Below are positions 1 through 38,295 of a DNA stretch of 38,295 bases, piece by piece; position 1 is the first letter of the stretch, and each line of letters begins with the position of its first letter. Below the pieces are notes generated by a model. It was given only the letters and a program-made list of their open reading frames with translations, did not search any database and was not told the origin of the DNA. Source of the DNA: Candidatus Latescibacterota bacterium (lineage in GTDB: Bacteria; Latescibacterota; UBA2968); the NCBI GenBank assembly GCA_021295695.1, contig JAGWBW010000003.1, positions 1-38,295 of the forward strand, read 5' to 3'. Position numbers and translations under genes: made by a program.

Positions 1-189
1 GCGCAACACCATGGTTTGCTGAGCCGTAAAATTGCCAAAACCCTTCTCGCGATCCTGGGAATCCTGAGCAATTTTCAACCCGGTTTCCTCGGGGGTCGCG
101 GCGTCTGCACACACAGGCAGACACGCCAACAAGATCGGACAAAGCGCGAAAAACAAGAGCACTGACCGAGCGGGATACACGTGGATCAT
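1..189 (-). CDS. Outer-membrane lipoprotein-sorting protein (LolA/LolB-like), N-terminal part only
   Basis: The gene runs off the left edge; 63 codons are visible. A GGAGGAA ribosome site lies 4 bases before the ATG at 189. Residues 1-29 form a signal peptide with a hydrophobic core (LLFFALCPILLACL) ending near VCADA. The mature start contains an ETGLKIA segment, then a basic/acidic stretch and a GFGNFTAQQTMVLR segment, a pattern I recognise from the family called outer membrane lipoprotein-sorting protein, which often follows an MMPL exporter. Such proteins are periplasmic LolA-fold carriers of lipid or lipidated cargo. The gene starts 35 bases after the stop of the RND exporter gene, so it is probably its partner. 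The Lol fold itself is not visible in this fragment, so the call rests on the N-terminal motif and context. Confidence 0.7.
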   Translation of the reverse strand, partial: MIHVYPARSVLLFFALCPILLACLPVCADAATPEETGLKIAQDSQDREKGFGNFTAQQTMVLR

Positions 190-224
190 GATTTCCTCCC
201 ATCAATTTTTTGGGAACAGAGAAA

Positions 225-2510
225 TTATGGAGACTTTCGATCAATAGCCATCAACAGAGTGGGAAGAAGCACGAGATCGGCGACGAAAGCAGAAAAAATT
301 GTGATCGCAACCAGAAGGCCGAGTACCCAGTTAGGCTCGTATCCGGACGAGGCGAACACTAAGAAACCGGCTGTCAGAATGGCGGTAGTAGCCCACAACG
401 CTGGCCCCACGACGCGAAACGTGGCACGTACAGCATCGGACGACGATAGCCTTTGCCGGCGGGCTTTCAGATACTTGCTGAGAAAATGAATCGTATCGTC
501 CACGATGATGCCAATGGCGATCGCCGTTACCACAGACGCACCAAGCCCGACATGACCAACGATATGTCCCCAAAGACCGAAAGCCAAAATTGCGGGAACA
601 AAATTCGGCACCAGACAGATCAGGCCGATATAGACATTTCTGAAAACCAGAATCAGGATTAGCGAAATAAGCCCCGTGGCGAGAATCGTACCCACCAGCA
701 TGCTATTGACGTTCTGATTCGATAGATGAGCGGAGATCATGGTGAAACCCGAAGCTGGGCCTGCTATTTTGGACGCATTGGCCTGCAACCAATTTCGGGC
801 GCGTGCATCAATATCGAGATGGTCCCTCGTGGACGTGTTTTTGAGTACCACAGTCATTCGAGTCGCAGATTTGGCGACATCCATACGATCATTGAGATCA
901 GTACCAAAGGGCAATGAAAACTCGTAAAGAAGCAGGAACTGTGCAGCGAGTTCGGGATCGTCTGGTATGCGATAGAACGCCGGATCATCTCCGTGCATGT
1001 TCTCATTCAAACGCTTCATAATGTCCGGAAACGCCTGAACATGATGTACTTCGGGCTGCGCGCGGTACCATTCGGCAAACGAATCGACTGTGTGCAGGTA
1101 TTCGGGGTTGGTAATGCCGCCCTCGCGCCCGGAACTCAACGAGTATTCAAGCCGGTCCAACCCCGTCAGATTCTCGATAATAAAATCCGTATCGGTGCGA
1201 AAGGTGTAGCGGTCATCGAAATGGTGGAGCCAGTTATCGCTTAACTCGTTGCGGAGAACGCCGGTCGCCAACACTACGACTACGAGAATACTGGACCAAA
1301 GAAGCAGCTTGTGGTGCGCGACGACGCGCGCGCCGAGGCAGTCGAAGAAGGAAATTTCCCCCTCTTGAAGGGGCTTCACGCGTATGGGCAGAATCGAAAA
1401 CATCGCCGGGAGAAATGTCACGGAATAGATGAACGTGAACAGCACCCCAAGCGCGACCAGATTTCCGAGAACGTGAAACGGTGGAGAACTCGATGTGTTC
1501 AGACTGAGGAATCCGACCGAGGTTGTGGCGGATGTCAAAAACACCGGATACAGATTGTCGCGCAGGGAGTCCGCAAGTGCCGCATTCTTTTCCACCCCTC
1601 GGCGCATGCCAGACAGTGCGAGGGTTACGATGTGGATTGCCTGGGCAACCCCAACCGTCATAATGATGATCGGTACACTTGCACTGACCGGCGTGAGCAT
1701 TATGCCTAACCAACCAGCAACCCCCATGGTACTCAGAACGATGAATAGGAGAATGACGGCGATGGAAAGGGTGGTGTATATCGAGCGCATCAGAAGAGCC
1801 GCGATGACCAGGATAACAAGAAACACAATTGGGACGAGTTTTTCGCCATCATCCTGCACTGCGTCGGTAAAAGCCTGGTTCATGATCACATTGCCGGTCA
1901 GGAAATAGGCAAGGTCCGGATGGGCGGCGCGGGCCTCGTTGAGCAGGTCTTCGAGATAGTTCGAAATCTCTGCCCAGGCGGGTTCCTCCGGCTCGGACAG
2001 AGCGAAGCTGATGACCACACCGACCGTGCGCCCATCTTCGGCAATCAGTTGCCCAACGAGTTCGGGCTGATTCAGGGCAATGGTCCGAATCCGATCGAGT
2101 TCAGCATCGCTGAAAGACGCTGCGTCCTCTACCAGCGGTGCGATAGTCAGGTAGTCCTCAATAGCTTCACTGTGGAAATAATTGGTCAGTGAATTGACCC
2201 GTATCGAGTGCGGCGTTTGCCACGCGGCCTCAGTCAGTTCTTCAATCGCAGCGAGGGCCTCACGGGTGAACACCGTTCCCTCTCGCGCAGAAATCGCTAT
2301 CAATGCCGACCTTGATGCGGAATAAGTATCCTGCAATTTGTCGAATACAAGGAGGTGGGGATTGTCCTCGCCGAACAACACGCGATAGCTGCTGGAAACA
2401 GTAATGCCGGGCATGCCCACCGCTGCGGCAAGCATGGACAGCGTTGCGAGCAAGACAACCAGCCACTGATAGCGAAGAATGAAATTGATATAGCGGTCCA
2501 ATAGTGTCAT
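225..2510 (-). CDS. MMPL/RND-superfamily exporter (HpnN-like)
   Basis: A 761-residue inner-membrane exporter with the two-repeat RND plan. TM1 is at about 13-32, followed by a periplasmic loop to about 222, five TM segments at about 226-375, a seventh at about 402-420, a second loop to about 610, and a last TM block at 612-757. The second half carries the acidic pair expected for proton coupling (IGIIVDDTIHFL, about 680-690); the corresponding place in the first half (GVAQAIHIV) has none. Family members move lipids such as hopanoids or mycolate precursors. The ATG overlaps the stop of the FAD gene upstream (ATGA), so the two are translationally coupled, and a lipoprotein-sorting gene follows 35 bases downstream. 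The substrate cannot be read from sequence; a lipid made by the upstream oxidases is an inference. Confidence 0.85.
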   Translation of the reverse strand: MTLLDRYINFILRYQWLVVLLATLSMLAAAVGMPGITVSSSYRVLFGEDNPHLLVFDKLQDTYSASRSALIAISAREGTVFTREALAAIEELTEAAWQTPHSIRVNSLTNYFHSEAIEDYLTIAPLVEDAASFSDAELDRIRTIALNQPELVGQLIAEDGRTVGVVISFALSEPEEPAWAEISNYLEDLLNEARAAHPDLAYFLTGNVIMNQAFTDAVQDDGEKLVPIVFLVILVIAALLMRSIYTTLSIAVILLFIVLSTMGVAGWLGIMLTPVSASVPIIIMTVGVAQAIHIVTLALSGMRRGVEKNAALADSLRDNLYPVFLTSATTSVGFLSLNTSSSPPFHVLGNLVALGVLFTFIYSVTFLPAMFSILPIRVKPLQEGEISFFDCLGARVVAHHKLLLWSSILVVVVLATGVLRNELSDNWLHHFDDRYTFRTDTDFIIENLTGLDRLEYSLSSGREGGITNPEYLHTVDSFAEWYRAQPEVHHVQAFPDIMKRLNENMHGDDPAFYRIPDDPELAAQFLLLYEFSLPFGTDLNDRMDVAKSATRMTVVLKNTSTRDHLDIDARARNWLQANASKIAGPASGFTMISAHLSNQNVNSMLVGTILATGLISLILILVFRNVYIGLICLVPNFVPAILAFGLWGHIVGHVGLGASVVTAIAIGIIVDDTIHFLSKYLKARRQRLSSSDAVRATFRVVGPALWATTAILTAGFLVFASSGYEPNWVLGLLVAITIFSAFVADLVLLPTLLMAIDRKSP

Positions 2511-3883
2511 CCGTCGGCTCCATTTATACGGGACACCAGCAACTCCGCAACCTCATCCGCCGCACCTACGCCGCTGGCCAGAGCACCGTTCACCGAGGGC
2601 ACCCGCATGTAGTCACCCGCCAGGAAGAGATTCTTTACATCTCGGTCGAGTTGACGGCGCATCTCCGCCAGCCCTTTGAACATACCAGGTGCCATCATGC
2701 ATACGGCTTCTTTCCAGCGGTACACGCGCGTAAACAGCCCCTCGTCATCGTTGGGGAGGACGGAGTCAGGAGGTGGGTTGCGGCGCACGTCGCCAAGCAT
2801 CTGGCATTTTATCTCCTCGTCGTCCAGTGGCAACAACTCTTGTGCGCGATCCCTACCGACGAGCAGATCAAGCGTACTCTTGCCCGGCGGCGTGATAGCG
2901 GGCAAGTTTATGGATCGATCCAACAGAAGTGGCGTTTCGTCTTCGGGATACAACGCGCCGTGCCAACCGGGGGGGAGCGGGGGGTGGTCAAGGCCGATCA
3001 CGACGCGAACCCCAGTTGAGTAAGTGATCTTGCCGAGTGTGTGGCGAATCTCAGGCGGCAGATCGGGAATGACGTCCGCCACCTTTGTGGCGGGGAGGGC
3101 GCAAATGACCGCGTCCGCCTCTATGGGACCGTCGTCGGTGATCACGCTTGTCACAGTGCCATCTCGAATGACCACGCGCCTGACAGGCTTCGAAACGCGA
3201 ATGATATCTCCACATGCCTCAACCAGTGCGTGGGTCAGAGCACTGGCTCCCTGCTCTGGTACATAAATCTGATCCACCTTTAACAACATTTCCGCCAGAT
3301 ACGTCCGCATGTACGCCGCACCAGCGTATTCGATGTGGCCCATCGTCATCTCCAAAAATCCCCGTAGCGTTACCTTTAGATAATCGGGGAGGCCGATTCG
3401 ATCCAGATAGTCGCCAAAGTTCTCCTCTCCGTCGATATCGACGATCCGACATTCACTGGAGAAATTCAGGTAATCCGATTGTTGTTCGATTTCTCTGACT
3501 AACTTCAGGATCGGATAGGCTGTCCGGGGCGATAGGAATCCCAGTGTCCAGAACGGCGAGAGGTTCCTGATAAGGTCGCCAACAGATTGGATCGGTGTGG
3601 TTCGAACCCACCGGCCGTTTCTATACCAACCAAGGTTCATTTCCGAACGAATCAGAGGCAGTTCCAATTCCTCACACAGGCGAAAGGCAACATCGTATGA
3701 GGCGCAAAAAAAGTCTGCGCCTTCATCCAGGCAAAAACCATCCACCCTATCACCGCCCAGTCTTCCGCCCACGCGGTCATTGGCCTCGAGCAAAATGGGC
3801 GTAATGCCGCGCTTCTTGAGGGTGTAGGCGGCACTCAGTCCTGCCGCTCCTCCACCAATTATGATGACTTTTTTGGTTTCCAT
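2507..3883 (-). CDS. FAD-dependent amine oxidase-like protein (protoporphyrinogen oxidase / phytoene desaturase type)
   Basis: A 458-residue flavoprotein. The N-terminal Rossmann motif GGGAAG (10-15) is followed by the acidic ribose-binding end of strand 2 and an RVGGR motif (about 37-41). The C-terminal FAD motif LFLAGDYMRVPSVNGALASG is at about 425-445. This arrangement is that of the flavin-containing amine oxidase clan, which includes protoporphyrinogen oxidases, carotenoid desaturases and squalene or hydroxysqualene oxidoreductases. The exact substrate is not identifiable. It sits between an MpaB-type oxygenase and an RND exporter, and its stop overlaps the exporter start by 4 bases, which suggests a role in desaturating or oxidising a lipid. 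AAGGAG lies 13 bases before the ATG, a slightly long spacing. No signal peptide is seen, so it is cytoplasmic or peripheral. Confidence 0.85.
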   Translation of the reverse strand: METKKVIIIGGGAAGLSAAYTLKKRGITPILLEANDRVGGRLGGDRVDGFCLDEGADFFCASYDVAFRLCEELELPLIRSEMNLGWYRNGRWVRTTPIQSVGDLIRNLSPFWTLGFLSPRTAYPILKLVREIEQQSDYLNFSSECRIVDIDGEENFGDYLDRIGLPDYLKVTLRGFLEMTMGHIEYAGAAYMRTYLAEMLLKVDQIYVPEQGASALTHALVEACGDIIRVSKPVRRVVIRDGTVTSVITDDGPIEADAVICALPATKVADVIPDLPPEIRHTLGKITYSTGVRVVIGLDHPPLPPGWHGALYPEDETPLLLDRSINLPAITPPGKSTLDLLVGRDRAQELLPLDDEEIKCQMLGDVRRNPPPDSVLPNDDEGLFTRVYRWKEAVCMMAPGMFKGLAEMRRQLDRDVKNLFLAGDYMRVPSVNGALASGVGAADEVAELLVSRINGADG

Positions 3884-4014
3884 TACAAAAGATTCACTCC
3901 TTCGACCATCAACGGCCAGATATGACGATAAGCACAGGGCGTTGAATGCTCACCATTATCGACACTGCCAAAAGTAGATAATCTAACTGACTATCTCGCT
4001 TCCCACAATCGCAC

Positions 4015-5193
4015 TTACCACCTACTCGCAGCATCTGCGTGCAGGCGGTTGGGCAAGCGGTAACTGATCAGATCTTCATCGAGCATAGATATATCGAGCA
4101 GGGTCATGAAATTCCTACCACGCTGTCTCGGGATCTTTCCCCATCGAAAGGCGTCGATGATCTCCTGAATTCTGCACCTCAGCCGCAAATATGCCAGCGT
4201 CCCGGCCCCCGCTGTTCGATCATTTGGGAACATGAGTTGGTCGGCGAGTTCGTCTCCAAGTAAAGATCGGGAAAGGCGATACCCATAATTAGACAGTTCA
4301 TCTCGCTCGTCCCTATCTTCAAGACCGATCACCAGGGGAGCCGAGGCAATCACCGAGTTTGCCATAGCAATAGCTTCCAAACCGGGGGGCGGTTCGCAGA
4401 TATAACCCACGCGAAATATTTCCCTGGCTTCGGTCTCATTGCTAAACAGGAGTGCCTCGGGCACACCCATCAGGTGAGCCGTATAGCGCCAGATTTTCAT
4501 GAAACTGTCGCGCTCTTCATCGGTCAGACGCGCGCCGATCCTCGCGGCTGAATGCAGCATCATTCCGGAGAAATTACAGGATGCAAGCGCGACGTGGGCA
4601 GCGCTAATCGGCATTCCGTGGGCTTCATGGTCCCAATCTTCAGAAGCGATAAGATGTCGCCTGACCTGTGCATGCACCAGTCTGAGGCGAACGGACAGTT
4701 TCCAACCTTCGCCATGTCGCTCCAGACCACCCGGCAACATAATTTCCAGGAGATGCCGAATATTCTGCCTCAGCCGCCGCACACCCCAATCGGTCAGCCT
4801 TCCCGTAATAAAGAACGATTGGCTGATTAGCGTCGTGAAACCCCGTATGATAATATCGGCTACGAACGCGGTGAGAAACAGATCTGAGTAGGCGTGGAAG
4901 CCTCTGCATCCGGGATATACGGACTGTGGATCGAACCACGCGGGTGGCGTCCCGATCTTCTCGAAAAACTCCTGCACCACCTGCGGCGCATCACGCAGCA
5001 CCTCCTCATCCAGGTCCATCCCAGCCCTGATGAATTCGGCCTGTTGCTTCTCGTCAATACCGGCTAATCCATTGATCAAGGCATCGGCATCGGGATCGCC
5101 GATGAGTATGTGCTGGATGTACGTTTTGGCGAGGTCGGGATCGGTCAGAAGGGCCTCTTTATACCCGGGTTGATATGAAGAAGGTATCTGCAA
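4015..5193 (-). CDS. MpaB / rubber-oxygenase family protein (DUF2236)
   Basis: A 392-residue protein with the core motifs of the ER-bound oxygenase MpaB / latex-clearing protein catalytic domain: RLRLVHAQVR (about 169-178, where His174 is the likely heme ligand), WDHEAHGMPIS (187-197), then FSGMMLH and ARLTDEERDSFMKIWRYTAHLMGV (221-244), the regular helical pattern of the family. Known members cleave isoprenoid double bonds with heme b and O2 (rubber; the farnesyl chain of mycophenolate precursors), but most bacterial members are uncharacterised. Translation begins at a TTG with GAGG 7 bases upstream; no better ATG is available. It is the first gene of the cassette, 131 bases upstream of the FAD gene, with an AT-rich promoter region before it. 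No signal peptide is obvious. Confidence 0.85.
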   Translation of the reverse strand: MQIPSSYQPGYKEALLTDPDLAKTYIQHILIGDPDADALINGLAGIDEKQQAEFIRAGMDLDEEVLRDAPQVVQEFFEKIGTPPAWFDPQSVYPGCRGFHAYSDLFLTAFVADIIIRGFTTLISQSFFITGRLTDWGVRRLRQNIRHLLEIMLPGGLERHGEGWKLSVRLRLVHAQVRRHLIASEDWDHEAHGMPISAAHVALASCNFSGMMLHSAARIGARLTDEERDSFMKIWRYTAHLMGVPEALLFSNETEAREIFRVGYICEPPPGLEAIAMANSVIASAPLVIGLEDRDERDELSNYGYRLSRSLLGDELADQLMFPNDRTAGAGTLAYLRLRCRIQEIIDAFRWGKIPRQRGRNFMTLLDISMLDEDLISYRLPNRLHADAASRW

Positions 5194-5270
5194 TTCAGCA
5201 CCTCACAAATTTTCGAGATCAGTTAGCGAAACACCTGCTTAAGTTATAAATAAAAACTCTTTATAAAAAA

Positions 5271-5300
5271 AATATTTGATAATAGTGATTTTTTTGTCAA
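5271..5300 (-). promoter_or_regulatory. Candidate promoter for the MpaB-FAD-RND cassette
   Basis: Perfect -35 TTGACA (5300-5295), then an 18-base spacer and AATATT (5276-5271, 4 of 6 matches to TATAAT). It lies in a strongly AT-rich 138-base intergenic stretch, about 80 bases before the TTG start of the oxygenase gene. The -10 is weak and AT-rich DNA gives chance matches. Confidence 0.35.
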
Positions 5301-5331
5301 GTGTTATTTATTTTTTAATAGTTTGGCTGCC

Positions 5332-5811
5332 TCATCTCGCCAAATGTCCTCCCATCTCACACACAATCTCGAACTCCTCCTTTGTCACCGGCTGAATTGA
5401 CAACCGCTGTCCGCGCTGAACCACCTTCATATCTTTGAGCATGGGATTATTCTTGAGATCTTGCAAGCTAACATAAGGCTCAAATGCTTTTGACCATTGC
5501 ACATCAAAAGAAAACCAGCGCGGATCTTCTTTGGAGGACTTCTCGTCGTAGTACTCGTGCTGCGCATCGAATTGTGATGGATCGGGATATCCCGCACGCA
5601 CAATATTGGCAATACCGGCAATACCGGGATTTTTACAATTCGACTGATAGAAAAGCGCCTGATCGCCTTTTTGCATTTCGTCGCGGATAAAATTGCGCGC
5701 CTGATAATTGCGCACCCCTCGCCAGTACCCAATACCACTGGGCCGATTGCTCAACTCTTCAAAAGAGCACACATCGTATTCGCACTTTACAAGCCAGTAT
5801 TTTTGGGCCAT
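5332..5811 (-). CDS. EVE-domain protein
   Basis: A 159-residue single-domain protein matching the EVE (PUA-like) family from end to end: MAQKYWLVKCEY at the start, YWRGVRNYQARNFI (about 29-42), KGDQALFYQS (49-58), GIAGIANIV (62-70), then the basic C-terminal half. EVE domains bind modified bases in DNA or RNA, and stand-alone bacterial members are small nucleic-acid-binding proteins of unknown role. GAGG lies 5 bases before the ATG. It is the last gene of the dipeptidase-sulfatase operon, 13 bases after the sulfatase stop, with no evident functional link to those enzymes. Family call is firm; function is open. Confidence 0.9.
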   Translation of the reverse strand: MAQKYWLVKCEYDVCSFEELSNRPSGIGYWRGVRNYQARNFIRDEMQKGDQALFYQSNCKNPGIAGIANIVRAGYPDPSQFDAQHEYYDEKSSKEDPRWFSFDVQWSKAFEPYVSLQDLKNNPMLKDMKVVQRGQRLSIQPVTKEEFEIVCEMGGHLAR

Positions 5812-5824
5812 AGCATCCTCACAA

Positions 5825-7282
5825 TTATTGTGCGGCGTCTTTCCATTTCTGATAATTTGGCGACAGGCTCAGCGCGCCATCTACCTGTGGCACGAGTTCC
5901 CCATTTTGTCCCCTCGGATCGCCCCGATTTTCATTCACCTCTGCCAATCGCCTGCGCCACATCGCAATACGCGCTTCATAAGCCGGATCTCCGGACAACT
6001 CGCAACATTCCAACGGATCGTCATCCAGATTAAAAAACTGTTCTTCTCCCGTGTGATGGAACCAGATATACTTCTCGTGCCCATCGGTGACATATTGCAT
6101 CCCGTGTTCTCTTGTATAACACGACGTATGCTCGCCCTGCACAAACTCGCGCCATCCCTCATCATCCCCGCACGCAATATCCAGAAGAGAACGTCCATCT
6201 ACAGATGCCGGTACATCGACCTCAGCAGCATCGAGCAACGTGGGCATCACATCGCGCAACTCCACCGGGTGATCATACTTCTCCCCTCGCGCCACATCGC
6301 GCCATGTATCGGGATATTTAACAATAAACGGAATGCGTGCAGACCCTTCGTAAGCGTAAGTCTTTCGCCAGTGGTGATGATCGCCCATCATATCGCCGTG
6401 ATCAGATGTAAAAATAATCAAAGTATTACGGTATGCCTGCGGATCCTGATGGCGCAACTCGTACAGCACGCGCCCAATCTGGTGATCAATAAACGTAATA
6501 TTGCCGTAATATCCCGCCCGCCCCCTGTGCGTTTCCGCATCGGAACGATGCGAACGCGGCGCATTGACATCTGCAATTTTTTTGTCAAACTCCCCTGCCC
6601 AGTCTCCCACAGCGGCTTTGGGTATATTGTCATTATCGATATACATATCCCAATACGCCTGGGGCGCATCATAAGGCGAATGGGGACGCGCAAATGAAAG
6701 CCACATAAAAAACGGTTTGGTCGGATCGCGCTGCTGCAGAAATTTAATCCCCTCGCTCGCCGTCCAGTGCGTCGGATGCAAATGCTCGGGCAAATGGCTG
6801 GGGCGCGCCATCCAGGAATTCCAATCGATACTGTGATCCCGGTACCCGTAAGCACCTTCCTTGTGCTGCTCGAAAAACAGGTGATAATCGCTGATGAAAT
6901 TGCCCACTCGCCGTCCACTCTCATCCAGCACCATGTGGTGAAAACCGTATAGCCTGCGCTGCGGAGCATGGTGCATCTTGCCCACAGCCTGCGTGTGATA
7001 TCCCGCTGATGCAAGTTCTCCCGGCAATGTCGCCGGATATTCCAGTGGATCGCCTCCCGTCATTGTCAACCGCCCGTGATTCCATTGATCCATCCCCGTG
7101 ATAATCCCCGCGCGTGCAGGCGTACACGACGGCACCGATGTATATGCGTGGGGGAAATGCGCCCCTCGCTCGGCCAATTCATCGAGATATGGCGTCTCCA
7201 GCGCCGGATGCCCATCACATCCCAGACAATCTCCGCGCTGTTGATCTGTTGTAATCAACAACAAATTTGGTCGCTCTGACAT
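5825..7282 (-). CDS. Sulfatase (type I, formylglycine-dependent)
   Basis: A 485-residue arylsulfatase-family enzyme. The metal-binding start PNLLLITTDQQRGD (5-18) is followed by the sulfatase signature SCTPARAG at about 52-59, in which Cys53 of the CxPxR motif would be oxidised to formylglycine. GKMHHA at about 105 and FTSDHGDMMGDH at about 292-303 supply the other metal and sulfate ligands. It hydrolyses a sulfate ester (or possibly a phosphonate or phosphate ester; the superfamily is promiscuous). There is no signal peptide, so it should act in the cytoplasm on an imported small molecule rather than on extracellular polysaccharide. A formylglycine-generating enzyme is needed and is not in this window. 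GAGAGG precedes the ATG by 8 bases; it lies 12 bases after the second dipeptidase. Confidence 0.93.
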   Translation of the reverse strand: MSERPNLLLITTDQQRGDCLGCDGHPALETPYLDELAERGAHFPHAYTSVPSCTPARAGIITGMDQWNHGRLTMTGGDPLEYPATLPGELASAGYHTQAVGKMHHAPQRRLYGFHHMVLDESGRRVGNFISDYHLFFEQHKEGAYGYRDHSIDWNSWMARPSHLPEHLHPTHWTASEGIKFLQQRDPTKPFFMWLSFARPHSPYDAPQAYWDMYIDNDNIPKAAVGDWAGEFDKKIADVNAPRSHRSDAETHRGRAGYYGNITFIDHQIGRVLYELRHQDPQAYRNTLIIFTSDHGDMMGDHHHWRKTYAYEGSARIPFIVKYPDTWRDVARGEKYDHPVELRDVMPTLLDAAEVDVPASVDGRSLLDIACGDDEGWREFVQGEHTSCYTREHGMQYVTDGHEKYIWFHHTGEEQFFNLDDDPLECCELSGDPAYEARIAMWRRRLAEVNENRGDPRGQNGELVPQVDGALSLSPNYQKWKDAAQ

Positions 7283-7294
7283 ATTTGTATCCTC

Positions 7295-8380
7295 TCACTT
7301 TTCCCACACCGATTTCAACAACCGCACCCAATTTCCCGACAACACCTTTTGAATATCTTCCTGTGAATATCCGCGCCGTTCAAAAATAGGCACCAGATTT
7401 TGCAAATCGGCAATTGTATTTAAATCTCGTGGCGATTGTTCCTGGCCAAATCCCCCATCGAGATCTGTCCCAATGCCCGAATGATTCGCATTGCCGGCAA
7501 GCTGACACACATGATCGATGTGATCGACCACTGTTTCGAGCGTTGCCTTTGTGGTCTGCTCATAACACGGTACGCTCCGCTTCCACTCAGGATCGAGCAT
7601 CCACGCATCAAAAGCCGCGCCAATAACCCCGCCGCGTTCTACAATTGCGCGGATCATATCATCTGTCAACTGCCTCTGCCCCGGCGTCAATGACCGACAA
7701 TTGTGATGGCTTGCAGCCACCGGCCCGTCGTAATAATCGAGAATTTCCCAGAATGCCTGATCAGTCGTATGTGTCAAATCCACAATAATTCCCGCGGCTT
7801 TGAGCGCGTCGAGCAATGGCCTGCCCCGATCCAGCAATCCCCCCTCCGTCCCTGTTCCGTGACAATAAGAACTCACGCCATAATGCGAAATACTCACCAT
7901 TTTCAAGCCCAGATCGCGCCATTCGGACACCTGATCGGGATCGAGAATCGGATCGGCACTTTCCATTGCCAGCACCAGACCGATGGGGGTATCTGCCGAA
8001 GGCAGTGCCCACGCCGCAACGCATTCATCCAAATCCTCAATCGTATGAATCTGCCGGATAATCCCCCGTCGTTCTATCGCCTTATAAAAGGCGTAATGTC
8101 CCTTTCCGATACCATAACACTGCGTCTGATCCCACATTCCCGTGCGCGTCCAGCGATCATTGGAATCAATACGCGACATCACCGTTCCAAACACAATCCC
8201 CACGCGACCCTTGTGCAACTCGGAAAAAGTCGTCGTACACGACCCAAAACTGCGCGTAGTTGGTTCCGAGTCGTGTACTCGCACAGTTGCAGCGGGCTGC
8301 GTGAGATCGCGGTTGACCTGAATGGCGCAAAAGGCGAGGTCTAAGTGGCTATCGACAATAAAGTAGGTATGATCGGACAT
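7295..8380 (-). CDS. Membrane dipeptidase family (peptidase M19), second tandem copy
   Basis: A 361-residue M19 dipeptidase. All di-zinc ligands of the renal dipeptidase family can be seen: HxD in VDSHLDL (His12, Asp14), Glu in AMESADPI, His in DLTHTTD, His in ASHHNCRSL and Asp in GTDLDGGFG. I start it at the ATG at 8380: a GGGGA site is properly placed, translation begins one base after the stop of the upstream copy, and the protein then aligns with its neighbour. A longer reading frame begins 16 codons earlier inside the upstream gene and is unlikely. No signal peptide or lipobox, so it is cytoplasmic. Substrate may be a dipeptide or an N-acyl D-amino acid derivative; the family is broad. 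Confidence 0.92.
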   Translation of the reverse strand: MSDHTYFIVDSHLDLAFCAIQVNRDLTQPAATVRVHDSEPTTRSFGSCTTTFSELHKGRVGIVFGTVMSRIDSNDRWTRTGMWDQTQCYGIGKGHYAFYKAIERRGIIRQIHTIEDLDECVAAWALPSADTPIGLVLAMESADPILDPDQVSEWRDLGLKMVSISHYGVSSYCHGTGTEGGLLDRGRPLLDALKAAGIIVDLTHTTDQAFWEILDYYDGPVAASHHNCRSLTPGQRQLTDDMIRAIVERGGVIGAAFDAWMLDPEWKRSVPCYEQTTKATLETVVDHIDHVCQLAGNANHSGIGTDLDGGFGQEQSPRDLNTIADLQNLVPIFERRGYSQEDIQKVLSGNWVRLLKSVWEK

Positions 8381-8381
8381 G

Positions 8382-9509
8382 TCATCCCCAAGCAGAGGTA
8401 AAAAACCGCACCAAATTCCCATGCGCAAATCCCTTCACATCGTCTTCCCCATAGCCGTGATCGCGCATGAGATTTAGAAAACGCTGCAAATCGTCAATCG
8501 TATGATAATCCGTGGGCGAAAGCTCCAGCCCAAATCCCCCATCCAGATCCGTGCCATAAGCCACATGATCTGTACTACCTGTAAGTTCGCAGATGTGATC
8601 GATGTGTTCGAGCACCGCCTTCATTGGTCGGGTTGCCGTGGTATAATGCGTACGCGGATCGTCCCAATTCCACGCCGGAGACAGCATCTGCTCGGCAAAA
8701 ACCATCCCAATTACGCCACCCCGGTCCGTGATCGCGCGGATCATATCGTCCGACAAATGCCGCTGCCCCGGCACCAATGCGCGACAATTGCAATGGCTGG
8801 CATGCACTGGACCCTTCCAATAATCGAGAATATGCCAGAAGGTGAGGTCTGCCGCATGGGTCAGATCCAGCGCAATATCCGTCTCAGACAGCGCGTCCAT
8901 CAGTGCGTAAGCCGGTGGATATAATCCGCCCACCGTACCCGTGCCGTGCCCATATGTATTGGCACCAAAATGCGTCAAAGACACCGAGCGCAGTCCCGCC
9001 TCATACCATTCGCCCACCTGATCGGGACCCAGAATCGGATCGGCACTTTCCATCGACAAAATAAGCCCCACGGGTGTATCGTCCGAGGGGCTTTCCCAGT
9101 CTGCAACACAAGTATTGAGATCTGCCACAGATTTGATAAACCGAATCTCTCCACATCGTTCCAGCGCCCGATAATACGCCAGATGGGATTGCCCCCGCGC
9201 ATAAGCCACATCCTGTGTACGCACTGCATTGTGCGTATTATCATGTGGATTTTGCACACGACACATAATGGTCGAAAGCATAATCCCCACGCGCCCTTTG
9301 CGCATCTCGGGCAAACAAACAGTTGGCGTAAACCGCTTGGGCTGTGGTCCCAGGCGTTGCTCCAGCGAATCCGGATGGGCCGATAATCCCCCCACCATGC
9401 TGTCTTCGCGCTCGCGCAACACATATACAGACTGCGTGAGATCTCGGCGATAAAATAGCGCGTTAAACGCCATATCGAGATGCCCATCTATAATCAAATA
9501 TTCGCGCAT
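8382..9509 (-). CDS. Membrane dipeptidase family (peptidase M19), first tandem copy
   Basis: A 375-residue paralogue of the next gene, with which it shares long stretches (DLTQ near the start, LSMESADPILGPDQV, GTDLDGGFG). Metal ligands are complete: HxD at 10-12 (IIDGHLDM), Glu in the SMESAD segment, His in LDLTHAAD, His in ASHCNCRAL and Asp in GTDLDGG. I prefer the ATG at 9509 over a TTG two codons upstream, because GGGA is only 3 bases from the TTG. First gene of a four-gene operon (dipeptidase, dipeptidase, sulfatase, EVE). It has a 20-residue insertion near the N terminus (about 25-55) not present in the second copy, so the two probably differ in substrate. Cytoplasmic. Confidence 0.92.
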   Translation of the reverse strand: MREYLIIDGHLDMAFNALFYRRDLTQSVYVLREREDSMVGGLSAHPDSLEQRLGPQPKRFTPTVCLPEMRKGRVGIMLSTIMCRVQNPHDNTHNAVRTQDVAYARGQSHLAYYRALERCGEIRFIKSVADLNTCVADWESPSDDTPVGLILSMESADPILGPDQVGEWYEAGLRSVSLTHFGANTYGHGTGTVGGLYPPAYALMDALSETDIALDLTHAADLTFWHILDYWKGPVHASHCNCRALVPGQRHLSDDMIRAITDRGGVIGMVFAEQMLSPAWNWDDPRTHYTTATRPMKAVLEHIDHICELTGSTDHVAYGTDLDGGFGLELSPTDYHTIDDLQRFLNLMRDHGYGEDDVKGFAHGNLVRFFTSAWG

Positions 9510-9584
9510 ATCCAATATCCCAATTCAAAGGTTTGCTCGCTCATGGGTAACGTAGCACGCAAATCGCTCAAGAGCAAGAACAAT

Positions 9585-9615
9585 AAAAACCCCATCCAAA
9601 TAGGATGAGGTTTTT
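9585..9615 (-). terminator. Intrinsic terminator after the small membrane protein gene
   Basis: On the minus strand the DNA reads AAAAACCTCATCC, a 5-base loop, then GGATGGGGTTTTT: a 13-base stem with one mismatch ending in a T run. It lies 31 bases past the stop at 9647 and 75 bases before the dipeptidase start, so it closes the one-gene unit and separates it from the operon. Confidence 0.8.
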
Positions 9616-9646
9616 GTCGTGAACTAATGACTTTCGGCCCAAAACT

Positions 9647-9877
9647 TTATTTTGTCATATCTTCAATTTCGTCCTGCACGCGCTTGCGCCACTCGCGGTC
9701 GGCATCGGACTCTTTTTTCTTTTGCACATGTCTCTGTCTATACGGCTTACTCACGGGCTTGTCTTCAACCACTTCAATAAACGGGACATCTTTGCGATTG
9801 CGGCGTCTCCAATACCGAACAAATACCCAACACAAGTAAACCATTGCACCCATAAAAATCAACAACTGTGCGGTCAT
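9647..9877 (-). CDS. Small membrane protein with a charged cytoplasmic tail
   Basis: A 76-residue protein not assigned to a family. Residues 3-21 (AQLLIFMGAMVYLCWVFV) form one hydrophobic TM segment, immediately followed by a basic stop-transfer run (RYWRRRNRK), so N-out/C-in is expected. The tail is highly charged: a basic stretch with KKKES and then an acidic/basic helix (DREWRKRVQDEIEDM). The gene looks real: GGAGG lies 5 bases before the ATG, a promoter lies 28 bases or so upstream of the gene, and a strong terminator follows, making it a complete one-gene transcript. It might anchor or regulate a membrane complex; no function can be claimed. Confidence 0.75.
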   Translation of the reverse strand: MTAQLLIFMGAMVYLCWVFVRYWRRRNRKDVPFIEVVEDKPVSKPYRQRHVQKKKESDADREWRKRVQDEIEDMTK

Positions 9878-9911
9878 GTAAGCCTCCGTTTGCGCGATTA
9901 TCTCACTTCAT

Positions 9912-9940
9912 AAAATATCACAAATAATAAGCCGCGTCAA
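9912..9940 (-). promoter_or_regulatory. Promoter of the small membrane protein gene
   Basis: TTGACG (9940-9935), a 17-base spacer and TATTTT (9917-9912): 5 of 6 and 4 of 6 matches to the sigma-70 type consensus at ideal spacing. The predicted start point near 9905 gives a short leader of about 28 bases ahead of the ATG at 9877, which contains a strong GGAGG site. Confidence 0.55.
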
Positions 9941-10077
9941 GCGGTGAATTGCCCTTATTTGAGACATTTTTCAATCTGAAAATAGGTACTCCTTTCCCTA
10001 TTGTCTCACTCAGTAAATTCTCTTACCTTTTTCTATCTGCAACAGGCCCGAACCGCGCGAATCCAAAGGAACAACTC

Positions 10078-11424
10078 ATGCCCCCACTTCACTCAGCCAA
10101 AACTTGCGAACTCCACGTCCACCCCGGTGGATGCTTGACCGCTGAAGACCTCATAGAACTCGGCAAAGACTTTTACGAAGACATTGACTGGACACTTTTT
10201 ATAGACGCCTATGAAAAAGCTTATGGTATTCGCCCGGATCCCATCGCACTCTATCGCGATGCCCTATCCAATCCAACCACGGGACTCGCCAAATTTAAGG
10301 AACACTACATCTACACAGAAAAAGACGGGGGCGACTTCGGCCGATTTAAAGCCAAATTCAACCTCATCATCAGCCTTTTAAGACACCCGTCCAAAAGACA
10401 GGAACTCCTGATCAAGGCGTTTTTCAAAGCACATGACCGGCATTGCAAAGAAGGTATCACCTTTATCGAATACCGTTGCAGCGGCGGTGGGGAAACGCGG
10501 GAGGGATTCATCGACTTTCACCGCACAAATGCCCAAATCCTCTCAAACGCATCGCAAAATAACACAACCGCGCGTTACATCATCACCCTGCACCGCCAGA
10601 CCGCGCAACAAGACTACGAATGGGTACAAGAACTCCTGGATGAAAACCCCGAACTCATCCCCACCATCGTCGGCATTGACTTTGCCGACATCGAAGAAGG
10701 CTATCCCCCAAAAAACAACCGCGCACTCTTCCAACGCGTACACAAAGACAACCAGGAACGCCCCGAACGCGCCCTCGAAATCACCTACCATGTGGGCGAA
10801 AGTTATTTTGACAAATCGCTCGAAAGCGCGATACGCTGGTGTCACGAAGCCGCCGAAATGGGCGCCAGGCGATTGGGCCATGCCATAGCACTCGGCCTCG
10901 ATCCGACAGTCGCGATTGCGCGCCGCCCCGATGCACACGCGGAAGAACGAGTCAGCGAACGCCTCGATCAGATCGCCTATGATCTCATGCACACCTCAGA
11001 GCTTTCGGCTTTCGATATCAAAGTGAACGCCAGCGCACTCCAAACCGAACGACAAACCCTCAAAAATCGAGCGCCCGACGAAATAGTCGAGCGTGCTTAT
11101 AATCCCCAACGCCTCGAAGAAATCCGCAACCGCCAGCAATTTGCTCTCAACCACCTCACACAACTCGGCACAGTCATCGAAACGTGCCCCACCTCCAATC
11201 TCCGCATCGGCGGCGTGCCCGATCCTGCTCATCACCCCATCCATACATTCCTCAAATCAAACGTCAATCTCGTCATCGGCGCGGACGACCCCGGCATCTT
11301 CGACAGCCCACTCGCCAGCGAAATCGACTGGGCAATCACCCATACCAACCGGACGCCCGAAGCCCTGGAAAAACGCCTCGGCGATCCCCGCCGGTTTCAA
11401 CTGGGCAGCCTGCGCCTTTCATGA
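10078..11424 (+). CDS. Adenosine-deaminase-like metal-dependent hydrolase
   Basis: A 448-residue member of the adenosine/AMP deaminase branch of the amidohydrolase superfamily. The zinc-site motifs are present in order: HxH in LHVHPGG (near residue 13), HVGES in place of the usual HAGE, RLGHAIAL in place of RIGHG, ETCPTSN (the ECPxSN-type motif) and GADDPGIF (the TDDP-type aspartate pair). It is about 100 residues longer than a classic adenosine deaminase, with an extended N-terminal helical region. I start at 10078 because AAAGGA lies 7 bases before that ATG; an earlier ATG at 9949 would add 43 residues without similarity. Substrate (adenosine, another purine or something else) is not decidable. 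Converges on and overlaps the DUF4143 gene by 6 bases. Confidence 0.85.
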   Translation: MPPLHSAKTCELHVHPGGCLTAEDLIELGKDFYEDIDWTLFIDAYEKAYGIRPDPIALYRDALSNPTTGLAKFKEHYIYTEKDGGDFGRFKAKFNLIISLLRHPSKRQELLIKAFFKAHDRHCKEGITFIEYRCSGGGETREGFIDFHRTNAQILSNASQNNTTARYIITLHRQTAQQDYEWVQELLDENPELIPTIVGIDFADIEEGYPPKNNRALFQRVHKDNQERPERALEITYHVGESYFDKSLESAIRWCHEAAEMGARRLGHAIALGLDPTVAIARRPDAHAEERVSERLDQIAYDLMHTSELSAFDIKVNASALQTERQTLKNRAPDEIVERAYNPQRLEEIRNRQQFALNHLTQLGTVIETCPTSNLRIGGVPDPAHHPIHTFLKSNVNLVIGADDPGIFDSPLASEIDWAITHTNRTPEALEKRLGDPRRFQLGSLRLS

Positions 11425-12585
11425 AATCACATCACCTGCCCATAGAGACTGTAGAAACACTTTCCAGGGCACAATGCGAATTGGGCCAACAACGCGTTCT
11501 GTCGTTTCATTACAAACAACTATAGCTTTCCTGGGTGCGAATTCATCGATAAATGCATGCATAGGTCGAAGAACCTTGTTATCTACCCGACTTGTACCTT
11601 TTGCCTCAATTGCCACCTCACCATTGCCCAATACAAAATCGACCTCCACCCCCAACTTCGTGCGCCAAAAATGAACATCGTAACACAACTCACTATAAGA
11701 AGCGTGTGCCGTTAATTCGGAAAAAATAAAATTCTCAAACGCTTTGCCAAAAATCATGCCTCGATCATCCTCTATATGCCGTTTTGCAAGTACACCGGCC
11801 ACACCCACATCAAATAAATAGAACTTAGAGGCTCTGGAAATAACCTGCCTGCTTTGCCGTCTCTTAAAAGGTTCAACCATTTTGCCCAAAAGCGTATCTA
11901 CGAGAATTTGATAATACTCTTTCACAGTCTTGGAACTCACACCACACTCTCGGGCAATATTAGAAAAATTAGTCAACTCGCCGTGGGAGTATCCCATCGC
12001 ATCAAAAAATCTGGAAAATGCCGGAATATTGCGCGTCAATCCCTCGTCAAAAACCTCTTCCTTTAAGTAATCTTGCACATAAGCATTCAGAGAACGACGA
12101 TATTGCGTGCTGGCAAAATGATCGGGAATCAGGCCGCGATTCAAAATCCTCAAGAGATCCATATCGCCGTCATGCAACTCATCTGTCACCAATGGAAACA
12201 TTTCATATCGCCAGGCGCGTCCACCGAGCAAATTGGCCCGTCCCCGCTTGAGCTTTCGCGCACTGGAACCACATAAAATAAAACGCAGTCCCTTATTTTC
12301 AATCAGCCAATGCACCTCATCTAATAAAAGCGGCACGCGCTGAACCTCATCCAGGATAATCGGATGTGCCAATAATGCTTCAGACTGCGCGAGAATTTGC
12401 TCGCGCAACATCGCTGGCCGCCGGTTGAAATCCAGCATCAAATCCGTCTTTAGAAAATCATAGACCAGGCTGTTGGGAAACACCTGTTTGAGATAGGTGG
12501 ATTTACCCGTTTTCCGCGGTCCCCACAAAAAAGCCGATTGTCGGCTGGGCAAGTCGATTCTTAAACGTCGAGAATAGTGTACCAT
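11419..12585 (-). CDS. AAA_14 / DUF4143 family ATPase
   Basis: A 388-residue protein with the typical two-part structure. The N-terminal P-loop domain has Walker A GPRKTGKST (22-30), Walker B IILDE (76-80) and a sensor-like ILCGSSARKL (about 103-112). The C-terminal DUF4143 domain includes a winged-helix-like NIARECGVSSKTVKEYYQIL segment (about 209-228) and an EVDFVLG...EAKG pattern reminiscent of a PD-(D/E)xK fold. These ATPases are common and of largely unknown function. GGAGG precedes the ATG by about 11 bases. A 13-bp perfect inverted repeat lies just upstream and overlaps the likely -10, which suggests autoregulation. Complete, no sign of decay. Confidence 0.92.
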   Translation of the reverse strand: MVHYSRRLRIDLPSRQSAFLWGPRKTGKSTYLKQVFPNSLVYDFLKTDLMLDFNRRPAMLREQILAQSEALLAHPIILDEVQRVPLLLDEVHWLIENKGLRFILCGSSARKLKRGRANLLGGRAWRYEMFPLVTDELHDGDMDLLRILNRGLIPDHFASTQYRRSLNAYVQDYLKEEVFDEGLTRNIPAFSRFFDAMGYSHGELTNFSNIARECGVSSKTVKEYYQILVDTLLGKMVEPFKRRQSRQVISRASKFYLFDVGVAGVLAKRHIEDDRGMIFGKAFENFIFSELTAHASYSELCYDVHFWRTKLGVEVDFVLGNGEVAIEAKGTSRVDNKVLRPMHAFIDEFAPRKAIVVCNETTERVVGPIRIVPWKVFLQSLWAGDVIS

Positions 12586-12607
12586 TTTGAACTTTCCTCC
12601 AAATTAG

Positions 12608-12643
12608 TTATACTATTTTGGAATTTACTTCAAAATAGTATAA
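12608..12643. repeat. 13-bp perfect inverted repeat, candidate operator
   Basis: Arms 12608-12620 and 12631-12643 are perfect complements around a 10-base centre. The left part overlaps a minus-strand TATAAC (12612-12607) placed correctly for the DUF4143 gene, and the right part contains a plus-strand TATAAT (12639-12644). Its position suggests a dimeric repressor site or a hairpin controlling the DUF4143 gene. There is no T run, so a terminator is unlikely. Confidence 0.55.
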
Positions 12644-12664
12644 TGTCAAGACATAGATTTTTTG

Positions 12665-12711
12665 TGTCCAAACTGTCCGAAAACGGACACTACTGTATCA
12701 TTATCGGACAC
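12665..12711. promoter_or_regulatory. Candidate enhancer-binding (UAS) dyads for the sigma-54 promoter
   Basis: Four TGTCC / GGACA half-sites lie in 47 bases: TGTCC at 12665, the perfect dyad TGTCCG-AAAA-CGGACA at 12674-12689, and CGGACA again at 12705-12710. They are roughly 90-135 bases upstream of the predicted sigma-54 start point, where bacterial enhancer-binding proteins normally bind. The regulator gene is not in the window. Confidence 0.6.
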
Positions 12712-12773
12712 TTGTGTGGGATGTAAATTTCCTGTTTTCTCTTAAACTATTGAAAAATATACACAAATAATTT

Positions 12774-12790
12774 TTGGCACGGTTATTGCT
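12774..12790 (+). promoter_or_regulatory. Sigma-54 (RpoN) -24/-12 promoter
   Basis: TTGGCACG-N4-TTGCT matches the -24/-12 consensus at every conserved base, with GG at 12776-12777 and GC at 12788-12789 separated by exactly 10 bases. The predicted start near 12801 gives a 40-base leader containing AGGAG before the ATG at 12842. Transcription of the permease gene would then require an ATP-dependent activator. Confidence 0.85.
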
Positions 12791-12841
12791 TCAATAAAAA
12801 GTAACACTTGATAGCCTATTTTATTTTTTTTAGGAGAAACC

Positions 12842-15229
12842 ATGTTCAAAAACCACATCACCGTCGCCATCCGCACACTCTTGCGCCACAAAATCTATTC
12901 TTTTGTCAACATCTCTGGACTCGCCGTTGGTATTGCGTGCTGCATGTTGATCATGCTCTTTGTACAGGACGAACTGAGCTACGATCAATTTCACAAAAAT
13001 GCCGACCGGATCTATCGCGTTTTGTGGAACGGCCGATACGGCGATAATGAATGGACCATTCCCTATGTTGAAGTTCCCATATCTGAAACACTGAAAGAAC
13101 GATTTCCAGAGGTAACCTACAGCACGCGATTGAGACGAGAAAGTCAAACTATCCGTCGAGAATCAAATTACGTCATTGAGAAAAATTTCTACTACACGGA
13201 AAGTAGCTTTTTCGATGTCTTTACCGTCCCCTTCATCGCGGGAGATCCCACAACAGCACTCAATGCCCCCAACGCAGTCATCCTCACCAAACAGAGCGCA
13301 CAGCGTTATTTTCCCGATCGCGATCCAATGGGACAAACCCTTGAACTCAACGATGGCAAGTCGCTGCAGGTCACGGGCGTGGTCAAAGCATTCCCACCCC
13401 AGTCCCACTTTCACTTCGACTTTCTCGCGCCCCTCAAAACACTCCCCATTATCGAGCGCAGAAAATCAGCCTGGGGATCAGCCACTGTTTATACGTACCT
13501 CGTGTTAAAAGACGGGGCATCTGCCTCTGAATTGCAAACCAAATTTACCACTTATGTTCGCGAACACATCTTGAGCAAAATGCCTCCCATGCCCGGCTAC
13601 CACACCAACTACCTCATTCAACCCCTCACAGACATCCATCTACATTCGAATCTCAGATATGAAATCACAGCAAATAGCAACATCATGTATGTCTATATCT
13701 TTTCATTCATCGCAATTTTTGTCCTGCTACTCGCCTGCATTAACTTCGTCAACCTCTCCACAGCGCGTTCATCAACCCGCGCCCGCGAAGTCGGCGTTCG
13801 AAAAGTCCTCGGCTCTCACCGCTCACAACTCATTCGCCAATTCTTCTCCGAATCCACCATCTGCGTCGCCTTCTCAAGTATTCTGGCAATTGGATTGTGC
13901 GAATTGGGGCTGCCACTCCTCAACAGCCTTGCCAACAAACATCTCACAATGGGCAGCCTGATCGCGCCCCATGTGCTCATTGGATTATTTGCTCTCATCA
14001 TCGTCGTCGGCCTCTTATCTGGCATGTACCCAGCACTTTACCTCTCCTCATTCTGGCCCGTTACAGCACTCAAAGGATATATATCATCGGGCAAAGCCTA
14101 TCTTCGCAACGGATTGGTCATCGCACAGTTTTGCATTTCCATCAGTCTATTGGTCGGCACACTCGTCGTTCGCGACCAGCTTCATTTCGCGCAAAACAAA
14201 CACCTCGGATTTGACAAAGAACACGTTCTTATAATCCGGGGGATACCGCGTACCCTCGCCTCTGCCTCTCCCAGACAAGCCATGACATTCAGAGACCAAT
14301 TCGAAACGCTGCCACAGGTAGCTATAGCCTCACTCAATACGGGCGCGCCGGGGCATGATTTTGATTCCATGCTCTTCGTACCCGAACAACCGGCAAATTA
14401 TGAAAAAACATCCCTCACATACACATTGGTAGATGAAAAATACGTCGAAGCACTGAATATAGAAATTTTAGAAGGCCGCAACTTTTCTCCCACAGAACAT
14501 GCAACAGATGTCTCTGCATTTCTCGTCAACCAATCCGCCGTCAAAGCACTGGGATGGCAAACTGCACTCGGCAAAAAGCTCAAAAGAGGTAGCGGAACCG
14601 AAGGCTCGATTATCGGCGTAGTATCCGATTTCCACATCGGCTCACTCAAACAGGAAATTGAGCCGCTCGTATTGCCCTATCTATACCGACTTCCAATGTA
14701 CCTTGCCATTCGCCTCCATCCCGACAATGTTGCAGAAGCTATTGCTGCGGTTGAAGAAACCTGGAAAAAACTCGCACCAAATCAGCCGTTCAGCTACACA
14801 TTCTTAGATCAGGATTACGCCAGACTCTACAACCGAGAGCAACAAATGTCCCACGTCTTCCAAATTTTTTCCGGCCTCGCCATCCTCATCGCCTGCCTCG
14901 GTCTCTTTGGTCTGGCTGCATTTACCACCCAACAGCGCACCAAAGAAATCGGCATTCGCAAAATCCTCGGCGCCTCTGTATCAGGTATTATATACCTGCT
15001 CTCCAAAGACTTTCTCAAACTCGTCATCATCGCCAATATCATCGCCTGGCCTATCGCATACTACGCGATGAACCAATGGCTCCAGGGCTTCGCTTATCGC
15101 ATCGACCTGGGCATCGGCACATTTATCCTGAGCGGCCTCATCGCCTTGCTCATAGCGATTCTGACCGTCAGTTATCAGGCTATCAAAGCTGCGCGAGCAA
15201 ATCCGGTGGAAGCATTGCGGTATGAGTAA
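12842..15229 (+). CDS. FtsX/MacB-like ABC transporter permease
   Basis: A 795-residue inner-membrane permease with two MacB periplasmic core + FtsX units. TM1 is at about 20-40 (NISGLAVGIACCMLIMLF), a large periplasmic domain runs to about 275, a TM block lies at about 280-445 with the coupling segment TRAREVGVRKVLG, and a second periplasmic domain runs to about 670. The final TM block has TKEIGIRKILGAS and ends KAARANPVEALRYE, the classic C terminus. MacB-type systems couple a cytoplasmic ATPase to periplasmic mechanical work such as lipoprotein, peptide or toxin extrusion. No ATPase or adaptor gene is adjacent, so it is an orphan permease here. It follows a sigma-54 promoter with upstream dyads and has a strong AGGAG site. 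Confidence 0.92.
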   Translation: MFKNHITVAIRTLLRHKIYSFVNISGLAVGIACCMLIMLFVQDELSYDQFHKNADRIYRVLWNGRYGDNEWTIPYVEVPISETLKERFPEVTYSTRLRRESQTIRRESNYVIEKNFYYTESSFFDVFTVPFIAGDPTTALNAPNAVILTKQSAQRYFPDRDPMGQTLELNDGKSLQVTGVVKAFPPQSHFHFDFLAPLKTLPIIERRKSAWGSATVYTYLVLKDGASASELQTKFTTYVREHILSKMPPMPGYHTNYLIQPLTDIHLHSNLRYEITANSNIMYVYIFSFIAIFVLLLACINFVNLSTARSSTRAREVGVRKVLGSHRSQLIRQFFSESTICVAFSSILAIGLCELGLPLLNSLANKHLTMGSLIAPHVLIGLFALIIVVGLLSGMYPALYLSSFWPVTALKGYISSGKAYLRNGLVIAQFCISISLLVGTLVVRDQLHFAQNKHLGFDKEHVLIIRGIPRTLASASPRQAMTFRDQFETLPQVAIASLNTGAPGHDFDSMLFVPEQPANYEKTSLTYTLVDEKYVEALNIEILEGRNFSPTEHATDVSAFLVNQSAVKALGWQTALGKKLKRGSGTEGSIIGVVSDFHIGSLKQEIEPLVLPYLYRLPMYLAIRLHPDNVAEAIAAVEETWKKLAPNQPFSYTFLDQDYARLYNREQQMSHVFQIFSGLAILIACLGLFGLAAFTTQQRTKEIGIRKILGASVSGIIYLLSKDFLKLVIIANIIAWPIAYYAMNQWLQGFAYRIDLGIGTFILSGLIALLIAILTVSYQAIKAARANPVEALRYE

Positions 15230-15316
15230 AGAGGTAAGAGGTGCAAGCCTCCCCTCAACTCACGCGCTTGACATACTGTGTTCAAAACCGTATTTTCCGC
15301 GTCAAAGGAGAGTGCT

Positions 15317-16066
15317 GTGTTTGAACCCAGTATGAAAACATTTTACGACACCCACGGCTATCTCGTCGTAAAAAACCTCTTTCAAAAAGAAGAACTCGCC
15401 GACGTTATTCAGCGCACCGACGAGATTGTAGCCGATCCAGACCGCGCACCCGAGGGCGTCTCAATTGGCCTTGAAGGCAATACCGTAACAGACAAATCAA
15501 ATCCAGAAGCGCGAAACTACAGTGTGCGCGTTCTCGCATTTGTCGTGCGCTTTGACCCCGCCTATCGTCCCATTGCCAAAAATCCCAAATTACTCGCACT
15601 CGTCCGCGGCTTAATCGGACCGCGCATTCGCGTTTTTCGCGACCAGATGCTGCTCAAACCACCGGGCGGCCAGGCAAAACCACCGCATCAGGACCAGAGC
15701 TATTTTCGCGTACAACCCATCAACGGCCTCGTCACAGCCTGGATTGCCTTAGACGAGGCCACAGATACCAATGGTTGTATGCGTTATGTGCCCAGTTCAC
15801 ACAGACACGGCATCTTCGACATCACCCATGATCCAGACCGCCCCGTGCATCACATCCCCGATACGAGAAATATTGATCTCCCCAAATCAGTCGCCTGTCC
15901 CGTACCTGCAGGATCTGTCATTTTTCACCACGGCTGCACCCTGCACCACAGCGAAATAAATCACACAAACACATGGCGCAAAGCACTCATACTCCACTAC
16001 GCCACAACCGATTCGCGCTCCGAACGCGAACAACTCAATAATGAAATCTCCCTTGAAATAGATTAA
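15317..16066 (+). CDS. Phytanoyl-CoA dioxygenase (PhyH) family Fe(II)/2-oxoglutarate oxygenase
   Basis: A 249-residue enzyme of the PhyH family. The iron triad is visible: His124 and Asp126 in KPPHQDQSYF and a distal His in TLHHSEINH (210 or 211), with Arg221 available for the 2-oxoglutarate carboxylate. The segment AWIALDEATDTNGCMRYVPSSHRHG is diagnostic. I choose the GTG at 15317, which has AAAGGAG 6 bases upstream; an ATG at 15278 would add 13 residues and has no ribosome site. Such enzymes hydroxylate lipids, amino acids or secondary metabolites, and the substrate is unknown. It sits 87 bases after the permease and 91 bases before a secreted phosphatase-like gene; co-transcription with the permease is possible. 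Confidence 0.9.
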   Translation: MFEPSMKTFYDTHGYLVVKNLFQKEELADVIQRTDEIVADPDRAPEGVSIGLEGNTVTDKSNPEARNYSVRVLAFVVRFDPAYRPIAKNPKLLALVRGLIGPRIRVFRDQMLLKPPGGQAKPPHQDQSYFRVQPINGLVTAWIALDEATDTNGCMRYVPSSHRHGIFDITHDPDRPVHHIPDTRNIDLPKSVACPVPAGSVIFHHGCTLHHSEINHTNTWRKALILHYATTDSRSEREQLNNEISLEID

Positions 16067-16157
16067 ATAAAGTCGCGTTTCGCCTTTTTGAATTTGCAAC
16101 GCATTGTATATATTTGTAAGCAAAACATCAATTCCACATCCTCACACGGAGACCACC

Positions 16158-17471
16158 ATGCGCCCGATCTGTCTCATCCTTCTGCTCCTATTCACAGCCC
16201 CGGCTTATGCAAATGAGCATTACCGCGCTGCCGTAGATTCCATTCCCTCAAAAATTCCCGACCGCATTGTACTCAACTGGTCGGGAGACCCCACCACCAC
16301 GGCATCGATCACATGGCGCACCGACACGAGCATCACACAAGCCGAGGGCCAGATCGCAAAAGCCGATGCCTCGGCCAATTTTACCACATGGGCCTGGATC
16401 AAAAACGCGCGCACAGAAAAATGGGAACACAATGGAAATACCGCCCATTTCCATTCGGTCACCTTCAAGGGTCTCAAACCCAACACCCTCTATGCCTATC
16501 GCGTGGGCAGCGACAAAATCTGGAGTTCCTGGTATCAATTTCGCACAGCCTCTGCCGAACCAGATGAATTCACCTTCATCTATTTTGGCGATGCACAAAA
16601 CAACCTGCTCGCCCTTTGGGCGCGTACCATCCGAACCGCTGTGCTCGACGCGCCCCATGCCGACTTTATCATCCACGCAGGCGACCTCATAAATCGTGCC
16701 AACAGAGACAGCGAATGGCAGGAATGGTTTGAATCTGGTGACTGGATCCATGCAAAAATCCCCAGCATTTCTACGCCGGGGAATCACGAATACTATAAAA
16801 ATGGGGACAAACGCCACCTTTCTGTTCTATGGCGTCCGCATTTCACTCTGCCCGAAAATGGTCCAGAGGGCTTTGAGGAAACCACCTATTACACAGACTA
16901 TCAAGGCGCGCGCATCATCTCGCTCAATTCCAATGAAGGTCGTGAAGAACAGGTCCCCTGGTTGGAACAAGTGCTCAAAAACAATCCCAATAGATGGACC
17001 TTTGTCACATTCCATCATCCCGTCTATTCCGCTTCCGATGGCCGCGACAACAAAGACCTGCGCGAAGCTTGGAAACCCATCTTTGACAAATACGCCGTCG
17101 ATATGGTGCTCCAGGGTCACGACCACACGTATGCCAGAGGGAATAACATCGGCAACGGCGTAACCGTGCGCGACTCAACCAAAGGTACAGTGTACGTCGT
17201 ATCGGTCAGCGGACCCAAACAATACAAACTCAGAAAAGACCGCTGGATGACGCGCGGTGCAGAAAACACACAGCTTTATCAGGTCATCACTGTCTCAGGC
17301 GACACCCTGAGCTACCGCGCAATGACCGCAGTGGGTGAACTCTACGATGCCTTTGATCTGGTAAAACAAATGGGCAAACCCAACAAACTCATCGATCGCG
17401 CTCCCCAATCCCCCGAACGCCGCTGGAAAAATACCCTTAAAAAGAAAAACAAAGACGACAAAGTTTATTAA
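16158..17471 (+). CDS. Secreted purple-acid-phosphatase-like metallophosphoesterase
   Basis: A 437-residue exported enzyme. Residues 1-18 are a signal peptide (ICLILLLLFTAPAYA, cut after AYA). Next comes a fibronectin-III-like PAP N-terminal domain of about 100 residues (PDRIVLNW...ASITWRTD...YAYRVGS). The metallophosphatase domain follows, with motifs YFGDAQ, HAGDLIN, GNHEYY, FHHPVY and LQGHDHTYARG, which give the dinuclear metal site. It likely cleaves phosphate esters in the periplasm or outside. The ATG at 16158 is preceded by CGGAGA at 7 bases and directly starts the signal peptide; an in-frame ATG at 16104 would bury it. Its end overlaps the convergent oxidoreductase gene by 4 bases. 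The C terminus is very lysine-rich. Confidence 0.9.
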   Translation: MRPICLILLLLFTAPAYANEHYRAAVDSIPSKIPDRIVLNWSGDPTTTASITWRTDTSITQAEGQIAKADASANFTTWAWIKNARTEKWEHNGNTAHFHSVTFKGLKPNTLYAYRVGSDKIWSSWYQFRTASAEPDEFTFIYFGDAQNNLLALWARTIRTAVLDAPHADFIIHAGDLINRANRDSEWQEWFESGDWIHAKIPSISTPGNHEYYKNGDKRHLSVLWRPHFTLPENGPEGFEETTYYTDYQGARIISLNSNEGREEQVPWLEQVLKNNPNRWTFVTFHHPVYSASDGRDNKDLREAWKPIFDKYAVDMVLQGHDHTYARGNNIGNGVTVRDSTKGTVYVVSVSGPKQYKLRKDRWMTRGAENTQLYQVITVSGDTLSYRAMTAVGELYDAFDLVKQMGKPNKLIDRAPQSPERRWKNTLKKKNKDDKVY

Positions 17472-18547
17472 TCAACGGTTGCATCTCCCGCTATATCCAC
17501 TTCACACCTTTCCTCCTCACTGCGATAAATCCCATCTAAAATCGCCATCACCTGTAGTGACTGTTCAGCCGGCACTGGCGACGGCTTACCCTCTGCAATC
17601 GCCTCGGCAAACGTCATGCATTCCAGCGCGTGCGCTCTGGCGATATCGCCCGTATCTTGCAATGCGTATTTGTGATGTTGCTGCGTTTTGGAATCCGAAT
17701 AATAAATCTCACAACTGGGCAAGTGTGCCCCACCCTTCGTGCCGTAAAGCCATATCTGCCGTTCTGACGGGGGACCTTGGTGTAACATCCAGCTCGTCTC
17801 CAGAATAAGCGAAGCCCCATTTTCAAACCGCACAAAAGCCGCTGCAAAATCCTCCACATCAAATTCTTTGGGAATCGCACCACCACTGCGCCCCATCGTA
17901 CTGAAAGCACCCTCCTGATGTGCCAACTCCGCCTTCGCCACACCTGTTACAGCGATGGGATTGGGATTGCCCATCAACCACAGGGTCAAATCCAAAACGT
18001 GAACACCAATATCAATACACGGCCCGCCACCACTGTGCTTTTTCATAATAAAACCCGGTCGCGCGGGCACCCCCGACCGCCGCAACATCCAGCATCGCGC
18101 GTGATACACATTTCCCAAAACCCCGGTATCCAATTCCTTCTTCATCGCCAGAGATGACCCTGAAAACCGCGACGACTGCGCGCACATCAACAACTTGCCC
18201 GACGAGTCGCGTGCAGCAATCATATCTTTCACCAATTGGGGGCTGGGTGCCAATGGTTTTTCGCAAATCACATGTTTACCCGCATCCAGGGCACCGATAG
18301 ATAAAGGCGCGTGATAATTATTTGGTGTACACACATCCACAATATCGATCTCAGGATCGGCAAACAAATCTTCAGGATTCACATACAGTTTTTTCACACC
18401 GTATTGTTCACCCCATGTATTCAACACATCTTCACTAATATCGCTTCCTGCCACCAATTCGGCATGTTCCGAAGCCTGCCACCCCGGAATATGCGTCCGC
18501 GCAATACCTCCCACTCCGACAATACCCACCTTCAATTTATCTGCCAT
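17468..18547 (-). CDS. Gfo/Idh/MocA family oxidoreductase
   Basis: A 359-residue NAD(P)-dependent dehydrogenase. The Rossmann motif VGIVGVGGIARTHIPGW is at 7-23, the family lysine motif ICEKPLAPS at about 94-102, and the substrate-domain segment GGGPCIDIGVHVLDLTLWLMG at about 170-190 carries the usual Asp/His pair. Members oxidise or epimerise sugars, inositols or related polyols; specificity is not predictable here. A strong GAGGAGG site precedes the ATG by 4 bases. It is a single gene, divergent from the D-threonine-aldolase-like gene and convergent with the phosphatase gene (4-base overlap, stops interlocked). No signal peptide. Confidence 0.93.
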   Translation of the reverse strand: MADKLKVGIVGVGGIARTHIPGWQASEHAELVAGSDISEDVLNTWGEQYGVKKLYVNPEDLFADPEIDIVDVCTPNNYHAPLSIGALDAGKHVICEKPLAPSPQLVKDMIAARDSSGKLLMCAQSSRFSGSSLAMKKELDTGVLGNVYHARCWMLRRSGVPARPGFIMKKHSGGGPCIDIGVHVLDLTLWLMGNPNPIAVTGVAKAELAHQEGAFSTMGRSGGAIPKEFDVEDFAAAFVRFENGASLILETSWMLHQGPPSERQIWLYGTKGGAHLPSCEIYYSDSKTQQHHKYALQDTGDIARAHALECMTFAEAIAEGKPSPVPAEQSLQVMAILDGIYRSEEERCEVDIAGDATVD

Positions 18548-18601
18548 TTTGCCTCCTCAGTTAAATTAGCGGTCAGCCCGCCTTCCCAGCCTTCGCCTCT
18601 C

Positions 18602-18630
18602 AAATAACAAAACCACCTGCACATTGTCAA
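18602..18630 (-). promoter_or_regulatory. Possible promoter of the Gfo/Idh gene
   Basis: A perfect TTGACA (18630-18625) with a 17-base spacer, but a poor -10 (TTATTT). It lies 55 bases upstream of the gene in the 201-base divergent region. The -35 is convincing, the -10 is not. Confidence 0.3.
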
Positions 18631-18669
18631 CGCAGATCGTCCGACGAGACTAAACATAGCGACAACCGC

Positions 18670-18698
18670 TTGACGCTCTGCTCAGACCAACGTACATT
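18670..18698 (+). promoter_or_regulatory. Promoter of the D-TA / beta-helix / creatininase operon
   Basis: TTGACG (18670-18675), 17-base spacer, TACATT (18693-18698): 5 of 6 and 4 of 6 consensus matches at ideal spacing. The start point near 18705 gives a 44-base leader before the ATG at 18749. No Shine-Dalgarno is evident in that leader. Confidence 0.5.
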
Positions 18699-18748
18699 GC
18701 CTATTCCTGCACAACACCGTCTTTTACCTTTTAATAACAGATATTGCC

Positions 18749-19789
18749 ATGACCATACGCGACCTCGATACACCCGCGCTCACCATCGACCTCGATATCC
18801 TCGAAAAAAATATTCGGGAAACACAAGAGGCGTGCGACAAATTCGACATTCCACTGCGCGTACACACCAAAACGCACAAAATCCCCGAAATCGCCAAAAT
18901 GCAACTCGCTGCGGGAGCCATCGGCATTGTCTGCCAAAAAGTGGGCGAAGCCGAAGCCATGGTTGAAGCGGGCATTCCCGACATCCTCATTCCCTATAAT
19001 ATCGTCGGACCCATCAAAGTCAAACGCCTCGCAGAACTGTGCAAAAGCGCAACCATGACCGTTGCCGTCGATTCGGAAATCACCGCGCGTGGTCTATCCG
19101 ATGGGGCAACAGAAAACACCATCAACATCCTCATCGAATGCGACACCGGAGGCAATCGCTGCGGCGTACAATCGCCCGAAGCCGCGCTTGAACTGGCGCG
19201 AAAAATTACAACCATGCCCGGTCTTCAGTTCCAGGGCATCATGACCTATCCCAGTCACGAACGCGCCAAAGCCTTCATTGACCAAACGCGCGACCTGCTC
19301 CAAAGCGCGGGCATCGCGCTCAACACCATCAGCGGAGGTGGTACGGGCACTGCCGAAGTTTCCAAAACCATAGGCTGCACCGAAACCCGCATTGGATCCT
19401 ATGTCTTTGAGGGCCTGCGCCGCATCAACCGCGAAAACAACCCGCCCAACCCCACCACCTGTGCCGAACGCATGATTGTCACCATCGTCAGCACACCCAC
19501 ACCCGACCGTGTCATCATCGATGGCGGCCAAAAAACATTCACCAGTTATGCCCCCACGCCTTATGGACACATCGTTGAACACCCCAATGCCAAAATCTAC
19601 GGCATGTCTGTCGAACACGGTCACGTCGATGTCTCGGAATGCAATCACACCTTCACCGTAGGCGACCACCTCTCTGTCATCCCCCTGCACCAGGGCATGA
19701 CCACCAACCTCCACGACGAAGCCTATGCCGTGCGAAATGGCAATATAGAACACAGATGGAAAGTTGCCGGCCGTGGAAAAGTGCAATAA
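18749..19789 (+). CDS. D-threonine aldolase / DSD1 family PLP enzyme
   Basis: A 346-residue alanine-racemase-fold protein. The PLP lysine is in RVHTKTHK (about 31-38), SGGGTGT (about 195-201) is the PLP phosphate loop, and the C-terminal D-serine-dehydratase-like domain is recognised by DGGQKTF and VEHGHV. Characterised relatives are metal-activated D-threonine aldolases or eukaryotic-type D-serine dehydratases, where the metal is held by a His-x-Asp or His-x-Cys pair. Here the corresponding motif reads PLHQGM, so the first His is kept but the second ligand is Gly. Activity may therefore be altered, for example racemase-like or metal-independent. No clear ribosome site is visible before the ATG. 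It is first in an operon with the beta-helix and creatininase genes (21- and 44-base gaps). Confidence 0.88.
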   Translation: MTIRDLDTPALTIDLDILEKNIRETQEACDKFDIPLRVHTKTHKIPEIAKMQLAAGAIGIVCQKVGEAEAMVEAGIPDILIPYNIVGPIKVKRLAELCKSATMTVAVDSEITARGLSDGATENTINILIECDTGGNRCGVQSPEAALELARKITTMPGLQFQGIMTYPSHERAKAFIDQTRDLLQSAGIALNTISGGGTGTAEVSKTIGCTETRIGSYVFEGLRRINRENNPPNPTTCAERMIVTIVSTPTPDRVIIDGGQKTFTSYAPTPYGHIVEHPNAKIYGMSVEHGHVDVSECNHTFTVGDHLSVIPLHQGMTTNLHDEAYAVRNGNIEHRWKVAGRGKVQ

Positions 19790-19810
19790 ATTGGCATTTA
19801 GGAAACAATC

Positions 19811-22174
19811 ATGTCCAAACAACCACATAAATTATCCAGACGCAAAGCAATCGCTGGCATTGGTATCAGTGGCATTGTGCTTACACAGCACGCATTGTCT
19901 CAGGAGACCACCGTGAACACAACAAATAGTGCAACCATAACGCGCTACGCCACCGTTCAAGCTATGAAATCCTCGCCCGAAATCCGCGAAAGTGAATGGG
20001 CAGAAACCGCTGGATTTTACGCCCCCGGCGATGGCGGCGCAGCCCTGTATCTCATCAAAAAAACAGATGTAAATATCCAGCCAAACGATGCGGACATCAT
20101 AGCATTGGACAATGGCACAGTTGCCATCTTGCACGAAAACAAAGCCGTAAATTACAAAATGTTTGGCGCGATTGGCGACGGTAAAAACGACGACGGCGTT
20201 CAAATCGCCCTGGCGCATAAATACGCCAATGCACACAAAGTCCCAATTGTGAATTTAAGCGGAGAATATTGGATCACACAAACCAATGACATACCCATCA
20301 AGACCAACGTCTCCTGGGGACAAACCACCTTTCACATCGATGAACAGTACAACAGCCGTAGGGAGCCGCGCTTTGAAATTCTCAACGATCACCCCCCAAA
20401 AAAACTCACGCGAGACGAAACCATCAAAACAGCTTTATTGGAAAAACTAAAACCCGGCGTGCAACTCATTCCCGAACTGGCACAATATGCAGGCCATCTC
20501 ATCATCGCCGAAGATGATGATGATCGCATAGGTATCCGGGCAGGCAATTATTCAAAGGCAGGGTGGGGGCGCGAAGAACTCTTCTATGTTGAAGAAGAGG
20601 GCCGCATCATTGGCGATATTGCCTGGGAATTCAAAAACTTCACTGACATCACCGCCATACCCTGCAACGACCATTATCTCATCGTCGAAGGCGGCGGATT
20701 TTACTTTTCTGGAGACAGTGGAAGCGGTGAATCCTGGGGGTATCACCACCACGGCATCTCCATAAAACGCAGCCGCACCATCATCCGAGAACAATGGATG
20801 GGCCTGGAAAAGGGGAAACGAGATATCTCCATGCACCCCCGTCGCGGCTTTTACGCATTCAGCGGTGTTTACGACGTCACACTGGAAAATATCCGCGCAA
20901 TGCCCTGGGAAAAAAATCGCGAGGAAGAAGGCAAAGTCCTCAGCGCGGGCACCTATGGCATTGGCGGTGCGCGGATGCTCAATTGCACCTTTCGCAACAT
21001 CACCGCAGAAGGCGGCTGGGTTGCATGGGGTGTTTTTGGCACCAACCTCAACAAAAACTTCCGCGTTGAAAACTGCCGCCTCAACCGCATCGATGTGCAC
21101 TTTCACTGCTGGAACCTCTACATCAGCAATTGCACCATTGGCTTCAAAGGCATCGCACTTACAGGCGGCGGTGAATTGGTAATCGAAAACACCACGCGCC
21201 ACGGCAACCAATTTGTCAATTTCCGACGCGACTATGGAGCCAAATGGGACGGACACATACGCATTCGCGGCTGTCGGTTGATGCCCAGTGGCAATGGTCG
21301 CGTTTCTGTCCTCTCCTATCATCCGTCCGATTTCGACTACCAATATCCCATCGGCTTTGCACGTACCGTTACAATCGAAGACCTGCTCATCGATTACAGC
21401 GCTGCACCCGAATCGAATGCATCGTGCTGGCTTATGGACACTGTTCCCTTTTCCAAAACCAAAAACAATGCCCGCCTCTTCTTTCCCCATCGCATTGAAT
21501 TTCGAAACATCACCGTCGAAGGTAGAAAACAGGGCGTTCGCCTCATCCGCATACCCAATCCACATCACTACGACCTTCGCGGCAATGGCGGCTACGATGG
21601 CTCGCAACTCCACGCCAATAGCACCCTCATCTGCGACAATATTCAACTCGAAAAAATCACCCAAGAAATTGCCGACGATGACGAACAGGTACATATCCTG
21701 ATCGGTGGAGCATCCGCGATAGACTATGCCGATGCACTCGCCCTCTATCTCAAAATGCGATTTACCGACTGTGAAAATATTAGCGCATACCTGGGCAACT
21801 GCGTTGCCAGTGCGACTTTTGAACGGTGTAGTCTGAACACCATAACCGCACCCAATTTGCGGGGCGAACTCGTATTTACCGAGTGTCGTCTCCAACCCGA
21901 CGTAAAAAAAGTACCAGAGCAATTTTATATTTTGCAAAGCGCGTTGGGCACGCGCTTCACCAACTGCACCCTTCACGCGCCCATCGTCAACGGCACAATG
22001 AACCCGGACCTGATGAACCGCCTGGGCTTCATCAAAATCAACGAATCTGTACAGCACTACCATCTCAACACAGCACTTGGCAATGATGTCATAGACCATC
22101 TCAAAAACTCGGGAACCACACTCACGCCAGAATTTATCGCCCAACTAAAACTGCACCACGATTTGGAATCGTAG
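19811..22174 (+). CDS. Exported right-handed beta-helix protein (pectate-lyase-3 superfamily)
   Basis: A 787-residue protein. The N terminus is a likely Tat signal (KLSRRKAIAGIGISGIVL, twin Arg at 10-11) ending near residue 31. Then comes the family hallmark FGAIGDGKNDDGVQIA (about 118-133), which opens beta-helix proteins related to GH28 and phage tailspikes. The remainder shows the irregular repeats of short strands ending in N, C or T (ENCRLNRIDVHFH, NCTIGFKG, FTDCENISAY) typical of a parallel beta-helix. Possible roles are polysaccharide lyase, hydrolase, epimerase or surface binding; no catalytic set can be picked out. AGGAAA precedes the ATG by 6 bases. Many cysteines in the coils are unusual for a Tat substrate unless disulfides form. 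Confidence 0.75.
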   Translation: MSKQPHKLSRRKAIAGIGISGIVLTQHALSQETTVNTTNSATITRYATVQAMKSSPEIRESEWAETAGFYAPGDGGAALYLIKKTDVNIQPNDADIIALDNGTVAILHENKAVNYKMFGAIGDGKNDDGVQIALAHKYANAHKVPIVNLSGEYWITQTNDIPIKTNVSWGQTTFHIDEQYNSRREPRFEILNDHPPKKLTRDETIKTALLEKLKPGVQLIPELAQYAGHLIIAEDDDDRIGIRAGNYSKAGWGREELFYVEEEGRIIGDIAWEFKNFTDITAIPCNDHYLIVEGGGFYFSGDSGSGESWGYHHHGISIKRSRTIIREQWMGLEKGKRDISMHPRRGFYAFSGVYDVTLENIRAMPWEKNREEEGKVLSAGTYGIGGARMLNCTFRNITAEGGWVAWGVFGTNLNKNFRVENCRLNRIDVHFHCWNLYISNCTIGFKGIALTGGGELVIENTTRHGNQFVNFRRDYGAKWDGHIRIRGCRLMPSGNGRVSVLSYHPSDFDYQYPIGFARTVTIEDLLIDYSAAPESNASCWLMDTVPFSKTKNNARLFFPHRIEFRNITVEGRKQGVRLIRIPNPHHYDLRGNGGYDGSQLHANSTLICDNIQLEKITQEIADDDEQVHILIGGASAIDYADALALYLKMRFTDCENISAYLGNCVASATFERCSLNTITAPNLRGELVFTECRLQPDVKKVPEQFYILQSALGTRFTNCTLHAPIVNGTMNPDLMNRLGFIKINESVQHYHLNTALGNDVIDHLKNSGTTLTPEFIAQLKLHHDLES

Positions 22175-22218
22175 CTTCATTTTGCAATAAACTAATTTTT
22201 CACAAGGAGTATTCCGTC

Positions 22219-23118
22219 GTGAGAGACGTACGCTGGGAGCGCATGTTCCCCGATGAACTCGAAGCCGCATTCAAAGCCTGTCCAGTCGTCTATTTCCCCT
22301 ATGGCCTGTGCGAACCACACGGCCCACAAAATGCTGTGGGACTCGACGCCCTCAAAGCCCACGGTATTGCCGTTCGCACCGCGCACAAACACGGCGGCAT
22401 TGTCGCCCCGCCCGACTACTGGCATATCCACGAAATTGGGGGCTATGCCCTCTGGTCAGAACGCTCGGTCGGCCAGCCAGAACGATCCTGGCTAACCTGC
22501 ATGCCGCCCTGGCAACACTTCAAAAACATCTGCTATCACATCCGCCAGGCCGATACCCTCGGCTTTCACGCGGCCATCTTCCTCACCGGGCATTATGGTC
22601 CCAACTGGCAAGACCTGAAAACCCTGTGTGAACTCATCCAACCCCATGTGGGTACGCGCCTGTATAGCCTGCCAGATTTTGAAGCCAACCAACCCGGCTT
22701 TGACAATAACAACAACAGCGGCGGTGATCACGCCGGCAAAGTTGAAACCTCGCTTCTGTGGGCCATTGAACCCGACTGTGTCGATGTCTCCCGTTTGCCG
22801 CCCGAAAGCGAACCCGGTCCGCACTTTGCAATGGGCAAAAATGCCCGCGAATCCAACCGCCAAATTGGCGAGCGCATGGTCAATGACGAAATCGAGTGGC
22901 TCGGCAACAAAGTTAGGGAATTACTCGCTGCGTATGAATCGGAAAAACCCACGCAAAAACTACGCACCTTTGACCAGGTCGAACACATCTGGGAAACCGT
23001 TATCCGCCCCGAACTGCCCAACTTCCGCACCATGCAAACAACATGGGCCGACGACGTCACGCTCCCAGAAAACTCTGTCTGGCACGCCAACTGGAAAGTA
23101 CCAGATCGCGTATTTTAA
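22219..23118 (+). CDS. Creatininase family amidohydrolase
   Basis: A 299-residue protein of the creatininase / formamide hydrolase fold. The metal-binding motif is LCEPHGPQNAVGLDAL (about 29-44: Glu, His, Asp), with FLTGHYGPN (about 116-124) replacing the usual GNGHGGN and GDHAGKVETS (about 168-177) carrying the catalytic-site Glu. Family members open cyclic amides or hydrolyse formamides, as in creatinine breakdown and the riboflavin/F420 and mycofactocin pathways. Substrate is unknown; genome-wide this family often sits beside catabolic genes. GTG start with AAGGAG 9 bases upstream. Last gene of the operon; a hairpin immediately after its stop ends the opposite strand's transcript rather than this one. 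Confidence 0.9.
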   Translation: MRDVRWERMFPDELEAAFKACPVVYFPYGLCEPHGPQNAVGLDALKAHGIAVRTAHKHGGIVAPPDYWHIHEIGGYALWSERSVGQPERSWLTCMPPWQHFKNICYHIRQADTLGFHAAIFLTGHYGPNWQDLKTLCELIQPHVGTRLYSLPDFEANQPGFDNNNNSGGDHAGKVETSLLWAIEPDCVDVSRLPPESEPGPHFAMGKNARESNRQIGERMVNDEIEWLGNKVRELLAAYESEKPTQKLRTFDQVEHIWETVIRPELPNFRTMQTTWADDVTLPENSVWHANWKVPDRVF

Positions 23119-23154
23119 AATAAAAACGGCCTGCGCATTACCAACGTAGGCCGT
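23118..23154 (-). terminator. Intrinsic terminator for the minus-strand glycosyltransferase fragment
   Basis: Read on the minus strand: ACGGCCT plus 3 more pairs (one G-U), a 9-base loop, the complementary arm AGGCCGT and then TTTTTATTTT. It begins 26 bases after the stop at 23180 and overlaps the creatininase stop. On the plus strand there is no T run, so it works mainly leftward. Confidence 0.75.
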
Positions 23155-23179
23155 ATCCCTATCCCTGTTAAACCCGCCA

Positions 23180-23542
23180 CTAATGCTTTAAAACAGGCTC
23201 CCGCGACTTGTCTTTCACGCATCGAAATTTCAAGCATTCAGACGCGCTTGCATACTGGTGATACACATCGAGCAGACCATCCATCACCGCTTTCCACGAA
23301 CGACTCTGAGCCTCTTTCAGTGCCCCCGCCTGCATCTGTGCATATAAATCCGCATCATCCACAATCCGACGCACACCCCCGATCAAATTGCGGACATCGC
23401 CCAGCTCAAACAAAAAGCCATTCTCGCCGTGATGCACCATATCCAACGGGCTGCCTATTTGAGAAATCAACTGCGCCATCTGACGCATCAATTCATATGG
23501 CCTCTCGGCGCGCGTGACATCAAACTGTATAAATTTCATCAT
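23180..23542 (-). pseudogene. Remnant of a GT4 glycosyltransferase (C-terminal tail only)
   Basis: An open frame of 120 codons from ATG 23542. Residues from about 31 read GSPLDMVHHGENGFLFELGD and continue with VRRIVDDADLYAQM and a SWKAVMDGLLDVYHQY-type end: the last 80-90 residues of a group-1 (GT-B, GT4) glycosyltransferase, including the end of the nucleotide-sugar site and the C-terminal helix that crosses back to the N-domain. The first 30 residues do not resemble the family, and the upstream 200 bases are non-coding, so the N-terminal domain and catalytic core are missing. An intrinsic terminator is still present. It could be expressed as a small protein, but a decayed gene end is more likely. 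Confidence 0.65.
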
Positions 23543-23623
23543 CTCATCTCGAAAAAGGTATTTGGATGAGGAGATAATGCACTCTATTTTACATCCCAAT
23601 CATAGGACTTCTCCGTTACACTT

Positions 23624-23638
23624 ATGTGTCGCACACAT
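23624..23638. repeat. Short perfect palindrome upstream of the GT4 promoter
   Basis: ATGTGT-CGC-ACACAT, 6-bp perfect arms with a 3-base centre, 26 bases upstream of a -35 box. It could be a regulator site; a match this short may be chance. Confidence 0.3.
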
Positions 23639-23663
23639 GTACATTTTGTTAAAATTTACGCAT

Positions 23664-23692
23664 TTGACAAAATTGTAACCGATTTGTAATAC
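23664..23692 (+). promoter_or_regulatory. Promoter of the GT4 glycosyltransferase gene
   Basis: TTGACA (23664-23669), 17-base spacer, TAATAC (23687-23692). The -35 is perfect, the -10 matches 3 of 6. The predicted start near 23699 leaves a 66-base leader with a GTTAC/GTAAC dyad and a GGGAG ribosome site before the ATG at 23765. Confidence 0.5.
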
Positions 23693-23764
23693 AACAAAAC
23701 TATGATGTTACGCAGTTTTGTAACTCACTGCTCAACATCTTACACCTGTACGGGAGAACAGCTT

Positions 23765-24880
23765 ATGGATCAACTTCGCCTGCTTTTTATTTCTCATAGC
23801 TTTCCGCTCGAAGACGATCCCCTCTCCAACGTCGGCGGAATGCAGCGCGTGGCTTATGACTTGAGCAATGCCCTGAGCCAACATCCCAATATCAACCTGC
23901 AAAAATTGATACTGCGCACATCCTGGCAAGCAACCGTATTTAAGATGCCCGCCTATTTTGCGCGGGCTTATCGATATATTGGGCGTCTCATCGAAAACAG
24001 GGAAATTGATGCCGTGTTATTTTCCTCTATGGTCACAGCCAGCCTGTTGCCATTTATGAAACAACGCTTCAAAACACATGGCATACTCGCTCTATCCGTT
24101 GTCCACGGCCTCGATGTGACCTGGCCCTATGCACTTTATCAAAAGCACATCCATACAGTACTCGGCTTACTCGACGGCATCTTCCCGGTCAGCCGCCATA
24201 CGCGCATCGAATGCCTCAATCGCGGGACCTCACCCCACAAACTATTTACCACACCCAATGGCATCGATCCCAACCGATTCAATCATTACAAAAACACCAC
24301 CGATATGCGCCATGCACTGTGCGCGGCACTCGGATTGCCTCTACCCGACAATGCAACTCTGCTTTGTAGTCTGGGCAGGCTCGTGCCCCGCAAAGGTTTT
24401 GCCTGGTTTGTCGATCGCGTTATGCCAGATTTACCCGACCACATTCATTACTGGATCGGAGGCCACGGTCCTGAATCCGAAACCATTCAATCCGCCATTG
24501 ACAGGCAAATGCTTCATCACCGCGTACGCCTGCTCGGCCTGGTCGATGAACAACACCTCGAACTGCTTTTTCGCGGAGCCGACCTTTTTATTATGCCCAA
24601 TATTCCCCAAGAGAACGATGTCGAAGGTTTTGGTGTTGTCATGCTCGAAGCAGGGATATGTGGCCTCCCCGCCATCGCATCTAATCTCGAAGGCATACGC
24701 GATGTGATCACCCAAAATATCAACGGCTTTCTCGTCAACAGCCAGGATGCCGATGCCTTTAAGCAAAGTATTTTGTCCTACAGCAATTGCCATATAAAGC
24801 GATTTTACCAAATCGCACTTGTTATCAATAGAAGATTGTATATATTAGCACACCAACATCATCCAATACGCCACACATAG
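23765..24880 (+). CDS. GT4-family glycosyltransferase, C-terminally truncated
   Basis: 371 residues as read. N-domain with LFISHSFPLEDD and a GGMQRVAYDLS loop (about 25-35), then the C-domain with TTPNGIDPNRF, SLGRLVPRKGF (about 205-215), WIGGHGPES, RVRLLGLVDEQHLELLF and the nucleotide-sugar motif VEGFGVVMLEAGICGLPAIAS (about 288-308). It transfers a sugar from a nucleotide donor, in the cytoplasm or at the membrane. After NGFLVNSQDADAFKQSIL the sequence stops looking like the family: the C-terminal cross-over helix is absent and the last 30 or so residues (IKRFYQIALVIN...) read through DNA that also holds a promoter for the next gene. GGGAG site 8 bases before ATG 23765 supports that start over 23702. 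Function may be lost. Confidence 0.8.
   Translation: MDQLRLLFISHSFPLEDDPLSNVGGMQRVAYDLSNALSQHPNINLQKLILRTSWQATVFKMPAYFARAYRYIGRLIENREIDAVLFSSMVTASLLPFMKQRFKTHGILALSVVHGLDVTWPYALYQKHIHTVLGLLDGIFPVSRHTRIECLNRGTSPHKLFTTPNGIDPNRFNHYKNTTDMRHALCAALGLPLPDNATLLCSLGRLVPRKGFAWFVDRVMPDLPDHIHYWIGGHGPESETIQSAIDRQMLHHRVRLLGLVDEQHLELLFRGADLFIMPNIPQENDVEGFGVVMLEAGICGLPAIASNLEGIRDVITQNINGFLVNSQDADAFKQSILSYSNCHIKRFYQIALVINRRLYILAHQHHPIRHT
24819..24846 (+). promoter_or_regulatory. Candidate promoter of the TonB receptor gene
   Basis: TTGTTA (24819-24824), 16-base spacer, TATATT (24841-24846, 5 of 6). It lies inside the non-family tail of the glycosyltransferase frame and 75 bases before the receptor ATG. Supports the view that the glycosyltransferase 3' end was replaced. 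Confidence 0.4.
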
Positions 24881-24920
24881 CGTATGTGTCCTGACCCATT
24901 TTTTTCCGAGGAGATACAGT

Positions 24921-27590
24921 ATGAAGCAACTGATTATGTTTTTGGCTCTATTATTCCTGGCCCATTCAACCCTGTCTGCCGCCGAATTAAAAGGCAGAGT
25001 ACGCGATGCTGAAACTGGGGAATCCCTACCAGGCGCAAATGTGTATTTAGAAGGTGTTGGGCGAGGAACTACTGCTGATCTCGATGGACAATTTGAGATT
25101 AGCAAAGTCGGCGAAGGCAGCTATACACTCGTCATAAGTTTTGTAGGATACAAAGAATATCGCAACGCCATCGTTGTAAAAGCGGATGCTGCCGAGTTAT
25201 TTATAGAACTCCTTCCCGAAGCATTTCGAGGCAAAGAAGTCACCGTCGTTGCCGACCGCGCCAAATTGCGCGAAACACCCGTTGCCTTCTCAGACGTTCC
25301 AAAAGCCGATATGGAGCGCAAACTCGGCTCGCGCGACCTCCCGATGATTTTGAATGATACGCCAGGCGTTTATGCAACCGAGCAAGGTGGAGGCCCTGGC
25401 GATTCTCGTATCAATGTAAGGGGATTTGACCAGCGCAACGTCGCCGTCATGATCAATGGTGTGCCAGTCAACGATATGGAAAACGGCTGGGTCTATTGGT
25501 CCAACTGGGATGGGCTGAGCGATGTCACATCGTCAATCCAGGTACAGCGCGGATTGGGCGCCTCAAATCTGGCAATAGCCTCAGTGGGTGGCACCATGAA
25601 CATTGTCACCGACATCGCCCGTCAACAACGCGGGTTCAAAATCAAACAGGAAGCGGGAAACAACGCCTTTTATAAAACCACAGTCAACTTTTCATCGGGC
25701 TTAATGAACGGCAAAACCGCTTTCACCCTGGGCCTCACGCGCAAAACTGGCGCTGGCCTGCCCGATCAGGCATGGACATCGGCGTGGGCTTATTTCGGCG
25801 CACTGAGCTTTTTGGCATCCAACACACACAAAATTGACCTGTTTGTCGTAGGTGCGCCGCAGCGCCACGGGCACCGCCTCTACAAGCAATCCATCGCAAC
25901 CTTTGATGCCGATTACGCCCGATCCCTGGGCATTGATGTTTCGGAGGCTATAAACTACGGCATCGACTACAACCCCAACTGGGGACGCTCGCCATTTTCA
26001 TCTTATCAGGAGTACTACAACGGCCAGGTACACGATGCACGCGACAGCAAAATCATCATGGAACGCGAAAATTTTTACCACAAACCCCAGATCAATTTGA
26101 ACTGGTACTGGACACCCAACGAGCAGTTCATCCTGTCCAATGTATTTTATTTTTCCCGCGGCAAAGGCGGTGGCACAGGGCGTTTGGGTACCAACCCGAG
26201 GGCACTACCCGATGGCAGCATCAACTGGCAACGCGTTGCCGATGACTTAAACACCCGAACAGCATCAGAAGCCCATCCCGACCTTGTGGGCACAGGCGAA
26301 GCAGGTGCCAATGAAATAGCGGCAAGAACCGTTATCCGAAACTCGGTCAACCAGCACTTCTGGTATGGGTATTTGGGCACGGGCGAATACCGTTTGAGCG
26401 ACATCTACACGCTGGCCTTTGGCATAGATTTGCGCTATTACAGAGGGCAACACTGGCGCGAAGTACGCAACTTGCTCGGCGCCGATTATTACGTCTTTCC
26501 CTGGGATAACAACGCCACGACCTCCGTCAAACGACTCGGAGACAAGGTCTCCTACCACAACGATGGCCTTACGCGCTGGGGGGGTGGTTTTGCACAACTC
26601 GAAGGTCGGTTTAACAACTTTACGGCATTTTTGAGCACATCTGCGTCCATAACAGGTTATAAACGCATCGACTATTTCCGCGCGAAGGTCAATGGCGACT
26701 GGGATCAGACAGACTGGGAAAACTTCAAAGGCTACACCGTAAAAGTGGGCGGCAATTACAATGCAACCCCCTCAGTTAATGTGTACGCCAACGTAGGCTG
26801 GCTTTCAACAGCCCCCAAATTTGACTCTGTTTATCACTACGACAACAGCCTCTACGATCCCACATTCAATGAAAAAGTTGCTTCTTTTGAACTCGGCACC
26901 GGCTATTTCAAACGCGGTGTGGTGACTGCAAACGCAAATTTCTATCACACCAGATGGATAGATCGCTCGTGGCCCAAGAGCATTTACAGCGCAAAGCTCG
27001 ACCAGAGCTTCCGATTTTTGTTAAACGGCATTGACGCGCGGCATACAGGCATAGAGTTCGATCTGAAAGCGCGCCCCCATTCCATGTTGGAAGTACGCGG
27101 TATGTTATCACTTGGCAATTGGGAATGGCTCAACGATGCCAATGTCACATTTTCACCCGAAGAAGACCCATCGGTTATCGGAAACTTTCAAGTCTATGCC
27201 AAAGGGCTAAAAGTGGGCGACTCAGCGCAAAAAACCCTTGCTCTGAGCACTACGGTATTTCCCACACGCGGCCTCTACGCCTCGCTGGGGCTGCGGCGAT
27301 TTATGGATCACTACGCCAAATTTGACCCCGCCAACCGAACAGATTCCAACGATCGAGAACAGTCCTGGAAACTCCCAAATTACAACCTGGTAAATCTGCA
27401 TGCGGGCTACACCCTGCCCGGTGATACATTTGGCAATGGCAAAGTAAAACTGCAATTACACGTCTTCAATTTACTCGACGAACGCTACGTATCCGATGCA
27501 GACGACGGCAACGATCACGACGCAGCGAGCGCTCGCGTATTCCTCGGCCTATCGCGCCGCTGGAATATTTCGCTATCGTACGATTATTAG
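24921..27590 (+). CDS. TonB-dependent outer-membrane receptor with carboxypeptidase-regulatory-like domain
   Basis: 889 residues. Signal peptide 1-20 (LIMFLALLFLAHSTLSA). Residues 22-110 form a CarboxypepD_reg-like beta-sandwich (GRVRDAETGESLPGANVYLEG, FVGYKEY), then the plug domain (about 115-235, with DTPGVYATEQGG, NVRGFDQRNVAVMINGVPVND and GGTMNIVTD), then a 22-strand barrel rich in aromatic girdle residues, ending in NISLSYDY with a C-terminal aromatic. It imports a ligand with TonB energy. There is no SusD-like partner, so this is closer to a siderophore, vitamin or small-molecule receptor than a Sus system. GAGGAG precedes the ATG by 7 bases. A DapA-family lyase gene follows 38 bases later and may act on the imported compound. 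Confidence 0.93.
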   Translation: MKQLIMFLALLFLAHSTLSAAELKGRVRDAETGESLPGANVYLEGVGRGTTADLDGQFEISKVGEGSYTLVISFVGYKEYRNAIVVKADAAELFIELLPEAFRGKEVTVVADRAKLRETPVAFSDVPKADMERKLGSRDLPMILNDTPGVYATEQGGGPGDSRINVRGFDQRNVAVMINGVPVNDMENGWVYWSNWDGLSDVTSSIQVQRGLGASNLAIASVGGTMNIVTDIARQQRGFKIKQEAGNNAFYKTTVNFSSGLMNGKTAFTLGLTRKTGAGLPDQAWTSAWAYFGALSFLASNTHKIDLFVVGAPQRHGHRLYKQSIATFDADYARSLGIDVSEAINYGIDYNPNWGRSPFSSYQEYYNGQVHDARDSKIIMERENFYHKPQINLNWYWTPNEQFILSNVFYFSRGKGGGTGRLGTNPRALPDGSINWQRVADDLNTRTASEAHPDLVGTGEAGANEIAARTVIRNSVNQHFWYGYLGTGEYRLSDIYTLAFGIDLRYYRGQHWREVRNLLGADYYVFPWDNNATTSVKRLGDKVSYHNDGLTRWGGGFAQLEGRFNNFTAFLSTSASITGYKRIDYFRAKVNGDWDQTDWENFKGYTVKVGGNYNATPSVNVYANVGWLSTAPKFDSVYHYDNSLYDPTFNEKVASFELGTGYFKRGVVTANANFYHTRWIDRSWPKSIYSAKLDQSFRFLLNGIDARHTGIEFDLKARPHSMLEVRGMLSLGNWEWLNDANVTFSPEEDPSVIGNFQVYAKGLKVGDSAQKTLALSTTVFPTRGLYASLGLRRFMDHYAKFDPANRTDSNDREQSWKLPNYNLVNLHAGYTLPGDTFGNGKVKLQLHVFNLLDERYVSDADDGNDHDAASARVFLGLSRRWNISLSYDY

Positions 27591-27628
27591 CCGTTAGCAC
27601 CAGCAGTTCTAATACAGGAGGATGCACC

Positions 27629-28528
27629 TTGAGCAATCTCATCCGTGGTATTTTGCCCGTATTACAAACACCTGTTGCCGAATCCGGTGACTTCGATATC
27701 GAAAGCCTTGAGCGGCAGATCGACTTCTGTATCGCCGCTGGTGCAGGTGGCCTGGTCTTTCCCGTACTCGGAGGTGAATTTCAATATCTCTCCGACCAGG
27801 AGCGGCAAACCCTGGTCGAAATTGTCGTAAAAAAAACCGACAAACGCATCCCTGTCATCGCCGGTGTGGCTGGCACCAATATCTCCACAGCCACCGAACA
27901 CGCCGCCCATGCCGGGCGCGCAGGTGCCGATGCCGTCATCGCCATGCCACCCTATATGGGCAGCGGTGGACCAGATGAAAATCTCCGCTACTTCGAGGCC
28001 ATTTCCAGTGCTGGACAAGTGCCCATTTTCATCCAGAACGCAGGTGCTGGCATGCAACCTCCCGCACTCGTCCGCCTCCTCACCGAAGTCGAGCACCTCA
28101 TCTACGTTAAAGAAGAAGCCAATCCCAGCGCACATCACATCAGTGCCATTGTCGCCGAAGCAGGTGATCACTGTCAGGGCGTTTTTGGTGGGGCGTGGTG
28201 CCGCTGGATGATCTCAGAAATGCGACGAGGCGCCAGTGGCTTTATGCCCGGCGCCCCGGTTGTCGATATTCACGTTGATATCTGGGAGGCCTTTCAAGCA
28301 GGCGATGAAGACAGAGCACGCGATCTTTTCGATCAACTCCTTCCACTCACCAACCTGATCCAAATCCTCGGTCTCCGCCTAGTCAAAGAAGTACTCATTC
28401 GCCGAGGCATCTTCAAAACGAGCGGCATGCGCGCGCCAGGCAGCACAAAAATGGACGAAGACGACCATCGCGAACTCGACGCCATCCTCGCAAAACTTCG
28501 TCCTCTATTCCGCACAGATGCGTCGTAG
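27629..28528 (+). CDS. DapA/NAL family lyase (aldolase or dehydratase), not true DapA
   Basis: A 299-residue (beta/alpha)8 class-I aldolase-fold protein. Lys161 in IYVKEEA is the Schiff-base lysine. The tyrosine that shuttles protons in dihydrodipicolinate synthase and NAL is absent: the motif that is normally YN-x-P reads IFIQNAGAG (Gln136, Asn137). The carboxylate-binding GTTGES loop reads VLGGEFQ. So a pyruvate-type Schiff base is likely but with a different co-substrate or mechanism. Start is TTG with a perfect AGGAGG 7 bases upstream; an ATG in between is out of frame. Lies between the TonB receptor and a decarboxylase gene, and is followed by a terminator-like hairpin. Confidence 0.87.
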   Translation: MSNLIRGILPVLQTPVAESGDFDIESLERQIDFCIAAGAGGLVFPVLGGEFQYLSDQERQTLVEIVVKKTDKRIPVIAGVAGTNISTATEHAAHAGRAGADAVIAMPPYMGSGGPDENLRYFEAISSAGQVPIFIQNAGAGMQPPALVRLLTEVEHLIYVKEEANPSAHHISAIVAEAGDHCQGVFGGAWCRWMISEMRRGASGFMPGAPVVDIHVDIWEAFQAGDEDRARDLFDQLLPLTNLIQILGLRLVKEVLIRRGIFKTSGMRAPGSTKMDEDDHRELDAILAKLRPLFRTDAS

Positions 28529-28538
28529 GCAGAAACGT

Positions 28539-28566
28539 ACCTCTTTCCTTGAGAGGTTTTTCTTAT
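28539..28566 (+). terminator. Possible terminator/attenuator between lyase and decarboxylase genes
   Basis: ACCTCT (28539-28544), 7-base loop, AGAGGT (28552-28557), then TTTTCTTATT. A short 6-bp stem; the U-rich tail makes a weak terminator plausible, 11 bases after the lyase stop. It would separate or attenuate the downstream decarboxylase gene. Confidence 0.5.
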
Positions 28567-28608
28567 TCCACAACAGCACACCTGAAATCCACCTCTTTCG
28601 GAGGCAAT

Positions 28609-30168
28609 ATGTCTGAAATCGAACTTATGCAGCAAGAAATTGATCGTCTGCGTACACAGGTAAAAGCGCTCAAGTCGCGCAACCAGCTTTCCCAAAATTA
28701 CTACTATTCGGATGCGGCACAAAAAAATTGGTTGGATGTCACACATATCCCGGAGTACGGCATTACCCCAGAAGCAGCGCAGATCATTATTGAGAGTGTC
28801 AATGGACTCGATTTCGACTATCGGTTTAACACATCATCTTATGTCAATGTCTTTTTGGAAAAAGAAGAACGAGATATCGCCTTGCTCGGTCTCCACGTCA
28901 ATATGGCAGACCAGACGGTCTATCCCAATTCGTACAAATTGCACGATACAGTTGTCAATATGATTGCCAACTTGTGGCATTGCCCAAAACCTGACGATTT
29001 TGATGACTATGGCGTGTATGCAGGCGCGGGTACCGTGGGTTCAACTGAAGCGTGTTTGTTGGCCGGGCTTGCCCTCAAATTCCGCTGGCGTAACTGGTAT
29101 GCTAAGCGCAAAAATTTAACGGGCAACGATGTGCTGGGCACCAGACCCAACCTTGTTATTTCTACTTGCTTTCAGGCTGCTTGGGAAAAACTGTTCAAGT
29201 ATATGGATATAGAACCACGCCTCATTCAGCCATCCGTAGATACCTTTACCCTGGACCCGGAAAAAGTACGCGAAGCGATTGACGAGCATACGATGGGTGT
29301 GGTGTGTATTATGGGAAATCACTACAGCGGTCACTACGATCCCATCGAACAGGTCAATGAGGTAGTTGAAGAAGTCAACGCAGCCAGGGGATATCAGGTC
29401 GGTATCCACGTAGATGCTGCATCTGGTGGGTTTATCGCGCCATTTCAGCCAAACCTGCGTCCGTGGGATTTTCGCCTGAATAATGTGTTGTCCATATCTA
29501 CCAGCGGTCACAAATACGGAGAATCGTGTTGTGGCACGGGTTGGGTCGTGTGGAGGCAACGCAAAGATCTGAGTGAGCATGTCGCAATTTCAGTGACCTA
29601 TCTCGGTGGCAATGCGGATTCCTATACCCTCAATTTTTCCAGACCCGCCAGTGGGGTTTACGTGCAGTATTACCAACTGATACGACAAGGTTTGAGTGGA
29701 TACCAACAATGTTGCGACAACCTGATGCAAAACGCAAAATTCTTGCGCGAAGGACTCAAAGCCATGACATACCGCGGGAAACCGAGGTTCACGATTCTCG
29801 ACAATGGGGATACAGAATGTTTACCTGTTGTCACAGCCAGACTGAATCCAGACTGCGATATCAGCTACGACGATATTGACTTGCAGCACGTTTTGTCTCA
29901 ATACCGTTGGTATGTGAGCGGCTATAGAATGCAATACGAACATCCCTTAAGTGGAGAAACTTTGCCCTTATTTTACGATCAAGCGGGCCAGACATCCATG
30001 TTCCGCATCGTGGTAAAAAGCAATTTGACACGCAATGTGGCTAAAAAACTCTTAGAGTCATTCATGAGCGCGTTTGAATTTATCGATCCACTTGATTTTA
30101 CCATGTTGCATGGATTTAAGACCGAAAATTTGCGCCACCAGGATCAGCGCATTACAAACCACTGTTGA
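28609..30168 (+). CDS. Glutamate-decarboxylase-like PLP enzyme (group II decarboxylase)
   Basis: 519 residues. An extra N-terminal coiled-coil helix (about 3-25, EIELMQQEIDRLRTQ) precedes the family domain. The core follows GadA/GadB through NTSSYVNVF, TVYPNSYKLHDTVVNMIANLWHCP (about 103-126) and GTVGSTEACLLAGLALK (141-157, phosphate loop). Then come HVDAASGGF (267-275, with Asp269 holding the pyridine nitrogen) and STSGHKYG with the PLP Lys302. It most likely decarboxylates glutamate or a close acidic amino acid in the cytoplasm. It is about 50 residues longer than E. coli GadB. CGGAGG lies 4 bases before ATG 28609, so the upstream ATG at 28549 is rejected. No antiporter gene is adjacent, so an acid-resistance role is not supported. 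Codon choice looks less C-rich than in its neighbours. Confidence 0.9.
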   Translation: MSEIELMQQEIDRLRTQVKALKSRNQLSQNYYYSDAAQKNWLDVTHIPEYGITPEAAQIIIESVNGLDFDYRFNTSSYVNVFLEKEERDIALLGLHVNMADQTVYPNSYKLHDTVVNMIANLWHCPKPDDFDDYGVYAGAGTVGSTEACLLAGLALKFRWRNWYAKRKNLTGNDVLGTRPNLVISTCFQAAWEKLFKYMDIEPRLIQPSVDTFTLDPEKVREAIDEHTMGVVCIMGNHYSGHYDPIEQVNEVVEEVNAARGYQVGIHVDAASGGFIAPFQPNLRPWDFRLNNVLSISTSGHKYGESCCGTGWVVWRQRKDLSEHVAISVTYLGGNADSYTLNFSRPASGVYVQYYQLIRQGLSGYQQCCDNLMQNAKFLREGLKAMTYRGKPRFTILDNGDTECLPVVTARLNPDCDISYDDIDLQHVLSQYRWYVSGYRMQYEHPLSGETLPLFYDQAGQTSMFRIVVKSNLTRNVAKKLLESFMSAFEFIDPLDFTMLHGFKTENLRHQDQRITNHC

Positions 30169-30205
30169 AGAGCAAACCGTTTACCCACACACCTATATAG
30201 ATTAC

Positions 30206-30242
30206 AAAAAAATTTCCGATAGCTTTACAGTCGGGAATTTTT
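30206..30242. terminator. Bidirectional terminator between convergent genes
   Basis: AAAAAAATTTCCGA (30206-30219), an 11-base loop, TCGGGAATTTTT (30231-30242), with one G-T wobble. A-rich left arm and T-rich right arm allow termination in both directions. The stop of the minus-strand SAF-domain gene (30225) lies in the loop. Confidence 0.75.
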
Positions 30243-31592
30243 CGTCGTTGCAAAGCGTTGTACCATTTCCCGGCGGAGGCGGAGAATGGCGTTGTCTTCG
30301 TCAAATTCGACGTCGGATAGATGTATGGGTTGCCCCGCGGCGATTTTGTGTTTTAGCTTGAGATTGTGAGCCAGGCCGATGGGCAGAGTGTTAGATATGC
30401 GAGCCTGATTAGCTGGCATGAGTTTGCCGTACACGCGGTAGCCACCTTCGCCATCCAGGACTTCTCCCAGGGAGAGATCGCGTTTTGCAGTGGCGACAAC
30501 GTCTGCATTAAAAACAACGGGCGCGCCGCTGGCTTCGCCGCGCAAACCAGCGCGCAAAACGCTGGTGGTGAGTTCCATGCCAACCAGGTGGTAGGGACGG
30601 TAGATGGCCGTGTAACGTCCAGTGGAATCAGTGGGAAGGCCATATTCGGAAAAGCAGCGGCGGATGTAGTCGCCGGGGGCTTCGATGGTCACGTAAACAC
30701 CCCAGCGCAGATCCCGATCGATAGGAGTTCCGTCTGGTTGCAGGCTGGAGACAACTTCGACGGTTCCTTTGTGGGAAAGTTGCCCCCCGTCGCTATGAGG
30801 CCGGCAAATATCGGGTAGCTGGTCGATGCCACAGGGCGGGAATTTCAGGCCTTCGGGCTGGGGATTCAGGCCGGTAGCATTTGAGACAGCGGCCATTTCA
30901 ATGGCGGATTTTGTACCGTCTAAAAAGGAATTGAACATACGGGGGTTCAGACCACCTTTTGCAGCGGTTTCGGCATCGAAACCGTAGTGCTCCCAAACAG
31001 TATCAGGAGTGGATGTGTGGTACGCGGGTCGGTATTTGGTGCCCTTGCCAGCGCAAACAATGTCGAAGCCGTTGATCTGGGCCCATTCAACCAGTTCACA
31101 GATCAGAGCCGGTTGGTCGCCATAGGCGAGGGTGTAAACGAGGCCAGCGGAAGCTGCACGTTGGGCCAGGAGGGGACCAGCCAGGACGTCTGCTTCGACA
31201 TTGACCATAACCAGGTGGCGCCCGTGTTCGATGGCTTGAAGAGCGTGGTGGATGCCTGCGAGAGGATTGCCAGTGGCTTCGACCAGAACGTCCAATCCAT
31301 CCGACCGGATGAGGGCATCGCCGTCATCGGTGAGATGGGTGGTGCCGGATTTGAGGGCATGATCAAAGTGGGTTGCGGCAAATTGTTCGGGCGGCCATTC
31401 AGCACGCGTGAGGGCTTCACGCGCCCGGTTCAGGGACAGATCGGCCACTCCCAGGACGTGCAGACCCGCAACGCGACGGGCCTGGGCCAGGAACATAGTG
31501 CCGAATTTTCCGGCGCCGATGAGGCCCACGCGAAGGGGATTTTTAGACTCGGCGCGGGCGGTTAGCAGATGTAAGAGTTGACCGTTGGACAA
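30225..31592 (-). CDS. NAD(P)-dependent oxidoreductase with C-terminal SAF domain
   Basis: 455 residues. Rossmann motif VGLIGAGKFGTMFLAQ at about 22-37 and homoserine-dehydrogenase-like segments (DVLVEATGNPLAGIHHAL, about 101-118; VNVEADVLAGPLLA). The C-terminal SAF-type beta-clip domain is at about 365-440 (AKRDLSLGEVLDGEGGYRVYGKL, KIAAGQPIHLSDVEFD). Databases often mislabel this architecture as flagellar FlgA because of the SAF domain. It likely oxidises or reduces a sugar-acid or 4-carbon polyhydroxy acid. TTG start with GGGGA 5 bases upstream. Last gene of a four-gene operon with a DapA-family lyase, enolase-superfamily enzyme and an unknown protein, consistent with a sugar-acid pathway. 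Confidence 0.8.
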   Translation of the reverse strand: MSNGQLLHLLTARAESKNPLRVGLIGAGKFGTMFLAQARRVAGLHVLGVADLSLNRAREALTRAEWPPEQFAATHFDHALKSGTTHLTDDGDALIRSDGLDVLVEATGNPLAGIHHALQAIEHGRHLVMVNVEADVLAGPLLAQRAASAGLVYTLAYGDQPALICELVEWAQINGFDIVCAGKGTKYRPAYHTSTPDTVWEHYGFDAETAAKGGLNPRMFNSFLDGTKSAIEMAAVSNATGLNPQPEGLKFPPCGIDQLPDICRPHSDGGQLSHKGTVEVVSSLQPDGTPIDRDLRWGVYVTIEAPGDYIRRCFSEYGLPTDSTGRYTAIYRPYHLVGMELTTSVLRAGLRGEASGAPVVFNADVVATAKRDLSLGEVLDGEGGYRVYGKLMPANQARISNTLPIGLAHNLKLKHKIAAGQPIHLSDVEFDEDNAILRLRREMVQRFATTKNSRL

Positions 31593-31628
31593 AGGATTCC
31601 CCGCAAGAGAAAATTATGAGAGGCATGA

Positions 31629-32387
31629 TCAAGCATTTTCAAAGCAATCTGCCATGTCGTTGAGAAAATGATCCAGATCTACCTTGCGATACTGTTCGAC
31701 GTAATGATGATCGGTCGGTGGATTTTCGAGAACATGTCGCCGAAGAAAATGTTGTATTGATAGGCCATCTATGTCGGACAGTCTATTGAGGCTCGTCTGA
31801 AGGAGGTCCTGTACGTTTTGTGCGGTATGGATTTCGATATTGGGTTCGGAGGTGTTGTAATAATAGACAGCTTTCAGGTGGGTACGGAGCATTTTGACCG
31901 CATAAGCAGGTAGAGATTTTTCTTCGCGATTTGGGCGGAAGGCTTCGGGCCAGAACAGGCGGTTGATCTGAAGGTCAAACGCTTTCTTGAGCATGCCGGA
32001 AACGCTGCCGTGGGCGGGAATCCATTTTGAGTTGGGCCAGACGTCTAAGTTGCCCCAGGGACCGCCCAGCGTACTTTTCTCAAGTGGCAGGCGTCCGCAT
32101 CCCGTGTTGACGCCTTCTCTGGTGATGTCCAGGATGGCAAAGTGCTGAGGATAGATAAAAAAATCATCCGTGCGTGCGCGCCAGATATCGTAAAAGGCGG
32201 TGGTCAGTGCCAGAAGTGCATATCCGGTGTGCAGTATGCCGTCTTCGAGATAGGGAGAGATGACGCCCGTGCGGTCCAATTCGTGGTAGTCCGGACAGAA
32301 GGTCTCAAAATCGACACAAGTGAGGCCACTTTCGCCAGATTTCCAGTATTCAAAGTCCTGAGAGATGAAGAGGGTGCTGGTGTGCAT
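31629..32387 (-). CDS. Unrecognised 252-residue protein in the sugar-acid operon
   Basis: I do not recognise a family. ATG at 32387, two bases after the stop of the enolase-superfamily gene, so translation is coupled; a longer frame to 32618 would overlap that gene by over 200 bases and its extra residues look like shadow sequence. The protein is soluble, with no signal peptide or TM, and aromatic/histidine-rich. Features: FISQDFEYWKSGESGLTCVDFETF near the start, a hydrophobic helix (HTGYALLALTTAFYDIW), HFAILDITREGVNTGCGRLP, LGGPWGNLDVWPNSKWIP, and an acidic helical C terminus. Intact codons and operon position argue it is functional. It could be an accessory subunit or a novel enzyme of the pathway. 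Confidence 0.7.
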   Translation of the reverse strand: MHTSTLFISQDFEYWKSGESGLTCVDFETFCPDYHELDRTGVISPYLEDGILHTGYALLALTTAFYDIWRARTDDFFIYPQHFAILDITREGVNTGCGRLPLEKSTLGGPWGNLDVWPNSKWIPAHGSVSGMLKKAFDLQINRLFWPEAFRPNREEKSLPAYAVKMLRTHLKAVYYYNTSEPNIEIHTAQNVQDLLQTSLNRLSDIDGLSIQHFLRRHVLENPPTDHHYVEQYRKVDLDHFLNDMADCFENA

Positions 32388-32389
32388 AA

Positions 32390-33604
32390 CTATTTTTCCA
32401 TAAACGGACCCTGCTGTTCGATGCGTTGCAGGGTTTGTTTGAACTTGTCGGAACCGTCGTCTTCCCAGACATCCAGGTGAATGCCCCGGATGTTGCCTTC
32501 GGGGAAACCAGTGAGGCGGGCAACATTCGGGAATCCTCTGGTATAGAGCTTGTGGTTGCCGGGTAGATGCAAGATGCCAATGGTGGGAGGAATAACAGTG
32601 GGTTTGTTGGCTGCGCATCTGACCAGCGCGTCTTCATCGACTTCTACGCCGAGGCCGGGGCCTTTAGGTACCGGAGAGGAACCACCTGCGACTTCAATGC
32701 GCTGTTTGACAACGTCTTCACCGTATTGGTCGTCAAGGTTGGTGGAATGAGCCACGTTGGGAATCACGGCGCCCATATGCAGAGCCATGGCTTTGGTGAG
32801 GGTACCGCCTGTTAGCTGGATGACAGAGGATACATTGGCCAGGGCAGCAGCAAATCCACGCACGAGGGTAGAGCCAATGCCGCCTTCGCCGATCATGTAG
32901 GCATCGGCGCAACCGCGAATAATCTCCTGACCACCGCCGAGCTGAGGGACATGCATGAGCAGCGGCAAACTGGTTTTCTCCCTCAGCAGGCACCAACCTT
33001 CGACATCGGACAAGACCAGGGGATCTTCGATCATACCTACTACGGGGGACTTCTCCAACTCCTGCAAGATGCGCAGGACAGCGGCAAGCGGCCGGTTGTG
33101 ATTGAAGTCGTAGTGCATTTTGAAACCGGGAGGAGCAACCTCCTCAACGGCTCTGGTTTGTTCGTACACGTCGTAATAGGCGCAGGTGTGGATTTTAAAG
33201 ATCATATACCCTTCTTCCACGGCTCGCTGAACCTCTTTGGCCAGGTCTTCCGGAGAGGCCGGGCGGGTCCAGGCAGCTACGGGTACGCGGTCGCGTATTT
33301 TCTGACCCATAAGTTTGTACGCGGGGACTTCAAGGTATTTGCCCATAGCATCGTAGAGCGCGCCCATCAGACCGCTGTTGAGATCGGCGTTGATAAAGTC
33401 AAAAGGATCGCGGTCGATCAGGTGTTTTACAGTGGAGTTGAGAGGGGCCTCGCAACGTGCATCGCCATAGCCGACAATGCCATTATCAGTCGTAATTTTA
33501 AAAATGGTACGATGGTTTATGTTGAAAAACCGGGCTTTCTGATCGGCATTCCGGTCGGCGATTTTGGGGTAGATGGGGATGATGTCGATGTCGATGATTT
33601 TCAT
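32390..33604 (-). CDS. Enolase-superfamily enzyme (mandelate racemase / muconate lactonizing family)
   Basis: 404 residues with the capping domain (1-115) and (beta/alpha)7 barrel. FKIHT gives Lys137 and His139 on strand 2 where MR has K-x-K. The metal ligands are Asp166 (HYDFNHN) and Glu193 (GMIEDPL). The third position, normally Glu, Asp or Asn, reads LMHVP (His218), and the strand that carries a catalytic Lys in the MLE group reads GEGGIG (Glu240). This departs from the canonical MR, MLE and glucarate dehydratase sets. Likely role: dehydration or epimerisation of a sugar acid by alpha-proton abstraction. In an operon with an aldolase-type lyase 35 bases upstream and the unknown protein 2 bases downstream. 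GAGGATTCG precedes the ATG. Confidence 0.88.
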   Translation of the reverse strand: MKIIDIDIIPIYPKIADRNADQKARFFNINHRTIFKITTDNGIVGYGDARCEAPLNSTVKHLIDRDPFDFINADLNSGLMGALYDAMGKYLEVPAYKLMGQKIRDRVPVAAWTRPASPEDLAKEVQRAVEEGYMIFKIHTCAYYDVYEQTRAVEEVAPPGFKMHYDFNHNRPLAAVLRILQELEKSPVVGMIEDPLVLSDVEGWCLLREKTSLPLLMHVPQLGGGQEIIRGCADAYMIGEGGIGSTLVRGFAAALANVSSVIQLTGGTLTKAMALHMGAVIPNVAHSTNLDDQYGEDVVKQRIEVAGGSSPVPKGPGLGVEVDEDALVRCAANKPTVIPPTIGILHLPGNHKLYTRGFPNVARLTGFPEGNIRGIHLDVWEDDGSDKFKQTLQRIEQQGPFMEK

Positions 33605-33639
33605 AATCGAATCCTCTTCTAAAGTCTAAATCCTGCCGT

Positions 33640-34557
33640 TCACACCTCGACAGGTCTCGTAATATCTACGCCGGGCAGCATTTTTTGCAAGAGTGATTTC
33701 AAATGGCCAGCAGTGGTTGGGTCGATATTTGTGCCGGGATGGCGCACGTAGCTGCTGGCGATCAGGCCGCGCAGGCGGAAGATCTCTTTGCGGAGGGCCA
33801 CCCCCGGCTGCTGTTCGTACACGATGAGCGGCAGGTATCGGTGATAGATCTCGTGTACGGTGTCAAAGTCTTTATTTTGAGCACTCCGGACCAGGGCGAG
33901 CAGAACTTCGGGAAAAGCAAAGCCAGTCATAAAACCGTGTGCGCCGCGGGCCAGATCAAAGGCGCCGTAGAGAGCGCCGAGGCCGGTGAGGATAGTGACC
34001 GCACGATCTCCAATACCGTTCAAGAGGGCGGTAATCCTGGGTGGGGTAGGCACGGCCTCTTCTTTGATGCAGGCGACGAGCGGAATTTCGCGGATGAGGC
34101 GCAGGATGAGGGGGACGGACATGTGGACCTGGGTAGAGGCAGGGTGGTCCTGTACGACGATGGGAATGGAGATGCCTGCGGCCACCTGCTGGAAAAATTC
34201 GAAGATGCGGTCTTCGTTGGGCACGGATTCGCGCGAGGGGGTGACCATCACACCGGCAGCGCCGAGAGATTCGGCCACCCGGCTGAGTTCAAGGGTCGCC
34301 CGTGTGCCGCTGTAGCTCGTGCCCACGATAACGGGGATGCGCCCGCCAGCACCCACAGCGGTTTTAATAAGCTGTTCTCGTTCGGCATCCAGCATTCGGT
34401 TAGATTCACCGAGTACGCCAATGATGGTAACACCATCTACGCCGACGTCGGCCATAAAGCGTACCGTTCGATCAAAGGATTCCAGATCGAGGTTGCCATG
34501 GTCATCGAATGGAGTGACGAGGATGGGAAAGACGCCTTTAAAGGTTACGGATGCCAT
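33640..34557 (-). CDS. DapA/NAL family lyase (sugar-acid aldolase candidate)
   Basis: 305 residues, (beta/alpha)8 fold. Lys165 in CIKEEA is the Schiff-base lysine. In place of the usual Tyr the motif reads VVQDHPAS (Gln136-Asp137), and GTTGES becomes GVLGES, so this is not dihydrodipicolinate synthase. With an enolase-superfamily dehydratase next door, a 2-keto-3-deoxy-sugar-acid aldolase or dehydratase is the natural guess. ATG at 34557; a TTG one codon earlier is better spaced from GAGG (9 against 12 bases), so the true start is uncertain by one residue. It begins 17 bases after the hicA stop, so it may be co-transcribed with the toxin-antitoxin genes or have a promoter inside them. Confidence 0.88.
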   Translation of the reverse strand: MASVTFKGVFPILVTPFDDHGNLDLESFDRTVRFMADVGVDGVTIIGVLGESNRMLDAEREQLIKTAVGAGGRIPVIVGTSYSGTRATLELSRVAESLGAAGVMVTPSRESVPNEDRIFEFFQQVAAGISIPIVVQDHPASTQVHMSVPLILRLIREIPLVACIKEEAVPTPPRITALLNGIGDRAVTILTGLGALYGAFDLARGAHGFMTGFAFPEVLLALVRSAQNKDFDTVHEIYHRYLPLIVYEQQPGVALRKEIFRLRGLIASSYVRHPGTNIDPTTAGHLKSLLQKMLPGVDITRPVEV

Positions 34558-34574
34558 CAATTTGAAATACCTCT

Positions 34575-34799
34575 CTACATCAATTCTCGAAATTTCTTTT
34601 CATTAATTCCCGCCTGCCGCAGCATTTCATAAAATAGCCACCGCGGAATATCTCGTCCATGTTTGTGGCTAATGCGAACACGCAAAATCGTTCCGTTTAC
34701 GAGCACTTTGCGCCAAGTCTCGTGTTTCCGAGATCGAATTTTTGCGAATCCCAAAACGCGCAACACTTTGCGAAACTGATCAAACCTGTACACGGCCAT
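34575..34799 (-). CDS. hicA: HicA-family toxin (type II toxin-antitoxin)
   Basis: 74 residues matching the HicA mRNA-interferase fold: KVLRVLGFAKIRSRKHETWRK at the start (His in the SRKHETW segment corresponds to the catalytic His of the usual GSHH motif), then RVRISHKHGRDIPRWLFYEMLRQAGINEKKFREL. It binds a dsRBD-like fold and cleaves mRNA; paired with the HicB-like antitoxin just upstream. The ATG at 34799 lies inside the end of hicB (20-base overlap); a TTG at 34811 is an alternative. The gene order is antitoxin first, toxin second, the reverse of E. coli hicAB but common elsewhere. The Gly-Ser before the His is replaced by Arg-Lys, so activity is uncertain. Confidence 0.85.
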   Translation of the reverse strand: MAVYRFDQFRKVLRVLGFAKIRSRKHETWRKVLVNGTILRVRISHKHGRDIPRWLFYEMLRQAGINEKKFRELM

Positions 34800-35115
34800 G
34801 GTGAATTTCAATTAGCATGCGAATATCCCAGACATCTTTACACGCAGCAATCGCCTGGATATAAGGCAAATGATGGGCGCGATTGGGACTATTTTGATAA
34901 ATTTCTAAGTCCTCCAAATATTCCTTAGCATAATCCTGCATGGCTTCCAGCATATCTTCCAGTGCTTCATCGGGCGTTGCCATTTCAGTCACCAAATCCA
35001 ATTCAGGACAGAAAGCGCATACCATCGCGTCATCTCGAGCGAGAATTATTGTCAATCGTTTTTCAAAAAATGAAATTTTCGGTGGCAGAAGCGATTGTTC
35101 ATTGTGCATTTGCAT
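34780..35115 (-). CDS. hicB: HicB-like antitoxin
   Basis: 111 residues. RNase-H-like HicB core: LTIILARDDAMVCAFCPELDLVTEMATPDEALEDMLEAM, the standard pattern of two strands, a CPELD-type loop, then TxxEAlxnl helix. The C-terminal 50 residues (DYAKEYLEDLEIY, HLPYIQAIAAC, WDIRMLIEIHHG) do not show the usual HTH or ribbon-helix-helix, so DNA binding is not evident. It should neutralise HicA by covering its active site. Strong GGAG 6 bases before the ATG. Starts 9 bases after the TauD-type gene and overlaps hicA, placing the pair inside a run of metabolic genes. Confidence 0.8.
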   Translation of the reverse strand: MQMHNEQSLLPPKISFFEKRLTIILARDDAMVCAFCPELDLVTEMATPDEALEDMLEAMQDYAKEYLEDLEIYQNSPNRAHHLPYIQAIAACKDVWDIRMLIEIHHGRVQV

Positions 35116-35124
35116 AAGCTACTC

Positions 35125-35973
35125 CTAATTTAGCGGCACACCCTCAACCGTAATGCGGTGCATGAGGCGTCGCTGTCCCTGGTAATCATTGAGAGCGCAA
35201 TGCCATGTAGCGCGGTTATCCCATATAGCGAGGGCATCTTCTTCCCAGCGGATGCGACATGTAAAATCCGGGTGGGAAGCGTGTTGGTATAAATACTGAA
35301 GTAGAGGTTGGGATTCTTCTTTTGTCCATCCCTCAATTTGAACGGTGAATATGGGATTTACGTAAAGTGCTTTGCGATCTGTAATGGGATGCCTTATGAT
35401 CATGGGATGAATAGCGTCCTGCGTGGCGAATTCGGGATTGCCAATGCGACCGCTTTGGTCGGGCTTTCTGCCGTTCATTGCTCCAAAAACATGTCGGCTG
35501 GAGTGCAGGGCATTTAAGTTTTCAAGCGTTTTCCGCAACCCCGGAGAGAGGGTTTCGTAAGCTCTGTACATACTGGCAAACATCGTATCGCCACCAAACT
35601 CGGGAACTTCTCGTGCGTAGAGAATCGAGCCGAGTGCGGGAATGGTATCGTAAGAATGATCGGCATGCCAGTTGCGACCAATATTGGTTTCTTGATCGGG
35701 TTCTTTTCGCACTTCGGCAATGAGGGGATTTTCCGCTACGCCCGTAAAAAATCGGTTGACATTGATATCTCCCCAGCGTCGGGCAAATGCGATGTGTTGT
35801 TCCTGCGTGAGGGATTGATTGCGAAAGAGAATCACGCTATAATCCGCAAAGGCCCGATAGATCTCAGCGAATTGTTCATCGTCGAGACCCGATGCAATGT
35901 CAACGTCCCCAATTTCAGCGCCGATTGCCCCAGATAGAGGCCTCACGTCAATGGTGTGGTATGGTGAGTCCAT
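35125..35973 (-). CDS. TauD/TfdA family Fe(II)/2-oxoglutarate dioxygenase
   Basis: 282 residues. Iron ligands His103 and Asp105 in NWHADHSYD, distal His258 in WDNRATWHCAL, and Arg273 (LMHRITVEG) for the 2-oxoglutarate carboxylate; the N-terminal ILFRNQSLTQEQHIAFARRWGD (48-69) is typical. It hydroxylates and often thereby cleaves small acids such as taurine, 2,4-D or other sulfonates and ethers. Which one is unknown; a TauD label would be too specific. AAAGGAAA lies 6 bases before the ATG. A 20-codon ORF ends two bases before it, and hicB follows by 9 bases. Confidence 0.9.
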   Translation of the reverse strand: MDSPYHTIDVRPLSGAIGAEIGDVDIASGLDDEQFAEIYRAFADYSVILFRNQSLTQEQHIAFARRWGDINVNRFFTGVAENPLIAEVRKEPDQETNIGRNWHADHSYDTIPALGSILYAREVPEFGGDTMFASMYRAYETLSPGLRKTLENLNALHSSRHVFGAMNGRKPDQSGRIGNPEFATQDAIHPMIIRHPITDRKALYVNPIFTVQIEGWTKEESQPLLQYLYQHASHPDFTCRIRWEEDALAIWDNRATWHCALNDYQGQRRLMHRITVEGVPLN

Positions 35974-35975
35974 AA

Positions 35976-36038
35976 TTATTTCCTTTCTCGATTATTCCAT
36001 GCAAAGGGCACCGCTTGTTCTGAAGTTTTAAATCCCAT
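35976..36038 (-). CDS. 20-codon ORF between purM and the dioxygenase gene
   Basis: ATG at 36038, TAA at 35978-35976. GGAAAGGA is placed 1-2 bases before the ATG (AAGGAAAGGAT ATG), and the stop is 2 bases before the dioxygenase ATG, whose own ribosome site lies inside the last codons. The peptide is MGFKTSEQAVPFAWNNRERK. It could be a leader peptide coupling translation, or the preserved first codons of a lost gene. No rare-codon or single-amino-acid run marks it as an attenuator. Confidence 0.4.
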   Translation of the reverse strand: MGFKTSEQAVPFAWNNRERK

Positions 36039-36049
36039 ATCCTTTCCTT

Positions 36050-37093
36050 TCACCACCGGACTCTTCCCGTGAGCACAACGTCTCTCTCGCCCTTGACAAT
36101 ACGCCCGATTGGATACGCATGGCATCCCGCACTTTGCAAGTGATCCTTAATCCGCGCCACAGCATTTTGGGCACAGACAAGGGTCATCCCCACCCCCATA
36201 TTAAATGTTCTCAACATATCGTCTTCCGGAACCAAACCCTCTGCTCGAATCGTTTTGAAGATGGGGAGAACCTGGAGCAGTGCGAGATCAATCACAGCCT
36301 GACAGGTATCGGGAAGAATGCGGGATAAATTATCCTGAATACCGCCACCCGTAATATGTGCCATCCCCTTCAATCCCTCGTCCTTAAACAGACCCTTCAG
36401 AGGCTGATAATAACACTGGTGTGGACGCAAAATCACATCGAGAAAAGACATCCCTTGAATATCCCTATCTTTCAACTCAGGCTTATTCTTTAACAATGCC
36501 CTGACAAGCGTATAACCATTGGTATGCAGTCCATTGGATGCAAGCGCGAGAACCGCGTCCCCCTCCTCAATTGAAGAACCATCAATAATATTGTCCTTAT
36601 CCACAACCCCAATAGCCGAAGCACTTAAAATATACACCCCATCTTCGACAACCCCTGGCTGAACAGACGTTTCCCCACCCGTCAAAGCACATCCCTGTGC
36701 CTCGCAAGCATCGGCAATTCCACCAACGAGCGCTTTGACAACTGGGGGATCGAGTTTGCCGCAAACAATACAATCTTGCACATAAAAAGGATCCGCACCC
36801 ATAACAATAATATCGTTGATCAAATGATTGACCAGATCATAGGCAATAGACGTCACGCTTTCGTGTTCAAACGCCAACTTTTGCTTTGAACCAGGCTCCT
36901 CGGTTTTTAACACGAGAATGGGATGATCATAATCCTCAAAACGACCATCGACCAGACTGCCAAAAGCCCCCAATTTATTGAGCACCCTCGAATCCCCGCG
37001 CCCGATATTTGAAGCCATATCTCTTTTAACAGCATCTGTTTCATCAATATTGACGCCACTTTTTGAATAAGACAAAGACTCATCGTTTTGCAC
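36050..37093 (-). CDS. purM: Phosphoribosylformylglycinamidine cyclo-ligase (AIR synthetase)
   Basis: 347 residues, the normal PurM length. It converts FGAM + ATP to AIR, ADP and phosphate in de novo purine synthesis. Visible: SYSKSGVNIDETDAVK at the start, FGSLVDG, the FAFEHESVTSIAYDLVNHLINDIIVMGADP region, GCALTGGETSVQPG, SNGLHTNGYTLVR, AHITGGGIQDNLSRILP and FNMGVGM, all hallmark motifs. I choose GTG 37093: GGGAGG lies 5 bases upstream and the length fits. A start at the ATG 37189 would add 32 residues and overlap cinA. 23 bases after cinA; probably co-transcribed with it. Cytoplasmic. Confidence 0.95.
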   Translation of the reverse strand: MQNDESLSYSKSGVNIDETDAVKRDMASNIGRGDSRVLNKLGAFGSLVDGRFEDYDHPILVLKTEEPGSKQKLAFEHESVTSIAYDLVNHLINDIIVMGADPFYVQDCIVCGKLDPPVVKALVGGIADACEAQGCALTGGETSVQPGVVEDGVYILSASAIGVVDKDNIIDGSSIEEGDAVLALASNGLHTNGYTLVRALLKNKPELKDRDIQGMSFLDVILRPHQCYYQPLKGLFKDEGLKGMAHITGGGIQDNLSRILPDTCQAVIDLALLQVLPIFKTIRAEGLVPEDDMLRTFNMGVGMTLVCAQNAVARIKDHLQSAGCHAYPIGRIVKGERDVVLTGRVRW

Positions 37094-37116
37094 TACTGCC
37101 TCCCATTTGTTCAAAT

Positions 37117-38295
37117 TTAATCTGCTGGCGAAGCCAACTTGCCCAACACCGCCCGGCGCACCAGATCCAAACCCTGAATCAATAACCATCGGCGGATGTG
37201 ATCTGAATCCTGAAAGCGGCGGCTTTCAATACATATTCGCGCTTGCGGATCAGATCCATACACAGCCATAAACGTCGCGCCGCTTTCATACGGGCCAACC
37301 ATTGCCAGCCCCACGCCGCCTTCTGGTGCAACCGCCCGGGCCATCGATTCAGTCAAAGCGCGAGGATCATCCTTTCCATCCATATTAGCCTCCCCTTGCG
37401 CGGCCACCACATCACCCGCGCCATTCTCCTCGAACTCTCGCACGATTTGGCCGTCTGTCAGCGTATCTACGACCCCAATTGTCAGCCCTTCTCCTCGCAA
37501 CAAATTACCCACAACCTCAGCCACAGTCTCTTTCCCCGTACCGTAAATCGCAACGCCCAACCGATTCCTGAGCTCTGCTTCCATCGGCGCGATCAACGCA
37601 TCGGCCTCTTCCTCTGTATCCGCTTTCGCCGCCACGCGCACATCGGTCTGCCCAGCATGCGCCGCCAATCCCACCGTTGGATTGCTCTCAGTCATCAGAT
37701 CCCCAATTGTGCGATCAATATTGCTCTCACCCACCGCACATGTTCGCAACACGCGCACCTTTGTAATTTTGCTCCCGCCCATGCGGTCGATCAAAATTGG
37801 AATCACGACCTTGTGCAACATATAATCCAATTCTCTCGGCACACCCGGAAGCGAAATCACACAGCCGCGCCCTTTAGCATCTTCACTCAAGAAACAAGGC
37901 GCCGTACCCATGGGATTTTCCAGAGGCATTGCGCCTTCGGGAATATACGCCTGTCGTTTGTTATTATCTGCCATCTCACGACCAAAATTGCGAAACCGCG
38001 ACGCAATCTGCTTTTCCAATACCCTACTGTAAACGAGCCTGCGTCCCGTTGCACGCGCCACACATAGCCGCGTCATATCATCCACTGTAGGACCAATGCC
38101 TCCCGATGTCAAAATCACATCTGACCGATCCAACGCGATATCCAAAACACCGACAATCCGATCTTCATTGTCTCCCACAGTAGTTTTATACAACAAATCC
38201 ATTCCAATATCGCGCAGCGCTTTGGCAAACATCGTGGCATTGGTATCTACAATTTCGCCCAACAACAATTCCGTTCCTATCATCACAATCTCAGC
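37117..38295 (-). CDS. cinA: CinA family protein, N terminus beyond window; C-terminal amidohydrolase site degenerate
   Basis: 392 residues are visible; the frame stays open past the right edge, where AEIVMIGTELLLGE shows that only a few residues are missing. The N-terminal COG1058 (MoCF-biosynthesis-like, ADP-ribose pyrophosphatase) domain has LTSGGIGPTVDDMT and the IPEGAMPLENPMGTAP and LPGVPRELDYM motifs. The C-terminal PncC-like domain (NMN deamidase) begins ETVAEVVGNLLRGEGLTI as usual. But the catalytic AESCTGG reads VVDTLTDGQ, so Ser is Thr and the Cys and one Gly are lost; the TGIAGPGGG region is also changed and shortened. The first half is likely active in nucleotide metabolism; the second may be dead or specialised. 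Followed by purM. Confidence 0.88.
   Translation of the reverse strand, partial: AEIVMIGTELLLGEIVDTNATMFAKALRDIGMDLLYKTTVGDNEDRIVGVLDIALDRSDVILTSGGIGPTVDDMTRLCVARATGRRLVYSRVLEKQIASRFRNFGREMADNNKRQAYIPEGAMPLENPMGTAPCFLSEDAKGRGCVISLPGVPRELDYMLHKVVIPILIDRMGGSKITKVRVLRTCAVGESNIDRTIGDLMTESNPTVGLAAHAGQTDVRVAAKADTEEEADALIAPMEAELRNRLGVAIYGTGKETVAEVVGNLLRGEGLTIGVVDTLTDGQIVREFEENGAGDVVAAQGEANMDGKDDPRALTESMARAVAPEGGVGLAMVGPYESGATFMAVYGSDPQARICIESRRFQDSDHIRRWLLIQGLDLVRRAVLGKLASPAD

Follow-up and report, generated by a model that had tools for sequence, protein, structure and literature searches.

What might a putative oxygenase of the MpaB/Lcp type be doing beside an FAD enzyme, a membrane exporter and a periplasmic carrier in a bacterium of the Latescibacterota? 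This question is raised by one end of contig JAGWBW010000003.1 (assembly GCA_021295695.1, Candidatus Latescibacterota bacterium), of which positions 1 to 38,295, hereafter the window, were analysed. Gene calling on the window placed all four genes on the minus strand in one direction, in agreement with the gene order and the ATGA overlap of the FAD and exporter genes described in an earlier note on this DNA. The features are as follows.

5194-5331, minus strand: leader between the EVE gene and the MpaB-like gene, 138 bases, AT-rich, with a promoter-like site
4015-5193, minus strand: MpaB-like gene, 392 aa, TTG start, PF09995
2507-3883, minus strand: FAD gene, 458 aa, PF01593
225-2510, minus strand: MMPL gene, 761 aa, PF03176
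1-189, minus strand: N-terminus of a LolA-like gene, 63 codons with an apparent signal sequence, a fragment at the contig end

The FAD and MMPL genes overlap by 4 bases (ATGA, 2507-2510), while gaps of 131 nt and 35 nt separate MpaB from FAD and MMPL from the LolA-like gene, respectively. Since the contig begins at window base 1, the fourth gene is cut; the window genes are genuine and make up the 5' portion of an operon that is broken off at the contig end. The leader at 5194-5331 is the probable start of this operon. Its promoter-like site reads TTGACA-18-AATATT, and a consensus scan of 3880-5400 found 5 such sites against 1.7 expected. The stretch 5028-5315 recurs at 84% identity on another contig of this genome.

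The first gene product contains the PF09995 domain, formerly DUF2236 (69.6 bits, Pfam cut-off 23). Its AlphaFold2 model (pLDDT 89.7) has the rubber oxygenase Lcp (5o1l) as its best Foldseek match, with TM scores of 0.67/0.70, an E value of 2.4e-9 and about 16-17% identical residues across the matched region. In the phmmer alignment His174, Arg140, Arg171 and Arg178 are aligned with Lcp His198, Arg164, Arg195 and Arg202, the equivalence of Arg140 being counted back from the start of the alignment. These Lcp residues belong to the heme site, with His198 as the proximal ligand, according to passages of PMC5522427. All four residues are invariant in the 44 aligned sequences (the window and 43 relatives), and the earlier suggestion of a heme pocket at His174 is in line with the predicted Lcp-like fold, in which this residue matches the proximal histidine. 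The distal Lcp pair Lys167/Thr168 is replaced by Gln143/Asn144, positions that lie at the alignment start and are thus less sure; a passage of the same paper gives Lys167 as conserved in only 59% of Lcps. No signal peptide was apparent in the window protein by inspection. It seems somewhat probable, as part of the whole explanation given below, that the protein is a putative heme oxygenase of the MpaB/Lcp fold which would bind heme and cleave C=C bonds. The fold also resembles the t-anethole oxygenase 8s1j (Foldseek) and is therefore not limited to isoprenoids. The oxygenase as a common Rhodobacterales trait was ruled out: of 149 genomes, 1 has it, and that is the genome of the query itself.

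The exporter scores 110.3 bits on PF03176 (Pfam cut-off 20.5) and 30.1 bits on the sterol-sensing domain. Its best NCBIfam match is TIGR00921 (HAE3) with 113.6 bits, under the cut-off of 351.9, and the protein is a putative MMPL/RND transporter of the HAE3 kind. The name HpnN-like, given to it earlier, is too specific, because the two HpnN models score 86.4 bits (TIGR03480) and 43.6 bits (NF052374), far under their cut-offs of 751.85 and 1100; BstA was likewise rejected as a name (17.3 bits, cut-off 1400). The protein is 57-61% identical to full-length MMPLs adjoining MpaB in Latescibacterota, Alpha- and Gammaproteobacteria and Acidobacteriota.

The pairing of oxygenase and exporter recurs. 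Of the 22 relatives in which the oxygenase has a match, 17 carry MMPL next to it, and MpaB adjoins MMPL in all 17 relatives having a whole MMPL of 59-61% identity. Among 80 public MpaB loci, MMPL lies within 6 kb in 38 and within 300 bases in 31; the other 42 have none within 6 kb, partly because contigs end, and loci ending at contig ends were counted as being without neighbours. MMPL is found upstream or downstream of MpaB, and in several phyla; the MpaB tree requires a minimum of 11 state changes to account for this neighbourhood. The tree holds 107 rows, 103 of them different (near-copies arise because some contigs appear both among the relatives and among the public loci), and was built without the short matches L068 and L036. 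Neighbours were labelled with small HMMs made from proteins of the window and its relatives, with Pfam and NCBIfam checks on representatives. On the tree L166 is scored as lacking a sulfotransferase, although an ORF matching the sulfotransferase model overlaps its MpaB place. A further sample of Alphaproteobacteria has one locus or more in common with the first set (L157 and L138 are the same contig). One neighbour cluster, made of long ORFs on the opposite strand, probably reflects a spurious frame, and another, which we call catalase-like from its motifs, gave no Pfam match in the 3 members tested. Leaving the FAD gene apart, the wide recurrence of the gene order argues for more than chance. 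The oxygenase is thus not a chance neighbour of the exporter and carrier, as the earlier note had allowed for the oxidases; MpaB, MMPL and LolA-like genes occur together in related and unrelated genomes alike.

The FAD gene behaves differently. Its product scores 156.7 bits on PF01593 (Pfam cut-off 19.8) and falls under every NCBIfam cut-off among the 25 of 74 models listed, including those for protoporphyrinogen oxidase (PPO; TIGR00562, 70.2 bits, cut-off 97.85) and for HpnE, hydroxysqualene dehydroxylase (TIGR03467, 76.7 bits, cut-off 283.05), so that neither name was adopted. It is best described as a predicted FAD-dependent enzyme of the amine-oxidase superfamily, in the neighbourhood of PPO, HpnE and PRK07233, with an accessory place in the operon. 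No FAD gene was seen at the MpaB loci of the other 22 relatives (that of G042 being cut on the relevant side), and only 4 of the 80 public loci have one within 6 kb, which rules it out as a core gene. The order MpaB-FAD-MMPL was found once more (L063, FAD 88% identical to that of the window), one FAD gene lies on a 10-kb contig without MpaB (G680), and the gene as a general trait of Rhodothermia was ruled out (3 of 195 genomes). The four-family unit of the earlier note therefore stands for MpaB, MMPL and the LolA-like gene, with the FAD gene falling outside the set. The FAD gene does follow a squalene synthase and MpaB in L101, a squalene synthase-MpaB-MpaB-FAD locus of Rhodothermales (FAD 72.5% identical), and in L105 (the same as L181). 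Together with its superfamily, this placement speaks for a C30 carotenoid route, a gene cluster for which is reported from Methylobacterium extorquens AM1 (PMC10448405); the FAD enzyme would desaturate squalene, MpaB would cleave or oxidise the polyene and the exporter would move the apocarotenoid. However, the match of CrtI/CrtD-type models to the FAD protein is confined to its Rossmann part, with less than 45 bits, and 76 of the 80 loci lack such a gene within 6 kb, and we consider this route improbable.

The cut fourth gene can be read from its relatives. Over 60 residues the fragment shares 68% identity with an intact protein of a same-genus genome (L040, 13166-13975), which scores 207.5 bits on PF17131 (LolA_like) and 38.9 on DUF1329; a full-length relative matches the solved structure 3bk5 (E 2.7e-84). 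The fifth gene in relatives encodes an outer-membrane beta-barrel, which at the window's locus lies past the contig end. In same-genus operons such as L040 the MMPL, LolA-like and barrel genes are contiguous with nothing between, while in L048 a redoxin-like ORF lies among them. The barrel of a relative scores 22.1 bits on the DUF1302 model (cut-off 23.2); its 18-stranded, low-confidence model (pLDDT 65) matches porins and AlgE and, being weak, carries no label finer than a predicted outer-membrane barrel. On balance we would regard the window genes as the first four of five in an envelope-spanning operon, whose conserved core is oxygenase, MMPL, carrier and barrel.

Which lipid such an operon might handle is suggested by its neighbours. 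An isoprenoid or squalene synthesis gene lies within 6 kb of MpaB in 9 of the 80 public loci (71 lack one, some at contig ends), and the link is seen in 12 of the 107 tree rows with at least 10 changes on the MpaB tree. The density of isoprenoid genes falls from 0.036 per kb at 0-2 kb to 0.008 per kb at 2-10 kb (p 0.001), the control being the outer flanks of the same loci and related loci not being independent; by lineage, grouped by eye, 6 of 7 agree (p 0.0009). The orders observed are MpaB-HpnC-HpnD-HpnE, IspH-synthase-synthase-MpaB facing MMPL-LolA-barrel, synthase-MpaB-MpaB-FAD in Rhodothermales and, in the Alphaproteobacteria sample, MpaB-MMPL-squalene/phytoene synthase-barrel (L162) and MpaB-catalase-like-HpnD-HpnE (L164); the isoprenoid genes of L095 and L113 run convergently and lie outside the MpaB operon. 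Strains that carry the oxygenase include Methylovulum psychrotolerans Sph1 (MpaB-sulfotransferase), Azospirillum griseum and Pseudooceanicola sp. HF7 (MpaB-HpnCDE). The tested synthases adjoining MpaB score 90-122 bits on TIGR01559 (cut-off 286.75), and their product could therefore be another C30 or a C40 isoprenoid. This repeated company of squalene genes and oxygenase is new here, and it lends the earlier idea of an isoprenoid-oxidising unit a support that is independent of family resemblance, though the unit as first stated is not supported, the FAD gene lying outside the conserved set.

It is very doubtful that MpaB oxidises some other lipid with double bonds, such as a polyunsaturated fatty acid, with squalene genes nearby by chance or through a shared lipid locus. 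The likeness to 8s1j and the 71 loci free of isoprenoid genes speak for this, but the isoprenoid link, seen in 12 rows, takes at least 10 changes on the tree and decays with distance, which speaks against it. A role in taking up or detoxifying terpenoids from a host or the environment, in which MMPL, LolA-like and DUF1302 proteins would handle foreign terpenes and MpaB would start their breakdown, is also unlikely. Sponges are rich in terpenes, and many MAGs with the cassette are ones we take to be sponge-derived, both of which count for it; the biosynthetic squalene genes within or beside the cassette count against it, although catabolic genes may lie nearby as well, the neighbours being annotated in part. 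A precedent is AmeABCD of Castellaniella defragrans, comprising HAE3 RND, DUF1329/LolA-superfamily and DUF1302 proteins, whose deletion lowers monoterpene tolerance (PMC6394551).

The window's own genome carries two tandem PF00494 genes, the second of which is HpnD (312.4 bits, cut-off 278.6) by the PF00494 and NCBIfam searches on which the HpnC/HpnD assignment is based; a home-built HpnC/HpnD HMM contained these two genes, and its scores on them are therefore no evidence. No squalene cyclase (PF13249) was found in this genome, which is 93.8% complete. In family f4, MpaB occurs in 8 of 25 genomes and a strong synthase in 8 of 25, 7 being common to both; G037 has a synthase without MpaB and G027 the reverse. 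This association is clustered by kinship (p 0.09 within genus g13 alone) and gives p 0.004 when three weak PF00494 hits are counted as synthases. Genomes of families f1 and f2 carry PF00494 genes with or without MpaB, indicating that squalene has another fate there too, and the complete genome G008, of the same genus as the window's, has HpnCDE and no MpaB.

We therefore lean towards oxidation of a squalene-type isoprenoid coupled to its export, a reading within which we infer the heme content, substrate, cleavage chemistry, step order and export direction. The cell would make a linear squalene-type isoprenoid, by the HpnC/HpnD/HpnE route here and, in other genomes, by a squalene synthase encoded next to the cassette. 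The oxygenase, a cytosolic heme protein with the MpaB/Lcp fold, would attack one of its C=C double bonds, and the PPO/HpnE-like flavoenzyme, where present, may modify substrate or product. The MMPL/RND pump would then lift the oxidised lipid from the inner membrane, the LolA-like protein would ferry it through the periplasm and the DUF1302-like barrel would pass it into or through the outer membrane, a delivery suggested by the types of protein. A fuller version, put forward tentatively, is that the cassette serves an undescribed fate of squalene in producers that lack a cyclase; MpaB would cleave or oxygenate linear squalene, the RND-LolA-barrel set or, in other lineages, a sulfotransferase module would convert the product to a surface lipid that is exported or to a compound supplied to the host, and the cassette would have spread between phyla as a unit.

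The oxygenase-exporter pairing is described in no paper that we found in the open-access literature, where a search for DUF2236 with MMPL returned none; among the open-access matches listed, no title connects the oxygenase with either squalene synthesis or an MMPL exporter, and in PMC5658616, a DUF2236 paper, squalene is named only in a reference. For a branch of the PF09995 family the proposed reading offers squalene, or a compound close to it, as a substrate that can be tested, names a likely export machinery and suggests what squalene producers without a cyclase do with it; if true, the cassette would provide a way for oxidised squalene to leave the cell.

Several known systems resemble parts of this cassette. 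HpnN is an MMPL/HAE3 pump, the kind to which the window protein would also belong, and here too a triterpenoid is proposed to be moved out of the inner membrane, but the model scores are below the cut-offs and the window's genome has no detected squalene-hopene cyclase domain. The bacterial sterol transporters BstABC likewise combine an RND pump with further lipid-carrier proteins, whereas the window MMPL stays under the BstA cut-off. Lcp and fungal MpaB share the Pfam domain of the oxygenase, and Lcp also its fold (TM 0.65-0.70), proximal histidine and flanking arginines; in contrast, the window protein has Gln/Asn for the distal Lys/Thr pair, appears cytosolic and is proposed to act on a squalene-type substrate, theirs being rubber or farnesyl. 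AmeABCD differs in that no extra gene like AmeC (COG4447) was seen in the cassette operons, cassette proteins fall under the HAE3 and DUF1302 cut-offs, and the pump's partner is a putative heme oxygenase tied to squalene synthesis, whereas AmeABCD is tied to monoterpene catabolism. Both nevertheless encode an RND pump, putatively HAE3-like in the cassette, along with a periplasmic carrier of the LolA superfamily and an outer-membrane protein, which would be of the DUF1302 type in the cassette too, and both would share a terpenoid cargo, known for AmeABCD (PMC6394551) and proposed for the cassette.

The cassette is read from the reverse strand at the start of a contig of 53,151 bases whose first base is base 1 of the window, and the operon is cut because the contig begins there. 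The features are, in transcription order:

5332-5811, reverse strand: EVE-domain gene
Between the EVE-domain gene and MpaB, reverse strand: AT-rich leader of 138 bases
4015-5193, reverse strand: MpaB-like gene (putative heme oxygenase)
2507-3883, reverse strand: FAD gene (flavoenzyme)
225-2510, reverse strand: MMPL gene (pump)
189 down to 1, reverse strand: LolA-like gene (periplasmic carrier), start only

The intergenic gaps MpaB-FAD, FAD-MMPL and MMPL-LolA-like are 131, -4 and 35 bases. The leader has a TTGACA promoter-like site and belongs to a stretch that another contig of the own genome repeats at 84% identity. The upstream EVE-sulfatase-M19-M19 block (5332-9515, reverse strand) keeps its gene order in genomes of the same genus, at 93-98% identity, but was not seen adjoining the cassette in loci of families f2 and f4; the cassette therefore appears to move without this block.

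Own-genome contig C158 (4398 bases) carries another version of the locus, in rearranged form (L005). It has the same EVE end and leader, a redoxin gene, the first 56 codons of an MpaB and an MMPL tail, followed by a different MpaB (47%) and MMPL, and could represent either a paralogue or a variant from another strain within the bin. The redoxin-like gene (L005:3694-4287, reverse strand), which is missing from the locus in the window, recurs near the cassette in L042, L044, L045, L048 and L052. All six copies read carry TGA in frame at the position where the catalytic Cys is expected (FFRGTW-TGA), and a hairpin is predicted some 10 bases 3' of it; the own genome has a SelB gene above cut-off (345 bits). 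The gene looks like a selenocysteine redoxin.

Among 60 genomes (the own genome and 59 relatives), 23 have MpaB matches, the own genome counted. MMPL directly adjoins MpaB in 17 of the 22 relatives having a match (G001-G007, G010, G015-G018, G027, G040, G041, G044 and G045). Of the other five, G009 has a 26% identical homologue and G019 a 57-residue fragment, both with no MMPL beside them; G034 has ankyrin/acyltransferase and P450 neighbours and no adjoining MMPL; in G042 MpaB is cut by the contig end and a partial MMPL sits on another contig; and G046 has a sulfotransferase and no MMPL beside MpaB. Wherever a relative has a complete MMPL of 59-61% identity, MpaB adjoins it (17/17), and the MMPLs of G014, G043 and G059, genomes without an MpaB match, are more distant (25-44%). 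In the 5.3 Mb of the own genome the MMPL model has 21 matches, of which 10 are weak and in frames of 1,050-1,100 residues, so that adjacency by chance is unlikely. Downstream in relatives lie the LolA-like protein (PF17131, 207.5 bits) and an outer-membrane barrel protein that matches DUF1302 weakly (22.1 bits against a cut-off of 23.2). We are highly confident that MpaB, MMPL, carrier and barrel make up a functional unit. The earlier note had proposed a four-gene unit for lipid oxidation and export; its MpaB-MMPL pairing with a LolA-like gene downstream held, while the FAD gene proved optional. In two relatives MpaB is altered, being split into two overlapping frames (G004, L051) or shortened to 121 codons (G018, L036); in both, the reading frames for MMPL, carrier and barrel remain intact.

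A genome-collection scan gave 314 MpaB relatives. Most named records whose MpaB is 74-89% identical carry the label 'Candidatus Latescibacterota' and a few that of Gemmatimonadota or Chlorobiota, and Latescibacterota is the likeliest phylum of the window's genome; many MAG series among the records presumably come from marine sponges. Within 6 kb of MpaB, the best 80 of the 314 loci have MMPL in 38 (within 300 bases in 31), sulfotransferase in 15 (directly downstream in 13), LolA-like in 14, barrel in 11, squalene or isoprenoid genes in 9, catalase-like in 9, a second MpaB in 7, FAD in 4, redoxin-like in 3 and P450-like in 1. Depending on the lineage, MMPL is either downstream or upstream of MpaB, L128 reading MMPL-LolA-MpaB; one representative Chloroflexota MMPL was confirmed by Pfam (277.6 bits). 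On an MpaB tree with 107 rows, 103 of them different, the label for MMPL (53 rows) changes at least 11 times, the sulfotransferase label (17 rows) at least 7 and the isoprenoid-gene label (12 rows) at least 10. Between Latescibacterota and Acidobacteriota/Proteobacteria, identities are 65-75% for LolA-like (five loci), 51-59% for the barrel (two loci) and 57-61% for MMPL, which suggests that the set spread between phyla as a unit.

The FAD protein belongs to the amine-oxidase superfamily, though it scores below the cut-off of every NCBIfam model listed. With the FAD of L063 it shares 87.6% identity and with that of L101 72.5%, although MpaB of L101 is 48% identical only; thus this FAD type can travel with a squalene synthase-MpaB set, but is optional. 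G680 has two FAD copies without MpaB on a 10-kb contig.

Squalene and isoprenoid genes are concentrated close to MpaB (0.036 per kb at 0-2 kb vs 0.008 at 2-10 kb, p 0.001), and in six of the seven lineages the nearest lies no more than 2 kb away (p 0.0009). The arrangements are:

L123 (Pseudooceanicola): MpaB-HpnC-HpnD-HpnE-sulfotransferase; HpnE above cut-off (312.6 vs 283.05), HpnC and HpnD somewhat below (229.6 vs 250.45, 251.4 vs 278.6)
L135 (Thalassobaculaceae): MpaB-sulfotransferase-catalase-like-HpnD-HpnE; HpnD and HpnE above cut-off
L086 (Acidobacteria): IspH-synthase-synthase-MpaB facing barrel-LolA-MMPL
L101, L105 (Rhodothermales): synthase-MpaB-MpaB-FAD
L063 (labelled Chlorobiota; MpaB 85% identical): IspG upstream, then MpaB-FAD and a partial MMPL where the stretch ends
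L113: MMPL-MpaB, followed by IspH and HpnE-HpnD-HpnC-like genes in convergent orientation, within 9.4 kb
L095: MMPL-MpaB with IspH convergent
L075: HpnC/HpnD-like genes at 4.5-5.4 kb
L162 (G579, Alphaproteobacteria): MpaB-MMPL-squalene/phytoene synthase-barrel on one strand; the first three above Pfam cut-off (PF00494 185.2 bits), barrel DUF1302 21.9 vs 23.2; best NCBIfam model of the synthase squalene synthase (122 bits, below cut-off 286.75)
L164 (G593, Alphaproteobacteria): MpaB-catalase-like-HpnD-HpnE; HpnD and HpnE above cut-off

L162 and L164 come from a second sample, in which 16 of 385 Alphaproteobacteria genomes have the oxygenase; 15 of these gave 17 loci (G061, that is L135, was left out, and L157 shares its contig with L138, already in the first set). 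The next gene is MMPL in 7 of the 17, in L165 as a partial 98-bit match, and no squalene gene lies within 6 kb of MpaB at the other 15. Since the oxygenase is rare in Rhodobacterales (1/149 genomes), MpaB and squalene genes may have arrived together in Pseudooceanicola.

Contig C378 of the own genome ends at two tandem PF00494 genes, the second an HpnD above cut-off (312.4 bits). G008, a single contig of the same genus, has HpnC-HpnD-HpnE, each above cut-off, and no MpaB despite this; the MpaB-bearing G002 has the same set by custom HMMs. In G045 a synthase and an IspH match are on the contig of MpaB-MMPL-LolA-barrel, on the opposite strand. Across the 25 genomes of family f4, a strong synthase (at least 189 bits) occurs in 8, MpaB in 8 and both in 7 (hypergeometric p 0.0001, leaving out three weak PF00494 matches of 78-86 bits in G024, G032 and G035; p 0.004 with them counted); within its genus g13 alone, p is 0.09. 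Every genome of families f1 and f2 has a PF00494 gene, MpaB present or not, so the profile is uninformative there. The N-terminal squalene-cyclase domain, one of two cyclase domains, was not found in the own genome (93.8% complete) and occurs in 1 of 60 genomes (G013), and the control search was positive for Bacillus subtilis alone among 14 known genomes.

MpaB with a sulfotransferase-type gene directly after it (L069, L072, L074-L076, L078, L081, L096, L103, L107, L121, L122 and L135) forms a second recurrent module, which in some Proteobacteria includes a catalase-like protein that has no Pfam match. The module suggests a sulfated oxidised lipid, and sulfotransferases beside MpaB in other lineages fit an oxidised, sulfatable product. 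P450-type genes were seen near MpaB in L057 (G034; 196 bits by Pfam), in place of MMPL, and in L139, with no MMPL (weak match to a one-sequence model).

The gene sets, the fold and the linkage are observations, and the substrate, the chemistry and the direction of transport are inferences. Squalene would be synthesized and then oxidised by MpaB, with an optional flavin step by the FAD enzyme; MMPL would extrude the product, the LolA-like protein would carry it and it would exit at the barrel. We lean slightly towards a squalene-type substrate with export; double-bond cleavage as the MpaB reaction is a tentative proposal, rather doubtful at present.

The predicted MpaB structure (pLDDT 89.7, pTM 0.90; 44 sequences) best matches Lcp 5o1l (E 2.4e-9, TM 0.67/0.70), with 5o1m also matched and t-anethole oxygenase 8s1j next (E 0.015, prob 1.00). 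His174, where the earlier note suggested looking for a heme pocket by structure prediction, aligns by phmmer with the Lcp proximal ligand His198. In the same alignment Arg140, Arg171 and Arg178 correspond to Lcp Arg164, Arg195 and Arg202, reported as important (PMC5522427), and all four residues are invariant in 44 aligned sequences. The Lcp distal pair Lys167 and Thr168 is replaced by Gln143 and Asn144, suggesting a resting state unlike that of Lcp and possibly different chemistry. For the transport path, a full-length carrier resembles the solved structure 3bk5 (E 2.7e-84); the barrel was modelled with low confidence (pLDDT 65; the five models differ widely), as an 18-stranded protein whose matches are porins and the alginate exporter AlgE. 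Among described transport sets, the closest known to us is AmeABCD, in which an HAE3 pump, a LolA-superfamily protein and a DUF1302 protein are linked to monoterpene export (PMC6394551).
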